DNA from: Chloroflexota bacterium
GTDB lineage: Bacteria; Chloroflexota; UBA5177
Reading direction: 5' to 3'
NCBI GenBank assembly: GCA_025966365.1
Contig: JAICWV010000005.1
Coordinates: 1-56,589, forward strand
Length of the DNA: 56,589 bases
Shown in pieces: positions 1-56,589 of the stretch. Both the position numbers and the translations under genes were made by a program. A model generated the notes under the pieces. It was given only the letters and a program-made list of their open reading frames with translations. It searched no databases and was not told the origin of the DNA. Each line of letters starts with the position of its first letter. Positions within the stretch are counted from its first letter, which is position 1.

Positions 1-1403
1 GCCACCGCGCCACCCTGGTCCAGGACCACCGGTGACCGAATGTCTTGCTGCCGATTCGCCTCGACGCTTCCAGTCGAAACCACCAGTAGCCGGGGTGCTC
101 GCTCGGGATGATTCCCCTCCCAGGCCTTCAGGTCAGGCAGCATCTGCTGACAGAAGCCGCACCCAGGATTCCAGAAGAGAACCGCTGTGTCGCTGCCCCG
201 GAAGTCCGCCAGGTCGACGAGACTGCCATCCAGGTCAGACAGCCTCAGGTCAGGAGCTGGTCTCCCGACCTGTGGACCGGGCAAAGGGGCGTGCCCGTTG
301 GTTGGGCGCGACCGAGGAGCCACGGTCGGGGCATACTCCTTGAGCTCGAGCGGACGTGCGGTGGGCACACCCACTGTTCGTGCCACGAGTGCTCGGATGT
401 TCTCGGCTCCCGGTGTTACGGCACTGGCGATGGTCCCGTGAGGGTGGACGAGGACCATGCTCGGTGTCGCCTGGACGCCGTAGGCGTCCGCGACCTCCCG
501 GTCTGTCTGAATCAGAACGTTCGCTATTGCGTGCTCGGCGGCCTTGTCTCGATTCTCGTCGGGGTCGCCCCGGCTCACGAGCACCGGGGTGAGGCTGTCG
601 GAATAGTTGAATTGCCAGCGCCCGACTTCGGGGAGCAGAGCAGAGCAGGGACCGCAGTGAGGGTCAGTGAAGAGCAGAGCAACTGTGTGGCCGTCCTGCA
701 GCAAGGTGCCCAGGGAAACCCCCTGCCCCGCTGGGTTAAACAGCGTGAAGGAAGGCGCGGGGCTGCCGACCGGGAGTCCGGCAGGAGCATCGGCCAACTG
801 AGCGGACTGTTGAACCGACCCCGGGCTCCCTGTCCCTTCCAACACGTCAAGTCGCATGAGCACACGCGCTTGCTGATTGAGGAGTTGCAGGATGAGCCAG
901 CCCTGGGCGGCGAGTCCGAGGAGCATCAAGACTCCCAGCGCCAGGCCGATTTGCTCGCCAATGCTCAGGGTTCCCACCCAGGACACAGCGCTCGGCCCGG
1001 GATGAGCGCGAGCTTCGAACATCACCCCGATGGCGATCAACAGCAGCACTCCGTTCCGGGCCAGCGTGCTCCGGCCGATTGGCTCCGAGCCTATCTGCCC
1101 GAAGCAGTGGCAGTCAGGTGTCTTGCCCCGTGAGAGATTGAAGCCGATTCCGGCGATGAATGCGAGGAGCAGGACTAGGGCGCCGGCTGCACCGATCCAG
1201 GCGCTGTGGGTGGGGAGGAGCGCCACTGCGACGGCCAGCTCAGCCAGAGGGAGGAGCAGACCGAGCGCCGGGGCCAGGCGGGGCGGCACGCCAAAATCAA
1301 CAACTGCCTGCTCCGAGCCGCGACGATCGGCCAGTTTTGCCAGCCCGGCCACGGCAAAGACTGCGGCGAGCACGAGTCGGCCAAGAAGCACGAGCGTAGT
1401 CAC
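1..1403 (-). CDS. MauE/DoxX-type membrane protein fused to two thioredoxin-like domains (3' end outside window)
   Basis: The minus strand is open from a GTG at 1403, with GGGAGG eight bases upstream, to the left edge: at least 467 codons, no stop. Residues 1-170 hold about four membrane segments and a PDCHCFG motif typical of MauE proteins, which move reducing power across the membrane. A first thioredoxin-like domain follows, with CGPC near residue 250 and a cis-Pro segment (ATPSM). A second, with PGCGFC, is cut by the window edge. Family knowledge suggests a periplasmic disulfide reductase or isomerase system. It begins 16 bases after the sulfotransferase gene and is probably cotranscribed. 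The Cys-rich exported protein upstream is a plausible client (inference). The domains are clear; the substrate is not. Confidence 0.85.
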   Translation of the reverse strand, partial: MTTLVLLGRLVLAAVFAVAGLAKLADRRGSEQAVVDFGVPPRLAPALGLLLPLAELAVAVALLPTHSAWIGAAGALVLLLAFIAGIGFNLSRGKTPDCHCFGQIGSEPIGRSTLARNGVLLLIAIGVMFEARAHPGPSAVSWVGTLSIGEQIGLALGVLMLLGLAAQGWLILQLLNQQARVLMRLDVLEGTGSPGSVQQSAQLADAPAGLPVGSPAPSFTLFNPAGQGVSLGTLLQDGHTVALLFTDPHCGPCSALLPEVGRWQFNYSDSLTPVLVSRGDPDENRDKAAEHAIANVLIQTDREVADAYGVQATPSMVLVHPHGTIASAVTPGAENIRALVARTVGVPTARPLELKEYAPTVAPRSRPTNGHAPLPGPQVGRPAPDLRLSDLDGSLVDLADFRGSDTAVLFWNPGCGFCQQMLPDLKAWEGNHPERAPRLLVVSTGSVEANRQQDIRSPVVLDQGGAV

Positions 1404-1419
1404 TGTATCCTCCCTTGGA

Positions 1420-2163
1420 TCAGTAAAGTATGGGTGACATGCCTTTGACGGCGTAGTACTGCTTCAGCAGCTCATCGGATGCAGCGTCCCACTGCCTCTC
1501 CAGGATGCGTGGGCCAAAGTGGATTTCGCGCGGATGCGCAATGCCGAGAAAGTCGAGAACCTCGACCGCGGTCTCCTCATAGCGATCAACGAAGTCCTCG
1601 TAAACGACGTGAAATGGCGTGATGCCGTGATGCTCGAAAAAGCGAGCGAACGATGCTTCGGCATCATACATGACCTGCATCTGGGTGTCGATGACACGCG
1701 GATCGATCTGGAAATCTTCTACTCTGCCCTTCTGGTTCTGAGTCTCAGTGCTACGCCAGACATTCGTCCAGACCGCACGTCCCATCGAGATCATCTGACG
1801 TACCTTGTCGCGCCGCGTCAGCATGATGTAGTGCAGGTTGGGAAAGATCTGGTTGACCAGATCGGCCAGGCCTGTGTCCTCACGTCGTGAGAGCGGACCG
1901 AGTTTGTACAGGAGGTCGCCGAACCAGGGCCACATAGCTTTCGAGCCGAAGATGCCGGACTCGGTTCCGGTCTCAAGGGCGTGCGTGAATATGGCTCGGA
2001 AGTCCTCGATGGAGTAGCCGTCGTGCCAGGGAGCAACGGGAGCGGTAAAGTACTCGGCCGGACGTCCGGCGAGACCCGTGTTGGCGAGCGCCTCGGCAAG
2101 GAGGTAGCTGCCGCTCCGTGGCGTGCAGCAGATGAAGTAGGACAGCGTGGGGGGTGTCGTCAT
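1420..2163 (-). CDS. Stf0-family sulfotransferase
   Basis: This 247-residue protein is close to the usual Stf0 length. It starts SYFICCTPRSGSYLLAEAL, the 5'-phosphosulfate-binding loop of PAPS-dependent sulfotransferases. It continues with AGRPAEYF and, near residue 136, LTRRDKVRQMISMGRAVWT, the 3'-phosphate-binding and helix segment of Stf0 (mycobacterial trehalose 2-sulfotransferase). It probably transfers sulfate from PAPS to a sugar or lipid hydroxyl in the cytoplasm. The acceptor cannot be read from the sequence, so trehalose is only a possibility. The ATG at 2163 has no good ribosome site. The MauE-thioredoxin gene follows 16 bases downstream on the same strand. Confidence 0.85.
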   Translation of the reverse strand: MTTPPTLSYFICCTPRSGSYLLAEALANTGLAGRPAEYFTAPVAPWHDGYSIEDFRAIFTHALETGTESGIFGSKAMWPWFGDLLYKLGPLSRREDTGLADLVNQIFPNLHYIMLTRRDKVRQMISMGRAVWTNVWRSTETQNQKGRVEDFQIDPRVIDTQMQVMYDAEASFARFFEHHGITPFHVVYEDFVDRYEETAVEVLDFLGIAHPREIHFGPRILERQWDAASDELLKQYYAVKGMSPILY

Positions 2164-2243
2164 CCAGTGCTCGGCCCCGATGTGGACTCGAAAGGCAGCA
2201 TGTCATACTCCGCTCGTAACGGGTGATGATGGATCGCGCGGAA

Positions 2244-2273
2244 GGGAGAGGCTGTACCTCATCAGCCTCTCCC
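2244..2273 (-). terminator. hairpin after the Cys-rich gene
   Basis: GGGAGAGGCTG at 2244-2254 pairs perfectly with CAGCCTCTCCC at 2263-2273 across an 8-base loop, 18 bases past the stop of the Cys-rich gene. There is no T-run, so termination is inferred from position and stem strength only. Confidence 0.5.
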
Positions 2274-2290
2274 CGCGCTCTATCGATCTG

Positions 2291-2995
2291 TTAGGCCGGA
2301 ACCTGCGCCGCCGTCAGGCGCGAGGCCGCGCCCGGCGCCAGAATCGACGGTGATGCGAGGGCGCACACATCGTTGCACGCCGAGACGCACACGCCGCCGC
2401 TGCCGCTGCAGCCGGTGCAGCCGTTGCCCGTGATACAGAACGTGCCGCTCGGGCAATCCGCGGTGCTCGAGCAGGTGGGTGCCTGGCTGCAATAGGTGTT
2501 GCAACCGCACACGCCTGTGCCCTCGGTGGTGGTGAAGCAGAAGCAATTGGGGTTGGTTTCGCAGTTGCTGAAACCGGTGTAGCAATTGCCGGGGTTGTCA
2601 CAGGTGGACGCGCTAACGCAGGTGCCGCTCAGACAGATCTGATCCGACCCGCAGCACGAAGCGTCACTGTAGCTGCTGCAGAACCCGCTAGTGTTGCGGT
2701 CGCAGCAGATGTCCGACGCGGATACTCCCCCACCTGGACTGTTCGGGCCGCAGGTGTAGCACAGGCCCATGTGATGCGCCCCAGCGGCCGCACACTGGCT
2801 TTGAGCGACCGTATCCCCGCCAAAGACCGCTATACAGAATTGGGCGCAGGCGTTATTGCTGGCCAGCGCCGTACCGGGATCAATGCGGAGAAAGGCGGCT
2901 CCGACCGTCGTCGCCAGCAGTGCCTTGAGCACCTGGCGCCGCGAGGTTTTTCCTCCTATCAGTCGCACGAGATCATCAAAGCGCTGTTCTTCCAT
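2291..2995 (-). CDS. Tat-exported cysteine-rich protein
   Basis: The product has 234 residues from the ATG at 2995. An in-frame ATG at 3049 exists, but the later start gives the standard N-terminus MEEQRFDDLVRLIGG and a normal leader. A twin-arginine motif (TSRRQVLKALL) near residue 17 and a hydrophobic run ending ALAS indicate Tat export. The mature part has 28 cysteines, an even number, in small repeated blocks (CC, CxC, CxxC) like EB or four-disulfide-core modules. It therefore looks like a secreted disulfide-rich protein. Similar N-termini occur on Cys-rich proteins of Thermomicrobia (recalled, not searched). The function is unknown. The neighbouring MauE-thioredoxin gene could supply disulfide exchange. 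Confidence 0.8.
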   Translation of the reverse strand: MEEQRFDDLVRLIGGKTSRRQVLKALLATTVGAAFLRIDPGTALASNNACAQFCIAVFGGDTVAQSQCAAAGAHHMGLCYTCGPNSPGGGVSASDICCDRNTSGFCSSYSDASCCGSDQICLSGTCVSASTCDNPGNCYTGFSNCETNPNCFCFTTTEGTGVCGCNTYCSQAPTCSSTADCPSGTFCITGNGCTGCSGSGGVCVSACNDVCALASPSILAPGAASRLTAAQVPA

Positions 2996-3212
2996 GCCTC
3001 TGTCCTCTCTCTGTGGGTGACGAAATTCAGCAACACGGAGCGGGTTCACCAGTGGCTCGACGCAGTCCGGGTGACCATGTTAGGGCTGCGCGTCAATGCC
3101 TTCCGTGTGCCGCCGACTCCTCGACTGTCACCCGACGGCGCACCAACACCATACAACCATGCGCACACACGGTCAAGACGATTTACACGGTCTCAATGCT
3201 TGCGGCGCCCTC

Positions 3213-3224
3213 TATAATCCCGCC
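3213..3224 (+). promoter_or_regulatory. -10 element for leaderless proB transcript
   Basis: TATAAT at 3213-3218 is followed by CCCGCC and then the proB ATG at 3225. A start site seven bases after the -10 falls on the A of the ATG, and no ribosome site is present. The -35 region is weak. The same spacing occurs before 6267, 39531 and 45609. Confidence 0.6.
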
Positions 3225-4370
3225 ATGGCCTCTCCCCCCCCTTTTCGCCGTCCCGTCATCAAGCTCGGCACCAGCACCCTCACCGCCGGCGGCGATCATC
3301 TCTCGCTGGCCCGGCTCGCCGCTCTGGTCGAGCAGGTCGCCGCACTTCATGGCACGGGCATGCAGCCCATCGTCGTCTCGTCGGGCGCGATCGCGGTTGG
3401 GCGGCAACAGCTGGGGTTCCCGACCGATAAAGACGTTAGCGGCAAGCAGATCATGGCCGCGGTGGGGCAGAGCCGCCTCATGCATCTCTACGATCAGAAC
3501 TTCGGCTTCTATGGCATCATCTGCGCTCAAGTCCTCCTCACCCGCGAAGACCTGGCCGAGCGGCAGCGCTACCTCAATGCCCGCAATACCCTGCTGGGGC
3601 TCTGCGAGCGGCGGGTGGTGCCGATCATCAATGAGAATGATGTCGTGGCTGCCGACGAGATCAAGGTCGGAGACAACGACCGCCTCTCGGCGCTGGTCGC
3701 CAATCTGGTCGATGCCGATATTCTCCTGCTGGTGACCGATATTCCCGGCCTCTATACGGCGGATCCGGCTCTGAACACGGATGCGGTCCTGGTGCCGGAG
3801 GTGGCATCCATCACGCCTGAGGTTGAGGCCTGGGCGGGTGGGAGTCGAACCGGGCTTGGCACCGGGGGAATGGCGACCAAGCTGGCGGCAGCCCGACTGG
3901 CCACCGCCTCCGGCGCCGAGGTGCGGATCGTGGATGGACGCGAGCGCGACGTGATCGCGCGTGCCTTGCGAGGGGAGGCAATGGGAACGAGGTTCCTGCC
4001 CCGGACTGACCGGGTGGAGGGCAGAAAGCGCTGGATTCTGTCCGGCCTCCGCCATGCCGGACGTCTGATCGTCGATGCCGGAGCCGCGCACGCGCTGCTC
4101 TCACGCGGGGCCAGCCTTCTCCCTGCCGGTATCGTCGCCGTGGAAGGCTCCTTCCAGCGTGGGGACTCGGTGGAGGTGGTTGGGCCGGGCGGCGAGAAGA
4201 TCGCCGCCGGGATCGCCGACTATCCTGCGGACGATGTGCGAGCGGTGGCCGGGCGCCAGTCATCGGAGATCGAGACCGTCCTCGGCTACAGTTACGGCGG
4301 CGCTGTTATTCACCGCGACAATCTGGTGTCGCTGCTGTCGGAAGGAGAGCGAGCGCATGCCGCACACTGA
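3225..4370 (+). CDS. proB: glutamate 5-kinase
   Basis: This enzyme phosphorylates L-glutamate to gamma-glutamyl phosphate, the first step of proline synthesis. The 381-residue product has an amino-acid kinase domain (KLGTSTL near residue 13, SSGAIAVG, INENDVVA, the GDND loop, RTGLGTGGMATKL) and a C-terminal PUA domain from about residue 285. That is the full two-domain bacterial form. The ATG at 3225 was chosen because upstream in-frame starts lie within or before the apparent promoter and add residues unlike the family. proA overlaps by 14 bases, so the two are surely one operon. Proline feedback control is expected from the family but is not visible here. Confidence 0.97.
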   Translation: MASPPPFRRPVIKLGTSTLTAGGDHLSLARLAALVEQVAALHGTGMQPIVVSSGAIAVGRQQLGFPTDKDVSGKQIMAAVGQSRLMHLYDQNFGFYGIICAQVLLTREDLAERQRYLNARNTLLGLCERRVVPIINENDVVAADEIKVGDNDRLSALVANLVDADILLLVTDIPGLYTADPALNTDAVLVPEVASITPEVEAWAGGSRTGLGTGGMATKLAAARLATASGAEVRIVDGRERDVIARALRGEAMGTRFLPRTDRVEGRKRWILSGLRHAGRLIVDAGAAHALLSRGASLLPAGIVAVEGSFQRGDSVEVVGPGGEKIAAGIADYPADDVRAVAGRQSSEIETVLGYSYGGAVIHRDNLVSLLSEGERAHAAH

Positions 4371-5619
4371 CCTGGAAGAGCGCGTCCGTGCCGCGCGGGC
4401 CGTCGCGCCCGACCTGGCGAATCTGGAAACCGCGATCAAGAACGCCGTCCTGCTCGATCTGGCCGGACGACTGGAGCGGGACGTCGGCTCGGTGCTTGCC
4501 GCCAACGAGGTGGACATGGCCGAGGCGCGCGGTGCGGGAATGGCCGATGCCATGCTCGATCGTCTCCTGCTCACTCCGGAGCGGCTGGCGGCGATTGCGG
4601 ATGATGTGCGCTCGGTGGCCCGGCTTCCCGATCCCGTGGGCGAGGAGTTCGACGCTACCACCCTGCCCAACGGGCTGCGTCTGAGCAAGCGTCGTGTCCC
4701 TCTCGGCGTAATCGGCGTTATCTATGAGTCGCGGCCCAATGTGACCATCGATATCTCCGTGCTCTGTCTCAAGTCGGGCAATGCCGTCGTGCTGCGCGGC
4801 GGCAAAGAGGCGCGCCGCTCCAGCGAAGCGCTGGTCCGGCTGGTTCGGGCGGCGCTGGCTGCCCACGATGCGCCCGAAGACGCGGTGCAAATGGTGCAGG
4901 ACCCCGACCGGGCGCTGGTGCTGGATATGATCCGCATGCGGGGCGAGATCGATCTGGTGGTGCCGCGCGGGGGCTCCGCACTGATCGAGTTCGTGCGCGA
5001 GAACGCGCAGGTCCCGGTGGTGACAGGCGGCGTCGGCGTGTGCCACACCTATGTGCACGAGGACGCCGATCTGGACAAGGCGCTGGAGATCGTGCACAAC
5101 GCCAAGACGCGCCGTCCGACCATCTGCAACGCCCTGGACACGGTGCTCGTTCACGAAGGACTTGCCGATCGCTTCCTGCCCGCCCTGGCCGAGCGCTGGG
5201 AGGAAGTGGGCGTCGAGATGCGCTGCGAGCCCTCCGCGCTCAGCTATGTCGCGGACTCTCCGGTTGCCCGGCCGGCCCAGCCGGACGACTTCGGACAGGA
5301 ATTTCTGGCGCTGAAGGCGGCGGTGAAGGTGGTGCCCGACCTGGAGGCGGCGATCGGTCATATTCGCGAGTACGGCAGCGGCCACTCCGAGGCCATCATC
5401 ACCGAGGGGTACGGCGCCTCGCGTGAGTTCGTGGACCGGGTGGACGCGGCGGCGGTGTATGTGAACGCCAGCACGCAATTCACCGACGGCGGACAGTTTG
5501 GTCTGGGCGCGGAAGTTGGCATCTCCACCCAGAAATTCCATGCCCGCGGCCCCCTCGGCCTCCGCGAACTCACCTCCTACAAGTGGGTGGTGTTAGGCGA
5601 CGGCCAGACGAGGCCGTAA
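4357..5619 (+). CDS. proA: gamma-glutamyl phosphate reductase
   Basis: This enzyme makes the NADPH-dependent reduction of gamma-glutamyl phosphate to glutamate semialdehyde, the second proline step. The 420-residue protein shows the aldehyde-dehydrogenase fold: GVIGVIYESRPNVT near 117, LRGGKEA near 146, and the catalytic Cys at about 257 in RRPTICNALDT. The C-terminal HARGPLGLRELTSYKW is typical of ProA. The ATG at 4357 has GGAAGGAG eight bases upstream and lies inside the end of proB, which suggests translational coupling. A palindromic repeat follows the stop. Confidence 0.97.
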   Translation: MPHTDLEERVRAARAVAPDLANLETAIKNAVLLDLAGRLERDVGSVLAANEVDMAEARGAGMADAMLDRLLLTPERLAAIADDVRSVARLPDPVGEEFDATTLPNGLRLSKRRVPLGVIGVIYESRPNVTIDISVLCLKSGNAVVLRGGKEARRSSEALVRLVRAALAAHDAPEDAVQMVQDPDRALVLDMIRMRGEIDLVVPRGGSALIEFVRENAQVPVVTGGVGVCHTYVHEDADLDKALEIVHNAKTRRPTICNALDTVLVHEGLADRFLPALAERWEEVGVEMRCEPSALSYVADSPVARPAQPDDFGQEFLALKAAVKVVPDLEAAIGHIREYGSGHSEAIITEGYGASREFVDRVDAAAVYVNASTQFTDGGQFGLGAEVGISTQKFHARGPLGLRELTSYKWVVLGDGQTRP

Positions 5620-5633
5620 TGGGTGCCCGGAAT

Positions 5634-5702
5634 GCGGGCTGAAGCCCTCCGCTACCGGAACGCCGCGGCCAGGAAAGGGGGTAGCCGAGGGCTTTAGCCC
5701 GC
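5634..5702. repeat. palindromic repeat type A, copy 1
   Basis: The left arm (5634-5655, GCGGGCTGAAGCCCTCCG plus CTAC) and right arm (5681-5702, starting GTAGCCGAGGGCTTTAGC) are inverted copies around a 25-base centre. They differ at one conserved point: CTCCGCTAC on one arm, CTCGGCTAC on the other. Other copies lie at 13895-13965 and 45419-45490. This one sits between the convergent proA and Mut7-C genes. Confidence 0.85.
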
Positions 5703-5721
5703 CGTCCGCCTACGATCTGGC

Positions 5722-6192
5722 CTACCCCCCGCTGTCAAGGATCCGTTCCAGTCCCTCGCGTATGCGGTGCCAGTGCGTCCCCTTCCAGTAATAGCGCCCA
5801 CAGCCGGGGCAGTGCAGAAAGCTCTCCTGGGTGCGGAACACATACGGCGGAACGTGCGGCTCTGCTTGCTCGCGTGTTGCCTCGTCCAGCGGGGTGTTGC
5901 ACGCCATGCAGCGGGTGAAGGACGGTTCCGAGTTCAGTCCCAACTCCCGCACCACCTGGGCGAGCTGCTGCCGCCAGTCGTCTCCAACGAGATAGAGCGC
6001 CGGGACCTCGCCGCTGCTGATCAGCCGCCGCTTGAAGATGCCGGTGTCCTTGGTCAGGATTGTCCGCCCCTTCTGCCGCGCGATCTCGACCATCAGACCG
6101 TCCTCGACGGGGTTGATGAAAAGGGTATCGTAGCCGAGCGCACGCAGCGGCCCGACCACCCGGCCCACGTTGTTGTCGACAATGAATTTCAC
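5722..6192 (-). CDS. Mut7-C domain protein (PIN-like RNase with zinc ribbon)
   Basis: The 156-residue protein starts at a GTG at 6192. The N-terminus MKFIVDNNVGRVVGPLRALG and the ILTKDTG segment match the PIN-like Mut7-C family, with acidic residues near positions 6 and 49 expected to bind metal. The second half has CMAC (about 95) and CPGCGRYYWKGTHW (about 130), the family's zinc ribbon. The family is predicted to be a ribonuclease, but little has been shown experimentally. The gene is divergent from the metX leader, with about 75 bases between them. Family assignment is firm; biological role is unknown. Confidence 0.85.
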   Translation of the reverse strand: MKFIVDNNVGRVVGPLRALGYDTLFINPVEDGLMVEIARQKGRTILTKDTGIFKRRLISSGEVPALYLVGDDWRQQLAQVVRELGLNSEPSFTRCMACNTPLDEATREQAEPHVPPYVFRTQESFLHCPGCGRYYWKGTHWHRIREGLERILDSGG

Positions 6193-6231
6193 GGGTTCGT
6201 GTCATCATCCCACGTGGCAGACTGGCGGCGT

Positions 6232-6266
6232 TTGGTCCTCACCCGGCTCGGTGCTAAGGTGTAACC
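6232..6266 (+). promoter_or_regulatory. promoter of the metX leader
   Basis: A -35 TTGGTC (6232-6237), a 17-base spacer and an extended -10 TGCTAAGGT (hexamer 6255-6260) lie exactly six bases before the ATG at 6267. The transcript should begin at or next to that ATG and be read without a ribosome site. Confidence 0.6.
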
Positions 6267-6350
6267 ATGACTGCGCGCTGCATTATGCGGCCCATGCCCT
6301 GTTACCGGATGATTCCCGGTCCGGGATGGCATGGCGTGGGGCGCGCGTAG
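6267..6350 (+). CDS. predicted Met/Cys-rich leader peptide of the metX operon
   Basis: This 27-codon ORF has ATG codons at positions 1, 7, 10 and 15 and Cys codons at 5 and 12, so six of 27 residues contain sulfur. It starts at the predicted transcription start, ends at TAG 6348-6350 and is followed by a strong intrinsic terminator before metX. A hairpin of ACCGG (6304-6308) with CCGGT (6316-6320) surrounds Met codon 15. CCGGTC (6316-6321) can instead pair with GACCGG (6375-6380), the 5' arm of the terminator. This is the layout of an amino-acid attenuator: stalling at Met 7 or 10 would mask the first arm and favour read-through. This is prediction only; I know no described family like it. 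Confidence 0.5.
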   Translation: MTARCIMRPMPCYRMIPGPGWHGVGRA

Positions 6351-6375
6351 CAAAGCCGCAATCAGCCAGAGTCAG

Positions 6376-6398
6376 ACCGGCCGCAGGGCCGGTTTTTT
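6376..6398 (+). terminator. intrinsic terminator inside the metX leader
   Basis: ACCGGCC (6376-6382) pairs with GGCCGGT (6387-6393) over a GCAG loop, followed by six T. It lies 17 bases before the metX start, so it must control metX rather than end an upstream gene. The adjacent Mut7-C gene runs the other way. Confidence 0.8.
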
Positions 6399-6414
6399 GT
6401 TGGGAAGGAACGTG

Positions 6415-7596
6415 ATGGTTCAGGTGGCAGAAGCAGTCGGCTCGGCGGGGGCCGTGCATACGCAGTACGCCGACCTGCCTCGGCCGCTGGCGCTCGACTG
6501 CGGCCGGTACCTCTATCCGGTCCGCATGGCCTATGAGACCTCTGGAACGCTCGCCCCGGCGCGGGACAACATCATCATGGTCTGCCACGCGCTGAGCGGC
6601 GATGCTCACGCCGCGGGCTGGAGCGTCGAGGGGGCGCCGAGCGCGTCTGACGGCTTCGGCGCGGAGGAACGCGGGAGCGATCGCTCCGGACTGGGCTGGT
6701 GGGACAACCTCATCGGCCCGGGAAAGGCGCTCGATACCGACCGCTACTTCGTGATCTGCAGCAACCTCATCGGTAGCTGCCGCGGATCGACCGGTCCCTC
6801 ATCGGTCGACCCGACAACCGGGCGTCCGTATGCGCTGGACTTCCCCGTGGTCACCGTGGCCGACATGGTCCGCGCCCAGCGGCAGCTGCTTGATTTGCTC
6901 GGTATCGAGCGTCTGCTGGCCGTTATCGGGGGCTCGCTCGGCGGGATGCAGGCGCTGGAGTGGAGTGTTTCCTATCCCGACGTGGTCGGGAACTGCATCG
7001 CCACCGCCAGCACCGCGCATCTCGGCGCCCAGGGGGTCGCCTGGAACGCCATCGCTCGCAACGCCATCATGGCCGACCCCGACTGGCAGGGCGGGCATTA
7101 CTACGGAACCGGCCGCTGCCCTGAGGCCGGCATCGGCGTGGCTCGCATGGTCGGCCACGTGACCTATCTCTCCGCCCGGTCGATCGAAGACAAATTCGGC
7201 CGGCGGCTCCAGGATCGGAACAACTACTCCTTCACCCTCGGCCAGCCCGACTTCGCCGTCGAGAGCTACCTGCGCTACCAGGCGCAGAGCTTCGCCCGCC
7301 GCTTTGATGCCAATTCGTACCTCTATATATCGCGGGCCCTCACCTACTTCGACCTGGCCGCTCGTGCCGGCGGCTCGCTGGCGGATGCCGTCAGTCCGGC
7401 TGCTGCTCGTTTCCTGCTGATCTCCTTTACTTCCGACTGGCTCTATCCCACCGCCGATTCGATCCTGCTGGAGGCGGCCCTGCGTGCGGCCGGCAAATCG
7501 GTCGAGCGCCATGAGATTGATGTGCCGTATGGCCACGATTCGTTCCTTCTTGACGCGGAGGATCAGACGCCGATTATCCGCGAGTTCCTCTCATGA
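6415..7596 (+). CDS. metX: homoserine O-acetyltransferase
   Basis: The enzyme acetylates homoserine from acetyl-CoA to feed methionine synthesis by direct sulfhydrylation. The 393-residue alpha/beta hydrolase has its nucleophile Ser at about 174 in GGSLGGMQALEW, Asp near 341 in FTSDWLYPT and His near 374 in YGHDSFLLD, the MetX triad. Some family members use succinyl-CoA; choosing acetyl relies on overall family resemblance and the adjacent metY. The ATG at 6415 follows GGAAGGAA. A leader peptide and terminator precede it, and metY overlaps its end by ATGA. Confidence 0.95.
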   Translation: MVQVAEAVGSAGAVHTQYADLPRPLALDCGRYLYPVRMAYETSGTLAPARDNIIMVCHALSGDAHAAGWSVEGAPSASDGFGAEERGSDRSGLGWWDNLIGPGKALDTDRYFVICSNLIGSCRGSTGPSSVDPTTGRPYALDFPVVTVADMVRAQRQLLDLLGIERLLAVIGGSLGGMQALEWSVSYPDVVGNCIATASTAHLGAQGVAWNAIARNAIMADPDWQGGHYYGTGRCPEAGIGVARMVGHVTYLSARSIEDKFGRRLQDRNNYSFTLGQPDFAVESYLRYQAQSFARRFDANSYLYISRALTYFDLAARAGGSLADAVSPAAARFLLISFTSDWLYPTADSILLEAALRAAGKSVERHEIDVPYGHDSFLLDAEDQTPIIREFLS

Positions 7597-8981
7597 CCGA
7601 GATCAATCCCAACGGCCGGCCCCACGCCTACGGCTTCGACACGCGGGCCGTGCATGCCGGACAGAGGCCCGACCCCTATACCGGCGCGCGTGCGGTTCCC
7701 ATCTTCCAGACCACCAGCTACGTCTTCGAAGACACCGACTCGGCTGCGGCGTACTTCAACCTTCAGGAGTACGGTAACACCTACTCACGCATCATGAACC
7801 CGACCGTGGCCGCCTTTGAGGAACGGATCGGGAATCTGGAGGGAGGCGCGGGCGGCGTGGCCTTTGCCAGCGGATTGGCGGGGCAGGCGGCAGCGCTGTT
7901 CACCATGCTCCAGCCCGGCGATCACGTGGTCGCCTCCAGTGCCCTCTACGGCGGGTCCGTCACGCAGCTCAAGCATCTGCTGCGCAAGCTCTCGGTCGAG
8001 CTGACCTTCGTCGATCCCGACGATCTCTCCCTGTGGGAGGGTGCGATTCGCCCGACCACCAAGGCGCTGTTCGGAGAGACCATCGGGAACCCCGGTGGAA
8101 ACGTGCTCGATGTCGAGCCCATTGCCCGGCTGGGCCACGACCATGGCATCCCCCTGGTCATCGACAACACCTTCGCCACGCCCTACCTCTGCCGTCCCAT
8201 CGAGTGGGGCGCCGACATCGTGATCCACTCCGCCACCAAGTTCCTGGGTGGCCACGGCACCAGCCTGGGAGGCGTGGTGGTCGAGGCCGGCACCTTCGAC
8301 TGGTCCAACGGCCGCTTCCCCGTCGTCGCCGACCCGTCTCCCGCCTATCATGGCCTGGCCTTTCACGAGACCTTCGGTATGTACGGCTATCTCATGAAGC
8401 TGCGCGCCGAGTCACTCCGCGATCTGGGCGGCGCCATGAGCCCTTTCAACGCCTTCCTGCTTCTCCTGGGCGTGGAAACGCTGCCCATCAGGATGGATCG
8501 CCACGTCGCCAACGCCGAGGACATTGCTCGCTTCCTGGTCTGCCACCCCATGGTGGAGCGGGTGCGCTATGCCGGCCTGGAGGACAGTTCCTACTACCCC
8601 CTCAAAGAGAAGTACCTTCCGCGGGGCGCGGGCGCCGTCTTCTCCTTCGATATTCGCGGCGGACGCGCCGCCGGGACCGCGCTGATCGAGCGGCTGCAGC
8701 TGTGGAGTCATCTGGCGAATGTCGGCGACGCCAAGAGCCTCATCATCCACCCCGCCAGCACCACCCACCGCCAGCTCGGCGATGAGGAGCTTCGCGCCGC
8801 CGGAATCACCGCCGGAACCATTCGCCTCTCCGTCGGGCTGGAGACGCTGGACGATCTCATCTGGGATCTGGAGCGAGGATTCCGTGCCGCCCGAGCGGCG
8901 GGGGGTACGAATGAGGAGGCGGCTGCTGCCGCCGGCAGAACGGTGGAGGGCGTCGAAACCGAGCCGCAGGTGCTGCGATGA
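7593..8981 (+). CDS. metY: O-acetylhomoserine aminocarboxypropyltransferase (sulfhydrylase)
   Basis: This PLP enzyme makes homocysteine from O-acetylhomoserine and sulfide. The 462-residue protein has the Cys/Met-metabolism fold: the N-terminal FDTRAVHAGQRPD, VIDNTFATPYLCRPIEWGAD, and the PLP Lys at about 216 in IHSATKFLGGHGTSLGG. The C-terminal HPASTTHRQL and IRLSVGLE are also present. The length fits MetY rather than the shorter cystathionine enzymes. ATGA overlaps with metX before it and the CoA-binding gene after it make one translationally coupled operon. Confidence 0.95.
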   Translation: MTEINPNGRPHAYGFDTRAVHAGQRPDPYTGARAVPIFQTTSYVFEDTDSAAAYFNLQEYGNTYSRIMNPTVAAFEERIGNLEGGAGGVAFASGLAGQAAALFTMLQPGDHVVASSALYGGSVTQLKHLLRKLSVELTFVDPDDLSLWEGAIRPTTKALFGETIGNPGGNVLDVEPIARLGHDHGIPLVIDNTFATPYLCRPIEWGADIVIHSATKFLGGHGTSLGGVVVEAGTFDWSNGRFPVVADPSPAYHGLAFHETFGMYGYLMKLRAESLRDLGGAMSPFNAFLLLLGVETLPIRMDRHVANAEDIARFLVCHPMVERVRYAGLEDSSYYPLKEKYLPRGAGAVFSFDIRGGRAAGTALIERLQLWSHLANVGDAKSLIIHPASTTHRQLGDEELRAAGITAGTIRLSVGLETLDDLIWDLERGFRAARAAGGTNEEAAAAAGRTVEGVETEPQVLR

Positions 8982-9463
8982 CGCAGAGCACAGCGGTCGA
9001 CCTGGCTGCCTACCAGGATGAAACGACTATCCGCGATCTCATAGGGTCGGCGAGGACGGTGGCGATCGTGGGCCTCTCCCCCAACGTCCTCCGACCCAGC
9101 AATTTTGTCGGGTTTTACCTTCAGCGGCATGGCTACCGCATCGTGCCGGTCAATCCGCGGGAGACGGAGATCCTGGGCGAGAAGAGTTATCCTTCTCTGA
9201 CCGATATTCCCTTTCCCGTGGATATCGTGGACGTCTTTCGAACGCCAGAGGCCGTGCCCGGCATCGCCCGCGAGGCCGTTGCGATCGGCGCGAAGGCGCT
9301 CTGGCTGCAATTCGGCGTGATCAGCCCCGAGGGGGCACGCATCGCCGAAGACGGTGGCCTGAAGGTCGTGATGGACCGATGCATGAAGGTGGAGCACGCC
9401 CGGCATGCCGGCCGGATGCACTGGCTTGGCTTTAACACCGGCAATGTAACCGCGCGGCGCTGA
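8978..9463 (+). CDS. CoA-binding domain protein (YccU-like)
   Basis: The 161-residue protein is a single Rossmann-like CoA-binding domain. It shows TVAIVGLSPNVLRPSNFVG (about 29-47), RIVPVNPRE (about 60) and ALWLQFGVISPEGA near 107, ending with a conserved VMDRCMKVEH segment. Such proteins bind CoA or acyl-CoA and are often found next to metX-metY; their role is not established. A link to acetyl-CoA use by MetX is a guess. The start overlaps the metY stop as ATGA. Confidence 0.85.
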   Translation: MTQSTAVDLAAYQDETTIRDLIGSARTVAIVGLSPNVLRPSNFVGFYLQRHGYRIVPVNPRETEILGEKSYPSLTDIPFPVDIVDVFRTPEAVPGIAREAVAIGAKALWLQFGVISPEGARIAEDGGLKVVMDRCMKVEHARHAGRMHWLGFNTGNVTARR

Positions 9464-9632
9464 GCTGCGTTCATACAGGCGTCATCTTGGTCACATCGTC
9501 TCCTCATGTTTGCCGGCTAGAGTTGTAAATGGACGGGCCGAAAGGCCTCCATCCTCCTCCGTGCCGCCGCCTGGCAGAGGCTCTGTCCGCTTCCGGGCGG
9601 CGGCACTCCTCCTCCTCGCAGGTATCCGCCTC

Positions 9633-10658
9633 GTGCAACACTCTCCACTCCGCCGCCTTCTCGGGGCTCTGCTGCTGGCTGCGGGCGTTCTCCTTCCAGG
9701 GACCGCGTCGGCTCAGACCGGGCTTCAGATACCGTCGGGCTTTTACGCGGGAGTATTCGCCAGTGGCCTCTCCGCTCCTACCGCCATGGCCCTCGGCCCG
9801 GACGGGCGGCTCTATGTTGCGGAGGGAGGTGGCCAGGTCGTGGCCATCGGTCCCGCGGGCACTTCCACCATCGCCTCCGGCTTCGCCACCCCGCTCGGTC
9901 TGGCGTGGCACGGCAAGACCCTCTATGTCTCCTCCACCGGTGAGGTGAGCAAACTCTTTCCGAGAAAGGGCTACCGCTCGTTCTGGCGCAAAACCATCAT
10001 CACCGGGCTTCCCACCGGCCGGCACCAGAATGATGGGATCGCCTTTCACGGCACGTGGATGTACGTCGGCGTGGGCTCCACCTGCAACGCCTGTGCTGAG
10101 TCTGATCCGCGCAGCGCCACCATCATGCGCTTCCACCTCGACGGCAGCCACGCGCAGGTCTTCGCGCGTGGACTCCGAAATCCGTATGGCCTCGCCTTCC
10201 GCCCCGGCACCTCGAAGCTGTACGCCACCGATAACGGCCGCGACGATTACGGCAACTCCGTCCCCGACGAGCTGAATCTGATCGTGAAGGGCGGCCACTA
10301 CGGCTGGCCGGATTGCTGGGGTCGTGGCGGCGGGACCAAGTGTGGGGGCACCAGAGCGCCGGTTGCCCTCCTGGCCCCACACTCCTCCTCCGACGGCATC
10401 GCCTTCTACACCGGAAAGACCTATCCCAGAAGCTACCGGGGGGACGCCTTCGTGGCACAGTGGGGCGACACCGTCAACTCGCTGGGAACCGGGCACATCG
10501 TGGTTCGCGTCCACTTCGACGGCTCGCATGCCACGGTCTCGACCTTTGCCGGCGGCCTCAGCCATCCGCTGGCCGTGGCAATCGGCAGAGGCGGGGCACT
10601 GCTGGTGGCGGATAACGGCACGGGCACCATCTGGCGCATCCAGGCTCGGGGCCACTGA
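9633..10658 (+). CDS. exported PQQ-dependent sugar dehydrogenase-like beta-propeller
   Basis: This is a glucose/sorbosone dehydrogenase-like six-bladed propeller of 341 residues. The GTG at 9633 gives a clean signal peptide (HSPLRRLLGALLLAAG ending TASAQ). In-frame alternatives at 9561 (GTG) and 9510 (TTG) would add an odd Pro-rich extension. Blades show GPDGRLYVAEGG, NDGIAFHGTWMYVGVGS, ARGLRNPYGLAFRPG and a PDELNLIVKGGHYGWPD segment typical of the family. Relatives oxidise sugars with PQQ in the periplasm, but many are uncharacterised. The propeller gene at 10664 follows after 5 bases. Possible -10 TAGAGT lies at 9518-9523. Confidence 0.8.
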   Translation: MQHSPLRRLLGALLLAAGVLLPGTASAQTGLQIPSGFYAGVFASGLSAPTAMALGPDGRLYVAEGGGQVVAIGPAGTSTIASGFATPLGLAWHGKTLYVSSTGEVSKLFPRKGYRSFWRKTIITGLPTGRHQNDGIAFHGTWMYVGVGSTCNACAESDPRSATIMRFHLDGSHAQVFARGLRNPYGLAFRPGTSKLYATDNGRDDYGNSVPDELNLIVKGGHYGWPDCWGRGGGTKCGGTRAPVALLAPHSSSDGIAFYTGKTYPRSYRGDAFVAQWGDTVNSLGTGHIVVRVHFDGSHATVSTFAGGLSHPLAVAIGRGGALLVADNGTGTIWRIQARGH

Positions 10659-10663
10659 GCGGA

Positions 10664-11512
10664 GTGAGGGCCGCACGCATCCGGCCGGTCCTGGCCGCGG
10701 CGCTCCTGGCAATGATCTGGATCGCGCACCCCGCCCGGGTGAGTGCAGCGGGAAACCTGCAGGTGCTGGCGGTGCCAGGCGGCCAACCAGATGACATAAC
10801 TGTCGATCCACGGGGACGGCTGCTCTGGGGAAATCTGAGCCGGGGAACTATCGAGCGGCTCCAGGGAGGCCGCGTGGTGACGATTGCGCGAGGCCTCTCC
10901 GTCCCGGAGGGCTTGCTTGCCCTCCGGGACGGCTCACTCATCCTGGCCGAGCAGGGGCCGGACCGCATCGATCGCATCGGCCCCAGGGGACACCTGTCGG
11001 TTCTCTATCGCCTGGCTCCGGTTGCCGGCCAGGAGGGGGTTGACGGGATCGGCTGGGATACGCGGTCGAGCAGCCTGCTGGTCCCTGACTCTCCGCGCGG
11101 CGCCCTGCTCCGGTACAACCTCAAAACGCACCGGGTCCGGGTGTTGACCACGAAGCTTGGCCGCCCCGTGGATGCGGCTCTGGACCACGCGGGCAATATT
11201 CTCGTCCCCGACGAGCATCTCGGGACGCTTGCCGTCATCGGGACGCGGGGACGCGTGACTTACCGGGGCCGCTTCGCCACGCCCGACGATGTGGCGGTTG
11301 ACGGGGCGGGGCGTATCTGGGTGACAACACTCGGCGACAACTCGCTCTGGTCCATCAGTCCCCACGGCGTCCAGCATCTGGCCGCAACCGGCTTGCAGAA
11401 TCCGCAAGGCATGAGGCTCGACCGCTGCGGCGATCCGGTGGTGGTAGAGCAGGGAGCCGGCCGCATCGTGCGCGTGCTCCTCACACCGCGTTCACGTACC
11501 TGCCGGTTTTGA
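10664..11512 (+). CDS. exported SMP-30/NHL-type beta-propeller protein
   Basis: The product has 282 residues with a signal peptide (RPVLAAALLAMIWIAHPARV, cut near SAA). Repeated blades such as DDITVDPRGRLLWGNL, EGLLALRDGSLILAEQGP, DAALDHAGNILVPDEHLG and DDVAVDGAGRIWVTTLGDN follow, the last recurring as QGMRLDRCGDPVVVEQGAG. This is the SMP-30/gluconolactonase or NHL propeller pattern. It may be a lactonase acting on the sugar lactone made by the preceding dehydrogenase-like protein (inference from context). The GTG start at 10664 lies 5 bases after the upstream stop, so the two are cotranscribed. Confidence 0.75.
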   Translation: MRAARIRPVLAAALLAMIWIAHPARVSAAGNLQVLAVPGGQPDDITVDPRGRLLWGNLSRGTIERLQGGRVVTIARGLSVPEGLLALRDGSLILAEQGPDRIDRIGPRGHLSVLYRLAPVAGQEGVDGIGWDTRSSSLLVPDSPRGALLRYNLKTHRVRVLTTKLGRPVDAALDHAGNILVPDEHLGTLAVIGTRGRVTYRGRFATPDDVAVDGAGRIWVTTLGDNSLWSISPHGVQHLAATGLQNPQGMRLDRCGDPVVVEQGAGRIVRVLLTPRSRTCRF

Positions 11513-11553
11513 GAAGACCGACCTCGGTCCTCAGCCATGTCTCGAGGTATGCC

Positions 11554-11603
11554 ACCAGAAGCCGCGCTGAGGCGCGGACGGCAATGAATTGCCAAACTAC
11601 GAA
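11554..11603. repeat. structured repeat type B, copy 1
   Basis: Two small hairpins in tandem: CCGCGC-TGAG-GCGCGG (11562-11577) and GGCAA-TGAA-TTGCC (11580-11593), then CTACGAA. A related copy lies inverted at 31387-31438 and keeps both pairings with different bases. The surrounding 11513-11803 interval holds no convincing gene. Confidence 0.6.
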
Positions 11604-11691
11604 AGACAACCGGGGCGAGTGTAGAGACCCGTACCATAGACAGCCATAAACTGCATGCAGCGGACCGCAATGCATGGTGCTACGGTAGAAG

Positions 11692-11753
11692 TGACGCGGT
11701 ACTCGCGAGCCTGTGAGCCAGGGTAACCCCTGTATTGCCCGAGTACCGCGTCA
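11692..11753. repeat. 14-bp perfect inverted repeat
   Basis: TGACGCGGTACTCG (11692-11705) is exactly inverted at 11740-11753. The 34-base centre has its own short stem (CAGGG with CCCTG). It lies about 50 bases before the repeat-protein gene and has no T-run, so it looks like a binding site or RNA element rather than a terminator. Confidence 0.6.
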
Positions 11754-11788
11754 TTGCGCGACACAGCATGGATCGGGCCAGCCTGTGA

Positions 11789-11800
11789 TACGCTGTGCGC
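11789..11800 (+). promoter_or_regulatory. extended -10 for near-leaderless transcript
   Basis: An extended -10 (TG at 11786-11787, hexamer TACGCT 11789-11794) predicts a start at about 11801, three bases before the ATG at 11804. No ribosome site is visible. Confidence 0.4.
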
Positions 11801-11803
11801 AGT

Positions 11804-13675
11804 ATGGAGGCAGCTTCCCGCGCGCCGGATATGATCGTCGTCGGTGGGGATGAGGAGGACCAGGTACAGGTCCAGGCGGTGGCGGAGGGTGGTGCTCGCT
11901 CCGTCGAGATTCACCTCTGGCGGCGTGGTCCCGCGGATGTCCCTCCGGCCCGTGACGTGCTGGATCTCGACCTACTCGATCTGGACTCCCTCCTTCAGGG
12001 CATGACCGAGCTGCTGGAGGCGAGCGAGGGCGGCACCCGAGTCGCCCGCATTGTGCTGGAAACGGCCGAAGGACGGCGTCTGCGCGTCGAGACCGAGCCC
12101 TTTGGGGCTCGATTCGTGGCGCGGGTCGTCTTCTGGCAACGAACTCGCGCCACCTGGCGGCCGGACGGCGATCCCATCGTGGTCGCTGCCGACCTGCTGC
12201 CCGCCCTGCGCGATGCCCTCACCAACCTTCGTCCCTGGTTGAACGAGCCCCTTGACGGCCAGATGACAGCCGCCGTTCCCATCGTTCCGGAGCCCTGGCC
12301 CAACCCGGGCGCCGACTGGATGACCGCCGATCGATCGAGTGTTGCCTTTCATCCTCGCGGCGTTCGCATCACCTGCTCCATCGAGCAAGTTGGCGATGAC
12401 CATTGTCTGGAGATACGCCAGTGGCGGCGAGAAGACTCACTCTGGGTGCCGGAGCGCGTGCGCCTTACCCTCTCCGTCGGGAATGTCGATGCCCTGCTGA
12501 CGGCGCTTTACGATGTGTCCGGCCGGGCCCAGTCGCACAGCGTGGAGGTGGGCGAGAAACTGCGCATCTCCATTACTGGCGACCCGCCGGACCTCGTCAT
12601 CGACCAGCGCATTGATGACGGTTTTGAGCGCTGCCTCGCTTTTCCACAGGAATACCTTCCGCGCTTCGGCCGTGCCCTGGCACAGAGCTGGACACTCCTG
12701 GTCGGCTGGCTGTCCGACTCGGAACGGCAGCAGTTCCGTGAAGACCGTCAGGTAGAGCCGGGCGACACGGTGGAAATGCCGGCGGTCGACGCGATACCTC
12801 CCGCCCTGGCGGCCGCCCCCCGTCCCATTGGTCCGACCTTCCGCTTCGGCGAGGACAGTGGTACACCCGGCATGGTGATCCCGCAAGAGGGCCAGGTTCG
12901 GATCGTCCTCGAGGGCTTTCTCATGCCCCGCGGCCTGACCCTGCCGGCACCGGTTTTAGGGCAGGTGATCACCGGCCTGGAAGAGCTTCTCGAGCGTCAA
13001 AAGACGGAGTCGCGGGTGCCGCCACTCCTCATGTGCGAGCGGCCGGATTGCGCGGTGTACGGCAGGGTAGGGACCAACATCCGGCCCGATGCGGTTGAGC
13101 TTCGTGTCTGGACGGGCCCCAGGGATAGCGATGCCGTCACCTTCGAGAAGGTCTATCTGCCGGATGTGATCAAGGCGCTACGTGAATCGGTTCGGCTCCT
13201 GGGCCAGCCCGAGCCGCTTCCGATGCCCGCCGCGGACGCCCGGCTATCCGCTGGTCGCCAGGAACGCCGAGACGATCTGGACACCACGGCGGCGATTCCC
13301 GCGGTGCCTCCCGAGCCGGAGCCGGAGCCGGTTCCTCTTGGGGACGTGGCAGTGGGATCGAAGACGGTTCACCTCGGGCTGATCGGGCGGGAGGAGCGCC
13401 GCAGGCTCAGGCTGTCCTGGAATGACGAGACGCTGCAGCTTCCGCTGGACGAGCTGGACACGCTGCTGTCTGACGTACGATCGCTCTATTACGATGCCCT
13501 GCGCGGCATACGGGGCCGTTCCCTGAGGGTCGCGGACCCGCCGGTTGAGGTTGCCCTTGTCAGTCGCGGATCGACCTTGCAGCTGGAGCTACGCGGAGCG
13601 GATGCAACACTTGCCTTCCCTGCAAGCGAGCTACCCGGATTTCTCAACGCCGTTCGAGAGGCACTCACTATCTAA
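11804..13675 (+). CDS. unknown protein built of about eight beta-alpha units
   Basis: The product has 623 residues, no signal peptide and no membrane segment. I do not recognise it. Reading it by eye, the same unit recurs: a beta strand like VEIHLWRR, LEIRQWRR, VELRVWTG or LRLSW, a second strand ending in a leucine-rich turn, then a helix such as LDSLLQGMTELL, VDALLTALYDV, VIKALRESVRLL or LDTLLSDVRSLYYDAL. Roughly eight units of 45-60 residues, in four pairs, fill the chain. Acidic or Pro-rich linkers lie near 330 and 495, the latter with a PEPEPEP run. The strand-strand-helix layout resembles the PC4 nucleic-acid-binding fold, but this is only an analogy. The small gene at 13686 follows 10 bases later. 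Confidence 0.75.
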   Translation: MEAASRAPDMIVVGGDEEDQVQVQAVAEGGARSVEIHLWRRGPADVPPARDVLDLDLLDLDSLLQGMTELLEASEGGTRVARIVLETAEGRRLRVETEPFGARFVARVVFWQRTRATWRPDGDPIVVAADLLPALRDALTNLRPWLNEPLDGQMTAAVPIVPEPWPNPGADWMTADRSSVAFHPRGVRITCSIEQVGDDHCLEIRQWRREDSLWVPERVRLTLSVGNVDALLTALYDVSGRAQSHSVEVGEKLRISITGDPPDLVIDQRIDDGFERCLAFPQEYLPRFGRALAQSWTLLVGWLSDSERQQFREDRQVEPGDTVEMPAVDAIPPALAAAPRPIGPTFRFGEDSGTPGMVIPQEGQVRIVLEGFLMPRGLTLPAPVLGQVITGLEELLERQKTESRVPPLLMCERPDCAVYGRVGTNIRPDAVELRVWTGPRDSDAVTFEKVYLPDVIKALRESVRLLGQPEPLPMPAADARLSAGRQERRDDLDTTAAIPAVPPEPEPEPVPLGDVAVGSKTVHLGLIGREERRRLRLSWNDETLQLPLDELDTLLSDVRSLYYDALRGIRGRSLRVADPPVEVALVSRGSTLQLELRGADATLAFPASELPGFLNAVREALTI

Positions 13676-13685
13676 GGAGTAGATG

Positions 13686-13880
13686 ATGCGCGTCGGCACG
13701 CTCACAGACCTCCAGGGTCAGCCGGTAGGCAAGATTATCGAGGGAGATGATGGGACCATCACCGGGGAAGGCGTTGGAGAGCGCCTGGTGCACCAGGCGC
13801 CCGGCAAGACCTTCGACGACTGGATGAGCCACCTTCACCATTCCACCTATCTGCGACTGGTAGAAGGCGATAGTTCCTAA
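13686..13880 (+). CDS. small conserved-looking protein of unknown function
   Basis: The product is 64 residues from the second of two adjacent ATGs. AAGGAG at 13674-13679 is best spaced from the ATG at 13686. It begins MRVGTLTDLQGQPVGKII and carries FDDWMSHLHHSTYLRLVE at the end. I do not recognise it. It lies 10 bases after the repeat-protein gene and is probably cotranslated with it, so a joint role is likely. A type A palindrome follows its stop. Confidence 0.6.
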   Translation: MRVGTLTDLQGQPVGKIIEGDDGTITGEGVGERLVHQAPGKTFDDWMSHLHHSTYLRLVEGDSS

Positions 13881-13894
13881 ACGACCGACGGACT

Positions 13895-13965
13895 GCGGGC
13901 TGAAGCCCTCCGCTACATGATTTCCGCACTGCGTCACAACGGACGTAGCCGAGGGCTTCAGCCCG
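13895..13965. repeat. palindromic repeat type A, copy 2
   Basis: The left arm 13895-13916 is identical to that of copy 1. The right arm 13945-13965 differs from copy 1 by one base in the TTTAGC segment (TTCAGC). The 28-base centre is unrelated. The rest of the 13881-14195 gap shows no gene. Confidence 0.85.
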
Positions 13966-14195
13966 TCTTCGGGGTAGCACGCGAGTCCGGCGTTCAGCCG
14001 GACTTTGCGCGCGGGACTACCCCGGATGATCGAGAAACGACTGAGACGATGACCCCAATCCACGTGTCACCACAGCGCAAACGATGGGACGTCTGATTTC
14101 TATCCTCGATTGCCACGCTACGGTCTTCTCCTGAGGGAGAGTCAAGCCTCGGCTCATACAATTGCACGGAACCTCGACATAGTCAGGAGGCGGGG

Positions 14196-14441
14196 ATGAC
14201 GGAAGAGGATCGTGACACGATTCGAGAGGGCGAGCCGACGCCCTTTCCGACCGGGGCCGATATCGCCGGTCCGGGAACCGTGCGGCAGGGCTCGGGGTAT
14301 TCGGGGAGCACCAGCGGCGGTGTCGAGGTGGATGCGGGGCACGACGTGACCCCCTACGACCCACCGTCCGCCGGCTATGAGGGTGATACCACCAGCTCCG
14401 ATGAGCCGGAGGAGATCGTCATTCATATCAATGAGGAGTAA
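14196..14441 (+). CDS. small acidic, probably disordered protein
   Basis: The product has 81 residues rich in Glu, Asp, Gly, Ser and Thr, with no hydrophobic core, ending EEIVIHINEE. AGGAGG sits about eight bases before the ATG, a strong signal for so small a gene. The lactonase-like gene begins directly after its stop. I do not recognise a family. Two similar short acidic Pro-rich products exist in this genome segment (see 30469-30627), which may reflect a common kind of small stress or linker protein; that is speculation. Confidence 0.6.
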   Translation: MTEEDRDTIREGEPTPFPTGADIAGPGTVRQGSGYSGSTSGGVEVDAGHDVTPYDPPSAGYEGDTTSSDEPEEIVIHINEE

Positions 14442-15197
14442 GTGAAGCTCTATCTGCTCTCCGGCGGCTCGGTGGATGTCGACCGCGCCGTCATCTTTCC
14501 CGGCGACGACTCCCATCGCCACGTCACGCTGCCGGTGATGCAGATCCTGATCGAGGGAGACGGCAAGCGTACCCTCTTCGACACCGGCATGCCACCCGAA
14601 GCGGCGGGCGATACCGACGGGCTCAAGCGCGCCTATGACATCGATCCCAACTGGATCAAGCCCCTCATGTCGGCCGAACAGCGAATTGACCGGCAGCTTG
14701 CGGCTCTGGGTCTGAAACCGTCCGATCTCGATCTCGTCGTCAACACCCACTTCCACTTCGATCACGCCGGAGGCAATGCGCTCCTCGCGGGCGTCCCGTT
14801 TGCCGTGCAGCGTGCGGAGCTGGAATCGGTGCAGGGAGAGGCTGGATGGTGGGATGCGCCGGGAATCGAGTTTCAGGTCGTCGAGGACGACTGGAGCCCC
14901 GTTACCGGCGTGGAAATGCTCCGTACTCCGGGTCATACTCCGGGACACCAATCCATGCTCGTCCGCACTGCCGATCAGCCCTGGCTGTTCACCTGGGACG
15001 CGGTCTACACAGAGGAGCACTGGCGCACCGGAAAGCTGGGCGCGGTGAGCGATGTCCCGGCGGCAAGGGCCAGCATCGAGCGCCTGCGCCAGATCGCGGC
15101 GGCCGAAGACGCCCGGCTCATCTTCGGACATGATGTCGGTCAGTGGGGCTCCCTGGGCATGGGGGACGAGCCGAGGCTCATCGTCGAGACACCGTGA
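14442..15197 (+). CDS. MBL-fold hydrolase, N-acyl homoserine lactonase-like
   Basis: This is a metallo-beta-lactamase-fold enzyme of 251 residues. The metal ligands are visible: NTHFHFDHAGG (His103, His105, Asp107, His108), TPGHTPGHQ (His169), Asp186 in FTWDAVYT and His230 in FGHD. The order and the early IEGDGKRTLFDTGM match the AHL-lactonase (AttM/AiiA) subfamily. Many members cleave other lactones, so quorum quenching is not proven. The GTG start directly follows the upstream stop, and its own stop overlaps the next gene as GTGA, so the three genes form a coupled run. Confidence 0.85.
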   Translation: MKLYLLSGGSVDVDRAVIFPGDDSHRHVTLPVMQILIEGDGKRTLFDTGMPPEAAGDTDGLKRAYDIDPNWIKPLMSAEQRIDRQLAALGLKPSDLDLVVNTHFHFDHAGGNALLAGVPFAVQRAELESVQGEAGWWDAPGIEFQVVEDDWSPVTGVEMLRTPGHTPGHQSMLVRTADQPWLFTWDAVYTEEHWRTGKLGAVSDVPAARASIERLRQIAAAEDARLIFGHDVGQWGSLGMGDEPRLIVETP

Positions 15198-16165
15198 AGG
15201 ATTTACGAGCTCAGGTCACCTCGCTCGTTCCCGGGGCCCGCCGTGCCATCGGCGGAGGAGTGTACCGGACCCCACTGGAGCGCTCTCTCTGGCTCTCCGA
15301 GATGGCAGGCGGCGACGTGTTCCTCAAGCTGGAATGCTACCAGCCGACCGGCAGCTTCAAGGTGCGTGGAGCGCTCTCCGCCATCTCGTCTCTCTCCCCG
15401 GATGAGCGATCACGCGGTGTCATTACCGCCTCTGCCGGCAATCATGGCCTGGGCGTGGCCTATGCCGCTTCGCGACTCGGGGTCGAGGCCACGGTGGTGG
15501 TGCCGGACAACGCGAGCCCGGCCAAGGTCGCGGCTCTGGAGCGCTTCCCCATCACCCTCCTCCGCGGCGGTGAAAGTTACGACACCGCGGAGCAGAAGGC
15601 GCTCGATCTGTCGGTGGAAACCGGCGCCATCTTCGTCTCCCCCTACAACGACCTGCGGGTCATCGCCGGGCAGGGAACCATCGGCGTCGAGCTACTGGAA
15701 GACGCGCCCGATCTGGATGCAGTGCTGGTTCCGGTGGGCGGGGGCGGGCTGATTTCCGGCATCGGCTCCTGGCTGAAGGCAGTCAACCCCTCCATTCAGA
15801 TCATCGGGGTGCAGTCGGAGGCATCTCCAGCCATGGAGCGGGCCATTGCCGCGGGCAAGCTGGTCCAGATCCCGATTCTCCCCACCCTGGCGGACGGCCT
15901 TGCCGCCAACATCCAGCGCGACTCGATCACCTTCGATCTGGCGAGTGAGCTGGTGGACCGCCTGGTCCTGGTGTCCGAGGAGGAGATCGCGGCGGCTGTC
16001 AGAGAGAGTTTCCATGAGCTGCACCTGGCGCTGGAGGGTTCGGCAGTGGTGGGCATCGCCGCGATCGCGAACGGTCACTTCACCGCTCTGAAAAGCAAGC
16101 GAGCGGCGGTGCTGATTACCGGTAGAAACATTGCTGCCGAGAGGCTGCTGGACCTCTTGCGGTAA
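15194..16165 (+). CDS. threonine/serine dehydratase (PLP fold type II)
   Basis: The 323-residue protein has YRTPLERS, the PLP lysine at about 56 in PTGSFKVRGA, SAGNHGLGVAYAA, and the phosphate-binding PVGGGGLISG near 180. It ends AVLITGRNIAAERL. This is the catabolic (no ACT domain) threonine dehydratase layout, removing ammonia from Thr or Ser to give a 2-oxo acid. Serine racemase is an alternative within the same family. The GTG at 15194 overlaps the lactonase stop by four bases. Confidence 0.88.
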   Translation: MKDLRAQVTSLVPGARRAIGGGVYRTPLERSLWLSEMAGGDVFLKLECYQPTGSFKVRGALSAISSLSPDERSRGVITASAGNHGLGVAYAASRLGVEATVVVPDNASPAKVAALERFPITLLRGGESYDTAEQKALDLSVETGAIFVSPYNDLRVIAGQGTIGVELLEDAPDLDAVLVPVGGGGLISGIGSWLKAVNPSIQIIGVQSEASPAMERAIAAGKLVQIPILPTLADGLAANIQRDSITFDLASELVDRLVLVSEEEIAAAVRESFHELHLALEGSAVVGIAAIANGHFTALKSKRAAVLITGRNIAAERLLDLLR

Positions 16166-16205
16166 CGTGCGGAGCGTGTAATACTCGCTGTAGAGGTACT
16201 ACTCC

Positions 16206-16478
16206 ATGGCATACCGATCTTCTGAGACGACGGTGACTGAAAAGGGGCAGGTTACAATCCCGGTTGACGTGCGGAAGGCGCTAGGGATCAAGCCACGTGA
16301 CCGGGTGCGTGTGGAATACGACCCGGAGCAGGAGGTTGCCGTTATCCGGCCATTGCCTTCAGTCGTCGCGGCACTCTACGGGATTGTTGAGCCCCGGCAG
16401 AGACCCGAAGACTTCCGTGCGCTCCGTGAGGAGTTCGAGCGCGGAGTAGCGGAAGAAGTGATGGCTGAGGATCGATAG
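16206..16478 (+). CDS. AbrB-type antitoxin (VapB-like)
   Basis: The 90-residue protein begins with a SpoVT-AbrB DNA-binding domain: TTVTEKGQVTIPVDVRKALG and DRVRVEYDPEQEVAVIRP. A C-terminal helical tail (FRALREEFERGVAEEV) would bind the toxin. It lies 10 bases before a PIN-domain gene, the usual antitoxin-first order. As in the family, the pair is expected to repress its own promoter. A possible AT-rich promoter lies at 16177-16185 and an AGAGGT ribosome site before the ATG. Confidence 0.88.
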   Translation: MAYRSSETTVTEKGQVTIPVDVRKALGIKPRDRVRVEYDPEQEVAVIRPLPSVVAALYGIVEPRQRPEDFRALREEFERGVAEEVMAEDR

Positions 16479-16488
16479 AGCCGGCGAA

Positions 16489-16899
16489 TTGCCGCGTCGT
16501 TTTCTCGATACCAACGTCCTGATACGTCTCTTTACCCGAGACGATCCCGTCAAGGCAGAGTCAGCCGCCCAACTCCTCGCCCGCGTGGCACGCGGAAACG
16601 AGCGGCTGGCTATTTCTCCCCTGGTCGCTTTCGAGGTTATCTTTCTTCTTCACGGAACGTACAGAGTCCCGCGGGGTCAAATGCGTGATGTAATGAAGAC
16701 CGTCATCTCCATGCGGGGCGTTGATCTGCCGGATAAGGGTGTGTGGCTTCACGCGCTCGACCTGTACGCCGAAACCGCCGTGTCGTTCGCGGACGCATTC
16801 AACGCCGCGTACATGAAGGGGCGCGGGCTTGCCGACATTTACTCATGGGATACTGACTTTGACCGTATCGAAGGCATCAGGCGACTGGAGCCGGAGTAG
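16489..16899 (+). CDS. PIN-domain toxin (VapC-like)
   Basis: The 136-residue PIN domain has acidic residues in the right places: Asp7 (FLDTNVLIRLF), Glu49 (LVAFEVIFLL), Asp102 (SFADAFNAAY) and Asp121 or 123 (SWDTDFDRI). These are the metal-binding residues of VapC ribonucleases, which cut specific RNAs. Translation appears to start at a TTG at 16489, 10 bases after the antitoxin stop. The active site looks intact, so the pair is probably functional. It converges on the CNNM gene. Confidence 0.88.
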   Translation: MPRRFLDTNVLIRLFTRDDPVKAESAAQLLARVARGNERLAISPLVAFEVIFLLHGTYRVPRGQMRDVMKTVISMRGVDLPDKGVWLHALDLYAETAVSFADAFNAAYMKGRGLADIYSWDTDFDRIEGIRRLEPE

Positions 16900-16913
16900 C
16901 CCTCCCACAACTA

Positions 16914-18197
16914 CTACACTGGCGTCTCTTCGATGACCTCCGGCGGGTTGCGGGTGATGCGCACCTTCTTGATGCGCTTGCCCTCGACCTCGATGACTTC
17001 GAGTGTCAGGCCATCGCTCTGCACGATGTCGCCCATCTCCGCCACGTCGCCCAGCCGCTCGAAGACAAAGCCGCCCAGGGTCTCGATCCCGTTGTCGGCG
17101 GGAAGCTCGATCTCCATCTCTTCGTTGACCTCTTCGATGCGCATCATGGCGTCGAAGACCCATTCGTCGTCGTTGACGCGGACCACCAGAGGCTCCTCGG
17201 TGTCGTACTCGTCCTGGATCTCGCCAACGATCTCTTCCAGCAGGTCCTCGATTGTCACCAGACCGGCCGTGCCGCCGTATTCGTCCACCACGATGGCGAT
17301 GTGGACCTTCTTCTTCTGGAACTCGCGCAACAGATCGTCGGCTCGCTTGGACTCCGGCACGAAGATCGCCTCACGCGCGATGTCGCGCAGGCTGACGTTG
17401 ATCTCGTTCTCACGGATGTAGCGGAGCAGGTCCTTGTCGTAGAGGATGCCGACAATGCGGTCGATGGACTCGTCGTAGACGGGTATCCGGGAGTGCCCTT
17501 CTCGCAGGACCACATCCAGCGCGTCCATCAGCGGCATGTCGGCCTGAACCGCCACCACATCCACTCGCGGCTTCATCACCTCGCCCGCCTGAATCCGGTC
17601 CAGGTTAACGACCCCCTCGATCCGGTCGACTTCCTCCTCGCTCATGCTGCCGCTTTGCTCGGCCAGCGTGAGCGTCGCCCGCACCTCGTCCTCGGTCACC
17701 ACCGGCACCGCCGACATGCCGCCGCCCTGTCCCAGCACGGTCATGAGCGCGCTTACCACGGTGCCAAGGGTGACGATCACGGGGTGGAGGATGATGGAGA
17801 GAGCCCGAACCGGCCGGGCCAGGATGACCGCCACGGCGCTGGGCCGGCGGACGGCAATGTTCTTGGGGGTTAGCTCCGAGAAGATCAGAACGACAATACT
17901 CAACCCTACGGCGACGGCGATCTCATTCCAGGGTCTGGGAAGAATCTGATCGAAGAGCAGCGTGGCCACGCTGGACGAAACGATCAGTGAGGTGGAGTTG
18001 ACGATGAGGATGGTCGTCAGGAAGCGGTTCGGGTCCTTGCGCAGGTAGGCGATGGACCGACCGACGCCTCCGCGCTCCTCCAGGTTGTGAACGGCAGCCG
18101 GAGTGAGGCCGGTGAGGGCGGTTTCGGCGGCTGCGGCCATGCCCGCGAAGAGGATGGTCAGGACGAGGATGATCGCCTCGATCCATGCAATGCTCAC
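16914..18197 (-). CDS. CNNM/CorC-family protein with CBS pair
   Basis: The 427-residue membrane protein has a DUF21/CNNM domain of about four membrane segments (IEAIILVLTILFAG and FSELTPKNIAVRRP), two CBS domains (MKPRVDVVAVQADMP and EYGGTAGLVTIEDLLEEIVGE), and a C-terminal CorC/HlyC domain. It is commonly annotated as hemolysin, but the family is implicated in Mg2+ or Co2+ transport. The GTG start lies two bases after the prs stop, so glmU, prs and this gene are one transcription unit. Confidence 0.9.
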   Translation of the reverse strand: MSIAWIEAIILVLTILFAGMAAAAETALTGLTPAAVHNLEERGGVGRSIAYLRKDPNRFLTTILIVNSTSLIVSSSVATLLFDQILPRPWNEIAVAVGLSIVVLIFSELTPKNIAVRRPSAVAVILARPVRALSIILHPVIVTLGTVVSALMTVLGQGGGMSAVPVVTEDEVRATLTLAEQSGSMSEEEVDRIEGVVNLDRIQAGEVMKPRVDVVAVQADMPLMDALDVVLREGHSRIPVYDESIDRIVGILYDKDLLRYIRENEINVSLRDIAREAIFVPESKRADDLLREFQKKKVHIAIVVDEYGGTAGLVTIEDLLEEIVGEIQDEYDTEEPLVVRVNDDEWVFDAMMRIEEVNEEMEIELPADNGIETLGGFVFERLGDVAEMGDIVQSDGLTLEVIEVEGKRIKKVRITRNPPEVIEETPV

Positions 18198-18199
18198 GG

Positions 18200-19165
18200 T
18201 TAGATCAACGACTCCTGTCTGAAGCGCTCAACCTGAAAGAGGGCGCTGATCGACATTCCTTCGTGAATGCGCCTGATGGCCTCCCCGATAAGGAATGACA
18301 CGTCAAGCTCGACAATCTTGCTGTCCCGGCACTCGGGCGGTATCTGGATGGTGTTGGTGACCACCACGCGGTCCAGCACACTCTCATGAATCAATTCCGG
18401 CGCCTCCCCTGCCAGAACCGGATGCACGGCGTATGCCATGACACGGGTGGCCCCGCGCTCGATCAGCAGGTCGGCGGCGCTGGCCAGGGTTCCGCCGGTG
18501 GAGACCATGTCATCCACGATCACCGCCGTCTTCCCGTGCACGTCGCCCACCATCTCCAGCACCTCGCTTCGATCCGGTTCCGGCCGGTGCTTGGCGATGA
18601 GGGCGAAGGAGGCACCGACCCGGTTGCGGAACTCGTATGCCCGGGCTACCCCTCCTGCATCCGGCGAGACCACCACGATGTCTCCATGCACGTGGTCGAG
18701 CAGGTGGTCGGCCAGGATGGGGATGGCGGTCAGATTGTCGACGGGCACGTCAAAGAAGCCCTGAATGGCGGGGGCGTGGAGATCCAGGGCGACAACGCGA
18801 TCGGCGCCCGCCGTGACGATCAGATTGGCGACCAGCTTGGCGGTGATCGGCTCGCGTCCCGACGTCTTCTTTTCCTGCTTGGCATAGCCGTAGTAGGGGA
18901 TCACCGCGGTGATGCGCGCCGCCGACGCCCGCCGCAGGGCGTCCATCATGATGAGCAGCTCCATGAGGTGGTGATCGCTGGGCGCGGATGTGGGCTGAAT
19001 CACAAAGACGTCCGCGCCGCGCACATGCTCGTTGATCTTGATCCGGGTTTCCCCGTTCTTGAAGGTCCCGACCAATGCCTGCCCGAGCGGGACGCCCAGA
19101 TAGCGGGTGATGCCTTCGGCCAGAGGCCGGTTTGCGCTACCGCTGAAGATCTTCAGGTCCATCAT
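18200..19165 (-). CDS. prs: ribose-phosphate pyrophosphokinase
   Basis: This enzyme makes PRPP from ribose 5-phosphate and ATP, for nucleotides, His and Trp. The 321-residue protein shows FKNGETRIKINEHVRGADVF, PYYGYAKQEKK, the cation loop DLHAPAIQGFF with VPVDNL, and the PRPP loop VDDMVSTGGTL near 217. Its ATG overlaps the glmU stop as ATGA. The glmU-prs pair is a common arrangement. Confidence 0.97.
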   Translation of the reverse strand: MMDLKIFSGSANRPLAEGITRYLGVPLGQALVGTFKNGETRIKINEHVRGADVFVIQPTSAPSDHHLMELLIMMDALRRASAARITAVIPYYGYAKQEKKTSGREPITAKLVANLIVTAGADRVVALDLHAPAIQGFFDVPVDNLTAIPILADHLLDHVHGDIVVVSPDAGGVARAYEFRNRVGASFALIAKHRPEPDRSEVLEMVGDVHGKTAVIVDDMVSTGGTLASAADLLIERGATRVMAYAVHPVLAGEAPELIHESVLDRVVVTNTIQIPPECRDSKIVELDVSFLIGEAIRRIHEGMSISALFQVERFRQESLI

Positions 19166-20538
19166 GACGCCCCTTGTTCTGCTTCTCGGTCCTTGTCTCG
19201 ATCCGGCAACGGCCTGGCCGGCACTCCCGCGACTCGCTCTCCCGGCGCCACGTCGTGGGTGACCACGGACCCGGCACCGGTGTAACTCCGCTCGCCAACC
19301 TGGAGCGGTGCTCGCAGCATGGTATCGCTACCGATAAATGCGTCATCCCCAACCCGCGTTCGGTGCTTCTCGCTGCCATCAAAGTTGCATGTGACCGTTC
19401 CTGCGCCAATATTGACACGCTCTCCAATCTCGGCGTCGCCGACATATCCAAAGTGATGCATCCGGCTTCCGGCTCCAAAGGTCGAGCTCTTGATCTCGGC
19501 ATGGGTTCCGATATGGGCTCCCGGACCAATCCGCGTCCCGGGCCGGAGATGCGCGTACGGCCCGACCACGACATCGTGGTCGAGCGTGGAGTCGCGAATG
19601 GTGGAGGCGACCACGGTGCAGCCGTCACCGATGCTGGATGAGGTGATATGGCTGTTGGGGCCGATCCGGCAGCCGGATCCGATTCTGGCCGCACCCTCGA
19701 TGATGGTGAAAGGGTGGATCACGGTGTCCGGGGCAATGACGGCATCCTCGTCGATAAAGGTACTGGCGCTGTCGAGGATAGTCACGCCTTCTGCCATGAG
19801 GCGCCGGTTGGTGGCTCGATAGACGGCGCGGCCGGTCTCCTCGAGCTGGATAAGGTCATTCACGCCCATCACCTCCATGCCGCCGGGAATAGTGATCGCC
19901 TCCACGCCATATCCCTGCCGCACCGCCATGTGGACGAGATCGGTGAGATAGAGCTCGTTCCTGGGTGGGTGCGGCTGCAGACCGGCAAGCGCCCCGCGCA
20001 GGAACGCGGCGTCAAAGACGTACGCTCCCAGGTTTACCTCCGTGAGCGATCGCTGTTCCGGCGTCAGATCGGCCTCCTGGACCAGCGCCGAGGGCCCGCC
20101 GCCATCGCGCACCACGCGGCCAAAGCCGCGGGCATCCGCGGCATGCGTGGTGAGAAGCACGACCGATGCTCTGCTCTCGGTCTGGAGATCCAGCATCCGG
20201 CGGTAGACGTCCCCCGAAATCATGGGCTCGTCACCGTGGACGATCAGAACGCGGCGGACGGACGGGTCGAGCGCGGCGACCCCGACACGTGCAGCATCGC
20301 CGGTCCCCCCCTGATCCTCCTGCAGCACATACCGGCAGCGATCGCCGGCCGTCTGGCGGATCTGGCCGGCGCCGTAGCCGACGACGACTACCGGGTCCGG
20401 GAAACCGGCGTCGGCCAGAGAATCCAGCACACGGATCAACATCGGCTTCCCGGCGAGCCGGTGAAGCACTTTTGGCAGGCGGCTCTTCATACGGGTTCCC
20501 TTCCCGGCGGCGAGAACGAGCGTGGCGTCGCCGCTCAC
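19162..20538 (-). CDS. glmU: bifunctional UDP-GlcNAc pyrophosphorylase / glucosamine-1-P acetyltransferase
   Basis: This makes UDP-GlcNAc for cell-wall synthesis. In 458 residues it carries the N-terminal nucleotidyltransferase (LVLAAGKGTRMKSRLPKVLH, GDEPMISGDVY, EVNLGAYVF, NDLIQLEE) and a left-handed beta-helix acetyltransferase (GPYAHLRPGTRIGPGAHIG, FGYVGDAEIGERVNIGAGT, NFDGSEKHRTRVGDDAFIG). Both halves look complete. It starts at a GTG at 20538 and begins the glmU-prs-CNNM run on the minus strand. Confidence 0.96.
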   Translation of the reverse strand: MSGDATLVLAAGKGTRMKSRLPKVLHRLAGKPMLIRVLDSLADAGFPDPVVVVGYGAGQIRQTAGDRCRYVLQEDQGGTGDAARVGVAALDPSVRRVLIVHGDEPMISGDVYRRMLDLQTESRASVVLLTTHAADARGFGRVVRDGGGPSALVQEADLTPEQRSLTEVNLGAYVFDAAFLRGALAGLQPHPPRNELYLTDLVHMAVRQGYGVEAITIPGGMEVMGVNDLIQLEETGRAVYRATNRRLMAEGVTILDSASTFIDEDAVIAPDTVIHPFTIIEGAARIGSGCRIGPNSHITSSSIGDGCTVVASTIRDSTLDHDVVVGPYAHLRPGTRIGPGAHIGTHAEIKSSTFGAGSRMHHFGYVGDAEIGERVNIGAGTVTCNFDGSEKHRTRVGDDAFIGSDTMLRAPLQVGERSYTGAGSVVTHDVAPGERVAGVPARPLPDRDKDREAEQGAS

Positions 20539-20598
20539 GGCTGGGAACCCTTGCCTAGGTGGACGGGATCGTCCGACCCGCTATGAGATCGTTCCAAC

Positions 20599-20630
20599 AA
20601 AAAAGTGAAGCTCCTCCTTCGCGGCTTCAC
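20599..20630 (-). terminator. intrinsic terminator after tRNA-Gln
   Basis: Read on the minus strand, GTGAAGC (20630-20624) pairs with GCTTCAC (20611-20605), followed by six T (20604-20599). It lies 44 bases past the tRNA 3' end and before the glmU start. Confidence 0.85.
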
Positions 20631-20673
20631 CAGTCCCCGGGTCCCTGTGCTGTCCTTCCCTCGAGTGGAACAG

Positions 20674-20747
20674 TGGCTGGGGCGGCAGGATTCGAACCTA
20701 CGATCGCGGATCCAAAGTCCGCTGCCTTACCGCTTGGCCACGCCCCA
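20674..20747 (-). tRNA. tRNA-Gln (anticodon TTG)
   Basis: The minus strand folds into a complete cloverleaf. The acceptor arm is TGGGGCG with CGCCCCA, discriminator G and an encoded CCA (20676-20674). The anticodon stem GCGGA/TCCGC encloses loop CTTTGGA with anticodon TTG. The T loop is GGTTCGAATCC. The CAA anticodon decoding and overall look are typical of bacterial tRNA-Gln. Confidence 0.95.
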
Positions 20748-20847
20748 CCGCACTTCGATTCTACGGTGTGCCAGAAAATAGGGTCAACCGGATCGCGTGT
20801 AAGGGGTGTGACTGACGATGTTGCAGTGGGTGGCGCGAGGCGGTGTA

Positions 20848-20868
20848 GGGCCGATTGCCCATCGGCCC
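20848..20868. repeat. GATTGCACATC palindrome family, copy 1
   Basis: GGGCCGAT-TGCCC-ATCGGCCC, a perfect 8-base stem. Related copies are at 24966, 25110, 27847, 28366, 31534 and 46810. The 20748-21044 gap also has a diverged inverted pair GGGTGTGACT (about 20804 and 20963) and no gene. Confidence 0.7.
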
Positions 20869-21044
20869 TCCACCTCACCCGTCGATTGCACCGCGGCCCC
20901 GTCGTTGATGGACGTCGATGATCGCACCTATGCGCCGACGTCCCTGTCACACCGCTAAAACGTGAGTCACACCCGCGTGTAAGCGTTCGGCAACAAAGAG
21001 CAGACGATTGGTGGAGTGTCCTTGATAGACTGCCGTGGTCACCC

Positions 21045-22388
21045 ATGCGTATCTGTTCCGCTCGCCACCTTGCTCTCGCCGCGCTCGTATTTGTTCTCGC
21101 CGCCTGTGGGTCAACCGCAGCCGGTCCCGGTCCGACGGGGTCGGCCAAGCCCACGACCACGCTCCGAGTCTGGTACAGCACCGACGATCCCGCCGAGCGG
21201 GATTGGTCGCAGCAGCTAGGCCGGCGCTACGAGGCCTCGCATCCAGGGGTCAGGGTCCAGTTCAGCGTCTACAGTTTCGAGGACCTGAACACCAAGCTGC
21301 AGCTTGCCCTGTCCGCGGGAACGCCGCCGGATGCAGTGTATGTCACACCTCGCGGGCCCGGGATTCCCGTCTACGTCGCCAATCACCAGCTCAGGGACCT
21401 GACCTCGTACGCCCGCGTCGGGCACTGGGCGGCACATCTGCAGCCCGGCCTTCTGGCGCAGTACAACCAGCCCTTCTCCTATCTGGGAGCGCCCCGCGGG
21501 CACATTGTGGCGGTCCCGACCACGCTGGCGGCCGTGGGCGTCCTCTATAACAAACGGCTGCTGGCACGGCTGCACCTGGCCGTGCCCCATTCTCTGGCGG
21601 CCTTCGACGCCGCACTGGTCAAGGCGAAAGCGGCCGGATACACGCCTATCGGCATCGGCAATGAAGATGGGTGGGTCGGCGACGATCTCTATCTCACCCT
21701 GGTCAACGCCATGCTTCCTCCGGCGGCGCTGCGGCCCGAGCTTCGGCTGAGCCCGAAATTTAGCTTCACCGGCCCCACCTTCCTGCGTGCTGCGAGCCAC
21801 CTGAAGGGCTGGGCCTCGAGCGGCTACCTGACGCCCAATTTCGGCGGCCTGGATGCCCAGGAAGGGATCAACCTCTTTTTCCGCGGCAAGACGCTCTTCC
21901 AGCTCATCTCCAGCTCCGAGAACCCGCAGATCACCCAGAACGAGCGGGCAACCAGCTTGCCCATCGGGGTCTTTGCCTTTCCCACCGAGCGGGGAACCCG
22001 CACCTCGCCCAGCAGCGGCTACCTGGGATGGGTTATTCCCGAGGCCGCCGCCCATCCGCAGGCGGCGGCCGGCTTCATCGGGAGCCTGCTCACGCCGTCT
22101 ACCGCCCGCTTCCTGCTTGCGCACGGCTCCATTCCGGGCGTGCAGACCGGCTCTCTCCACAGCGATATGGCCTGGGAGGAGGAGTACCTGGGTGCCGTTC
22201 GCAGCGCGGAGCCCGGTATCTACCTCGACGCCGCGCCCGTTACCAACCTGAATGCGACCATGGAAGCGAACGTGCAGCTGCTCTTGCAGGGGTACGAGCA
22301 TCCCTCGTTCCTGGTCAAGAGCCTCGAGAAGGTCTATGCATCCCATGGAAACGGCGGTAGTACCGCGCGTATCGACGGCGAGTTCTAG
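21045..22388 (+). CDS. sugar ABC transporter substrate-binding lipoprotein
   Basis: The 447-residue protein begins with a lipoprotein signal (VFVLAAC, lipid on Cys21). It has the family-1 solute-binding pattern: LRVWYSTDDPAERDW, YEASHPGVRVQFSVY, LSAGTPPDAVYV, AAVGVLYNKRLLARL, EGINLFFRGKTLF and a late SSGYLGWVIPEAAAHPQAA. It should capture a sugar or oligosaccharide outside the cell and pass it to the fused permease downstream. The adjacent GH5 enzyme suggests a beta-glucan oligosaccharide such as cellobiose (inference). There is no clear ribosome site before the ATG. The permease starts inside its last 53 bases. Confidence 0.88.
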   Translation: MRICSARHLALAALVFVLAACGSTAAGPGPTGSAKPTTTLRVWYSTDDPAERDWSQQLGRRYEASHPGVRVQFSVYSFEDLNTKLQLALSAGTPPDAVYVTPRGPGIPVYVANHQLRDLTSYARVGHWAAHLQPGLLAQYNQPFSYLGAPRGHIVAVPTTLAAVGVLYNKRLLARLHLAVPHSLAAFDAALVKAKAAGYTPIGIGNEDGWVGDDLYLTLVNAMLPPAALRPELRLSPKFSFTGPTFLRAASHLKGWASSGYLTPNFGGLDAQEGINLFFRGKTLFQLISSSENPQITQNERATSLPIGVFAFPTERGTRTSPSSGYLGWVIPEAAAHPQAAAGFIGSLLTPSTARFLLAHGSIPGVQTGSLHSDMAWEEEYLGAVRSAEPGIYLDAAPVTNLNATMEANVQLLLQGYEHPSFLVKSLEKVYASHGNGGSTARIDGEF

Positions 22389-24087
22389 GCGACTCCCCCG
22401 GGGGCCGCTTCTTGCCTGCGCCCTGCTCCTGCCCGCCGCCGCGGTGTACGGCCTTTTCCTGCTCTGGCCCATGGCGGAGGTGGTCTGGCTCTCTCTGTTC
22501 CACTGGACAGGGTACGGACCAAAAGCCTTCACCGGCCTCTCCAACTATGCCGCCCTCTGGAACGATACGTCGTTTCATGGCAGCGTCCGGCACTCGCTGG
22601 CCTGGGAGGGCGCCGCGATCGCCGTCCCGTCTCTGCTCGGATTCGGACTGGCCCTGCTTCTGCGCCGAAGCCGCGGACACGCCCTCATCCTGAGCGTCCT
22701 CTTCTTTCCTGCTCTGCTATCTCCGGTGGTGGTCTCCTCCATCTGGGTCCTGATGTATTCCCCCGCCACCGGCCTCCTCGACACGGTGTTCCGCGGCCTG
22801 GGAATCCCCGCCGTGGATTGGCTCGGCAATCCCTCCCTGGCGCTGCCGGCGCTCTTCGTCGCCTGGTTCTGGGGCGCCACCGGCGTCTCCGGATTGATCC
22901 TGTGGGTGGCGCTGGGCCGGATCGGGCGGGAATGGCTCGACATCGCCGCGGTGGAAGGGGCAGGTCCGCTGTGGCGGCTGCGTCACGTCATTCTTCCTGG
23001 CGTCCGGCGTCCGGCGGTGCTGGTCCTGGTGATCAATGCCGCCCTCGCATTCGAAGTGTTCGATCTGGTCTTCGTCACCACCGGTGGCGGTCCCGGCTAC
23101 GCGACCATGATGCTCCCCATGGAGATCTACGGCCGCGCCTTTGGCGGCCAGGCGGGGAGCGGAGCGGCCGTGGCCACGATTCAACTGATCGCCGGCCTCC
23201 TGCTGGCACTTGCCGCCTCGCGCCTCTTCAGTGGGGGTGAGAGCCTGGACACCGGCGAGCCGCAGGCGATTGCTGCGCGGCCGGCCCCCACCATCCTGTC
23301 CGGGCTGGTCGCCGCTGTCTGGCTGCTTCCTCTCCTCTGGCTGCTCCCGCTGGCGCTGGAACCAGGGCAGGGGCTGCTCATCAACGGCATCTCCTTCCAT
23401 CCCGATCGCTGGAATCTCGCCAATGCCGGAGCCGTCTGGCAGCAGGGGTTCGGCGGGGCCATGGGCGAGAGCCTGGGAATCGCGGCGCTGGTGGTGGCCG
23501 GCACCCTCCTCCTCTCCGCCCCTGCCGCCTTCGCACTCTCCCGGCTCCCTGCCAGGACGGCACTTTTGCCCGGCGCTATCCTCCTCACCGGCCTCTTTCA
23601 GCCGACCAGCGCCCTCATCATTCCGCTCTTCTCCTGGCTGCGCGACCTGGGACTGCTCGGCTCCACGTGGGGCGTCGTGCTGCCCGAGATCGCGCGCTCC
23701 ATTCCGCTGGCGGTCCTGATCCTCTGGGCATTCCTGGCGCAGCTTCCCCGGGAGGTGCTGGAAGCGGCTCAGGTGGACGGTGCCGGGATGGTTCGGCTGA
23801 TGGTTTCGATTGCCCTGCCGCTCACCACCCCGGCGCTGGCGGCGGTCGGCATCTGGTCATTTGTCTCCTCGTGGAATGAGTATCTGCTGCCACTCCTGGT
23901 CTGGCAGGACGGCTCGGCCCAGACGGTTCCGGGCCTTCTCGCAACCTTTATCGGCCGCTCCGATACCGAGGTCGGACTTCTGGCCGCAGGCACGCTGATG
24001 GCCACCGCGCCCTCGCTCCTGGTCTTTCTCCTGCTGCGTCACCGCGCCGCCTCCGGCGTTGCCGCCGCCGAGCGAACCGTCGCATGA
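22336..24087 (+). CDS. fused MalF-MalG-type sugar ABC permease
   Basis: Two binding-protein-dependent permeases are joined in one 583-residue chain. The first half (about 25-295) has the EAA loop LDIAAVEGAGPLWRLRHVIL near 201. The second (about 318-575) has VLEAAQVDGAGMVRLMVSIA near 474. Between them lies only a short linker (RLFSGGESLDTGEPQAIAAR). Normally these are two adjacent genes; fusion fixes a 1:1 pair. The ATG at 22336 follows GAGAAGG inside the end of the upstream gene. No ATPase is encoded nearby, so a shared MsmX/MalK-like ATPase from elsewhere is assumed. The next gene overlaps as ATGA. Confidence 0.9.
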   Translation: MHPMETAVVPRVSTASSRRLPRGPLLACALLLPAAAVYGLFLLWPMAEVVWLSLFHWTGYGPKAFTGLSNYAALWNDTSFHGSVRHSLAWEGAAIAVPSLLGFGLALLLRRSRGHALILSVLFFPALLSPVVVSSIWVLMYSPATGLLDTVFRGLGIPAVDWLGNPSLALPALFVAWFWGATGVSGLILWVALGRIGREWLDIAAVEGAGPLWRLRHVILPGVRRPAVLVLVINAALAFEVFDLVFVTTGGGPGYATMMLPMEIYGRAFGGQAGSGAAVATIQLIAGLLLALAASRLFSGGESLDTGEPQAIAARPAPTILSGLVAAVWLLPLLWLLPLALEPGQGLLINGISFHPDRWNLANAGAVWQQGFGGAMGESLGIAALVVAGTLLLSAPAAFALSRLPARTALLPGAILLTGLFQPTSALIIPLFSWLRDLGLLGSTWGVVLPEIARSIPLAVLILWAFLAQLPREVLEAAQVDGAGMVRLMVSIALPLTTPALAAVGIWSFVSSWNEYLLPLLVWQDGSAQTVPGLLATFIGRSDTEVGLLAAGTLMATAPSLLVFLLLRHRAASGVAAAERTVA

Positions 24088-24908
24088 ACGTCTTCCTGGC
24101 GCTCCTCCTTGTGGCCGCCCACGCCGCGTCGGCGCCGTACACCCCCGGGCTGCAGGGAGAGGTCACAGGGTATCGGCTGGCCGGCATCGAGCCGGACGGC
24201 GATCCGCTCGATCAGGTGGTGCTCTCCACCACCCTCTCCCCCTCAGGCGGCCTGCCGCGGCTGCACCTGATCGTCAACTCCTACCTGGAGAACTTCAAGC
24301 CGGACACCACCCCCATCCTTCCCGACTTGCTGCACGAGAACAGGACGGCCACCAATCTGGGTGGGTTTCTGAATGGCAAAGCCCTGATCACCGACGATGC
24401 CGGAAATCTTCTCTACGTGGGCGCCTTTCTGGCGGAGGCATTTCTGAACAACAGCAATCACACGGTGATGCGCGTCGTCGGCGTCAACGCCGCCAAGGGC
24501 GGCTCGGGACAGCTGAAGGGCACCTTCGCGCTGAAGAAGACCGGCTCGCTGGCGGGGGATCTGAGTGGGGCTCTGACCCTTCCGCCCGCCGCCCGCGCCG
24601 AGATTGCGAAGAATCGGGGCGCAAAGATGGAGAGCGTGGAGAAGATCATCGGGCTGGTGACGGTGAAGCCGCACGCCATGATGGGCCGCTCGACGCACTC
24701 GACCAGCGCCCCGCTGCACACCGGCTATGGAAAGAAGGGCAACAAGTCAACGAACCCGAGTCCGTCTCCCTCGGCATCACCCCCGCAGCGAAGGCTGTCC
24801 CCCGTAACTATCGTGGCCGGCGCGGGAGCCGTTGCCTGCCTCCTCGCCGCGGTCGCCCTGTGGCTATGGCAGCGACGCACGACTACATCTGATTCCCCGG
24901 TGGAGTAA
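24084..24908 (+). CDS. exported protein anchored by a C-terminal membrane helix
   Basis: The 274-residue protein has a signal peptide (MNVFLALLLVAAHAASA), a compact extracellular domain of about 160 residues with QGEVTGYRLAGIEPDGDPLD and repeated hydrophobic strands, a Ser/Pro/Lys linker, a membrane helix near 245-262 (VTIVAGAGAVACLLAAVALW) and a short basic tail. I do not recognise the domain. It is translationally coupled to the permease, so it may be an accessory surface part of the sugar importer, but nothing in the sequence proves this. Confidence 0.7.
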   Translation: MNVFLALLLVAAHAASAPYTPGLQGEVTGYRLAGIEPDGDPLDQVVLSTTLSPSGGLPRLHLIVNSYLENFKPDTTPILPDLLHENRTATNLGGFLNGKALITDDAGNLLYVGAFLAEAFLNNSNHTVMRVVGVNAAKGGSGQLKGTFALKKTGSLAGDLSGALTLPPAARAEIAKNRGAKMESVEKIIGLVTVKPHAMMGRSTHSTSAPLHTGYGKKGNKSTNPSPSPSASPPQRRLSPVTIVAGAGAVACLLAAVALWLWQRRTTTSDSPVE

Positions 24909-24965
24909 CCCTTCGGATCTGCAATCACGAAGCCGATGGCTATTGGGCGATGGGCGGACGTGCAG

Positions 24966-24984
24966 GGCCGATGTGCAATCGGCC
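24966..24984. repeat. GATTGCACATC palindrome family, copy 2
   Basis: GGCCGAT-GTGCA-ATCGGCC, followed by GCTGCACCGACGTGCAG and TTTT. The same extended form recurs near 46815-46850. It lies in the 24909-25174 gap, which holds no gene. Confidence 0.7.
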
Positions 24985-25091
24985 GCTGCACCGACGTGCA
25001 GTTTTCTGTTTGGCACCCACCAAGCCTCAGTCACCGCTCAGATGCAGAGTCTCCGAGGACTTCGAGGAACACTCCGTCACGGAAACCAAAG

Positions 25092-25128
25092 GGCGCCTTG
25101 CGAGGCGCCGGCCGATTGCACATCGGCC
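25092..25128. repeat. GATTGCACATC palindrome family, copy 3, with adjoining hairpin
   Basis: GGCGCC-TTGCGA-GGCGCC (25092-25109) abuts GGCCGAT-TGCAC-ATCGGCC (25110-25128), giving two hairpins in tandem. This copy is inverted relative to copy 2, 144 bases away. Confidence 0.7.
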
Positions 25129-25174
25129 CTACAACTGTGACTCGGAGCGAACGCGTGTACTCCGGTCTATCTGA

Positions 25175-25456
25175 TCAGTCAGTCTGCTCAATCTCCGCCA
25201 GTCTCCGTAACTGCCTGACCGGGTCCCAGCCGTCCGGTGGCGGATCGCTCCGCGCATGAGTCCACGGCATCCCCTTTGCAACCCAAAGCTGCCGCCACTG
25301 CTCGTAACTGTGGCCCTGGTCTTCATCTGTGAATCCGTATTCGAAGCCGCATGAAGGGCAGATTTCGTACGACCCTCCGCCGTCGACTGGTGACCGTGGA
25401 GGCTCAAGTAAACCTGGGTAACCGCAAACGGGGCATGTGAACGTCATGGCATCCAT
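25175..25456 (-). CDS. small zinc-ribbon (CPCC-type) protein
   Basis: The 93-residue protein has two knuckles, FTCPVCGYPGL (about 6) and EICPSCGFEYGF (about 32), enough to hold one zinc. These are followed by DEDQGHSYEQWRQLWVAKGM and PW. This is a widespread small family of unknown function. A second in-frame ATG at 25444 is an alternative start. It stands alone between the repeat region and the divergent GH5 gene. Confidence 0.75.
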   Translation of the reverse strand: MDAMTFTCPVCGYPGLLEPPRSPVDGGGSYEICPSCGFEYGFTDEDQGHSYEQWRQLWVAKGMPWTHARSDPPPDGWDPVRQLRRLAEIEQTD

Positions 25457-25607
25457 AGAATATCGCCCTATAGACGTGCTCAGTACAGTGTCCCAAGTTG
25501 TGCGTAGCTGTAGCGGACGTAGACCGTCGTGCCGCTGCGCGTAGACGTCAAGATGTGGTCCTGAGTAAACTGCTGGTAACGTCGTTGCTTGCGTGCTGCG
25601 TTTCGGT

Positions 25608-27839
25608 ATGGCTAGTCATTCATCTCTTCGGCTTATCTCTCGACCGCCAGGCATCCGCCTGGCGGTTCCGCTTCTTGCCGCGCTGCTGGCCGCCTGGGTG
25701 CCGGCCGCGAGCGCGCAGGCGGCCACTCCCGCCTCGCTGGCGCTGCCTCGCTCCATCTTTCCCGCTGATGCCTCTGTTCACCCTCACGTCGATACGTCGG
25801 CTACCGTGGACGTTCTGCACGCGCGTCCCTTCGTAGCGTTCGGGGAGAGCGCCGGGTTGGGCGAGACGGTGGGGTGGTCGGTGCGGCCTCGCGTTCGGTT
25901 CACTCTGCACTATCACGCCTCGCTCTATCCCGACCCAGTCCGGACCGCCACTGCTTTCGGGGACGCGCGCGCCTCGCTCTGGGAGTATGGAACGCCCATC
26001 AGGATCGGCGGACGCATTGGCTTCCAGGTGCGCGAGCGAAAGGGGATCGTCGATGTGGCCCTGGTCCTGCACCACGGGAATGCGGAAATCGAGCTGCAGC
26101 TCGCCTACCACACGTCCATCGGCGCCGACAACGCTCGGCTGGGCCTTGACGTGCTGGAGCGGGCTGCTGGAGCCGCCTCGACGATTATGACCAGCGCAGG
26201 AACTGGAATGCAGCTGAACAGCGGCCCTGCTCACCCTCCCACAATGGTGGCTCCGCCGGGGACCGGCCCGGTGGTGAAGAGTCCCTCCCTGATGGTGATG
26301 CAGAGTACGAGCAACGGCCGGGGCGCGGCACCCGATCCGGGCGGCTTCCGATTGGGTATGCCCGGGCTGGCCCACCAGGGCGCTGCCTCTCGGCTGGTCC
26401 CCCCCGGCGGGCTCTCACACTACGCCGTGACCTCGGCCAACGCGGGCGGAGGGCAGTGGTACAACAGCGCTTCCCTGTATCCGGACACTGCGTCCGCGGC
26501 CACCGCTCTGGCGTCCCTCCCTGGAGAGGTAACCTCGGTACCCGGCGCCTCCCAGGCAACGTTTTGGGATCAGGGAGGAGAAACGGTCCTCACCTTCCGG
26601 GTCGACAATGTCCTCTCGGTGCTGGCGGGCTTCGGCGTGGGGCCGGAGGCGCGAGATCTCCTGGCGCGTCAGATCATCAAGATGGTCCCCACCTGGCTGC
26701 ACGCGCAGGGCACTCAGATCGTGGACGGGCGAGGCAACCCGGTCCACCTGACGGCGCTGAACTGGTACGGGGCCGAGAGCCCGGATTTCGTGGTGGGCGG
26801 GCTTGACTACCGGCCCTATCAGCAGATTCTGCAGACGATCAGTGACCTTGGCTACAACACCATCCGGCTGCCCTTCTCCAGTCAGCTGGTGGAGCAGAAC
26901 CCGATCGTGAACGCCCACCTCAATGCCAACCCGCAGTTGCGTGGCCGTCACGCGCTCGACATCCTCGATGCCATCGTCAACTACGCCGGGGCACTGGGGC
27001 TCTCCGTCATCCTGGATAATCACCGCTCGGAGGCGGGGTGGAGCACCGAGCCCAACGGTCTCTGGTATACGCCGCAATTCTCGGACGCGTCGTTCGTCTC
27101 CGATTGGGCGGCCCTGGCGGCCCGCTATGCCCGGAGCAACACGGTGATCGGACTGGATCTGCGCAACGAGCCGCACGGGACCGCCACCTGGGGAGACGGC
27201 AATGCTGCCACCGACTGGCGGGCGGCGGCGCAGCGCGCCGGCAATGCCGCCCTGGCCGCGAACCCCAACGTCCTGATCGTCGTCGAGGGAGTCCAGTATT
27301 ACGGAACCGCGCCCAGCGCCTGGTGGGGCGCCAATCTCATGGGCGTGGCCACCGCCCCGGTTCAGCTTCAGTACGCGGATGGATCGCCGGCCCGCGATCG
27401 CCTCGTCTATTCGGCGCACGACTACGGGCCTGGCATATGCGGCAGTGGCTGCCCCTGGTTCAACAGCACCACGACCTACGCTTCCCTGGAGCAGGTGTGG
27501 GACTCGTACTTCGGCTACATCGTGGCCGACCCGTCGCAGCCGTATGCCGCGCCCCTCTGGATCGGCGAGTTCGGCACCTGCAACGCTCAGAGGACCTGTG
27601 TTCAGGACACGGTCCCCGGCTCCCAGGGGCAGTGGTTTGCCTCCTTCGTCCAGTACCTCTCCAGCCGTCACCTGGGCTGGGCGTACTGGTCCGCGAACGG
27701 TACCCAATCGTCCGGCGCCACGCGTGCCTACGGCCAGGCGGAGGGCTACGGGCTCCTCTCTCCCGACTGGTCCACGCCCACCCCCTTCGTCCATGCCGCT
27801 CTCCAGGGGATCATGAACGACCTCCAACCACCTCAGTAA
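25608..27839 (+). CDS. exported GH5 glycosidase with duplicated N-terminal domain
   Basis: The 743-residue protein has a signal peptide (RLAVPLLAALLAAWVPAASA). Residues from about 370 form a GH5 (endo-beta-glucanase-like) barrel: VHLTALNWYGAES, YNTIRLPFS, VILDNHR, the acid/base Glu at 521 in LDLRNEPHG and the nucleophile Glu at 654 in WIGEFGTC. It probably cuts beta-1,4-glucan or a related polymer outside the cell. The first 340 residues hold two related domains; both contain HASLYPDP or SASLYPDT followed by an A-rich helix and a W-containing strand. I do not recognise this module, which may bind substrate or the cell surface. The ATG at 25608 is preferred to the GTG at 25593. Confidence 0.88.
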   Translation: MASHSSLRLISRPPGIRLAVPLLAALLAAWVPAASAQAATPASLALPRSIFPADASVHPHVDTSATVDVLHARPFVAFGESAGLGETVGWSVRPRVRFTLHYHASLYPDPVRTATAFGDARASLWEYGTPIRIGGRIGFQVRERKGIVDVALVLHHGNAEIELQLAYHTSIGADNARLGLDVLERAAGAASTIMTSAGTGMQLNSGPAHPPTMVAPPGTGPVVKSPSLMVMQSTSNGRGAAPDPGGFRLGMPGLAHQGAASRLVPPGGLSHYAVTSANAGGGQWYNSASLYPDTASAATALASLPGEVTSVPGASQATFWDQGGETVLTFRVDNVLSVLAGFGVGPEARDLLARQIIKMVPTWLHAQGTQIVDGRGNPVHLTALNWYGAESPDFVVGGLDYRPYQQILQTISDLGYNTIRLPFSSQLVEQNPIVNAHLNANPQLRGRHALDILDAIVNYAGALGLSVILDNHRSEAGWSTEPNGLWYTPQFSDASFVSDWAALAARYARSNTVIGLDLRNEPHGTATWGDGNAATDWRAAAQRAGNAALAANPNVLIVVEGVQYYGTAPSAWWGANLMGVATAPVQLQYADGSPARDRLVYSAHDYGPGICGSGCPWFNSTTTYASLEQVWDSYFGYIVADPSQPYAAPLWIGEFGTCNAQRTCVQDTVPGSQGQWFASFVQYLSSRHLGWAYWSANGTQSSGATRAYGQAEGYGLLSPDWSTPTPFVHAALQGIMNDLQPPQ

Positions 27840-28494
27840 GGTGGAGGGCGGATGTGCGATCCGCCTGCGCTTTCGCGGGTGCGACCCATCGCAATGGGTG
27901 CCTCGAAAGTCGCAATGGATCGATCCGCGGCGCGCCTTCCGTGTCCCGGGTCCATGCTGGTTCAGTGGTCGATCTCATGGAGGGCAGTTCCTCCATGACC
28001 GGCCGTGAGCATCCCCTGTCTCCGGTGGTCCCGACACGGTCACATCTGTCTGCATCCCCTCTGTCCGATGACCCCCAGGGATGTCCCACTGTAGCCGGAC
28101 CTTCCATGGTCCGGTGGGTCGATCCCCTTCTGGTTCCTTCCCACCCGCCTGGTCCATGCCCAGCCGGCCCGCGGAGGGACCGGCGACCGGGGAACGCTGG
28201 CCGGATGACCCAACCAGTCGGTTGCGAGAATCCAGCCACAGCGAGGCAGTGGCCGGATGAAGAGACAGCCGGGGTGCGGGCACCCGGCCACGGAGGAACC
28301 GTCCTACATTGGTCCGCCACTCGATAACCATTGGAGGCACGAATCAAAGCCGGCCGGGGGGCCGCGGGCGATTGCAAATGGCCCTGCCCTTTTTCAACTT
28401 TCCGGATTACATGCGGGAGCCGCCGGAGCCGAATCGGAGGCTGTGATAGCGTGATTTGAAACGCTGAGAGGCATTTCTCCATGAGGAGGAGCGG
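27840..28494. other. 655-bp non-coding island made of dispersed repeats
   Basis: No convincing gene. It contains a palindrome GGCGGAT-GTGCG-ATCCGCC (27847-27865), a 9-bp hairpin TCATGGAGG/CCTCCATGA (27975-27998), the 68-bp repeat at 28090-28157, a 26-base segment (28284-28309) found inverted at 46890-46915, and a GC-rich imperfect palindrome at 28366-28384. ATGAGGAGGA at the end is the ribosome site of the permease at 28495. Confidence 0.7.
28090..28157. repeat. 68-bp dispersed repeat, copy 1
   Basis: It matches 46990-47057 with one difference (28147). It contains CCGGACC-TTCCAT-GGTCCGG (28095-28114). On the minus strand both copies could encode the same peptide segment (MDQ, one variable residue, GGKEPEGDRPTGPWK), but each lies in a different non-genic setting. 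Confidence 0.85.
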
Positions 28495-30120
28495 GTGGCA
28501 GACGCATCGGTCGGGCCGGCAGGATCGTCCACCGAGCTACGGCGAGCGGTAGGGCCGTGGGGATCGTATACCTGGGGCTACGCCGATGTGGGCGCCGATA
28601 TCTACGTGGCGCTGGGACTGGTCATCGCCACCGCCGCGGGCAGCGCCAACATCGCCTTTCTTTTCGCCGGGATGATCTATGCCACCATCGGCCTGGCCTA
28701 CACCGAGCTGGCGGCGATGTACCCGCTGGCAGGGGGCGGGCAGTTCTGGGTGATGCGGGGGCTGGGAGACGTCTTCGGCTTTACCGCGGGCTGGTCGGTC
28801 TTGCTGGCGTTTACCGTCGATATCGCCCTTTTTGCCTACATCTCGGTCAGCTACCTCGACCGCTTCTTTCCGCAGTGGAATCATGCCCCGTACATCATCT
28901 ACCAGGGCATCGCCATGGTGATCCTGCTGCTGATCCTGAACACGGTCGGCGTGCGCGAGTCCTCCAGGCTGAACGAGATGGTCGGCGCCATCGACATCGC
29001 CGCCGAGAGCATACTCATCTTTATCGGCTTCTTCTTTGCCTTCATGCCGGATTTTTACTGGCATCAGGTGACGTTCTTCTGGGGCCACTTCGACGGCACC
29101 AAGCTCATGTTCGGGACCTCGCTGGCGATCATCTCCTTTGTCGGTCTGGAGTCCATCTCGCAGGCGGCGCAGGAGACCGAGCGGCCCACGACGATCATCC
29201 CGCGCACGTCGCTGGCGCTGATTCTGACCATCCTGGCCTATGCTATCGGCCTGAGCAACCTGGCGCTGGGAGTCGTTCCCTGGGAGTCGTACGATCCCAG
29301 CACCACCAATGTCGCCTGCCAGGGTCTCGGTCCCAGCGCCTGCTCGGCGCTGCACCTGCAGCACGAGAACGCCCCCATGCTCTGGCTGGCCCAGCACCTT
29401 CCCGTGATCGGCGCGTACATGGTGCCGATTATTGCCGTGCTCGGCACCATTCTGCTCATGATCTCCTCCAACTCGGGTGTCTATGGGTCTTCGCGCATCG
29501 TCTATTCCATGGCGCACAACGACCTGATGCCGAAGATCTTCACTTACGTGCATCCCAAATTCAAGACTCCGATCGTGGCGCTCTTCGTCTTTGCCGGGAT
29601 CGCCGTACTCGAGTTCATCGCCGCCGGCCTGACCTCGAATGCCCTGGAGACGCTGGCGCAGATGTACGCGTTCAGCGCCGCGGTGAATTACCTGCTGGTG
29701 TTCATCGCGCTCCTGCGCCTACGCTTCACCGATACGGACACGCCGCGGACCTTCCGGATGCCCTGGAACGTGGCCATCCGACGGCCGCAACGGACCTACG
29801 ACGTTCCCATCAGCGGCGTAATCGGCGTCCTCTTCCTGCTGGCGGTGCTGGTCATGGTGGTCATCACCAACGCCATCGGGCGGGTCGCCGGCCCCCTGTG
29901 GGTCGTGGCGGGTTTTGTCGTCTACTACACGTACCGCCGCTACCGGCACCTGCCTGTCCTGCAGTCGCTGCCGCGCGACTGGTCGCGGATGCAGATCGAG
30001 GTCTACGAGGAGTCCGGCGAAACCGGCCTGGCGGACGAGTACCGCGACGCCTTGCGCCGCGCCGAGCGCAAGCAAAAGGGACCGCGGCCGCCGGGATCGG
30101 CACCTCCACCCCGGTCGTGA
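28495..30120 (+). CDS. APC-family amino acid permease
   Basis: The 541-residue protein has about 12 membrane segments and the APC signature: WGSYTWGYADVGADIYVALG near 22, GLAYTELAAMYPLAGGGQFW near 65 and ISFVGLESISQAAQETERP near 219. An extra loop of about 40 residues (about 262-300) with two Cys lies outside the membrane. The substrate is probably an amino acid or polyamine and is not determinable. It starts at GTG 28495 after ATGAGGAGGA. It converges on the zinc-ribbon gene with a 4-base gap. Confidence 0.85.
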   Translation: MADASVGPAGSSTELRRAVGPWGSYTWGYADVGADIYVALGLVIATAAGSANIAFLFAGMIYATIGLAYTELAAMYPLAGGGQFWVMRGLGDVFGFTAGWSVLLAFTVDIALFAYISVSYLDRFFPQWNHAPYIIYQGIAMVILLLILNTVGVRESSRLNEMVGAIDIAAESILIFIGFFFAFMPDFYWHQVTFFWGHFDGTKLMFGTSLAIISFVGLESISQAAQETERPTTIIPRTSLALILTILAYAIGLSNLALGVVPWESYDPSTTNVACQGLGPSACSALHLQHENAPMLWLAQHLPVIGAYMVPIIAVLGTILLMISSNSGVYGSSRIVYSMAHNDLMPKIFTYVHPKFKTPIVALFVFAGIAVLEFIAAGLTSNALETLAQMYAFSAAVNYLLVFIALLRLRFTDTDTPRTFRMPWNVAIRRPQRTYDVPISGVIGVLFLLAVLVMVVITNAIGRVAGPLWVVAGFVVYYTYRRYRHLPVLQSLPRDWSRMQIEVYEESGETGLADEYRDALRRAERKQKGPRPPGSAPPPRS

Positions 30121-30124
30121 CGGG

Positions 30125-30361
30125 CTACCGCTGCTTCTGGTGCTCTTCCTGCCTGGCCGGAGCACCCTGCCGCCCATAGTGGCCGTCCTGAAGGTAGGAC
30201 TCCGGGATCACCCCGTCGGCGAATGACCAGCTATCCAGCGCTACATGCCTGCAGCCGACACAGATCTTCCAGTGGAGATTGACTTCGCGCTGCCCCGCCG
30301 CCTGTCGGTCTGTCCGATAGTTGACGAGATGGCGCCCGCAGTTCGGACACATCTCGTTCAT
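30125..30361 (-). CDS. small zinc-ribbon protein
   Basis: The 78-residue protein begins MNEMCPNCGRHLVNYRTD and has a second pair CVGC near 34, consistent with one zinc site. It ends with a charged Gln-rich tail. A strong GGAGGGAG precedes the ATG. The function is unknown. It may be cotranscribed with the phosphatase and small acidic genes upstream on the same strand. Confidence 0.7.
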   Translation of the reverse strand: MNEMCPNCGRHLVNYRTDRQAAGQREVNLHWKICVGCRHVALDSWSFADGVIPESYLQDGHYGRQGAPARQEEHQKQR

Positions 30362-30468
30362 ATCTCCCTCCGTTCCTCAGCACCCGCTCTCTGGTTCTCC
30401 TATATATGGCAAGATGTATGCCCAGGCGGGAACGAAGCACACCGAAAGGTGCCGGAGGGCGCGGCGCG

Positions 30469-30627
30469 CTAGTGTTTGGCGGGCTGATCCACCACCGGTT
30501 GCGGCGGCTCCGGTGGAGAGGCCGGATCCGGCTGCAAGTCGATGAATCCGGAGTCGTCCTCCGGCCCCACGGGGGCAGTGTAGTCGGGCGGCACGTCCTG
30601 GGTGGCGGGCGGTTGCTCCTCGGTCAT
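30469..30627 (-). CDS. very small acidic Pro-rich protein
   Basis: The product is 52 residues starting MTEEQPPATQDVPPDY and ending in a Pro-rich PPEPPQPVVDQPAKH. AGGAGG lies about seven bases before the ATG, and the gene begins 10 bases after the phosphatase stop, so it is very likely translated. It has no hydrophobic core and no recognised family. It is short enough to be missed by usual length cut-offs. Confidence 0.6.
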   Translation of the reverse strand: MTEEQPPATQDVPPDYTAPVGPEDDSGFIDLQPDPASPPEPPQPVVDQPAKH

Positions 30628-30637
30628 CGCGATCCTC

Positions 30638-31234
30638 CTAACCGGTGGGGGCGAGCGCGTGGAGGCGGTCCAGCGTCCCCTGGCGCTTCAGGTCGTCCAT
30701 GATCTCTCCAGGCGGGATGGAGATTCCCTCGTCCTCCCAGATGCGGTCACAATAGGCTCTGGCCATCTCCTCTAGCTGCTCGTCGCTGAACCACTCGCCG
30801 AGCGACATGCGGAGCGGAACCTCGAAGCGGATATTGGGCCGCGCCTTCTGCCGCCCCTGCCGCACCAGCGCATGCGCCTCATCCCACGACATGCCGCGGT
30901 AGTTGACCAGATACCAGACAACGGCGGTGGCGGAGCGAGAAATCCCGGCGTGACAGTGGATCAGGACGCGCTTCCCCTCGCGGACCCATTGGTCGAGCTG
31001 CGCCACTGCCAGGTTGTAACGGTTGACGATTTCGTCGTGCTCCTCGTGGGAGTAGCCATCGATGATCGAAAACCACCGATACTCGACATTGCCACCCGTG
31101 ACAAGCGGACGCACCGTGGTGGGTGCATCCGGGGTCATGGAGAGGATGGCGTCGAAGGGAAGGACTTCCGGCTCGGAGACGAGCCCTCCCACCGCCAGCT
31201 GATCGTCTACCCAGTCGAAGTTGGTGTATTGCAT
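30638..31234 (-). CDS. dual-specificity protein phosphatase
   Basis: The 198-residue protein carries the Cys-based phosphatase signature HCHAGISRSATAVVWYLV, with Cys94 and Arg100, and a candidate general acid Asp60 in SIIDGYSHEEHDE. Length and layout match small eukaryote-like dual-specificity phosphatases that remove phosphate from Tyr, Ser or Thr. It lies in a minus-strand run with two small genes. A perfect 24-bp palindrome (31300-31323) lies 66 bases upstream and could be an operator. Confidence 0.88.
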   Translation of the reverse strand: MQYTNFDWVDDQLAVGGLVSEPEVLPFDAILSMTPDAPTTVRPLVTGGNVEYRWFSIIDGYSHEEHDEIVNRYNLAVAQLDQWVREGKRVLIHCHAGISRSATAVVWYLVNYRGMSWDEAHALVRQGRQKARPNIRFEVPLRMSLGEWFSDEQLEEMARAYCDRIWEDEGISIPPGEIMDDLKRQGTLDRLHALAPTG

Positions 31235-31299
31235 TCAATCCCCCCATCCAGAGATCATTCCTGTTCCATGCTACCTACCGCGCCCCGATCTCCAGCCAG

Positions 31300-31323
31300 C
31301 TCGGTACGGCGCGCCGTACCGAG
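31300..31323. promoter_or_regulatory. perfect 24-bp palindrome upstream of the phosphatase gene
   Basis: CTCGGTACGGCG is followed directly by its reverse complement. Perfect palindromes of this length without a loop suggest a dimeric protein site rather than a hairpin terminator. No other function is visible in 31235-31384. Confidence 0.45.
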
Positions 31324-31386
31324 GGATCTGTCATCGGGTACGGCACACGATGCTGCACTGCTGTCCCGACAATCCCCTCAGCCCGC

Positions 31387-31438
31387 TTCGTAGTTACCGC
31401 AACTTCATTGCGGTCTGCGCCTCAGCGCGCCTCCTGGT
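31387..31438. repeat. structured repeat type B, copy 2 (inverted)
   Basis: Read on the minus strand it aligns with 11554-11603: ACCAG, then GCGC-TGAG-GCGC, then CCGCAA-TGAAG-TTGCGG and CTACGAA. The second stem has C-G where copy 1 has G-C, so pairing is kept while sequence changes. Confidence 0.6.
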
Positions 31439-31533
31439 AACGAGACTCCGATGTCGTTTACCCGTGAATACGTCGCTTCCACCGGCCAGGCACGGAGCAG
31501 GGTGCGGACACCGAAGCCGGCCGGCGGGCCGGC

Positions 31534-31552
31534 GGGCGATTGCACATCGCCC
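31534..31552. repeat. GATTGCACATC palindrome family, copy 6
   Basis: GGGCGAT-TGCAC-ATCGCCC, preceded by a GCCGGCCGGCGGGCC tract that also precedes the copy at 28366-28384. Confidence 0.7.
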
Positions 31553-31609
31553 CGACACCTCCAACCTCCCCGCTGCAACATCTTGGGCTGCACCCCTGTG
31601 ACGCGGCCC

Positions 31610-31638
31610 TGGTGACACATTTCTCGCTCTCGTATAAG
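31610..31638 (+). promoter_or_regulatory. predicted promoter of the MFS leader
   Basis: TGGTGA (31610-31615), a 17-base spacer and TATAAG (31633-31638) predict a transcript starting near 31645 with an mRNA leader of about 205 bases. The leader has two early hairpins: GGTGGC with GCCACC, and ATGCCC with GGGCAT. Confidence 0.5.
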
Positions 31639-31727
31639 CTAAGAGCCGGGTGGCATGCTTCGGCCACCGTCTGACTATGCCCTGCGGGCATCCGCGCCGA
31701 GGCGTGGCAGGACCGGGAGGACAACCT

Positions 31728-31757
31728 ATGGTGCAAATCACCGTCACGACCCGCTAG
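31728..31757 (+). CDS. predicted leader peptide MVQITVTTR before the MFS gene
   Basis: A 9-codon ORF has a near-ideal ribosome site (GGGAGG, seven bases upstream), better than that of most genes here. Downstream are mutually exclusive stems (TTCACC 31765-31770 with GGTGAA 31786-31791; GCAGCC 31779-31784 with GGCTGC 31794-31799) and a hairpin that hides the MFS ribosome site. This is the layout of drug-inducible translation attenuation of resistance genes. It is a prediction from sequence alone. Confidence 0.45.
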   Translation: MVQITVTTR

Positions 31758-31834
31758 CGAGTTTTTCACCGCTTGTACGCAGCCGGGTGAACGGGCTGCT
31801 GGTGTCGTGTTTCTGTGATTTGCATTCGTGCCCG

Positions 31835-31850
31835 GGGAGGCACAACTCCC
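31835..31850 (+). promoter_or_regulatory. hairpin sequestering the MFS ribosome binding site
   Basis: GGGAG (31835-31839) pairs with CTCCC (31846-31850), which ends right at the ATG at 31851. The ribosome site GGAGG (31836-31840) is inside the stem and loop edge, so translation should be low unless the stem is opened. Confidence 0.5.
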
Positions 31851-33101
31851 ATGTCCTCGGTTCGTGGTGGCGTCTGGAGCCACCCTCACTTCGTTCGCCT
31901 GTGGGCCGGTCAGGCGACCTCGATGTTCGGGTCCATGGTTGGCGGCTTTGCCTTCGACCTGGCCGCGATTTTGGTGCTGCGGGCCGGCCCCCCTCAGATT
32001 GCGATTCTCACCGCCTGCTCGCTGATCCCGGGGCTGATCGCTGGCCCCTGGATCGGTGTCGCAGCTGATCGGCTCGGCCACCGGCCGCTCATGATCGCGG
32101 CGGACCTCCTGCGCGCGGCCGCGGCCGCCTCTATTCCGCTGGTGGCGCTGGTCGGTCATCTCACCCTCCTTCAGCTCTATGCGGTTGCAGCGGTGATGAG
32201 CGTCCTCAGCATGGCCTTCGACGTCTCCTTCCGCGCCTACATACCGGTCCTGCTCGAGGGCCGGCACCTGGTCAGCGCCAACAGCGTTCTGCAGGGGACC
32301 GGCGCGGTGACGGAAGCGAGCGGCTGGGCAACCGCGGGCGTGCTGGTTCAGCTGTTTACGGCGCCCGCGGCCATTGCCATCGATGCCGTGTCCTTTCTGG
32401 TGTCGGCGTTCTCGCTGGCGTCACTCCGGTCGGCTCCCGATCCGCTGACCACATCCGCGGGAGCCGAGCAGCGGACGCTGAGCGCGGCGCTTGGCGGTGC
32501 GCGCGAAGTCCGGCTCAATCCCGTGCTGCGTGCGCTCACCCTCTCCGCCGTTGCCTCCGAAGCCACCGGACAGGCGGTCGGGGTGGTGATCATGCTTTTC
32601 TATGTGCGCGATCTGCACGTGGCGCCCGCACTGCTGGGGCCGATTCTCGGGATTGGCGGTATCGCCGCCGTTGCCGGGTCGCTCATCTGTGGCCGCGTGA
32701 TCCGCCGCGTCGGCATCGGCCCGGCGCTGATCGGCAGCATGTATCTGAAAGGGTCCGGTCTGCTCTTCATTGCGCTGGCCGGCGGCCCGCTGCCCGTGAT
32801 CATCGCCCTCTCCGTGGCCGGACAGTTCACCGACGTCGGGTGGTCGATCCACGACATTGCCGTGACCACCCTGCTCCAGGAGACGGCACCGGCCGGGCTC
32901 AGCGGGCGCGTGTTCGCCATCTACGAGACCGCGCGCTCTGCCTCCATGCTCACCGGTCTGGCTCTCGGCGCCGGTCTGGGAGCGGCATTTGGTTTCCGTG
33001 CCGTGCTGATCATGGCGTTCGGCGCCAGCCTTCTGATTCCGCTCATCCTGATCCTGTCACCGGTCCGCACCATGAAATCGCCTGTCGAGAAGGCAGCATA
33101 A
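31851..33101 (+). CDS. MFS exporter
   Basis: The 416-residue protein has about 12 membrane segments, starting SHPHFVRLWAGQATSMFGS. It has the MFS loop signature GVAADRLGHRPLMI near 70 and MAFDVSFRAYIPVLLEGRHL near 122, as in the MFS_3/TetA-like drug or siderophore exporters. An in-frame GTG at 31815 is rejected because the ATG at 31851 has GGGGAGG upstream and a normal N-terminus. The apparent leader peptide argues for a role against a translation inhibitor, but the substrate is unknown. Confidence 0.85.
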   Translation: MSSVRGGVWSHPHFVRLWAGQATSMFGSMVGGFAFDLAAILVLRAGPPQIAILTACSLIPGLIAGPWIGVAADRLGHRPLMIAADLLRAAAAASIPLVALVGHLTLLQLYAVAAVMSVLSMAFDVSFRAYIPVLLEGRHLVSANSVLQGTGAVTEASGWATAGVLVQLFTAPAAIAIDAVSFLVSAFSLASLRSAPDPLTTSAGAEQRTLSAALGGAREVRLNPVLRALTLSAVASEATGQAVGVVIMLFYVRDLHVAPALLGPILGIGGIAAVAGSLICGRVIRRVGIGPALIGSMYLKGSGLLFIALAGGPLPVIIALSVAGQFTDVGWSIHDIAVTTLLQETAPAGLSGRVFAIYETARSASMLTGLALGAGLGAAFGFRAVLIMAFGASLLIPLILILSPVRTMKSPVEKAA

Positions 33102-33192
33102 CCCCGCCGCCAGAAAGTCGATGATTCGACAACCCAGAGCCGATGCAGCCGTGCCGTTGATTGACCGAGAAAATGTAGGAAGGGTCCTATCT

Positions 33193-33930
33193 TTACGTGC
33201 CGGGAGAGAGCGGCTCCTCCTCATCCGGCTCTCGCCAGCCGAAGGCAGACACGGCGGTCGTTTCCAGGGAGACCACCCCGGGGACGCCGCGAAGACGCTC
33301 GACCAGCCGTTCCGCGGGGGGACGCCGTGAAGGCGTGTAGTGCAAGTACACGACATCCTCCTCGTCCGGCGCCCCACTCTGCAGTGTCAATGACTGAGGC
33401 CGCATGCCCGCCGCTTGCAGGATGCTCCAGATTTCGGCAATCTGCCCCTCCCGGCGCTGCAGGTGGAGGGTGAGCGTCTGGCTGCGCGGAAAGAGCCGGC
33501 GCTCCACCGGTGCCAGAAAGGCCAGGATGAGCAGCGCGCCGAGGGTTCCCGCCACCGATGCCAGGTAGAGGCCCGTGCCGACCGCCATGCCGATTCCGGC
33601 CACCACCCAGAGCCCGGCGGCGGTGGTCAGCCCGCGTACCACCTCCCGCCGGAGGATGATGGTACCCGCGCCCAGGAAGCCAATGCCGCTGACGATCTGC
33701 GCCGCCACCCGGCCGGGGTCAATCCCGACGTTGGGGCTGGTCATGAAAGTGGTAAACCCGTAGGCGGAGACCAGGGTGATCAGCGCCGAGCCGAGGCAGA
33801 CCAGGGCATGGGTACGCATGCCCGCGGCGCGCTCTCCGCGCTCGCGCTCCAGACCCACGACCGCGCCAAGCAGTAGGGCCAGCCCGAGCCGGATCAGAAC
33901 TTCCTGTGTGGATAGTGTTGGGACGTGCAT
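33193..33930 (-). CDS. MgtC/SapB-family membrane protein
   Basis: The 245-residue protein starts at ATG 33930 (ATG 33960 is an alternative). About four membrane helices carry the MgtC pattern: EVLIRLGLALLLGAVVGLER, RTHALVCLGSALITLVSAYG, IVSGIGFLGAGTIILRR and LTTAAGLWVVAGIGMAVG. A cytoplasmic ACT-like tail of about 90 residues follows. MgtC proteins help survival at low Mg2+ and in host cells in some species, and may affect the F-ATPase; in free-living bacteria the role is unclear. It lies downstream of the NnrU-like gene on the same strand. Confidence 0.88.
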   Translation of the reverse strand: MHVPTLSTQEVLIRLGLALLLGAVVGLERERGERAAGMRTHALVCLGSALITLVSAYGFTTFMTSPNVGIDPGRVAAQIVSGIGFLGAGTIILRREVVRGLTTAAGLWVVAGIGMAVGTGLYLASVAGTLGALLILAFLAPVERRLFPRSQTLTLHLQRREGQIAEIWSILQAAGMRPQSLTLQSGAPDEEDVVYLHYTPSRRPPAERLVERLRGVPGVVSLETTAVSAFGWREPDEEEPLSPGT

Positions 33931-33987
33931 GGAGAAGCGGCTCTCCCACCGTCCCAGCATAAGACCGGCTGCCGCCTGGCCCAGCGA

Positions 33988-34626
33988 TCAGGGACGCGGG
34001 AAGTAGAAGGGGACCCTGACGCGGTATCGACTGTATCGTCGGCCGTATGCATCGCCCAGCCGCGTCTCCTCGTGAGCCGAGCCCAGAAGGAGATAGACGG
34101 TCGCGACGGCGGTGAAGACCAGGAAGCGGAGCGTCATCCTGGGGTTGGCCCAGAAGAGGACGAATGGGACCAGGTTGTTCGGGTGGCGCGTCAGGGCGAA
34201 GGAGCCACCGGTCCGGAAGGGTAGGTCGTCGGTCAGCTGCGGCCCCTGTGCCGGGTTCTGCACGATCGGCGTCCGGCCCCGGGCCCATTCCCATACGCCC
34301 TGCACGCCCAGCATGCGCCCGATTCCGATGCGGACATTGGCGTCCAGCGCCATCGCCGCCGCTCCCAACTGCAGCAGCCGAAGGAGGAACGACCATGGCC
34401 GCGGAACCTGATAGAGGGTCCGGCCGGAGAGTTTGTGGAAGCGACCCGCCAGGACGGCGAAGGAGAGCAGCGCCACGAGGTTGAAGACGAGCCGGTAGAT
34501 GCCGTGGAAAGCTGTCTCGCCGAAGCGTCGCCTGAATGCATCCTTCACCGCCTCGCCCGCCAGGATGCTGTGAAGCACGGCGTAGACGGCCGTCCAGAAG
34601 GTACCCAGGAGAATGGTTCTCTTCAC
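33988..34626 (-). CDS. NnrU/isoprenylcysteine methyltransferase-like membrane protein
   Basis: The 212-residue protein has five to six membrane segments. TRHPNNLVPFVLFW near 145 and EETRLGDAYGRRYSRYRVRV with PFYFP at the end are the nucleotide-binding and C-terminal motifs of the ICMT/NnrU/PEMT superfamily. NnrU is named from denitrifiers, but no nitrogen-oxide genes are near. It could be a lipid or small-molecule methyltransferase. Substrate unknown. Confidence 0.75.
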   Translation of the reverse strand: MKRTILLGTFWTAVYAVLHSILAGEAVKDAFRRRFGETAFHGIYRLVFNLVALLSFAVLAGRFHKLSGRTLYQVPRPWSFLLRLLQLGAAAMALDANVRIGIGRMLGVQGVWEWARGRTPIVQNPAQGPQLTDDLPFRTGGSFALTRHPNNLVPFVLFWANPRMTLRFLVFTAVATVYLLLGSAHEETRLGDAYGRRYSRYRVRVPFYFPRP

Positions 34627-34654
34627 GCCAGCTCCGGGCGCAAGAGCCGTGCCG

Positions 34655-35647
34655 CTACGGTCCAGCCGCCAGACGCAGCTCGTGCGCCCGCTGCGCGTAG
34701 TACGACGGCGGATGCTCTGGAATCGAGGCCATGAAGGAGGCGGCGATCTTGCCCAGATACTCGCGCAGTGGGGGGTGCCGGAAGCCGAGCTCCAGCCTGG
34801 CTTTGCCCGGATCCAGAATCGAGGTCCAGTGCCCGGTGAAGGGGAAGACGTTATCTCGCTCCAGACCCGCGGCCCTGATGTCGTCCTCCGAAACCGGGGC
34901 GATAGTCAAGGGCGCCCGCATCTCGACAGCGACGATCTCCAGCATCTCGGCCAGCGTCGGGATCTCGTCCTGGGTGAAGTTATAGGCCTGTCCGAGGGTC
35001 TCCTGCCGGCCCAGCAGGGACATAATTCCGTCCACCACCGCGCCGCTGTACACGTGTCGGAGCTTGCGTCGGCCGCCATCGGGCAGGGGAATCGGGCCGC
35101 CGTCGAGAATACGCCGCATGTAGCTCTCCAGGCGCCCCGAGTAATCGCGCTCGCCATTGACGATGGGAATGCGCACCCGCGTGGAGGGAAGTCGGTTCCG
35201 CGACCAGGCATCCGTCAGCACATCCTCGGCGGCGCGCTTGTCCACGCTGTAGCGCCAGTCCGGCTCCTCGGCCGGGGTGGGAGGAGCCGGCATGATAGGG
35301 CCGTCGTAATCGCTCTCCCGGCTGGGAACGGGACAGTCGAGCCGGACCAGATAGACGGAGCCGGTGCTGATCATCACATACTGGTCGGTGCGGAGCGCTT
35401 CGACGGCGCTACGTGCGTCCTCGCCCGTGTAGCAGAGGAAGTCCACGGCAGCGTCGAACCGTCGCTCGCGCAACACGTCTGCGAACTCCAGACCGCGCCG
35501 GTCGGCAATCAATCGCTCCACCCGCCTCCCGAACGGATCCGGCGTCCGGCCGCGAGTCAGGATAGTGACGCGATGCCCGTTGAGGAGCAGCCGCCAGACC
35601 AGGCCGTAGCCGACGAAGCGGGTGCCGCCGATGACCAGCGCGTGCAT
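34655..35647 (-). CDS. NAD-dependent epimerase/dehydratase (SDR)
   Basis: The 330-residue extended SDR begins MHALVIGGTRFVGYGLVWRL (NAD-binding GGTRFVG) and contains MISTGSVYLV and YSVDKRAAEDVL, holding the catalytic Tyr and Lys near 133-137. This matches the NAD-dependent epimerase/reductase group often annotated as sugar epimerase or chloroplast stem-loop-binding-like. The substrate is not clear. Directly upstream on the same strand lies a truncated RHS fragment, which runs into this gene's start. Confidence 0.82.
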   Translation of the reverse strand: MHALVIGGTRFVGYGLVWRLLLNGHRVTILTRGRTPDPFGRRVERLIADRRGLEFADVLRERRFDAAVDFLCYTGEDARSAVEALRTDQYVMISTGSVYLVRLDCPVPSRESDYDGPIMPAPPTPAEEPDWRYSVDKRAAEDVLTDAWSRNRLPSTRVRIPIVNGERDYSGRLESYMRRILDGGPIPLPDGGRRKLRHVYSGAVVDGIMSLLGRQETLGQAYNFTQDEIPTLAEMLEIVAVEMRAPLTIAPVSEDDIRAAGLERDNVFPFTGHWTSILDPGKARLELGFRHPPLREYLGKIAASFMASIPEHPPSYYAQRAHELRLAAGP

Positions 35648-35654
35648 GTCTCAC

Positions 35655-36215
35655 CTTAGCCGGAGCGGGGGTGCGTTCCGCAGGAACGTCGTAGCGCTCC
35701 CCCATCTTGTAGAGGCCGGTACTCCCATCCCAGACAGCACCGATGTAGCGGAAGGGATTCGGAACAGTCTCCGAGACGAGGGTGGCATTGCCGTACGAAT
35801 CGTAGCTGTAGTGGTTGACCATGGTTCCCGAGGAGTCGGTGAGCCCAACCACCGAGCCCAGGCCGTCGGTGAGGTAGGAGAAGGTGCAGGGGGAACCGCC
35901 CGGGCAGCCGGGTTTACCCGCCGGGATGGTCTCGCTGACCAGTCCCCCGTTGGGCGTTGTCACGTAGGTGGCGCTGGAACCCGTGCTACTGTCCGATGAG
36001 CTGGAGACAGTGGTGTGGTTGTAACCCCACGATGTGGTCCCGCTCTCAAAGCCGCCGTTGGTGATCAGATGCGTTGCCGGCGGGGCCGGGTTCAGTGTTG
36101 GCGTAACGACGGGCGTGGCTGTTGGGGAACCGCCGGTTCCGAGAATACGTACGTCGCCGATGTAGAAATGGCCGGCGGTCTGTGGGAGAGAGAAGTCCAC
36201 TAGACTGGCTCGGGA
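35655..36215 (-). pseudogene. RHS-repeat protein remnant, truncated at both ends
   Basis: The minus-strand frame encodes an RHS core-associated segment: SYLTDGLGSVVGLTDSSG, NHYSYDSYGNATLVSE, NPFRYIGAVWDGSTGLYKMG, then ERY. This is the segment that normally precedes YYDPxxGRF. It is preceded by LITNGGFESGTTSWG, a carbohydrate-binding-like stretch, and a Thr/Pro linker. After ERY the match ends abruptly and the frame runs into the epimerase gene; upstream it runs antisense into the dehydrogenase gene. No start, toxin tip or full RHS shell is present. I read it as a relic of a much larger polymorphic-toxin-like gene. Confidence 0.7.
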
Positions 36216-36222
36216 GGACATC

Positions 36223-37272
36223 ATGCCGCTGGCCGTTGCCTTCACGGCTCCAGAGTCCGTGGAGATCGTGGAGGAAGCGGAGCGCCCGCCGGGGGCTGAA
36301 GAGGTTCGCGTTCGCACCCTCTACTCCGGCATCAGCGCCGGGACCGAGATGTCCGCCTATCGCGGGACCAATCCCTACCTCAACAAGCGCTGGGACCTGG
36401 AGCGGCGGCTCTTCATCGCAGACCCGGCGCAGAGCCAGATTGAATATCCGGTTACCGGCTGGGGCTATGAGGAGGCGGGAGAGGTCGTCGAGGCCGGCTC
36501 CAGTGTCTCCGATCTCCCGGCCGGGACGCTCGTCTACGGCTCCTGGGGTCACCGCTCCTCGGTCGTGCTCGACGCTGCCTATGTCCGCGAGCGCATCCTT
36601 CCAGATGGGCTCGATCCCCTCCTGGGTATCTTCTCCCACATCGGCGCCACCGCGTTGAATGGCGTTCTGGACGCCTCCGTCCGGCTGGGAGAGACGGTGG
36701 CCGTGTTCGGCCTGGGGGTGGTGGGGCAATTGGTGGCGCAGATGGCGCGCCTCTCCGGCGCTCGAGTCATCGGGGTGGATATGCTGCCGGAACGGCGCCA
36801 GGTGGCGCTGGATCTGGGCACTCACCTGGTTCTCGATGCGAGCGAGGGAGACAGTGCAACGGCTGTCAAAGACCTGACCGACGGACGTGGGGCCGACATC
36901 TGCATCGAGGCCAGCGGCTCCTACCGCGCCCTGAATGAGGCGATTCGCGCCTGTGCCTATACCTCGCGGGTGGTGGCGCTCGGCTTCTACCAGGGCGAAG
37001 GAAGGGGCCTCTTCCTGGGCGAGGAGATGCACCACAACCGGGTGACGATCGTGACCTCCCAGATCGGGGGCCTCGCGCCCGAGCTGCAGCACCGCTGGGA
37101 CCGTCTCCGCCTGGTGCATACCGTCATGCAGCTGGCTGCGGACGGCGACCTGCAGCTGGCCTCGCTGATCACCCAGGTCCGTCCGGCGGTTGAGGCCGCC
37201 GACCTCTTCCGCCTGGTGAGCGAGCATCCGGAGCGCGTCCTCCAGGCCGTGCTGGACTTTCGATCCCTATGA
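36223..37272 (+). CDS. medium-chain dehydrogenase (zinc-less MDR type)
   Basis: The 349-residue protein has VRVRTLYSGISAGTEMSAYR (where typical zinc enzymes have GxCGTD), a middle Rossmann domain with VAVFGLGVVGQLVAQMARLS near 163, and IEASGSYRALNEAIR. The catalytic zinc Cys is replaced, as in the BchC/sorbitol-dehydrogenase-like branch. The ATG follows GGGAGG. The Gfo/Idh gene overlaps by ATGA, so the two act together, probably in oxidation of a sugar, polyol or cyclitol (inference). Confidence 0.85.
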   Translation: MPLAVAFTAPESVEIVEEAERPPGAEEVRVRTLYSGISAGTEMSAYRGTNPYLNKRWDLERRLFIADPAQSQIEYPVTGWGYEEAGEVVEAGSSVSDLPAGTLVYGSWGHRSSVVLDAAYVRERILPDGLDPLLGIFSHIGATALNGVLDASVRLGETVAVFGLGVVGQLVAQMARLSGARVIGVDMLPERRQVALDLGTHLVLDASEGDSATAVKDLTDGRGADICIEASGSYRALNEAIRACAYTSRVVALGFYQGEGRGLFLGEEMHHNRVTIVTSQIGGLAPELQHRWDRLRLVHTVMQLAADGDLQLASLITQVRPAVEAADLFRLVSEHPERVLQAVLDFRSL

Positions 37273-38195
37273 GAGTTGCGGTCGTCGGGCCGGGCGGCAT
37301 TGCCCGGCGCCATCTCGACTTCCTGAGCCGCCGTCAGGACGTGGAGGTCGTGGGACTTCTCTCCCGGGATGAGCGGCGCGCCGCCGCGGCCGCACAGCGG
37401 TGGGGCGGCCGCGGGTACACCAATCTGGAGGTGTTTCTCGACGAGCAGCGGCCGGATGCGGTCTGGATCTGCACGCCGCCCCCGGCGCACGAGGCGGTGG
37501 AGATGGCCCTGATCGAGCGCGACATTCCCTTCTTCGTGGAGAAACCGCTGGATGCTGACTGCCGGACGGCGGAGCGGGTCGCGGCCGCCGTGGAGCAGAG
37601 CGGCTTGATGACCGCGGTAGGCTACCACTGGCGGGGCCTCGATACCATCCCGCGCGTGGCCGAGGCACTGCGAGAGAATCCCGCGCAGATGATCCTGGGA
37701 CGCTGGCTGACCGTCACCCCGCCCCCGGCATGGTGGTCCGATCCCGCTCAGGGCGGCGGCCAGATGGTCGAGCAGGCGACGCACCTGATCGATCTGGCGC
37801 GGTTCCTCGCGGGCGAGGGGAAGGTTGTCGCCGCCCTGGCCACGCCGCCGTACGGGAACCCCGGTGTCGCCGGCGCCACCGCCGCCCTGGTTCGGTACGA
37901 CTCCGGCGCGATCGGCGCCTTTACCGCCTCGCATCTCCTGCCGCGCTCGACCGAGGCCTCGCTGGTCCTCATCTGCGAGCGGCTCCGCATTGAGATCAGG
38001 CAGGATGGGGTGGTCTTCGATTCAGGCGACGGGAGCGAGGAGATCCTCACCGGTGAGAACCCCTACCACGTTGAAGATCGCGCCTTTCTCGATGCTCTCC
38101 GGGCCGGCGACCCCACCCGCGTGCTCTGCGATTACGCCGATGCCCTGCGCAGTCATCAGTTGGCCTGCAGCATCCGAGAATCCAGCATTCCGTAG
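37269..38195 (+). CDS. Gfo/Idh/MocA-family oxidoreductase
   Basis: The 308-residue protein has an N-terminal Rossmann fold (MRVAVVGPGGIARRHLDFLS), WICTPPPAHEAVEMALIERD, FFVEKPLD with the conserved Lys near 97, and GGGQMVEQATHLIDLARFL in the C-terminal substrate domain. This is the layout of NAD(P)-dependent sugar or inositol dehydrogenases. The start overlaps the preceding MDR gene by four bases. Substrate unknown. Confidence 0.88.
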   Translation: MRVAVVGPGGIARRHLDFLSRRQDVEVVGLLSRDERRAAAAAQRWGGRGYTNLEVFLDEQRPDAVWICTPPPAHEAVEMALIERDIPFFVEKPLDADCRTAERVAAAVEQSGLMTAVGYHWRGLDTIPRVAEALRENPAQMILGRWLTVTPPPAWWSDPAQGGGQMVEQATHLIDLARFLAGEGKVVAALATPPYGNPGVAGATAALVRYDSGAIGAFTASHLLPRSTEASLVLICERLRIEIRQDGVVFDSGDGSEEILTGENPYHVEDRAFLDALRAGDPTRVLCDYADALRSHQLACSIRESSIP

Positions 38196-38263
38196 AGGCG
38201 GAGGAGGGGTGCCTGCGGCGCAATGAAGGGCGAGTGTGCTTCCTCAGGACGCGGGTCCCGGAA

Positions 38264-39481
38264 TTACGGTTCTATGCGCGGGTGAGAGGGATCGTTGCCG
38301 GTCGCGGGACTGACCGGCCCGTGTGCCTCGTCCTGCTTCTCTTCAGCCACGTCTTCCTGGGCCTCGATGTGGGCGTCGATCTCTTTCTGCTCGATGACCG
38401 TGTTCAGGACTCCGGCGGGGTCGCCGCCGTGCAACTCGCGCCAGGCAGCAGTTCCAACTGCCTGAAGCAGCCCGGCCAGCGGCGACGCGAAGAGCGCGCC
38501 CCAGACGCCGAAGAGCTCGGTGCCGGCCACGAAGGCCACCAGCGCGGTAGCCGGGTGGATGCCGACGGCGCGGCCCATGATGCGCGGCCCCACGACGTCG
38601 CTCTCGATGACGTGCACCAGGACGAAGTACCCCAGGACGATGACCGCCAGGACCACGCTCTTGGTCCCGGCAAGTCCGACGGAGACGGCGCCCGAAATCA
38701 GCACCCCCACCACGGGCACGAACTCCATGAAAAAGGCCAGAATCCCGAGGAGGACGGCATAGGGCACCTGCAGAACGAGCATCCCCGCGCCCACCAGGAA
38801 GCCGATCAGCGCCGCCAGCGTCAGAGCACCGCGAATGTAGCCGCCGACCACCTGGTTGATGATGGCAAAGAGGATGGTCACATTCCGGCGCTGCCGGCCG
38901 CGGGTCTCGCGCCGCATCCAGACGGTGAGGCGCTGGCCGTCCGCCGTCAGGTAGACACTGAGGATGAGGATCAGGAGCACGTCCACGATGGTGCCGATGA
39001 CCCCGGTCACAATGCCGACCGACTGAGAGGCAACGTTTTTGCCGACGCTCTGTATGGTGACGATCAGCTGCCTCCGCGCTGCATCGTACTGAGCCTCGTG
39101 GACGCCGAACGGTCCCAGCAGGCGCACGATGTGGGGCTTGAGGGCGTTGGTGTGCTCGAGATACCGCGGGAGATGCTCCACCAGGCTGGTGACCTGACCG
39201 GCAGCGGTCACCACGATGAGCGCGACCAAGCCCAGGATCACGGTAAAGCCCAGGAGGTAGGCCAGTCCGATGGCCACGCTGCGGGGCATGTAGCGCTCGA
39301 AGAGACGGACCAGTGGTGTCAGGGCGAAGGCGACGATCCCGCTCAGGATGAGTGTCAGCACCGTCTTCGTGACATGCGAGATCAGCCAGAGGGCAACGAC
39401 GATCACGGCCAGCCAGGCCAGGATGGTCAGCGGAATAAACAGCGCGCGTTGCCAGTCGCGCGTGGTCTGCGGCATGGCCAT
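38264..39481 (-). CDS. AI-2E/PerM-family membrane protein
   Basis: The 405-residue protein has about eight membrane segments: LFIPLTILAWLAVIVVALWL at the start, then TLILSGIVAFALTPLVRLFE and QVVGGYIRGALTLAALIGFL. GTELFGVWGALFASPLAGLL near the end is the family signature. Family members export small molecules or ions; autoinducer-2 is only the namesake. A hydrophilic tail of about 45 residues follows. ATG 39481 is chosen because GGAGGAGGT lies seven bases upstream; the GTG at 39490 abuts it. Confidence 0.88.
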   Translation of the reverse strand: MAMPQTTRDWQRALFIPLTILAWLAVIVVALWLISHVTKTVLTLILSGIVAFALTPLVRLFERYMPRSVAIGLAYLLGFTVILGLVALIVVTAAGQVTSLVEHLPRYLEHTNALKPHIVRLLGPFGVHEAQYDAARRQLIVTIQSVGKNVASQSVGIVTGVIGTIVDVLLILILSVYLTADGQRLTVWMRRETRGRQRRNVTILFAIINQVVGGYIRGALTLAALIGFLVGAGMLVLQVPYAVLLGILAFFMEFVPVVGVLISGAVSVGLAGTKSVVLAVIVLGYFVLVHVIESDVVGPRIMGRAVGIHPATALVAFVAGTELFGVWGALFASPLAGLLQAVGTAAWRELHGGDPAGVLNTVIEQKEIDAHIEAQEDVAEEKQDEAHGPVSPATGNDPSHPRIEP

Positions 39482-39518
39482 CGGCGACACCTCCTCCGCG
39501 CCATTCTATGTGCCGTGC

Positions 39519-39530
39519 TACGATCCCGCC
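39519..39530 (+). promoter_or_regulatory. extended -10 for leaderless FAD oxidoreductase transcript
   Basis: TGCTACGAT (hexamer 39519-39524), CCCGCC, then GTG at 39531. The six bases after the hexamer are the same as at proB (3219-3224). Confidence 0.55.
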
Positions 39531-40697
39531 GTGGGACCTCTGCCGGATCTGGTCGTCATCGGTGGCGGGGTGGTCGGTGCCGCCACCGCCTTCCATGCCG
39601 CGGGTGCCGGGATGCGGCCGCTGCTTCTGGAGCGGCGTCCGGCGCTCTGCACCCTGACCACGCCTGCGTCCACCGGCGCCTTCCGGCTCCAGTTCGACAA
39701 TGAGGAAGAGCTGCGGCTGGTCCGCGAGTCGGTCGACCTCTTTCTCAACTTCAATGAGATCACGGGGCAGGAGCGGTACAACCTGGGCATCCGGCAGCAG
39801 GGCTACCTGTGGTGCACAGCGGAGGAGGCGGGGGCCCGGCGACAGGAGCGGCTGGTGGCCCGCCAGCACTCCTGGGGACAGACGGATGTCGAGCTACTGG
39901 ACGGCGGGGAGGTGCGGCGCCGCTTTCCCTATATCGGGGAGACCGTGCTCCAGGCACGCTTCCGCGCTGGTGACGGCTTCCTCGACCCCAAGGCGCTCAC
40001 GCTGGGGCTGGCCGCGGCCTCGGGTGCCGAGGTGCGGACCGGGTGCGAGGTCACCGGCTTCGAGGTCTCCGGCGGGAAGCTGTCCGCCGTCGGCACCACC
40101 AGCGGCCGTATTCCGGCGGAGCGGGCAGTGATCGCCGGCGGCCCCTTTTCCGGCGTTCTGGCTGCCCGTGCCGGGGTGATGCTCCCGGTCCGGCCGGTCA
40201 TCCGGCAGAAGGTTGTCCTGCCCGATCTTCCCGAGGTGCCGCCCGGCGCCCCCATGACCATCGACGACGACGTGGGAACGCACTGGCGACCCGCCCTGCG
40301 CGGCGCCTACCTGCTCTTTACCGATCCCGACACGCCGGCCGGGGAGCCGCTGGAGGACGTGCCCACCGATCGCCGCTTTGCCTTTCGGCTGCTCGATCCG
40401 GCAAGTCCCACTGCCGCCGCCCGCATCAGTCCGTTCTGGGAGCGCGTCTGGGCGCGTGGCTCCGCCCACTGGCTCATTCAAGCCGGCCAGTACACCATGA
40501 CGCCCGACCACCGGCCGCTCATCGGAGAGTCGGAGGTCGGCGGCCTGTGGGTGAACACCGGCTACAGTGGCCACGGCATCATGGGAAGCCCGGCGGGCAG
40601 CCGGATTCTGATTGACTGCATCACCGGGGCGACAGGGGACGGCAACCCCTTTCGACTTGACCGCCGGTTCGAGCGCCGAGAACGCGATGTTCTGTGA
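39531..40697 (+). CDS. FAD-dependent amine/amino-acid oxidoreductase (DAO family)
   Basis: The 388-residue protein has an FAD-binding start PDLVVIGGGVVGAATAFHAA, TPASTGAFRLQFDNEEELRL, PYIGETVLQARFRAGDGFLD and a C-terminal TMTPDHRPLIGESEVGGLWV followed by NTGYSGHGIM. This is the sarcosine/D-amino-acid oxidase (DAO) layout. The GTG at 39531 was chosen because the Rossmann motif starts right after it and the promoter places the transcript start there. Substrate unknown. It converges on the GHMP kinase gene with a two-base gap. Confidence 0.88.
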   Translation: MGPLPDLVVIGGGVVGAATAFHAAGAGMRPLLLERRPALCTLTTPASTGAFRLQFDNEEELRLVRESVDLFLNFNEITGQERYNLGIRQQGYLWCTAEEAGARRQERLVARQHSWGQTDVELLDGGEVRRRFPYIGETVLQARFRAGDGFLDPKALTLGLAAASGAEVRTGCEVTGFEVSGGKLSAVGTTSGRIPAERAVIAGGPFSGVLAARAGVMLPVRPVIRQKVVLPDLPEVPPGAPMTIDDDVGTHWRPALRGAYLLFTDPDTPAGEPLEDVPTDRRFAFRLLDPASPTAAARISPFWERVWARGSAHWLIQAGQYTMTPDHRPLIGESEVGGLWVNTGYSGHGIMGSPAGSRILIDCITGATGDGNPFRLDRRFERRERDVL

Positions 40698-40699
40698 GC

Positions 40700-41719
40700 C
40701 TACACCACGTTTCGGGATCGCGGCGACCAGGTGCGAACATCTCGCTCCACCGAATCGTCGGTGGCTGGACTGGGCGGCATCTCGCTTCCGTCGGAAGACT
40801 GCACGCCATTCGTGTCGAACTGGAAGGGCACTTTCTGCCATCCCAGTGCCGCCATGGTGTGCTCGATCGTTTCCTGGGCGATGCGGGACCCGTAGAGCAG
40901 GAGCAGGTTGGGGGAAAGCGCGCGTCCCCCCGCCGCGCCGGCATCCAGGGCAGCGCAATACCCAGCCTCGACGCGGCCGAACGGCGCCCGGTCGGGGAGA
41001 GACCGCTCGTGACTCCAGCCGAGGTCGAGCAGTTTGCCGAAGAGATCGAGGCTGCCCTCCTCGAGGGCAATGCGCATCTCCTCGGCAACCGCGCGCAGGT
41101 TGTGCAGGACTCGCACCCGGCCCGGCTTGTCCCACCCGGTGATGGGTACCGAGGGAAGCCGGTCGCCGGATGAAAAGAGGAGCAGCCGCCGGTTGAGCGT
41201 ATCCAGAAGTTCGGGCATGGCGTTGACGTACTCGGCTGCGGTCTCACTGCCCTCATCACACAAAAGCTGGATATTGCCCCGCGCGCTGCAGTGCTCCCAG
41301 CCGCCCGTCCGGCCCAGCGACTGCGCGTGGATCTGCTCTGCTTCCCGGGCAATCTCGTCCCGGGACATCCCCAGCTCGAGATAGGCTGAGACGGCGCCGA
41401 CCAGAGCAACGGCGATCGCCGAGGTGACAGAGGGACCGTATTCGCCGGGAGCACTGATAGTCAGATCAATCCCGGCGCGCCGCAGCCCCTCGCCCTCGAA
41501 GCGGTCGACGACGTCGGCGGCAAGCCCTAAGGCACTTTCGGGACACTCTCCTCGAAGCGATATGTGAACTTTACCCGCCGTGCCATTGCGAAGCACCACC
41601 ACGCCGTAACGGTTCACCGCCGCGCCCAGCGACCGGTGCGGGAAAGGGTGGGCGGCCGGGTCGACGTTGCTCCCCGCCAGGGGGAGTGCAATGGGGGCTC
41701 GGGTGAATACAGCTCTCAC
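40700..41719 (-). CDS. GHMP-family sugar kinase
   Basis: The 339-residue protein has the GHMP features: VFTRAPIALPLAGSNVDPAA at the start, the ATP loop APGEYGPSVTSAIAVALVGA near 90 and the late TMAALGWQKVPFQFDTNGV. The nearest well-known relatives are D-glycero-D-manno-heptose 7-phosphate kinase (HddA) and related sugar kinases. The ATP loop reads GEYGPSVTSAIA rather than the usual GLGxSSA, so activity is likely but not certain. It starts at GTG 41719. Confidence 0.75.
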   Translation of the reverse strand: MRAVFTRAPIALPLAGSNVDPAAHPFPHRSLGAAVNRYGVVVLRNGTAGKVHISLRGECPESALGLAADVVDRFEGEGLRRAGIDLTISAPGEYGPSVTSAIAVALVGAVSAYLELGMSRDEIAREAEQIHAQSLGRTGGWEHCSARGNIQLLCDEGSETAAEYVNAMPELLDTLNRRLLLFSSGDRLPSVPITGWDKPGRVRVLHNLRAVAEEMRIALEEGSLDLFGKLLDLGWSHERSLPDRAPFGRVEAGYCAALDAGAAGGRALSPNLLLLYGSRIAQETIEHTMAALGWQKVPFQFDTNGVQSSDGSEMPPSPATDDSVERDVRTWSPRSRNVV

Positions 41720-41876
41720 ACTTCACTCTTTTCTACGCGCCTGGGACGCGACCGGCAGTATTGCGCGGGCTCTCCCTGTCTGACCCGCCTCCACGATGTC
41801 GTCGTTACCAAGCTTCCCGATCCCTCTCCTTCACTGTAGGCGCCAGGGTACAGCGCCGCATTGTGCAAAAGCACAG

Positions 41877-41897
41877 ACCTGCCGGAGAGAGGCAGGT
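41877..41897 (-). terminator. hairpin directly after the CdaR/PucR gene
   Basis: ACCTGCC/GGCAGGT with a 7-base loop begins right after the stop, followed by a second small stem TGTGC-TTTT-GCACA. The T-tract is short. Confidence 0.5.
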
Positions 41898-41898
41898 G

Positions 41899-43095
41899 CT
41901 AGCTGGGCAGATGCACAACCTCGCCGGCGGGGAGCGCACGTAGCGTCAGCGCCAGCCGCATCTGAACGGCATCGTCGAAGCGCCGGGGATCGAGACCGGT
42001 CAGAAGGGCGATTTTGTCCATCCGGTAGCCCAGGGTATTGCGGTGGATGGAGAGGGATCTGGCGGTGGTCGTGGGCGAGCAATCGTGCTCGAAGAACGCT
42101 TCCAGGGTCTGCAGGAGATCGGCCTCGTGGGCAATGGGACTGAGCAGGTGCGAGGCGAGATCGACCTTGGTCGCCTCGTCGGAGACCCCCACGAACGCCG
42201 CGATGCCCAGCCCGTCGAGGCAGTGGACGCGGTTCTGGCCCTGGAATCGGCACCCCAGCAGGAGCGCCGCCTGGGCGTCGCTGTACGAGCGCGACAGCCC
42301 GCGAATGCCGGGGTGATAGCGGCCGATGCCCAGGCTGACGTCGCTGCGCGTGTCGTTGCGCAGGCGGGTGAGCAGGCCGGACCCGGCGCGCTTGAGGGCG
42401 GTGAGATTGGCCCAGGATGGACTGAGCGTGGAGACCGCTCCTTCCTGGCCGACCCAGGACTCCAGGGCGGCGGAGTTACTGGCTTTGAGAATCGCAACCT
42501 CCCCCTCGCCGATATAGGCGCAGATGGTGTCGTTGGGAAGGTGGAAGAAGTCGACCACGCTGCCGATGATGAGCTGCGAGCGGCGCCGGATCATGGCCTC
42601 GGAGGCGTCGCGTCCGGGCGCCTCCAGGATGTACTGCGAGGCGTCAATGACCATGACCAGGCGAGGAGCGGTGAGGTCCATGCCCAGGATTTGCGCCTCG
42701 CGCAGGACCGAGGCGTCATCGCTCTCGCTCCCGTGCAGGAGGTCATGGATGAACTTATTTTTCAGCTCGAGCTTGTTGGGGAGCCGATCCACCACGGCGG
42801 CCTGATCGATGATCAGCTCGGCCATGACTCGCGCCAGCCGCGGCGAGATGACCTCGCCGCCGCTGCCGTACTCGATCAGCACTTCGCCGCGGGTGTTGTG
42901 GAGGTGGAGAGGCACCCGGAGGTAGCCCTCCTCCTCCTCCCGGGGAGCGATGTGCATGCCTTCCATCCCCGGCTCGCTGCAGGTGATGACCGTGCCGGCC
43001 GTATCCACCACGGTGACGCGCGCTCCCAGCAGCTCCGTGGTTCGCTCCATGACGGTGTCGGCGACACGTTCGAACTGGTCGGGTACGAATGCCAT
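41899..43095 (-). CDS. CdaR/PucR-type transcriptional regulator
   Basis: The 398-residue protein has an N-terminal sugar-diacid-recognition domain (VADTVMERTTELLGARVTVV, MHIAPREEEEGYLRVPLHLH, KFIHDLLHG), a middle GGDEF-like region (SLGIGRYHPGIRGLSRSYSD), and a C-terminal PucR helix-turn-helix (ARSLSIHRNTLGYRMDKIAL). CdaR relatives activate sugar-acid catabolism when the ligand is present. It may control the dehydrogenase, oxidoreductase and kinase genes to its left (inference). AGAGGAAG precedes the ATG. Confidence 0.87.
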   Translation of the reverse strand: MAFVPDQFERVADTVMERTTELLGARVTVVDTAGTVITCSEPGMEGMHIAPREEEEGYLRVPLHLHNTRGEVLIEYGSGGEVISPRLARVMAELIIDQAAVVDRLPNKLELKNKFIHDLLHGSESDDASVLREAQILGMDLTAPRLVMVIDASQYILEAPGRDASEAMIRRRSQLIIGSVVDFFHLPNDTICAYIGEGEVAILKASNSAALESWVGQEGAVSTLSPSWANLTALKRAGSGLLTRLRNDTRSDVSLGIGRYHPGIRGLSRSYSDAQAALLLGCRFQGQNRVHCLDGLGIAAFVGVSDEATKVDLASHLLSPIAHEADLLQTLEAFFEHDCSPTTTARSLSIHRNTLGYRMDKIALLTGLDPRRFDDAVQMRLALTLRALPAGEVVHLPS

Positions 43096-43177
43096 CCGTT
43101 CTTCCTCTGCCTATTGTGCGTTTGCACGATGCAGTTCTGGCAAGTCGGGACGGCAGGAACTGTGCCGCGTGGAGAGG

Positions 43178-43480
43178 CTAGTGATTCAGGCCGGCGATCT
43201 TCTCCAGAACGTCGGGGCGGAAGGTCTTGACTTTGAGCTGATCGAAGTAGGGAAGGGGGCGGTCCCAGGCGATCTCGTAGGTAAAGGGCTTGCGATCGCG
43301 CTGGACATGGATATACCCCTCGTTCTCCAGCTCGGTCAGGTGACGCTGGACAGTTCGCATGGTCACATCCAGGCGGCGGGCCAGCGTCTCCTGCGCCATC
43401 CGGGGGTTCCGGGCCAGCTGGCTCACGATGCGCGCGTACAGCGTGACAAACGTCACTCCACGCTCTTCTTGCTCGTCCAT
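43178..43480 (-). CDS. winged helix-turn-helix regulator
   Basis: The 100-residue protein starts at ATG 43480. RNPRMAQETLARRLDVTMRT and VQRHLTELENEGYIHVQRD form a MarR/ArsR-like winged helix; an extended C-terminal part (PFTYEIAWDRPLPYFDQLKV) follows. A sigma-70-like promoter lies upstream (TTGTGA, 18 bases, TACAAT). The region between this gene and the next upstream gene holds symmetric motifs that may be its own operator. The reading frame continues further upstream, but there it overlaps the adjacent GIY-YIG-like gene and lacks a ribosome site. Confidence 0.8.
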   Translation of the reverse strand: MDEQEERGVTFVTLYARIVSQLARNPRMAQETLARRLDVTMRTVQRHLTELENEGYIHVQRDRKPFTYEIAWDRPLPYFDQLKVKTFRPDVLEKIAGLNH

Positions 43481-43514
43481 GTTCTCCTCAATCCTGTGGT
43501 GTAGTGGGCGCCGC

Positions 43515-43544
43515 ATTGTACCCTTCCCTTGACAGTACTCACAA
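43515..43544 (-). promoter_or_regulatory. promoter of the winged-helix regulator
   Basis: On the minus strand -35 TTGTGA (43544-43539), an 18-base spacer and -10 TACAAT (43520-43515). On the plus strand the same DNA holds TTGACA (43529-43534), 17 bases and TATAGG, a good promoter pointing to no nearby gene. Confidence 0.6.
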
Positions 43545-43549
43545 GGCGG

Positions 43550-43612
43550 CCTATAGGAATTTGGTTCACAGTCGCCAGGTTGTGAACTATCGGCCCCTAA
43601 TACCCCTATAGG
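43550..43612. promoter_or_regulatory. symmetric operator-like region
   Basis: The palindrome CCTATAGG occurs at 43550-43557 and again at 43605-43612. Between them GTTCACA (43564-43570) is inverted as TGTGAAC (43581-43587) with a 10-base spacer. The whole is roughly symmetric and just upstream of the winged-helix promoter, so autoregulation is likely. Confidence 0.5.
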
Positions 43613-43979
43613 ACTCCCAGACCGATTGCGCCAGTTCCGGGCCCCCGGCCTCGATCGCCGCCCCCGACACCTCGAAGGACGCTCCGCCCTCCCGCCGCTG
43701 CCGCCACAGGGCAAGCGCCGGGCTTTCCGGATCGTCGTATGGGGCCACCGGCAGGTGCACCTGGCGCGACAGCCGCTCGACGACCTCACGCACGCCACGG
43801 TTTGCCCAGCCGATCCATTCCAGGTCGGCCGGGCGATCGGACCGCCGGATGCGGTAGAGCCCCGGCGCCGGTGGGAGCTGAGCCAGAGCCAGCGGGTGGG
43901 CGGCGTTGAGCGGCATCCAGGCCGACCAGCGATACCAGAGCCAATCGGCCCGGAGGTGGGGAAGCTCTTCGACTGTCAC
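43587..43979 (-). CDS. GIY-YIG-like domain protein
   Basis: The 130-residue protein contains APGLYRIRRSDRPADLEWIG and WANRGVREVVERLSR, which fits the GIY-YIG strand-turn-strand and following helix (GLYRI for GIY, WIG for YIG). The expected catalytic Glu is not obvious, so it may be a structural relative rather than an active nuclease. It is divergent from the IF-1 gene. Function unknown. Confidence 0.6.
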   Translation of the reverse strand: MTVEELPHLRADWLWYRWSAWMPLNAAHPLALAQLPPAPGLYRIRRSDRPADLEWIGWANRGVREVVERLSRQVHLPVAPYDDPESPALALWRQRREGGASFEVSGAAIEAGGPELAQSVWESYRGIRGR

Positions 43980-44039
43980 AATGCACTCTACCCCACGAGA
44001 AACACACTAGAATGCCAGGGTGATGTAGGAGGGCGGCGC

Positions 44040-44258
44040 ATGACGGGCGAGCGGCGCGTCACCACCGAAGGAACCGTGGTGGAAGCGCTTCCGCATGCCA
44101 TGTTCGCCATAGAGCTGGATAGCGGACAGCGGGTTCTGGGCCATATAGCGGGCACCATCGGCAACCAGGCGCTCCGTGTCAATCCCGGCGACCGGGTGGC
44201 AATCGAGCTCTCGCCCTTCGACCGATCGCGTGCTCGCATCACGCGCCGGGTACGGTAA
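44040..44258 (+). CDS. infA: translation initiation factor IF-1 family protein
   Basis: The 72-residue S1/OB-fold protein shows the IF-1 pattern: TTEGTVVEALPHAMFAIELD, VLGHIAGTIGNQALRVNPGD and RVAIELSPFDRSRARITRR. Length is exact for IF-1, which binds the ribosomal A site during initiation. It departs from the usual HISGKMRKNYIRI segment. It stands alone, outside the ribosomal-protein operon where infA normally lies, so it may be a second copy. AGGAGG is six bases before the ATG, and TAGAAT at 44008-44013 is a possible -10. Confidence 0.85.
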   Translation: MTGERRVTTEGTVVEALPHAMFAIELDSGQRVLGHIAGTIGNQALRVNPGDRVAIELSPFDRSRARITRRVR

Positions 44259-44342
44259 GTTACGTCTTTCGTGCCATAGACGCGCGGTTGCCCTCGTGCT
44301 AAGGTGGGCCAAATTCGACGTTCTCAGCGTTCGAGGTCTCCT

Positions 44343-45203
44343 ATGTCCGATTCAGTACCAAGCGGGATTCGCGTTGGCGGATCTGCGCTCCCCGACGGCG
44401 TGATGATGCTCACGCCGCTGGCCGCGGCCATCGCCCGGGAGGGCGCCGACGGTGCCCTCTCCGTTGAATCATTTGAGTTGCCCGCACGCGAGCAGCATCC
44501 GCTGGAGAAGTTGCCGTTTATCCGCATCCTGCCCAAGCTCATCGGACAGATGAGCCTGGTGGTGCGAGGCTGGAAGCCCCAGCAGAGCCGGCGCCCATCG
44601 CTGCCTCTGCTCGTGGCGGTGGTGGCGATCGGGGTCATCTCCTCGCTCATCAACGGCCTCTGCGCCGGCCTGCCCTCCACCTGGCACGCGGCGGGATCAT
44701 CCCTCTTGCAGCTCGCCCTTTTCTTCGGCATCGTGGGTCTCACCCGCGCCGTCCCGCGCTTTGGCCGCATCTGGCGCTTCCACGGCGGCGAGCATCAGGC
44801 AATTGCCGCCTACGAGGCCGGGCTCGACCTGACGGTCGAGAACGCCAGCAGCCGGACCCTCTATCACCCGCGCTGCGGCACCAACCTGGCCACGCTGGCC
44901 CTCCTGATCATGGTCCCGGGCATGGTTCTGGGCTCGGTGATCTCCGGCTTCACCGGCTACCTGATCACCGTCGCCATCCCGCTGCCCGCTCTCTGCGTCG
45001 CCTTCGAGCTGATGATGTGGGGGCAGAAGCGCTGGAAGGGGATTCTCCTGCCCGGCCTGGCCTTCCAGCGGCTCACTGTGGCCCTACCCGGTCCCGCCGA
45101 GTCCCGCGCCGGACTGGCGGCCCTGACCGCGGCCCTGGCCGAGCACGCCCGTGTGGAGGCCTCCCGCTCCCTGACCCAGGCCGGAGCCCACGCCGCCCAG
45201 TAA
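44343..45203 (+). CDS. DUF1385 membrane protein
   Basis: The 286-residue protein has GGSALPDGVMMLTPLAAAIA near 12, two or three membrane segments (LLVAVVAIGVISSLINGLCA and LALFFGIVGLTRAVPRFG), and the family signature WRFHGGEHQAIAAYEAGLDL then HPRCGTNLATLALL. The His and Cys residues may bind metal. The family is common in Chloroflexota and Firmicutes and its function is unknown. The extended -10 TGCTAAGGT (44297-44305) is identical to that of the metX leader. Confidence 0.87.
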   Translation: MSDSVPSGIRVGGSALPDGVMMLTPLAAAIAREGADGALSVESFELPAREQHPLEKLPFIRILPKLIGQMSLVVRGWKPQQSRRPSLPLLVAVVAIGVISSLINGLCAGLPSTWHAAGSSLLQLALFFGIVGLTRAVPRFGRIWRFHGGEHQAIAAYEAGLDLTVENASSRTLYHPRCGTNLATLALLIMVPGMVLGSVISGFTGYLITVAIPLPALCVAFELMMWGQKRWKGILLPGLAFQRLTVALPGPAESRAGLAALTAALAEHARVEASRSLTQAGAHAAQ

Positions 45204-45418
45204 AGAGCGGGTTCGAGAGGCAGGGGACGCGCTCCCCCTACTCGGGTGACCACGTGCCCCACGAACCCAGCCATGCCGCATCTGTACCCGGACCCCTGTG
45301 GTCCGATTGGACATGCGCCCAATGGCACGGGGAACCCCGGATTGGACCGTTCTCAGACATTGGGCTATCCCCGCACATATCGTCCTGCTGAATGCCGGAC
45401 TCGCGCGCCGGCTGGACA

Positions 45419-45490
45419 GCGGGCTAAAGCCATCGGCTACGTCGTGGACGACATAATGGTGGCATCACGTAGCGGAGGGCTTTAGCCCAC
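45419..45490. repeat. palindromic repeat type A, copy 3 (reverse orientation)
   Basis: The arms 45419-45440 (GCGGGCTAAAGCCATCGG plus CTAC) and 45469-45490 enclose 28 bases. Here the CTCGG-type arm is on the left and the CTCCG-type on the right, opposite to copies 1 and 2. Confidence 0.8.
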
Positions 45491-45609
45491 AGTGCGCCTG
45501 CCATGTCCCTGTCCCCTTGCGATCCTCGATCTCTCAGCTCACGCCGTAGAAGGCGTAAAAGTGGCTGATAGCGCAGGATAAGCTCGATGTATTCCCGAGG
45601 CCATCTCAT
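45424..45609 (-). CDS. possible small basic protein running into repeat type A
   Basis: A 61-codon frame begins MRWPREYIELILRYQPLLRL and continues with an Arg/Leu-rich amphipathic helix. A -10 TATGCT lies exactly six bases before the ATG, as at other leaderless starts here. The C-terminal 25 residues are encoded by the palindromic repeat, so an original stop may have been displaced. The rest of 45204-45681 shows no gene. This is only a candidate. Confidence 0.3.
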   Translation of the reverse strand: MRWPREYIELILRYQPLLRLLRRELRDRGSQGDRDMAGALWAKALRYVMPPLCRPRRSRWL

Positions 45610-45681
45610 GGGGTCAGCATATCCTTTGCCCGCTATGGCACCGCTGGGTCATGGGAGACTAGTATTCACACGGAGAAGATC

Positions 45682-46446
45682 GTGCAAACAGCGCTCTCGC
45701 GTGATGGGACTCGTATCGCCTACGATCAGTCGGGCCAGGGTCCTGCCGTCATTCTGGTAGTTGGCGCCTTCAATGCCCGAGCGACCGGGGCACCGCTGGC
45801 CGACGTGCTCGCGAGCCATTTCAGCGTCTTCAACTACGACCGGCGGGGCCGGGGCGAGAGCGGCGATACCGTACCATATGCCGTCGAGCGCGAGATCGAA
45901 GATCTCGGCTCTCTTATCGATCAGGCCGGTGGATCAGCCTGCGTCTTCGGCTACTCCTCGGGCGCCATCCTCGCGCTAAGAGCCGCGGCTCACGGCCTGC
46001 CCATCGTCCGGCTCGCGTTGTATGAGCCTCCGCCTACCGGGGCCAGGGCGGGAACACTCGCCCCGCGGCTCGCCGAGCTCGTCTCGGAAGGACGCCGGGG
46101 CGACGCCGTCGAGCTGTTCCAGACCGAAGGTGTCGGCATACCGCCCGCCGTGGTTGCTCAGCTGCGCAACGCCCCGTTCCGACCGGCGCTGGAAAACATG
46201 GCCCAGACGCTGGTCTACGAGTCCACCATCCTTCAAGCTCTCCCTGCAGAGGTGCTCGACTCCGTCCGTGTGCCCACGATCGTGATCGACGGCGGCGAGT
46301 CTCCCGACGTCATGCGGCAAGCGGCGCGCTCACTGGCGGACGAGCTGCCGGATGCCACCTATCGCACTCTGGAGGGCCAGGGTCACGACATTGATCCGGC
46401 TGTCCTGGGTCCGGTGCTCCAGGGATTCTTCGCGGCCTCCGACTGA
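45682..46446 (+). CDS. alpha/beta hydrolase
   Basis: The 254-residue protein has the hydrolase fold: RIAYDQSGQGPAVILVVGAF, VFNYDRRGRGESGDT, the nucleophile in CVFGYSSGAILALRA (Ser near 94), VPTIVIDGGESPDV holding the acid, and GQGHDIDP with the His near 236. Substrate unknown. It starts at GTG 45682 after GGAGAAG. Confidence 0.87.
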   Translation: MQTALSRDGTRIAYDQSGQGPAVILVVGAFNARATGAPLADVLASHFSVFNYDRRGRGESGDTVPYAVEREIEDLGSLIDQAGGSACVFGYSSGAILALRAAAHGLPIVRLALYEPPPTGARAGTLAPRLAELVSEGRRGDAVELFQTEGVGIPPAVVAQLRNAPFRPALENMAQTLVYESTILQALPAEVLDSVRVPTIVIDGGESPDVMRQAARSLADELPDATYRTLEGQGHDIDPAVLGPVLQGFFAASD

Positions 46447-46481
46447 TCGCCTCACTCCATCAACAAACGTTTGATGGACCC

Positions 46482-46742
46482 CTAATGGGTCAGGGTGTAG
46501 ACGTTGAAGGCCACCAACGCGGCGATCAGGACACTCATGACGACCACGGCAGCACGGCGCCGCGAGCCGGTGATCCGGACCAGCCAGTACTCGGCGATCT
46601 GATAGGGCCGCGAGCGGGGCAGGCTGGCCAGCAAGACCAGAAAGACCACAATGGCCAGGCCCCGAATCCCATGCACAGCGATCACCACCGCGGCTGCTAT
46701 AGCGGCGATCGCCAGCAGTCCGAAGCGCACGAGCCCCGGCAT
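46482..46742 (-). CDS. small two-to-three-helix membrane protein
   Basis: The 86-residue protein has LVRFGLLAIAAIAAAVVIAV, LAIVVFLVLLASLP and AAVVVMSVLIAALVAFNVYT, separated by basic loops (RSRPYQIAEYWLVRITGSRR). The ATG at 46742 is preferred because the frame upstream runs into repeat DNA. Function unknown. It converges on the hydrolase gene. Confidence 0.6.
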   Translation of the reverse strand: MPGLVRFGLLAIAAIAAAVVIAVHGIRGLAIVVFLVLLASLPRSRPYQIAEYWLVRITGSRRRAAVVVMSVLIAALVAFNVYTLTH

Positions 46743-47145
46743 CAGAATCCTCGGTTCCCGCGAAGGCCCTGCTCGGGTCCCATGCATCCCCATCCCGGCC
46801 CGTCGGGTGTAAGCGCAATGTGCACTCGCCCGCTGCACCGCAGTGCACTTTTGGGTCCAAGCTGCCGCCGGGTTCGATGAACCACACCATGTAGGACGGT
46901 TCCTCCGCGGCCGGCTATGGGCATCCTCACGGCTGCCATCCTCCCGACATGGACCCGCCTGTATCCGATGAACCCCACACCGTTCCCTCTGTAGCCGGAC
47001 CTTCCATGGTCCGGTGGGTCGATCCCCTTCTGGTTCCTTCCCACCCCCCTGGTCCATTCCTATCCACGCGGCATCATAGCCGATGTACCGGCGTGCGGAG
47101 GGGGTACCCAAATCTGGAATCGATCGGGCATACTAAGTCAAAGCC
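46743..47145. other. 403-bp non-coding island of dispersed repeats
   Basis: No gene supported. It holds a diverged member of the GATTGCACATC family with its GCTGCACCG extension (about 46810-46850), a 26-base segment (46890-46915) that is inverted at 28284-28309, and the 68-bp repeat at 46990-47057. Possible -10 TACTAA lies at 47131-47136 for the next gene. Confidence 0.7.
46990..47057. repeat. 68-bp dispersed repeat, copy 2
   Basis: Identical to 28090-28157 except at one base (47047), in the same orientation, exactly 18,900 bases apart. It includes the 7-bp hairpin CCGGACC/GGTCCGG (46995-47014). Confidence 0.85.
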
Positions 47146-47397
47146 ATGGATACGAGCTATATCTACCACCGGACGCGCCGGCTCGATACGTGCCATACGA
47201 AAGTTTTCGAGTACGAGCGCGAGATTCTGGTAGGGCCGATGGACCAGCCGGGTGTCACCGCCCGCTGTCCCGATTGCGATTGCGTGATGATGTACCGCGG
47301 CGTCGGGCGGTTGCGCAACGGCAAGCTGGTCCACTACTTCGAGTGCGTCCACCCCCCGCGCGACGTCCACAGCGTCAGCATCGTCATCTCCGAATAG
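47146..47397 (+). CDS. small Cys-containing protein
   Basis: The 83-residue protein starts MDTSYIYHRTRRLDTCHTKV and has RCPDCDCVMMYRGVGRLRNG near 40 and YFECVHPP near 64. The CxxCxC plus a later Cys could form a zinc or iron site. No family recognised. No ribosome site is obvious. The PRC-barrel gene follows after 49 bases. Confidence 0.65.
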   Translation: MDTSYIYHRTRRLDTCHTKVFEYEREILVGPMDQPGVTARCPDCDCVMMYRGVGRLRNGKLVHYFECVHPPRDVHSVSIVISE

Positions 47398-47446
47398 CTC
47401 GGGGGCGCGCCGGCAGAGTCCGCGGCCCCGTCGAGGAGGCTCTGTC

Positions 47447-48064
47447 ATGGAAACCACCATCACCACGGGAACGCCCGTGTTCACCAGCGACCGGCGGCAG
47501 GCTGGTCACGTTTCCTATGTCGTGGTGGACCCCCGAAGCTTCAAGGTGACCGATTTCGTGGTCAGCACCGGCAGCTTTCTGGGGCGCGACATCGTTGTGA
47601 GCACCGATCAGGTCGAGCGCGAGACCGAGGAGGGCATTTACCTCAAGCTCGATCGCGACGGGCTGAACGCCTGCCCCGATTACGTGGACGTGAACTACCA
47701 GACCCCGCCCGACACCTGGCTTCCCTCTCCCGGCCTCACCTATCCGGCCGGCAGCATGCTCTGGCCGGCCGGCATCGAATATCCCGAGGCAACCTCGGTC
47801 ACGGTCAACACCCCGGCGGGAACGGTTGGACTCTATCCGGGAATGGATGTCGTCAGCTCCGACGGTCACACGGTCGGCTCCATCGACGCCCTGATCACCC
47901 ATCCCCAGTCAGAAGACGTGACCGGCTTCGTGGTGAAGCATGGCTTTATCTTCACCCACGACACCACCATTCCCATCGACCAGGTGGCGGCGGTCGAGAA
48001 CAATCAGGTGAAGCTGAAACTCACACGTGATGCGGCGGAGCAGGAGTTCAAGTCAGGGGACTAG
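47447..48064 (+). CDS. PRC-barrel domain protein (two domains)
   Basis: The 205-residue protein has two similar halves. The first (about 5-70) shows GTPVFTSDRRQAGHVSYVVV, KVTDFVVSTGSFLGRDIVV and the strand-rich PRC layout. The second (about 120-195) shows MDVVSSDGHTVGSIDALI, DVTGFVVKHGFIFTHDTTIP and IDQVAAVENNQVKLKL. PRC barrels occur in photosynthetic reaction centres, RimM and stress-linked small proteins; here the role is unknown. It overlaps the ZIP gene's end by four bases. Confidence 0.85.
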   Translation: METTITTGTPVFTSDRRQAGHVSYVVVDPRSFKVTDFVVSTGSFLGRDIVVSTDQVERETEEGIYLKLDRDGLNACPDYVDVNYQTPPDTWLPSPGLTYPAGSMLWPAGIEYPEATSVTVNTPAGTVGLYPGMDVVSSDGHTVGSIDALITHPQSEDVTGFVVKHGFIFTHDTTIPIDQVAAVENNQVKLKLTRDAAEQEFKSGD

Positions 48065-48834
48065 GCTCCGGCGGCCACCAGCACCAGATCGGTTCCGTAG
48101 GCGACGACGAAGCCCACCACCAGCCCGCTCATGGCCAGCTCCATGATGGGAGCGCGCCGCAGCATGGGCAGGAGCTGGCTCAGGACGTAGATGATGGATC
48201 CGGCCGCCAGCGCCAGAAAGAGGATGTAGATCACCTCGGCGTGGAAGACCATCCCCACCATGGTCCCGAGAAAGGTTGGGCCGCCGCCGATGAGTCCCGC
48301 CAGGCCGATAAAGGCCCAGGAGGCGCTGCCGGCCAGCGGGGCGGAGATGCCGAAGCCTTCGGTCATGTTGTGGAGGCCGAAGCCGATGATCAGAATGGCT
48401 GCCAGCTGGATGGCGCCGGAGGCGGCGGCCTGACCGATGGCCAGCCCCTCCGAGAAGTTGTGCATGCCGATGCCTGCCGCGATCATGTAGCCGAGATGGG
48501 CGCCCGCGGGCATACTCTGCGGGTCCCGGCGGATAAAGCGCTGCTCGAAGGCGACCAGCCCCAGCAGGCCGACGGCGATCCCGACCAGGAGCGCCAGAAG
48601 ATCGGGAATGAAGGTGCCGAATGAGCCGCCGTGCGCCGAGGGCAGAGCATTGTTCACCGGCTCGATGGCGCCGGAGAGAACGTCGTAGAGCAGGAAGAAA
48701 AGGATGCCGGTGGCAACGGCGTTCAGGAAGGACTGCAGCCCACGCGGCGGGTTCTTGATCCGGGCCACGGGCAGGCCCAGAAAGATCGTGCCCCCGGCAA
48801 TGAGGCCGAGGACAAGAATATCGAGTGTACTCAC
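48061..48834 (-). CDS. ZIP-family metal transporter
   Basis: The 257-residue protein has about eight membrane segments with the metal-binding motifs GMHNFSEGLAIGQA (near 123) and GFGLHNMTEGFGISA (near 151) and a late VFHAEVIYILFLAL. These match ZIP transporters that bring Zn2+, Fe2+ or Mn2+ into the cytoplasm. No metal regulator is adjacent. Confidence 0.9.
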   Translation of the reverse strand: MSTLDILVLGLIAGGTIFLGLPVARIKNPPRGLQSFLNAVATGILFFLLYDVLSGAIEPVNNALPSAHGGSFGTFIPDLLALLVGIAVGLLGLVAFEQRFIRRDPQSMPAGAHLGYMIAAGIGMHNFSEGLAIGQAAASGAIQLAAILIIGFGLHNMTEGFGISAPLAGSASWAFIGLAGLIGGGPTFLGTMVGMVFHAEVIYILFLALAAGSIIYVLSQLLPMLRRAPIMELAMSGLVVGFVVAYGTDLVLVAAGA

Positions 48835-48939
48835 CGGCGGTTTCTGGTGTCGGTGCGGCGCAGTGCAGCATCCACGTGCGTGTCTCCCACAACGATCCTA
48901 GCAAAGAGGAGCCGCTAAATCCGAGCGATTTACTCGGGT

Positions 48940-49806
48940 TTATGGCCGGGCGGTCGAGGTGGGCGTGGGGGTGGGCGTGGCGGGAGACACGGGCGACGAC
49001 GCTTCGGTCGCAGTGCTGGTGATCTCCGTCATCGGGGCCGGTGTGATCGGAATGGGTGTCGGAGCCGGGGCAGTGGGCCGCACCGGGGCCACCACGACCG
49101 GTGGCCCGGGAGCCGGCTGTGATGTGGGAACGGGATGGGAGGCCGCGGCCTTGACCGGCGCCCGCGGGGCCGCCGACCGGATAGGGCGGGCTTTTGGAAC
49201 CGACGTCATGACGGGACCGAAGGCGGAATCAGCCGTCGGCGCGATGGGTTCCGGTTCCTGCGCGGCGCCGGGGAGACTCTGGACGGGGGCCGCGGTGGAG
49301 GCAGTTCCCCGCTCGGGAGCCTGGCCGTGAGCGGTCCGGGCCGGCTGGTGCGCTCGCGAGGGGTGTTCTGGCTGTGAGGATGGCCGGTGCGAACCCCTAC
49401 TACTCGATCCGGCCGTTCCGGATGCGGGCCCGTAAGTGACGGGGGTAGATTGTGCGGCCGGCGCCGAGGAATCATTAGCGCCGCCTCCCGGGTGTAGGTT
49501 GTGGACGGCGAGCGCGGCCACCACCAGCAGAACGGCAGTTGCCGGCCCCAGGAACGCGACCGGCCGGGGAGACCACCAGCGGCGGCGCGGCGGGACCTGC
49601 TGAATGCCGGCCAGGACCCCCGCCCGGAGCGCAGCGGGCGGTTCCACGGGAGGAAGTGAGCGCAGGAGTCGGGTTTGCTGCTCGTAGGCGGCGGCGGTGG
49701 CCCGACACTGGGGACAGTCGCGCAGGTGCGCCTCGAGCCGCTGCTCTTCAGCCGGGGTCAGCTCGCTGCGGCGGGCCAGCATCTCCTCAAAGCGGTCGTG
49801 GCTCAC
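48940..49806 (-). CDS. anti-sigma factor with zinc finger and Pro/Thr-rich exterior
   Basis: The 288-residue protein begins with a zf-HC2 anti-sigma domain (His27, Cys31, Cys34 in LEAHLRDCPQCRATAAAYEQ), then one membrane helix at about 83-101 (VAFLGPATAVLLVVAALAV), then 185 residues very rich in Pro, Ala, Ser and Thr outside the membrane. It should hold the sigma factor encoded just upstream, releasing it on an envelope signal. The disordered exterior is odd for a sensor and may reach into the cell wall. Its ATG overlaps the sigma stop. Confidence 0.88.
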   Translation of the reverse strand: MSHDRFEEMLARRSELTPAEEQRLEAHLRDCPQCRATAAAYEQQTRLLRSLPPVEPPAALRAGVLAGIQQVPPRRRWWSPRPVAFLGPATAVLLVVAALAVHNLHPGGGANDSSAPAAQSTPVTYGPASGTAGSSSRGSHRPSSQPEHPSRAHQPARTAHGQAPERGTASTAAPVQSLPGAAQEPEPIAPTADSAFGPVMTSVPKARPIRSAAPRAPVKAAASHPVPTSQPAPGPPVVVAPVRPTAPAPTPIPITPAPMTEITSTATEASSPVSPATPTPTPTSTARP

Positions 49807-50321
49807 AGCTCGACTCCGTAGGCCAGTCGGAAACGCGCTCGCGCGCGCGAGAGGCGCTGCCGGATGGCGGAGCCGCGCACGCCCAGCATGGTGCCGATCT
49901 CATCGGTTTTGAAGCCGGCCACATCGAAGAGGTAGAGGACTTCCCGGTCGCCCTCCGAGAGCTGGGACATGGCCGCTTCCACCGCCAGCCGGTCCTCGCT
50001 GGAGCGGGTGACGGCAGGAAGATGCTCGAGAGTCTCGATATCGGGCTCGGTTCGGCGCCGCCGTCGGAACTCATCCATGGCTCGGTTCCGGGCCACCGTG
50101 TACAGCCAGGCGGCCTTGATCTCTTTTCCTCGGTTCATCTGTTCGTAGGCACGCAGAAAGGTGTCCTGGGTGCAGTCCAGGGCGGCATCGGCATCCCGGA
50201 GCAGGGCAAGCAGGAAGTTGTAGAGAGGACGCTCATAGTCGTTCATGAGCCGAACGAGGCGGTCCTCGCTCCCATGGCTCGCTTCCGGCACCAGCCGGGC
50301 CTCCGGGATCTGGGTTAGCAC
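49803..50321 (-). CDS. ECF sigma factor
   Basis: The 172-residue protein has region 2 (YERPLYNFLLALLRDADAAL, CTQDTFLRAYEQM, AAWLYTVARNRAMDEFRRRR) and region 4 (LSEGDREVLYLFDVAGFKTD, MLGVRGSAIRQRLSRARARF). It is a standard ECF sigma that would direct RNA polymerase to stress promoters and be held by the zinc anti-sigma encoded next. The GTG at 50321 is the start. The two genes overlap by ATGA. Confidence 0.93.
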   Translation of the reverse strand: MLTQIPEARLVPEASHGSEDRLVRLMNDYERPLYNFLLALLRDADAALDCTQDTFLRAYEQMNRGKEIKAAWLYTVARNRAMDEFRRRRRTEPDIETLEHLPAVTRSSEDRLAVEAAMSQLSEGDREVLYLFDVAGFKTDEIGTMLGVRGSAIRQRLSRARARFRLAYGVEL

Positions 50322-50456
50322 CGGGTTTGCCTATGGGCGGCCTCCCCGCGTCGACGCTTCACCGGTACAACGCCGGGCGCGGGGGAAGTGTGACAGACGA
50401 CGTGGAAGGGGGCATACATCGTGGACAATATCCTACTGCACATCCCCTGGCTGTGC

Positions 50457-50465
50457 TGCTAAAAT
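50457..50465 (+). promoter_or_regulatory. extended -10 for the HNH gene leader
   Basis: TGCTAAAAT (hexamer 50460-50465) is similar to TGCTAAGGT and TGCTACGAT at other starts here. The transcript should begin near 50471, where ATGTAA forms a start codon followed at once by a stop. Confidence 0.5.
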
Positions 50466-50477
50466 GTCGCATGTAAC

Positions 50478-50513
50478 CCGATGCCTCTCCATCCGCGAGG
50501 CGTCGGTTTTTTT
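50478..50513 (+). terminator. intrinsic terminator in the HNH gene leader
   Basis: CCGATGCCTC (50478-50487) pairs with GAGGCGTCGG (50497-50506, one T-G pair), then seven T. It lies 17 bases before the HNH start and just after the promoter, so it can only gate the HNH gene. Confidence 0.75.
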
Positions 50514-50530
50514 GTACCGGGAGGTCGCGG

Positions 50531-51055
50531 ATGCACGGTCGAGTCCTTGTCCTGAACCAGAATTTCGAGCCGCTGAACGTCTGTCCGATTCGGCGGGCCT
50601 TCGTTCTGGTGGGGGACGGGAAGGCAGAGATCATCGAAGAGGGGCAGATCGTGGTGCGCACCTCGCGCTCCGCCTACACCGCTCCCTCGGTGATCCGCTT
50701 GCTCTATCTCATCAAGCGCGTGCATCCGGTGGCAAAGCTGACCCGCAAGGAGCTCTTCATGCGGGACAACTACACCTGTCAGTACTGCGGGAAGCAGTCG
50801 CGCGATCTCACCATCGACCACGTGATCCCGCGCCACCGCGGCGGCCCGCACCGGTGGGAGAACCTGGTGAGCGCCTGCAAGTCGTGCAACCACCGCAAGG
50901 GCGGCCGCTCGCCGCACGAGGCCAACATGATCCTCCTGAGCGAGCCGCATCAGCCGCGCGTCAGCCGCTACTACTGGGTGCACCAGCACCTGAATGGCGC
51001 CTACGACCCGGTGTGGGTGAAGTTCATCCCGGACGCCAATCGCCTGAGCGGCTGA
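50531..51055 (+). CDS. HNH endonuclease
   Basis: The 174-residue protein begins VLVLNQNFEPLNVCPIRRAF and has an HNH domain near 80: CQYCGKQSRDLTIDHVIPRH, RGGPHRWENLVSACKSCNHR. The two CxxC pairs hold a structural zinc and DHVIPR carries the catalytic His. This form is widespread as a stand-alone gene in Chloroflexota and Cyanobacteria; its role is unknown. GGGAGG is six bases before the ATG. A leader terminator precedes it. Confidence 0.9.
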   Translation: MHGRVLVLNQNFEPLNVCPIRRAFVLVGDGKAEIIEEGQIVVRTSRSAYTAPSVIRLLYLIKRVHPVAKLTRKELFMRDNYTCQYCGKQSRDLTIDHVIPRHRGGPHRWENLVSACKSCNHRKGGRSPHEANMILLSEPHQPRVSRYYWVHQHLNGAYDPVWVKFIPDANRLSG

Positions 51056-51128
51056 CCACTCCGCGTGCGCGCACCGCGGTGCCACTAGCCTGGGCGCGGA
51101 TGGATGGTGTCTCCCGCGGTCAGCCGAT

Positions 51129-51515
51129 TCATGGTTGCGTGGCGCGCTCCACCGTCCGTATCAACTCATCCAGCTCGAAGGGCTTGGAAAGTGTCGCATA
51201 GGCCTCTATGGGGCCGCCCCCATCGGCAATCTGGCCGCCCGCGCTTACCACGATCAGCGGCACCGATGCGCCACCCGTGGCGCGGAATCGCGCTGCGAAC
51301 CCATGCCCGTCCAGAATCGGCATGGCCACGTCGAGCACCACCAGTGCCGGCATCTCGTGCGCCACACGCTCCAGGCCTTCCTGGCCATCGGCCGCAGTCA
51401 CCACGCGGAACCCCTCTTCTTCGAGCGCGAGCGAAAGGAAGAGGCGAATAGTCGCGTCATCGTCGATGACAAGAATCAGCGAGTCGGTACCCGGAGGAGA
51501 AGAGATGGAGCCCAA
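51129..51515 (-). CDS. stand-alone response regulator receiver
   Basis: The 128-residue single receiver domain has LILVIDDDATIRLFLSLALE, the phospho-acceptor Asp near 62 in ALVVLDVAMPILDGHGF, and the late Lys in ATLSKPFELDEL. There is no output domain. It lies 15 bases after the kinase gene and is surely its partner. Confidence 0.92.
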   Translation of the reverse strand: MGSISSPPGTDSLILVIDDDATIRLFLSLALEEEGFRVVTAADGQEGLERVAHEMPALVVLDVAMPILDGHGFAARFRATGGASVPLIVVSAGGQIADGGGPIEAYATLSKPFELDELIRTVERATQP

Positions 51516-51530
51516 CCTTGCCGGAGCGCT

Positions 51531-52757
51531 TCAGGCGTCGGGGGGGAGGCGCAGCGGCAGGCGCACTGTCACCGCCGTCCCGTGATCGGGCACGGACTCG
51601 GCCCATACGGCGCCACCATACCGTTCCACGATCTCCTGTACCCCGGCAAGACCTATGCCCGAGCCTGCAATGCTGCCGACATTACTACCACGGAAGTGCC
51701 GAACGAAGACCCGGGCCAGATCGTCAGATGGAATCCCGATGCCGTGGTCCTGCACAGCCAGCAGAACGTTCGGACCAGAGCCGCCGTCTTCCCGGCTCAG
51801 CCGCACGTCGATCCGGCCGCCTCCGGGACTGTACTTGACGGCATTGGAAAGAAGATTTCCGAGCATGCGCTCGATCTCGGAGGCATCCCATTGCCCCTCG
51901 ACCGCCCCGGCCTCCGGCTGAAACGTGATCAGGCGGTCTTTGCGAGTCTCCTGATGCATGGAGACGATCCGGGTCACGAGCGCGGTAAGTTCCAGGTAGG
52001 GGAGAGTGGGCTCAAGCCGGCGGTGGTGCCGGGCCAGGAGTTCATCGATCTGCGTCACCATGTGTCGGACCGTGGTATCGATATGTCCCAGATCCTCTCG
52101 CAACCGGGCGAGGTCCGGCGCCGCGTCGCGGTCCAGACGACGTTGCAGGAGCTGGGTGAAGCCTTTGATGGTGGTCAGTGGCGTCTTGAGATCGTGCGCC
52201 ACATCCGCAAGGATGTTCTGCTTCCGACGCTCGATCTCCCGCTGCAGCGCCAGCTCCTCGTGGGCCTCGCGAGCCTGATCCTGCGCTTCGAGCCCGGCCA
52301 TCAGGAGCTGGCGATTCGCGTCCCGCAGCTCATATGCGGAGCCGCCGCTTGTCTCGCGCACGGTCACGACCAACCCGGCGGGACGGCCACCGTTCTTGAT
52401 AGGCCAGACGGTATAGGCGGTGCCGGCATCGCCTTCGGTACCCGTCGCCAGCAGGTTCGCAGCATTGTCGGTGGCCCCGGACTCGTACACCTGGTCCAGC
52501 CGCGACCTGATGTACTCCGCGTGTCGTGCGGGAAGAACATCCGCTACAGGGCGACCTACCAACTCCTCGGCCGAAGTGCCGATTAGTTGGCAGAAAGCGG
52601 GGTTGGTATACCGAACCGTGTGTAACGCTCCTTCGGTCACCGCCACGGCCAGCGGCGAGTACTCCAGCACGCTGTATCCCGCACCTGCGTTGCTGGCAGT
52701 GGAAGCCTCGATTACTGATGTCTCTGCCTGCTGAGCGGCGAGTGAGTGATCGCCCAT
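51531..52757 (-). CDS. PAS-domain histidine kinase
   Basis: The 408-residue protein has a PAS domain (about 30-130: VLEYSPLAVAVTEGALHTVR, LIGTSAEELVGRPVADVLP), a short coiled coil (DQAREAHEELALQREIERRK), the phospho-acceptor segment ILADVAHDLKTPLTTIKGFT near 187, and an ATPase with NLLSNAVKYSPGG, VQDHGIGIPSDD and GSGIGLAGVQEIVERYGG. No membrane segment is seen, so it senses a cytoplasmic signal. ATG 52757 is preferred over 52796. It follows the KaiC-like gene by 59 bases. Confidence 0.9.
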   Translation of the reverse strand: MGDHSLAAQQAETSVIEASTASNAGAGYSVLEYSPLAVAVTEGALHTVRYTNPAFCQLIGTSAEELVGRPVADVLPARHAEYIRSRLDQVYESGATDNAANLLATGTEGDAGTAYTVWPIKNGGRPAGLVVTVRETSGGSAYELRDANRQLLMAGLEAQDQAREAHEELALQREIERRKQNILADVAHDLKTPLTTIKGFTQLLQRRLDRDAAPDLARLREDLGHIDTTVRHMVTQIDELLARHHRRLEPTLPYLELTALVTRIVSMHQETRKDRLITFQPEAGAVEGQWDASEIERMLGNLLSNAVKYSPGGGRIDVRLSREDGGSGPNVLLAVQDHGIGIPSDDLARVFVRHFRGSNVGSIAGSGIGLAGVQEIVERYGGAVWAESVPDHGTAVTVRLPLRLPPDA

Positions 52758-52816
52758 CGATGCACCTCGCGTGCTGCACCTTCCGCCAAATATCACCGGC
52801 GAGGACGCCCCGTTTT

Positions 52817-54304
52817 TCAGCCGGGCCCCGGCAACTCGTGACGCGCTACGCCCGTAATGATCCCAGTGTAGCCGGTGAGTGCCTCACCAACGACCAGACC
52901 CGAGTCAGTGATCTCGTATGTCCGCAGCTCGCTGCTGTGCTCGCTGCCGCGCATCTTGACCACCGTCATGACCTTCTGCAGCCGCGACTCCACCTCCACA
53001 TACCGCTGCAGGATGATGTCATCGGTCAAAAATGAGACCAGATCGGGACTGAATTGGAGACTGCTGAAGGACGTGCCCACTTCCGCCGTCATCAGCACTG
53101 TCACCCCGCTTCCGGTGAGCGCTCCTACCATCCGGTACAGCGATTCGCGGAAGTCCTGACGGAATGTCGGCGCGAGCGCCAGCTCGAAGCCGGAGAGCGA
53201 GTCGATGACCAGCCGTTGCGCCCCGACCCGCCTGACCGCCGCCTCGATCTCCAGCAGCGCCTCATCCACCGAGAGGTCCAGCGGCCGCAGATAGATGATC
53301 TCCAGGAGCCCCGTGCGAATCGTTTCCTCGAGGTCCAGGCCGAAGGCTCGGGCTCGCTTCAGGTACTCTCTCGGCCGCTCCTCGAAGACAGCAACCACGC
53401 CTGGTTCACCGAGCTTCAAGCCCTCCTCGATATACTGCGAGGCCAGCGCCGTTTTCCCCGAGCCAGAGGGGCCCACGACGAGGACTGAGTTCCAGGCGGG
53501 AATTCCACCGCCGGTCATTGCGTCCAGCGTTGCCTCCCCCATGGACAGCCGGCGATCGGGCGGCGGCCCAAGGTCGCCGGGTGGGCGCCGGATAATGCGG
53601 GGAAAAACCTGAATACCGTCATCGCTGATCCGCATCGTATGCAGCCCCGGCACCGGCGCCTGCCCCCGCATCTTGACCACCTGCAGCTTCCGCACCATCG
53701 AATTGCGCTCCATGCTCTGCGAGAGCCACAGGATGCCGTCGGCGACCGTGAAGACCGGGTTGTCCTGCAACTCGCCCTGTGAGTACTCGCCGACCAGGAA
53801 GGTGGTGGCTTGCCAGGCGGTGAGATGCAAGGTCAGGCGCTGAACAAAGGCTGCCAGGCTCAGTTGTCCGTCCCCGGCGTCCGCTGCCCGAATGACTGTG
53901 CGAAAGGAGTCCACGACCACGAGGCCCGGCTTCACCTCCTCCACCTGGCCCACGATACGTCCCAGCAGCGCGTCCAGGTCTCCCTCCAACACCTCGCGGC
54001 TGAGGTCGATGAAACGGATGCTCGTGCCCACCTTGGCGGTGTCAAAGAAGGTGAACTGTTGCTGGTAGCGCAGCATCTTGAGCGCCGGCTCGCCCATCAC
54101 CGTGAAGTAGAGGGCGGGGCGCTCGGGGGAGGAGAGGGCAAACGTGGTCTGCTGAGCAAGGGTGGTCTTGCCTGCGCCCGCCCCTCCAGCGATGATGTTG
54201 AAGGAGTACTCGGGGAGGCCACCTCCTATTGCCTCGTCCAGACCCGGTACCCCTGTTTCGAGCCTGGAGATCACCTCGCGCGGTCCCTGATTCCTCGCTG
54301 TCAT
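52817..54304 (-). CDS. KaiC-like double RecA-fold ATPase
   Basis: The 495-residue protein has two KaiC/RadA ATPase domains: Walker A GGAGAGKT (40-47) with GLVVVDSFRTVIRAAD, and Walker A GPSGSGKT near 276 with RLVIDSLSGFELALAP. Both start with the family's LETGVPGLDEAIGGGLP or MGEATLDAMTGGGIP lead-in. KaiC hexamers in cyanobacteria keep time; relatives elsewhere are signalling ATPases. kaiA and kaiB are absent here. It lies between an unknown gene and a kinase/receiver pair in one operon, suggesting it sets kinase output. Confidence 0.9.
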   Translation of the reverse strand: MTARNQGPREVISRLETGVPGLDEAIGGGLPEYSFNIIAGGAGAGKTTLAQQTTFALSSPERPALYFTVMGEPALKMLRYQQQFTFFDTAKVGTSIRFIDLSREVLEGDLDALLGRIVGQVEEVKPGLVVVDSFRTVIRAADAGDGQLSLAAFVQRLTLHLTAWQATTFLVGEYSQGELQDNPVFTVADGILWLSQSMERNSMVRKLQVVKMRGQAPVPGLHTMRISDDGIQVFPRIIRRPPGDLGPPPDRRLSMGEATLDAMTGGGIPAWNSVLVVGPSGSGKTALASQYIEEGLKLGEPGVVAVFEERPREYLKRARAFGLDLEETIRTGLLEIIYLRPLDLSVDEALLEIEAAVRRVGAQRLVIDSLSGFELALAPTFRQDFRESLYRMVGALTGSGVTVLMTAEVGTSFSSLQFSPDLVSFLTDDIILQRYVEVESRLQKVMTVVKMRGSEHSSELRTYEITDSGLVVGEALTGYTGIITGVARHELPGPG

Positions 54305-54310
54305 TGCTCC

Positions 54311-54775
54311 CTACGCCTCTTGTTGGTCCGGACCCAGTTCGGCCGGCAGCGCGTCCCACATCCTGCCCAGTAGGTGACGGGTCAGATCCTCACCCAGGAA
54401 CACCAATAGCAGTCCAATAAGGTTCGCGAAGAGAACTTCGATGCCCTGTCGCGCTACGTCTGGCGCCGCACCCCGAAGGCTGGCACAAATCCCTTCGAGG
54501 CCGACGCCGGGAGCGGTTCCTGTCTGCACGCCGGCTAAAAACGGATGCTCGACCCGAGCTGCCTGCAGGGCACGCGCGAAGAGCGCTTGACTCCCTACCT
54601 CCGTCACCAGGTTGGTCAGCAGCTGCCCCAGCTTCTGCGAGGCGCGTTCGGCTGCCTCCGGCAGTCCCTCCGCGCCCGCCTGTCCCAACTCCGCTGTCAG
54701 GATCCAATCCGCCAGAATCTGTTCTTCCTGCACGCTGGTGTTTGAGGTCCTTCTGCTAAACACTACTATCGACAA
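54311..54775 (-). CDS. unknown protein leading the KaiC-kinase operon
   Basis: The 154-residue protein starts near TTG 54775 (GTG 54763 or 54733 also possible). It is mostly helical, with LGQLLTNLVTEVGSQALFAR near 50 and a hydrophobic helix IEVLFANLIGLLLVFLGEDL near 112. I do not recognise it. Because it precedes the KaiC-like gene by six bases, it may be the sensory or adaptor part of the module. The hydrophobic stretch is short for a membrane helix and could be a dimer core. Confidence 0.65.
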   Translation of the reverse strand: MSIVVFSRRTSNTSVQEEQILADWILTAELGQAGAEGLPEAAERASQKLGQLLTNLVTEVGSQALFARALQAARVEHPFLAGVQTGTAPGVGLEGICASLRGAAPDVARQGIEVLFANLIGLLLVFLGEDLTRHLLGRMWDALPAELGPDQQEA

Positions 54776-54933
54776 ACATCGAGGCCATAGATCGTAGTCG
54801 TGTACCGGCGAAAGCAGATACGCTTGCTGGCATTAATTATAGGTATGTCCACCTGCCGCAGCTCGCGACTGTGGGGAGCCGCCGGACGCTATCGGCTAAG
54901 ATCGAGAGGCGGTTGACCGTGGAGGCCCGAGAC

Positions 54934-56589
54934 ATGGACGATCTTCGGCGTGTGACCGAGCGGCTCTATCCGGAGCAAGCGGAGCGGATCGTGGCGGAGA
55001 TAGCCGCCTCTATCGATCACGTTGCGCCTGCTGCCCGGCCAGCCCCAGACCTCTATTGGTACCGGTTCCTCCAGCTCTACTTCATCTATCCGGACAGCAT
55101 CGCTTTCGGCAGCGGGTCGCCGCTGGCGCGGCTGGTTCCCTATCTCCAGCACGTCAAGGACCTGGGCTGCAACGCCCTCCACATCCTGCCCTTTCTGGCC
55201 TCGCCCCTGGTGGATGCCGGGTTCGACGTCAGCGACTACCTGCAGGTGCGGCCGGACCTGGGCGCAATGGGCGACCTGGACGCAGTCATCGCCGAGGCGG
55301 AGCGGCTGCAGCTCCACCTCTTCATGGACCTGGTGGCCAACCACGTCTCGGAAGAGCACGACTGGTTCCGCAAGGCGCAGGCCGGCGATCCCAGATACCG
55401 CGACTACTTCATCACTGCCCGGACAAAGCCGCACTTCGTCGAGATGCGTCAGGAAGGGAGCGCCATCCTGGCCCGCTACATCGTCGACGGCGAGCCGGTT
55501 GACGTCGGCGTCGTCTTCCCCGAGTTTGTCGGCGAGATACCGCACTGGCGGCAGGAAGCCGACGGGACCTGGTACTACCACACCTTCTACCCGCAGCAGC
55601 CGGACCTGAACTGGCACAACCCCGAGGTCTTTCTGGAGTTCGCCAGGGTGGTCGCCTTCTGGACGGCTCGCGGCTTCAGCCTGCGGCTCGACGCCGTCTC
55701 CTTCATCGGCCAGGGCGCCTACAAGCGCACCGGCCGGCCCAACCCCTTTGCCGCCGATCTGGGCATCGCCCTGCGAGAGGTCGCCCGACGCGTCAATCCC
55801 AACACCGCCTTCCTGGTCGAGACCTATGAGCCGGTGCCCGCCATCGCGCGGTCCTTCGGCACCCCCGGCAAGAGGCGGGCAGAGCTGGCCTACAACTTCC
55901 ACCTGTGCACGCACCTCTGGGTGGCTCTGGCCCAGGGGAATGTGGAGTACATCTGGAAGACGCTCGACGAGGTGCGCGACGTGCCGGTTCACGCCGAGTG
56001 GATGAACTTTCTCCGCAACCACGACGAGCTCAGCCTGGGCTACCTGACCGACCCGCTGCTGAGCGCGGTTCAAGACGCCCTCATGCCCTACGGCGCGTCA
56101 TTTCGGTCGGGAACCGGGATATCCGGGCGCACCTTCTCCATGCTGCGGAGTAACGAGGAGCGGTTTCTCAACGCCTACTTCCTCCTCGCCTCCTTTCCCG
56201 GCGGCATGCTGATCCCCTTCGGCGACGAGTTCGGCGTCGAGAACGTCCCCATACCCGAGCTCCCCGAGCACCTGCGCGCCGACACCCGGAACATCAACCG
56301 CGGCCCCCTGACCGGCGGGGAACGCGAGACGCCCAGAGCCCGGCACATCACGCCCACGCTGGCGGAGGTGCTGCAGAAACGCGATGCGCTCAGAGAGTAC
56401 GTCAACGTCTGGCCGGCGCGGCTGCCGTCCCCTTCCGGCGTCTTCGCCGCCGCCTATCACCACGGCACCTCCGAGCTGCTGGCCTTTGCGAACATCACCG
56501 GCGAGTCGCAGCGGGTAGAGCTCCCGGATCGGCAGCTCGAGGACTACCGGGTTGTGCTGTCACTGGGGCAGGCGAAACCGGCGGGCACC
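54934..56589 (+). CDS. GH13 alpha-amylase-family enzyme (3' end outside window)
   Basis: The frame is open from ATG 54934, with GGAGG eight bases upstream, to the window edge (552 codons). All four GH13 regions are present: DLVANHV, FSLRLDAV with nucleophile Asp253, FLVETYEP with acid/base Glu296, and FLRNHDE with Asp364. LHILPFLASPLVDAGFDVSD and a small C-terminal beta domain beginning GVFAAAYHHGTSELLAFANI are also seen. No signal peptide, so it acts inside the cell. The layout is nearest trehalose synthase, sucrose phosphorylase and similar transferases; the exact reaction cannot be read. Confidence 0.9.
   Translation, partial: MDDLRRVTERLYPEQAERIVAEIAASIDHVAPAARPAPDLYWYRFLQLYFIYPDSIAFGSGSPLARLVPYLQHVKDLGCNALHILPFLASPLVDAGFDVSDYLQVRPDLGAMGDLDAVIAEAERLQLHLFMDLVANHVSEEHDWFRKAQAGDPRYRDYFITARTKPHFVEMRQEGSAILARYIVDGEPVDVGVVFPEFVGEIPHWRQEADGTWYYHTFYPQQPDLNWHNPEVFLEFARVVAFWTARGFSLRLDAVSFIGQGAYKRTGRPNPFAADLGIALREVARRVNPNTAFLVETYEPVPAIARSFGTPGKRRAELAYNFHLCTHLWVALAQGNVEYIWKTLDEVRDVPVHAEWMNFLRNHDELSLGYLTDPLLSAVQDALMPYGASFRSGTGISGRTFSMLRSNEERFLNAYFLLASFPGGMLIPFGDEFGVENVPIPELPEHLRADTRNINRGPLTGGERETPRARHITPTLAEVLQKRDALREYVNVWPARLPSPSGVFAAAYHHGTSELLAFANITGESQRVELPDRQLEDYRVVLSLGQAKPAGT

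Follow-up and report, generated by a model that had tools for sequence, protein, structure and literature searches.

In the 56,589-nucleotide stretch of Chloroflexota DNA analysed here (the window), the leader of the metX-metY operon is probably a ribosome-mediated transcription attenuator, which senses methionine and cysteine through the codons Met10, Cys12 and Met15 of a short leader ORF (Table 1). This reading draws on the anatomy of the leader, on the conservation in a relative from another genus of the terminator and of the distance between the terminator and a Met-x-Cys codon pair, and on a predicted fold of the window RNA that depends on where a ribosome stalls. Three parts of the mechanism are inferred: that transcription is leaderless, that the ORF is translated, and that the system responds to shortage of Met or Cys.

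To describe the proposed mechanism, consider RNA polymerase starting at or beside the ATG at 6267, where a ribosome would load on the leaderless start. When Met-tRNA and Cys-tRNA are ample, the ribosome would run through the ORF to its stop codon (6348), and transcription would end at the hairpin 6374-6395. When Met-tRNA or Cys-tRNA is short, the ribosome would stall while its A site is at Met10, Cys12 or Met15, and the protector hairpin that is otherwise predicted to span the leader ORF would be broken. The exposed stretch 6317-6330 would then capture the 5' arm of the terminator, and the polymerase would continue into metX-metY. The two enzymes convert acetylhomoserine and sulfide to homocysteine, and a dual signal from Met and Cys suits this chemistry. 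Methionine is an awkward amino acid for a leader peptide, because every protein starts with it, and the attenuator faces a further difficulty: a shortage of Met slows initiation too, and slower initiation would favour the protector hairpin. For this last reason the Cys codon may matter.

Table 1. Features of the metX-metY leader and its surroundings, in window coordinates
Feature	Position	Strand	Basis
Divergent gene with Mut7-C RNase domain	5722-6192	-	PF01927
Promoter: -35 TTGGTC 6232-6237, 17-nt spacer, -10 TAAGGT 6255-6260	6232-6260	+	Read directly
Leader ORF, 27 codons, MTARCIMRPMPCYRMIPGPGWHGVGRA, probably leaderless	6267-6350	+	6 nt after -10 box; Met and Cys content; counterpart in G001
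Protector hairpin across leader ORF, no ribosome present	6268-6364	+	Predicted minimum-energy fold
Conserved candidate control codons Met10 (6294-6296) and Cys12 (6300-6302)	6294-6302	+	-83 and -77 from terminator core in window and G001
Met15, extra candidate control codon	6309-6311	+	Inside predicted stall-sensitive zone (10 kcal/mol)
Antiterminator: 6317-6324 pairs with 6377-6383, upper stem 6327-6374	6317-6383	+	Predicted with Met10 or Cys12 in A site
Intrinsic terminator: hairpin 6374-6395, then T's	6374-6398	+	Terminator prediction; core CCGGCCGCNGGGCCGGTTTTTT
metX, homoserine O-acetyltransferase	6415-7593	+	NF001209, 481.7 bits, above cut-off
metY, O-acetylhomoserine sulfhydrylase	7593-8981	+	TIGR01326, 599.9 bits, above cut-off
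CoA_binding_2 protein, third gene of probable operon	8978-9463	+	PF13380; same order in G001

The comparison within the class covers seven genomes (G000-G006), where G000 is the window genome (3.6 Mb in 253 contigs). Five of the seven carry metX, and four of these five belong to the family of the window. The relative that shares the leader, G001, is a member of another genus.

The original prediction placed a promoter, TTGGTC and TAAGGT at a distance of 17 bases, six bases in front of an ATG, and each of these elements lies where it was said to lie. The promoter is weak in relation to the E. coli consensus, with which 6 of its 12 positions agree, and a promoter scanner gave no flag. Its -10 sequence agrees better with the TANNNT box that lies 5-6 nt ahead of leaderless start codons than with the E. 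coli consensus. When TANNNT is counted in front of the first ATG of long reading frames, the window genome has seven boxes at a distance of 5 nt and seven at 6 nt, against about 2.5 at other distances; the corresponding numbers in G001 are four and four, against about 1.5. In the leaders themselves the gap from TANNNT to the ATG is 6 nt in the window and 5 nt in G001. In Streptomyces this spacing is typical of leaderless genes (PMC8079986), and the same spacing of the -10 box is described for leaderless genes across bacteria generally, with leaderless genes listed in the Chloroflexi too (PMC3160421). Since the spacing is over-represented in both genomes and is typical of leaderless genes, a leaderless start at 6267 is plausible.

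The ORF of 27 codons with four Met and two Cys codons, which had been read from the sequence at the outset, is borne out. Met occupies codons 1, 7, 10 and 15, and Cys occupies codons 5 and 12, which means that three internal Met codons and two separated Cys codons stand directly 5' of metX-metY. A genome-wide control is provided by sequence from the class genomes, about 1.06 Mb in all. In leader statistics of which several were picked after the sequence had been seen, the Met+Cys fraction of the window leader is reached by 1.2%, and that of the G001 leader by 1.9%, of 4323 random frames that start with ATG and span 20-35 codons. Within the same DNA the two leaders are the top two in Met+Cys among 25 leaderless-type ORFs, and they are the only Met/Cys-rich, ATG-started short ORFs of leaderless type before a terminator. 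That 1-2% of random frames are equally rich gives some room to an alternative, where a plain terminator lowers the transcription of metX, the short ORF has no regulatory role and its Met and Cys codons occur by chance in a GC-rich leader. We hold this alternative to be unlikely; the enrichment is found in the window and in G001 alike, and further observations that bear on it are given below.

The metX gene of G001 is 70% identical to that of the window and is followed, in the same order, by metY and the CoA_binding_2 gene, while the genes upstream are different and are read in G001 as rplS, rnhB and yraN. In front of its metX, G001 has TTGGCC-18-TATTGT-5-ATG, the ORF MTWALMCCCLGLDGIVVAEAARSH and a near-identical terminator, and in both genomes the distance from the start of the -35 box to the leader ATG is 35 nt. 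A search for the 22-nt terminator core CCGGCCGCNGGGCCGGTTTTTT that tolerates up to two mismatches finds one copy in G000, one in G001 and none in the five other class genomes. When the two leaders are anchored at their terminators, the best ungapped 14-base match at offsets from -12 to +12 is found at offset 0 (GCCCATGCCCTGTT in relation to GCTCATGTGCTGTT), and a match as good occurs at this offset in 6 of 1000 shuffles. Both leaders have, in frame, a Met codon at -83 and a Cys codon at -77 from the terminator. The start codon has shifted by 12 nt between the two, while the distance from Met-x-Cys to the terminator is unchanged. This conservation concerns one relative, and two genomes in all carry the leader. 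Of 400 Chloroflexota genomes, only G000 and G001 contain the combined pattern of Met-x-Cys and terminator, as expected for a pattern derived from these two.

Because Met10 and Cys12 keep their distance to the terminator in G001, they, together with Met15, are better candidates for the role of control codons than Met7. Of the two stall positions originally suggested, Met7 and Met10, the second is thereby retained and the first made less likely. From the identity of the conserved pair it follows further that Met and Cys together are a more likely signal than Met alone; Met-tRNA, which was first proposed as the only signal, keeps its place as one of two. A variant compatible with this explanation would let the attenuator answer to cysteine, and through it to sulfur supply, with the Met codons as incidental. 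The G001 leader, with Cys codons at positions 7-9 in succession and a single internal Met, points in this direction, as do the Cys codon of the conserved pair and the leaderless poly-Cys ORFs of mycobacteria, described as attenuators that respond to cysteine (Canestrari et al. 2020, as related in PMC9031893 and PMC9094748). The conserved pair, however, contains a Met codon as well, and the window leader has three internal Met codons and just two Cys codons, which are apart; the variant in which cysteine alone is sensed is therefore less probable than a joint signal, and on the whole rather doubtful.

As for the terminator before metX, which had been called strong, its presence is confirmed, while its strength alone is ordinary for the region, where two terminators are found and 2.2 are expected from shuffles. 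What distinguishes it, as judged from sequence comparison, is its conservation in G001. The segments from which two competing pairings had been built, ACCGG at 6304-6308, CCGGTC at 6316-6321 and GACCGG at 6375-6380, are all present. Competing structures are still predicted for the window, and the earlier antiterminator of 6 bp (CCGGTC with GACCGG) has been replaced by the longer register of Table 1, which is the best one predicted.

When the complete window leader is folded to equilibrium, the terminator prevails at almost every stall position. The same is true for the leaders of E. coli, where P(terminator) is near 0.95, and from this follows that equilibrium folding cannot separate true attenuators. 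It was dropped as a test and replaced by the fold that exists before the 3' arm of the terminator is made, with the free-energy cost of freeing the 5' arm at this stage calculated for each position of the ribosome. In the window, this cost is predicted to be about 3 kcal/mol without a ribosome, 7 at Met7, 11 at Met10, 10 at Cys12, 14 at codon 14, 10 at Met15 and 3 at the stop codon, where Met15 falls in the stall-sensitive zone if the RNA is taken to be free from 12 nt beyond the start of the codon in the A site. The predicted strength of the antiterminator peaks at codons 7-15, and falls to 0.6-5 kcal/mol past about codons 15-16. Among 400 dinucleotide shuffles the peak is reached by two and the value at cognate codons by one. 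The positive controls, thrL, leuL, trpL and hisL of E. coli, have a profile like that of the window, with a high cost at cognate codons and a low cost without a ribosome or at the stop codon. For the window RNA, the model thus formulated predicts a stall-dependent antiterminator at the cognate codons.

The RNA of G001 fails in the same test: 336 of 400 shuffles are as good or better at its cognate codons, the peak falls at codons 13-16, which lie beyond its Cys codons, and the value without a ribosome is high. By another measure, the 5' arm of the G001 terminator is occupied to 0.67 for stalls at Cys7-9 and to 0.03 at the stop codon, so that the direction is right but the effect weak. The failure lowers the claim for G001 as a member of one family of attenuators, and leaves the claim for the window. 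It also fits the plain terminator alternative, as does the position of the G001 terminator, which lies 3' of yraN as well and could end the yraN transcript. In the window, however, the nearest upstream gene runs on the minus strand, and the terminator therefore serves no adjacent neighbour on the plus strand; the conserved Met-x-Cys spacing and the stall-dependent profile of the window likewise argue against a plain terminator and for attenuation. The attenuation logic of the original prediction is accordingly upheld in its terminator, its stall-dependent fold in the window, the lack of a match to known riboswitches and the layout in G001, and not in the fold of G001.

The usual means of control for methionine genes are SAM riboswitches, T-boxes or repressors. 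A search with the Rfam SAM-family models, recommended together with the original prediction, gives no riboswitch match in the leader: at the gathering threshold the whole window gives only tRNA and a c-di-GMP-II riboswitch, both away from the leader, and at relaxed thresholds the interval 6150-6520 gives only matches at chance level (best E = 3), with no covariance match to SAM or other riboswitch models or to the T-box model RF00230. The c-di-GMP-II-GCG riboswitch (RF03170, 60.1 bits, 3028-3112, minus strand) precedes a Tat-signal-like, Cys-rich secreted protein with no Pfam match (ORF 2291-3049, minus strand, with its real start probably near 2997).

The leader could in principle be a new metabolite-binding riboswitch, for SAM or methionine, for example, with the ORF as a by-product of structured RNA. 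The RNA 6268-6400 is indeed more stable than shuffles (z-score -3.8), and riboswitches and T-boxes do occur in related genomes, with SAM riboswitches in G003 and G006 (and none found in G000 or G001) and a T-box before metX in another Chloroflexota genome (locus L018, 1037-1369, RF00230, 82.8 bits, E = 1.6e-18, below the gathering score). But Rfam gives no match, and the window and G001 share the codon pair and the terminator, but not the leader fold. The aptamer is usually the best-conserved part of a riboswitch. A riboswitch is, for these reasons, highly improbable, and the attenuator remains the preferred reading. Four further loci (L017, L019, L274 and L277) resemble the T-box leader of L018, as judged by a GGTGGTACC-type motif alone.

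Conservation upstream of metX in relatives was another check put forward at the start, and it has a divided outcome: G001 has the layout, the terminator and Met-x-Cys, and the metX-bearing family members G002 and G003 lack a leader, their metX following closely on other genes. In these two (G003:C87, locus L003, and G002:C295, locus L005) metX-metY lies directly behind unrelated genes, with neither leader nor terminator, and a loss or a gain of the control has therefore taken place inside one family. A gene of the PAPS-reductase family (PF01507) is present in G004-G006 and was not found in G000-G003, hinting at different sulfur sources within the lineage. The upstream regions of metX compared from loci of other phyla and of other Chloroflexota classes have no comparable leader; at least one of these loci has a T-box, and in others metX lies directly behind metY or has a promoter. 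Nor is there a second such attenuator among the leaders of PALP-family, metY/metB, cysH, trpE and leuA-type genes in the class. An MRRLLLC ORF in G001 was dropped as a candidate, as it precedes a glycosyltransferase-like gene and has a weak hairpin. In G006 a leaderless-type ORF, MVSRSYRSSRIRRIRQLLEWWEAWRNERYLTRYIVILIR (locus L154, 2548, reverse strand), occurs 181 nt before a cystathionine gamma-synthase-like gene; it has no internal Met or Cys codons and is probably a different element.

The trp, his, leu and thr attenuators of enterobacteria have, like the window leader, a short ORF rich in codons for the amino acid of the pathway, alternative antiterminator and terminator structures, and the same kind of fold profile with ribosome position. 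The window leader differs from them in its Met and Cys codons, in that it is probably leaderless, and in that its control codons (Met10, Cys12 and Met15) are spread out and do not form a run. SAM riboswitches and T-boxes of met genes serve the same pathway and are present in related Chloroflexota, but neither their sequence nor their structure is matched in the window leader.

A leaderless Met leader peptide had been thought to be new, which is too strong a statement: metL, MSTTSDRTPATEATTTPGARCMCRRMCAF, was proposed in 2021 before metNIQ of Streptomyces lividans TK24 (PMC8079986). Like the window leader, which is itself probably leaderless, it is leaderless, of similar length (29 codons), placed before a methionine-related operon and supplied with Met and Cys codons, in its case clustered as CMCRRMC; unlike the window leader it precedes a transporter operon, has no typical terminator according to its authors and belongs to another phylum (PMC8079986). 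An earlier survey of Actinobacteria found no methionine leader peptides, and predicted leader ORFs with Cys codons, but without terminators, before mycobacterial cys operons (PMC1262725); the report of poly-Cys attenuators cited above came later. These mycobacterial ORFs resemble the leaders of the window and G001, for which a leaderless start is plausible, in being short leaderless ORFs with Cys codons before genes for sulfur amino acids. G001 shares with them the run Cys-Cys-Cys, whereas Cys5 and Cys12 of the window are apart, and the mycobacterial ORFs differ from the window leader in their genes and in having no conserved terminator hairpin (PMC1262725). In the literature searched, methionine leader peptides are nearly absent, and no description of a leader-peptide attenuator in Chloroflexota was found. 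From one lineage to another, the sensing system of a given gene is often exchanged (PMC2965389), and the occurrence of T-boxes, SAM riboswitches and the present leader within Chloroflexota matches this pattern.

The more specific claim, that a leaderless peptide in Chloroflexota senses Met and Cys jointly through Met-x-Cys and brings about true transcription attenuation of a methionine biosynthetic operon, is advanced tentatively, as a real possibility that falls somewhat short of the probable. Control by stalling on Met and Cys codons would follow a logic that is familiar for other amino acids, and hardly for methionine. If the reading is true, sensing of charged tRNA by ribosome stalling would be workable for the sulfur amino acids on a biosynthetic operon, and leader-peptide attenuation would be extended to the Chloroflexota. 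The window genome and G001 would then constitute a pair with divergent leader peptides, in which two control codons and the terminator have nonetheless been retained.
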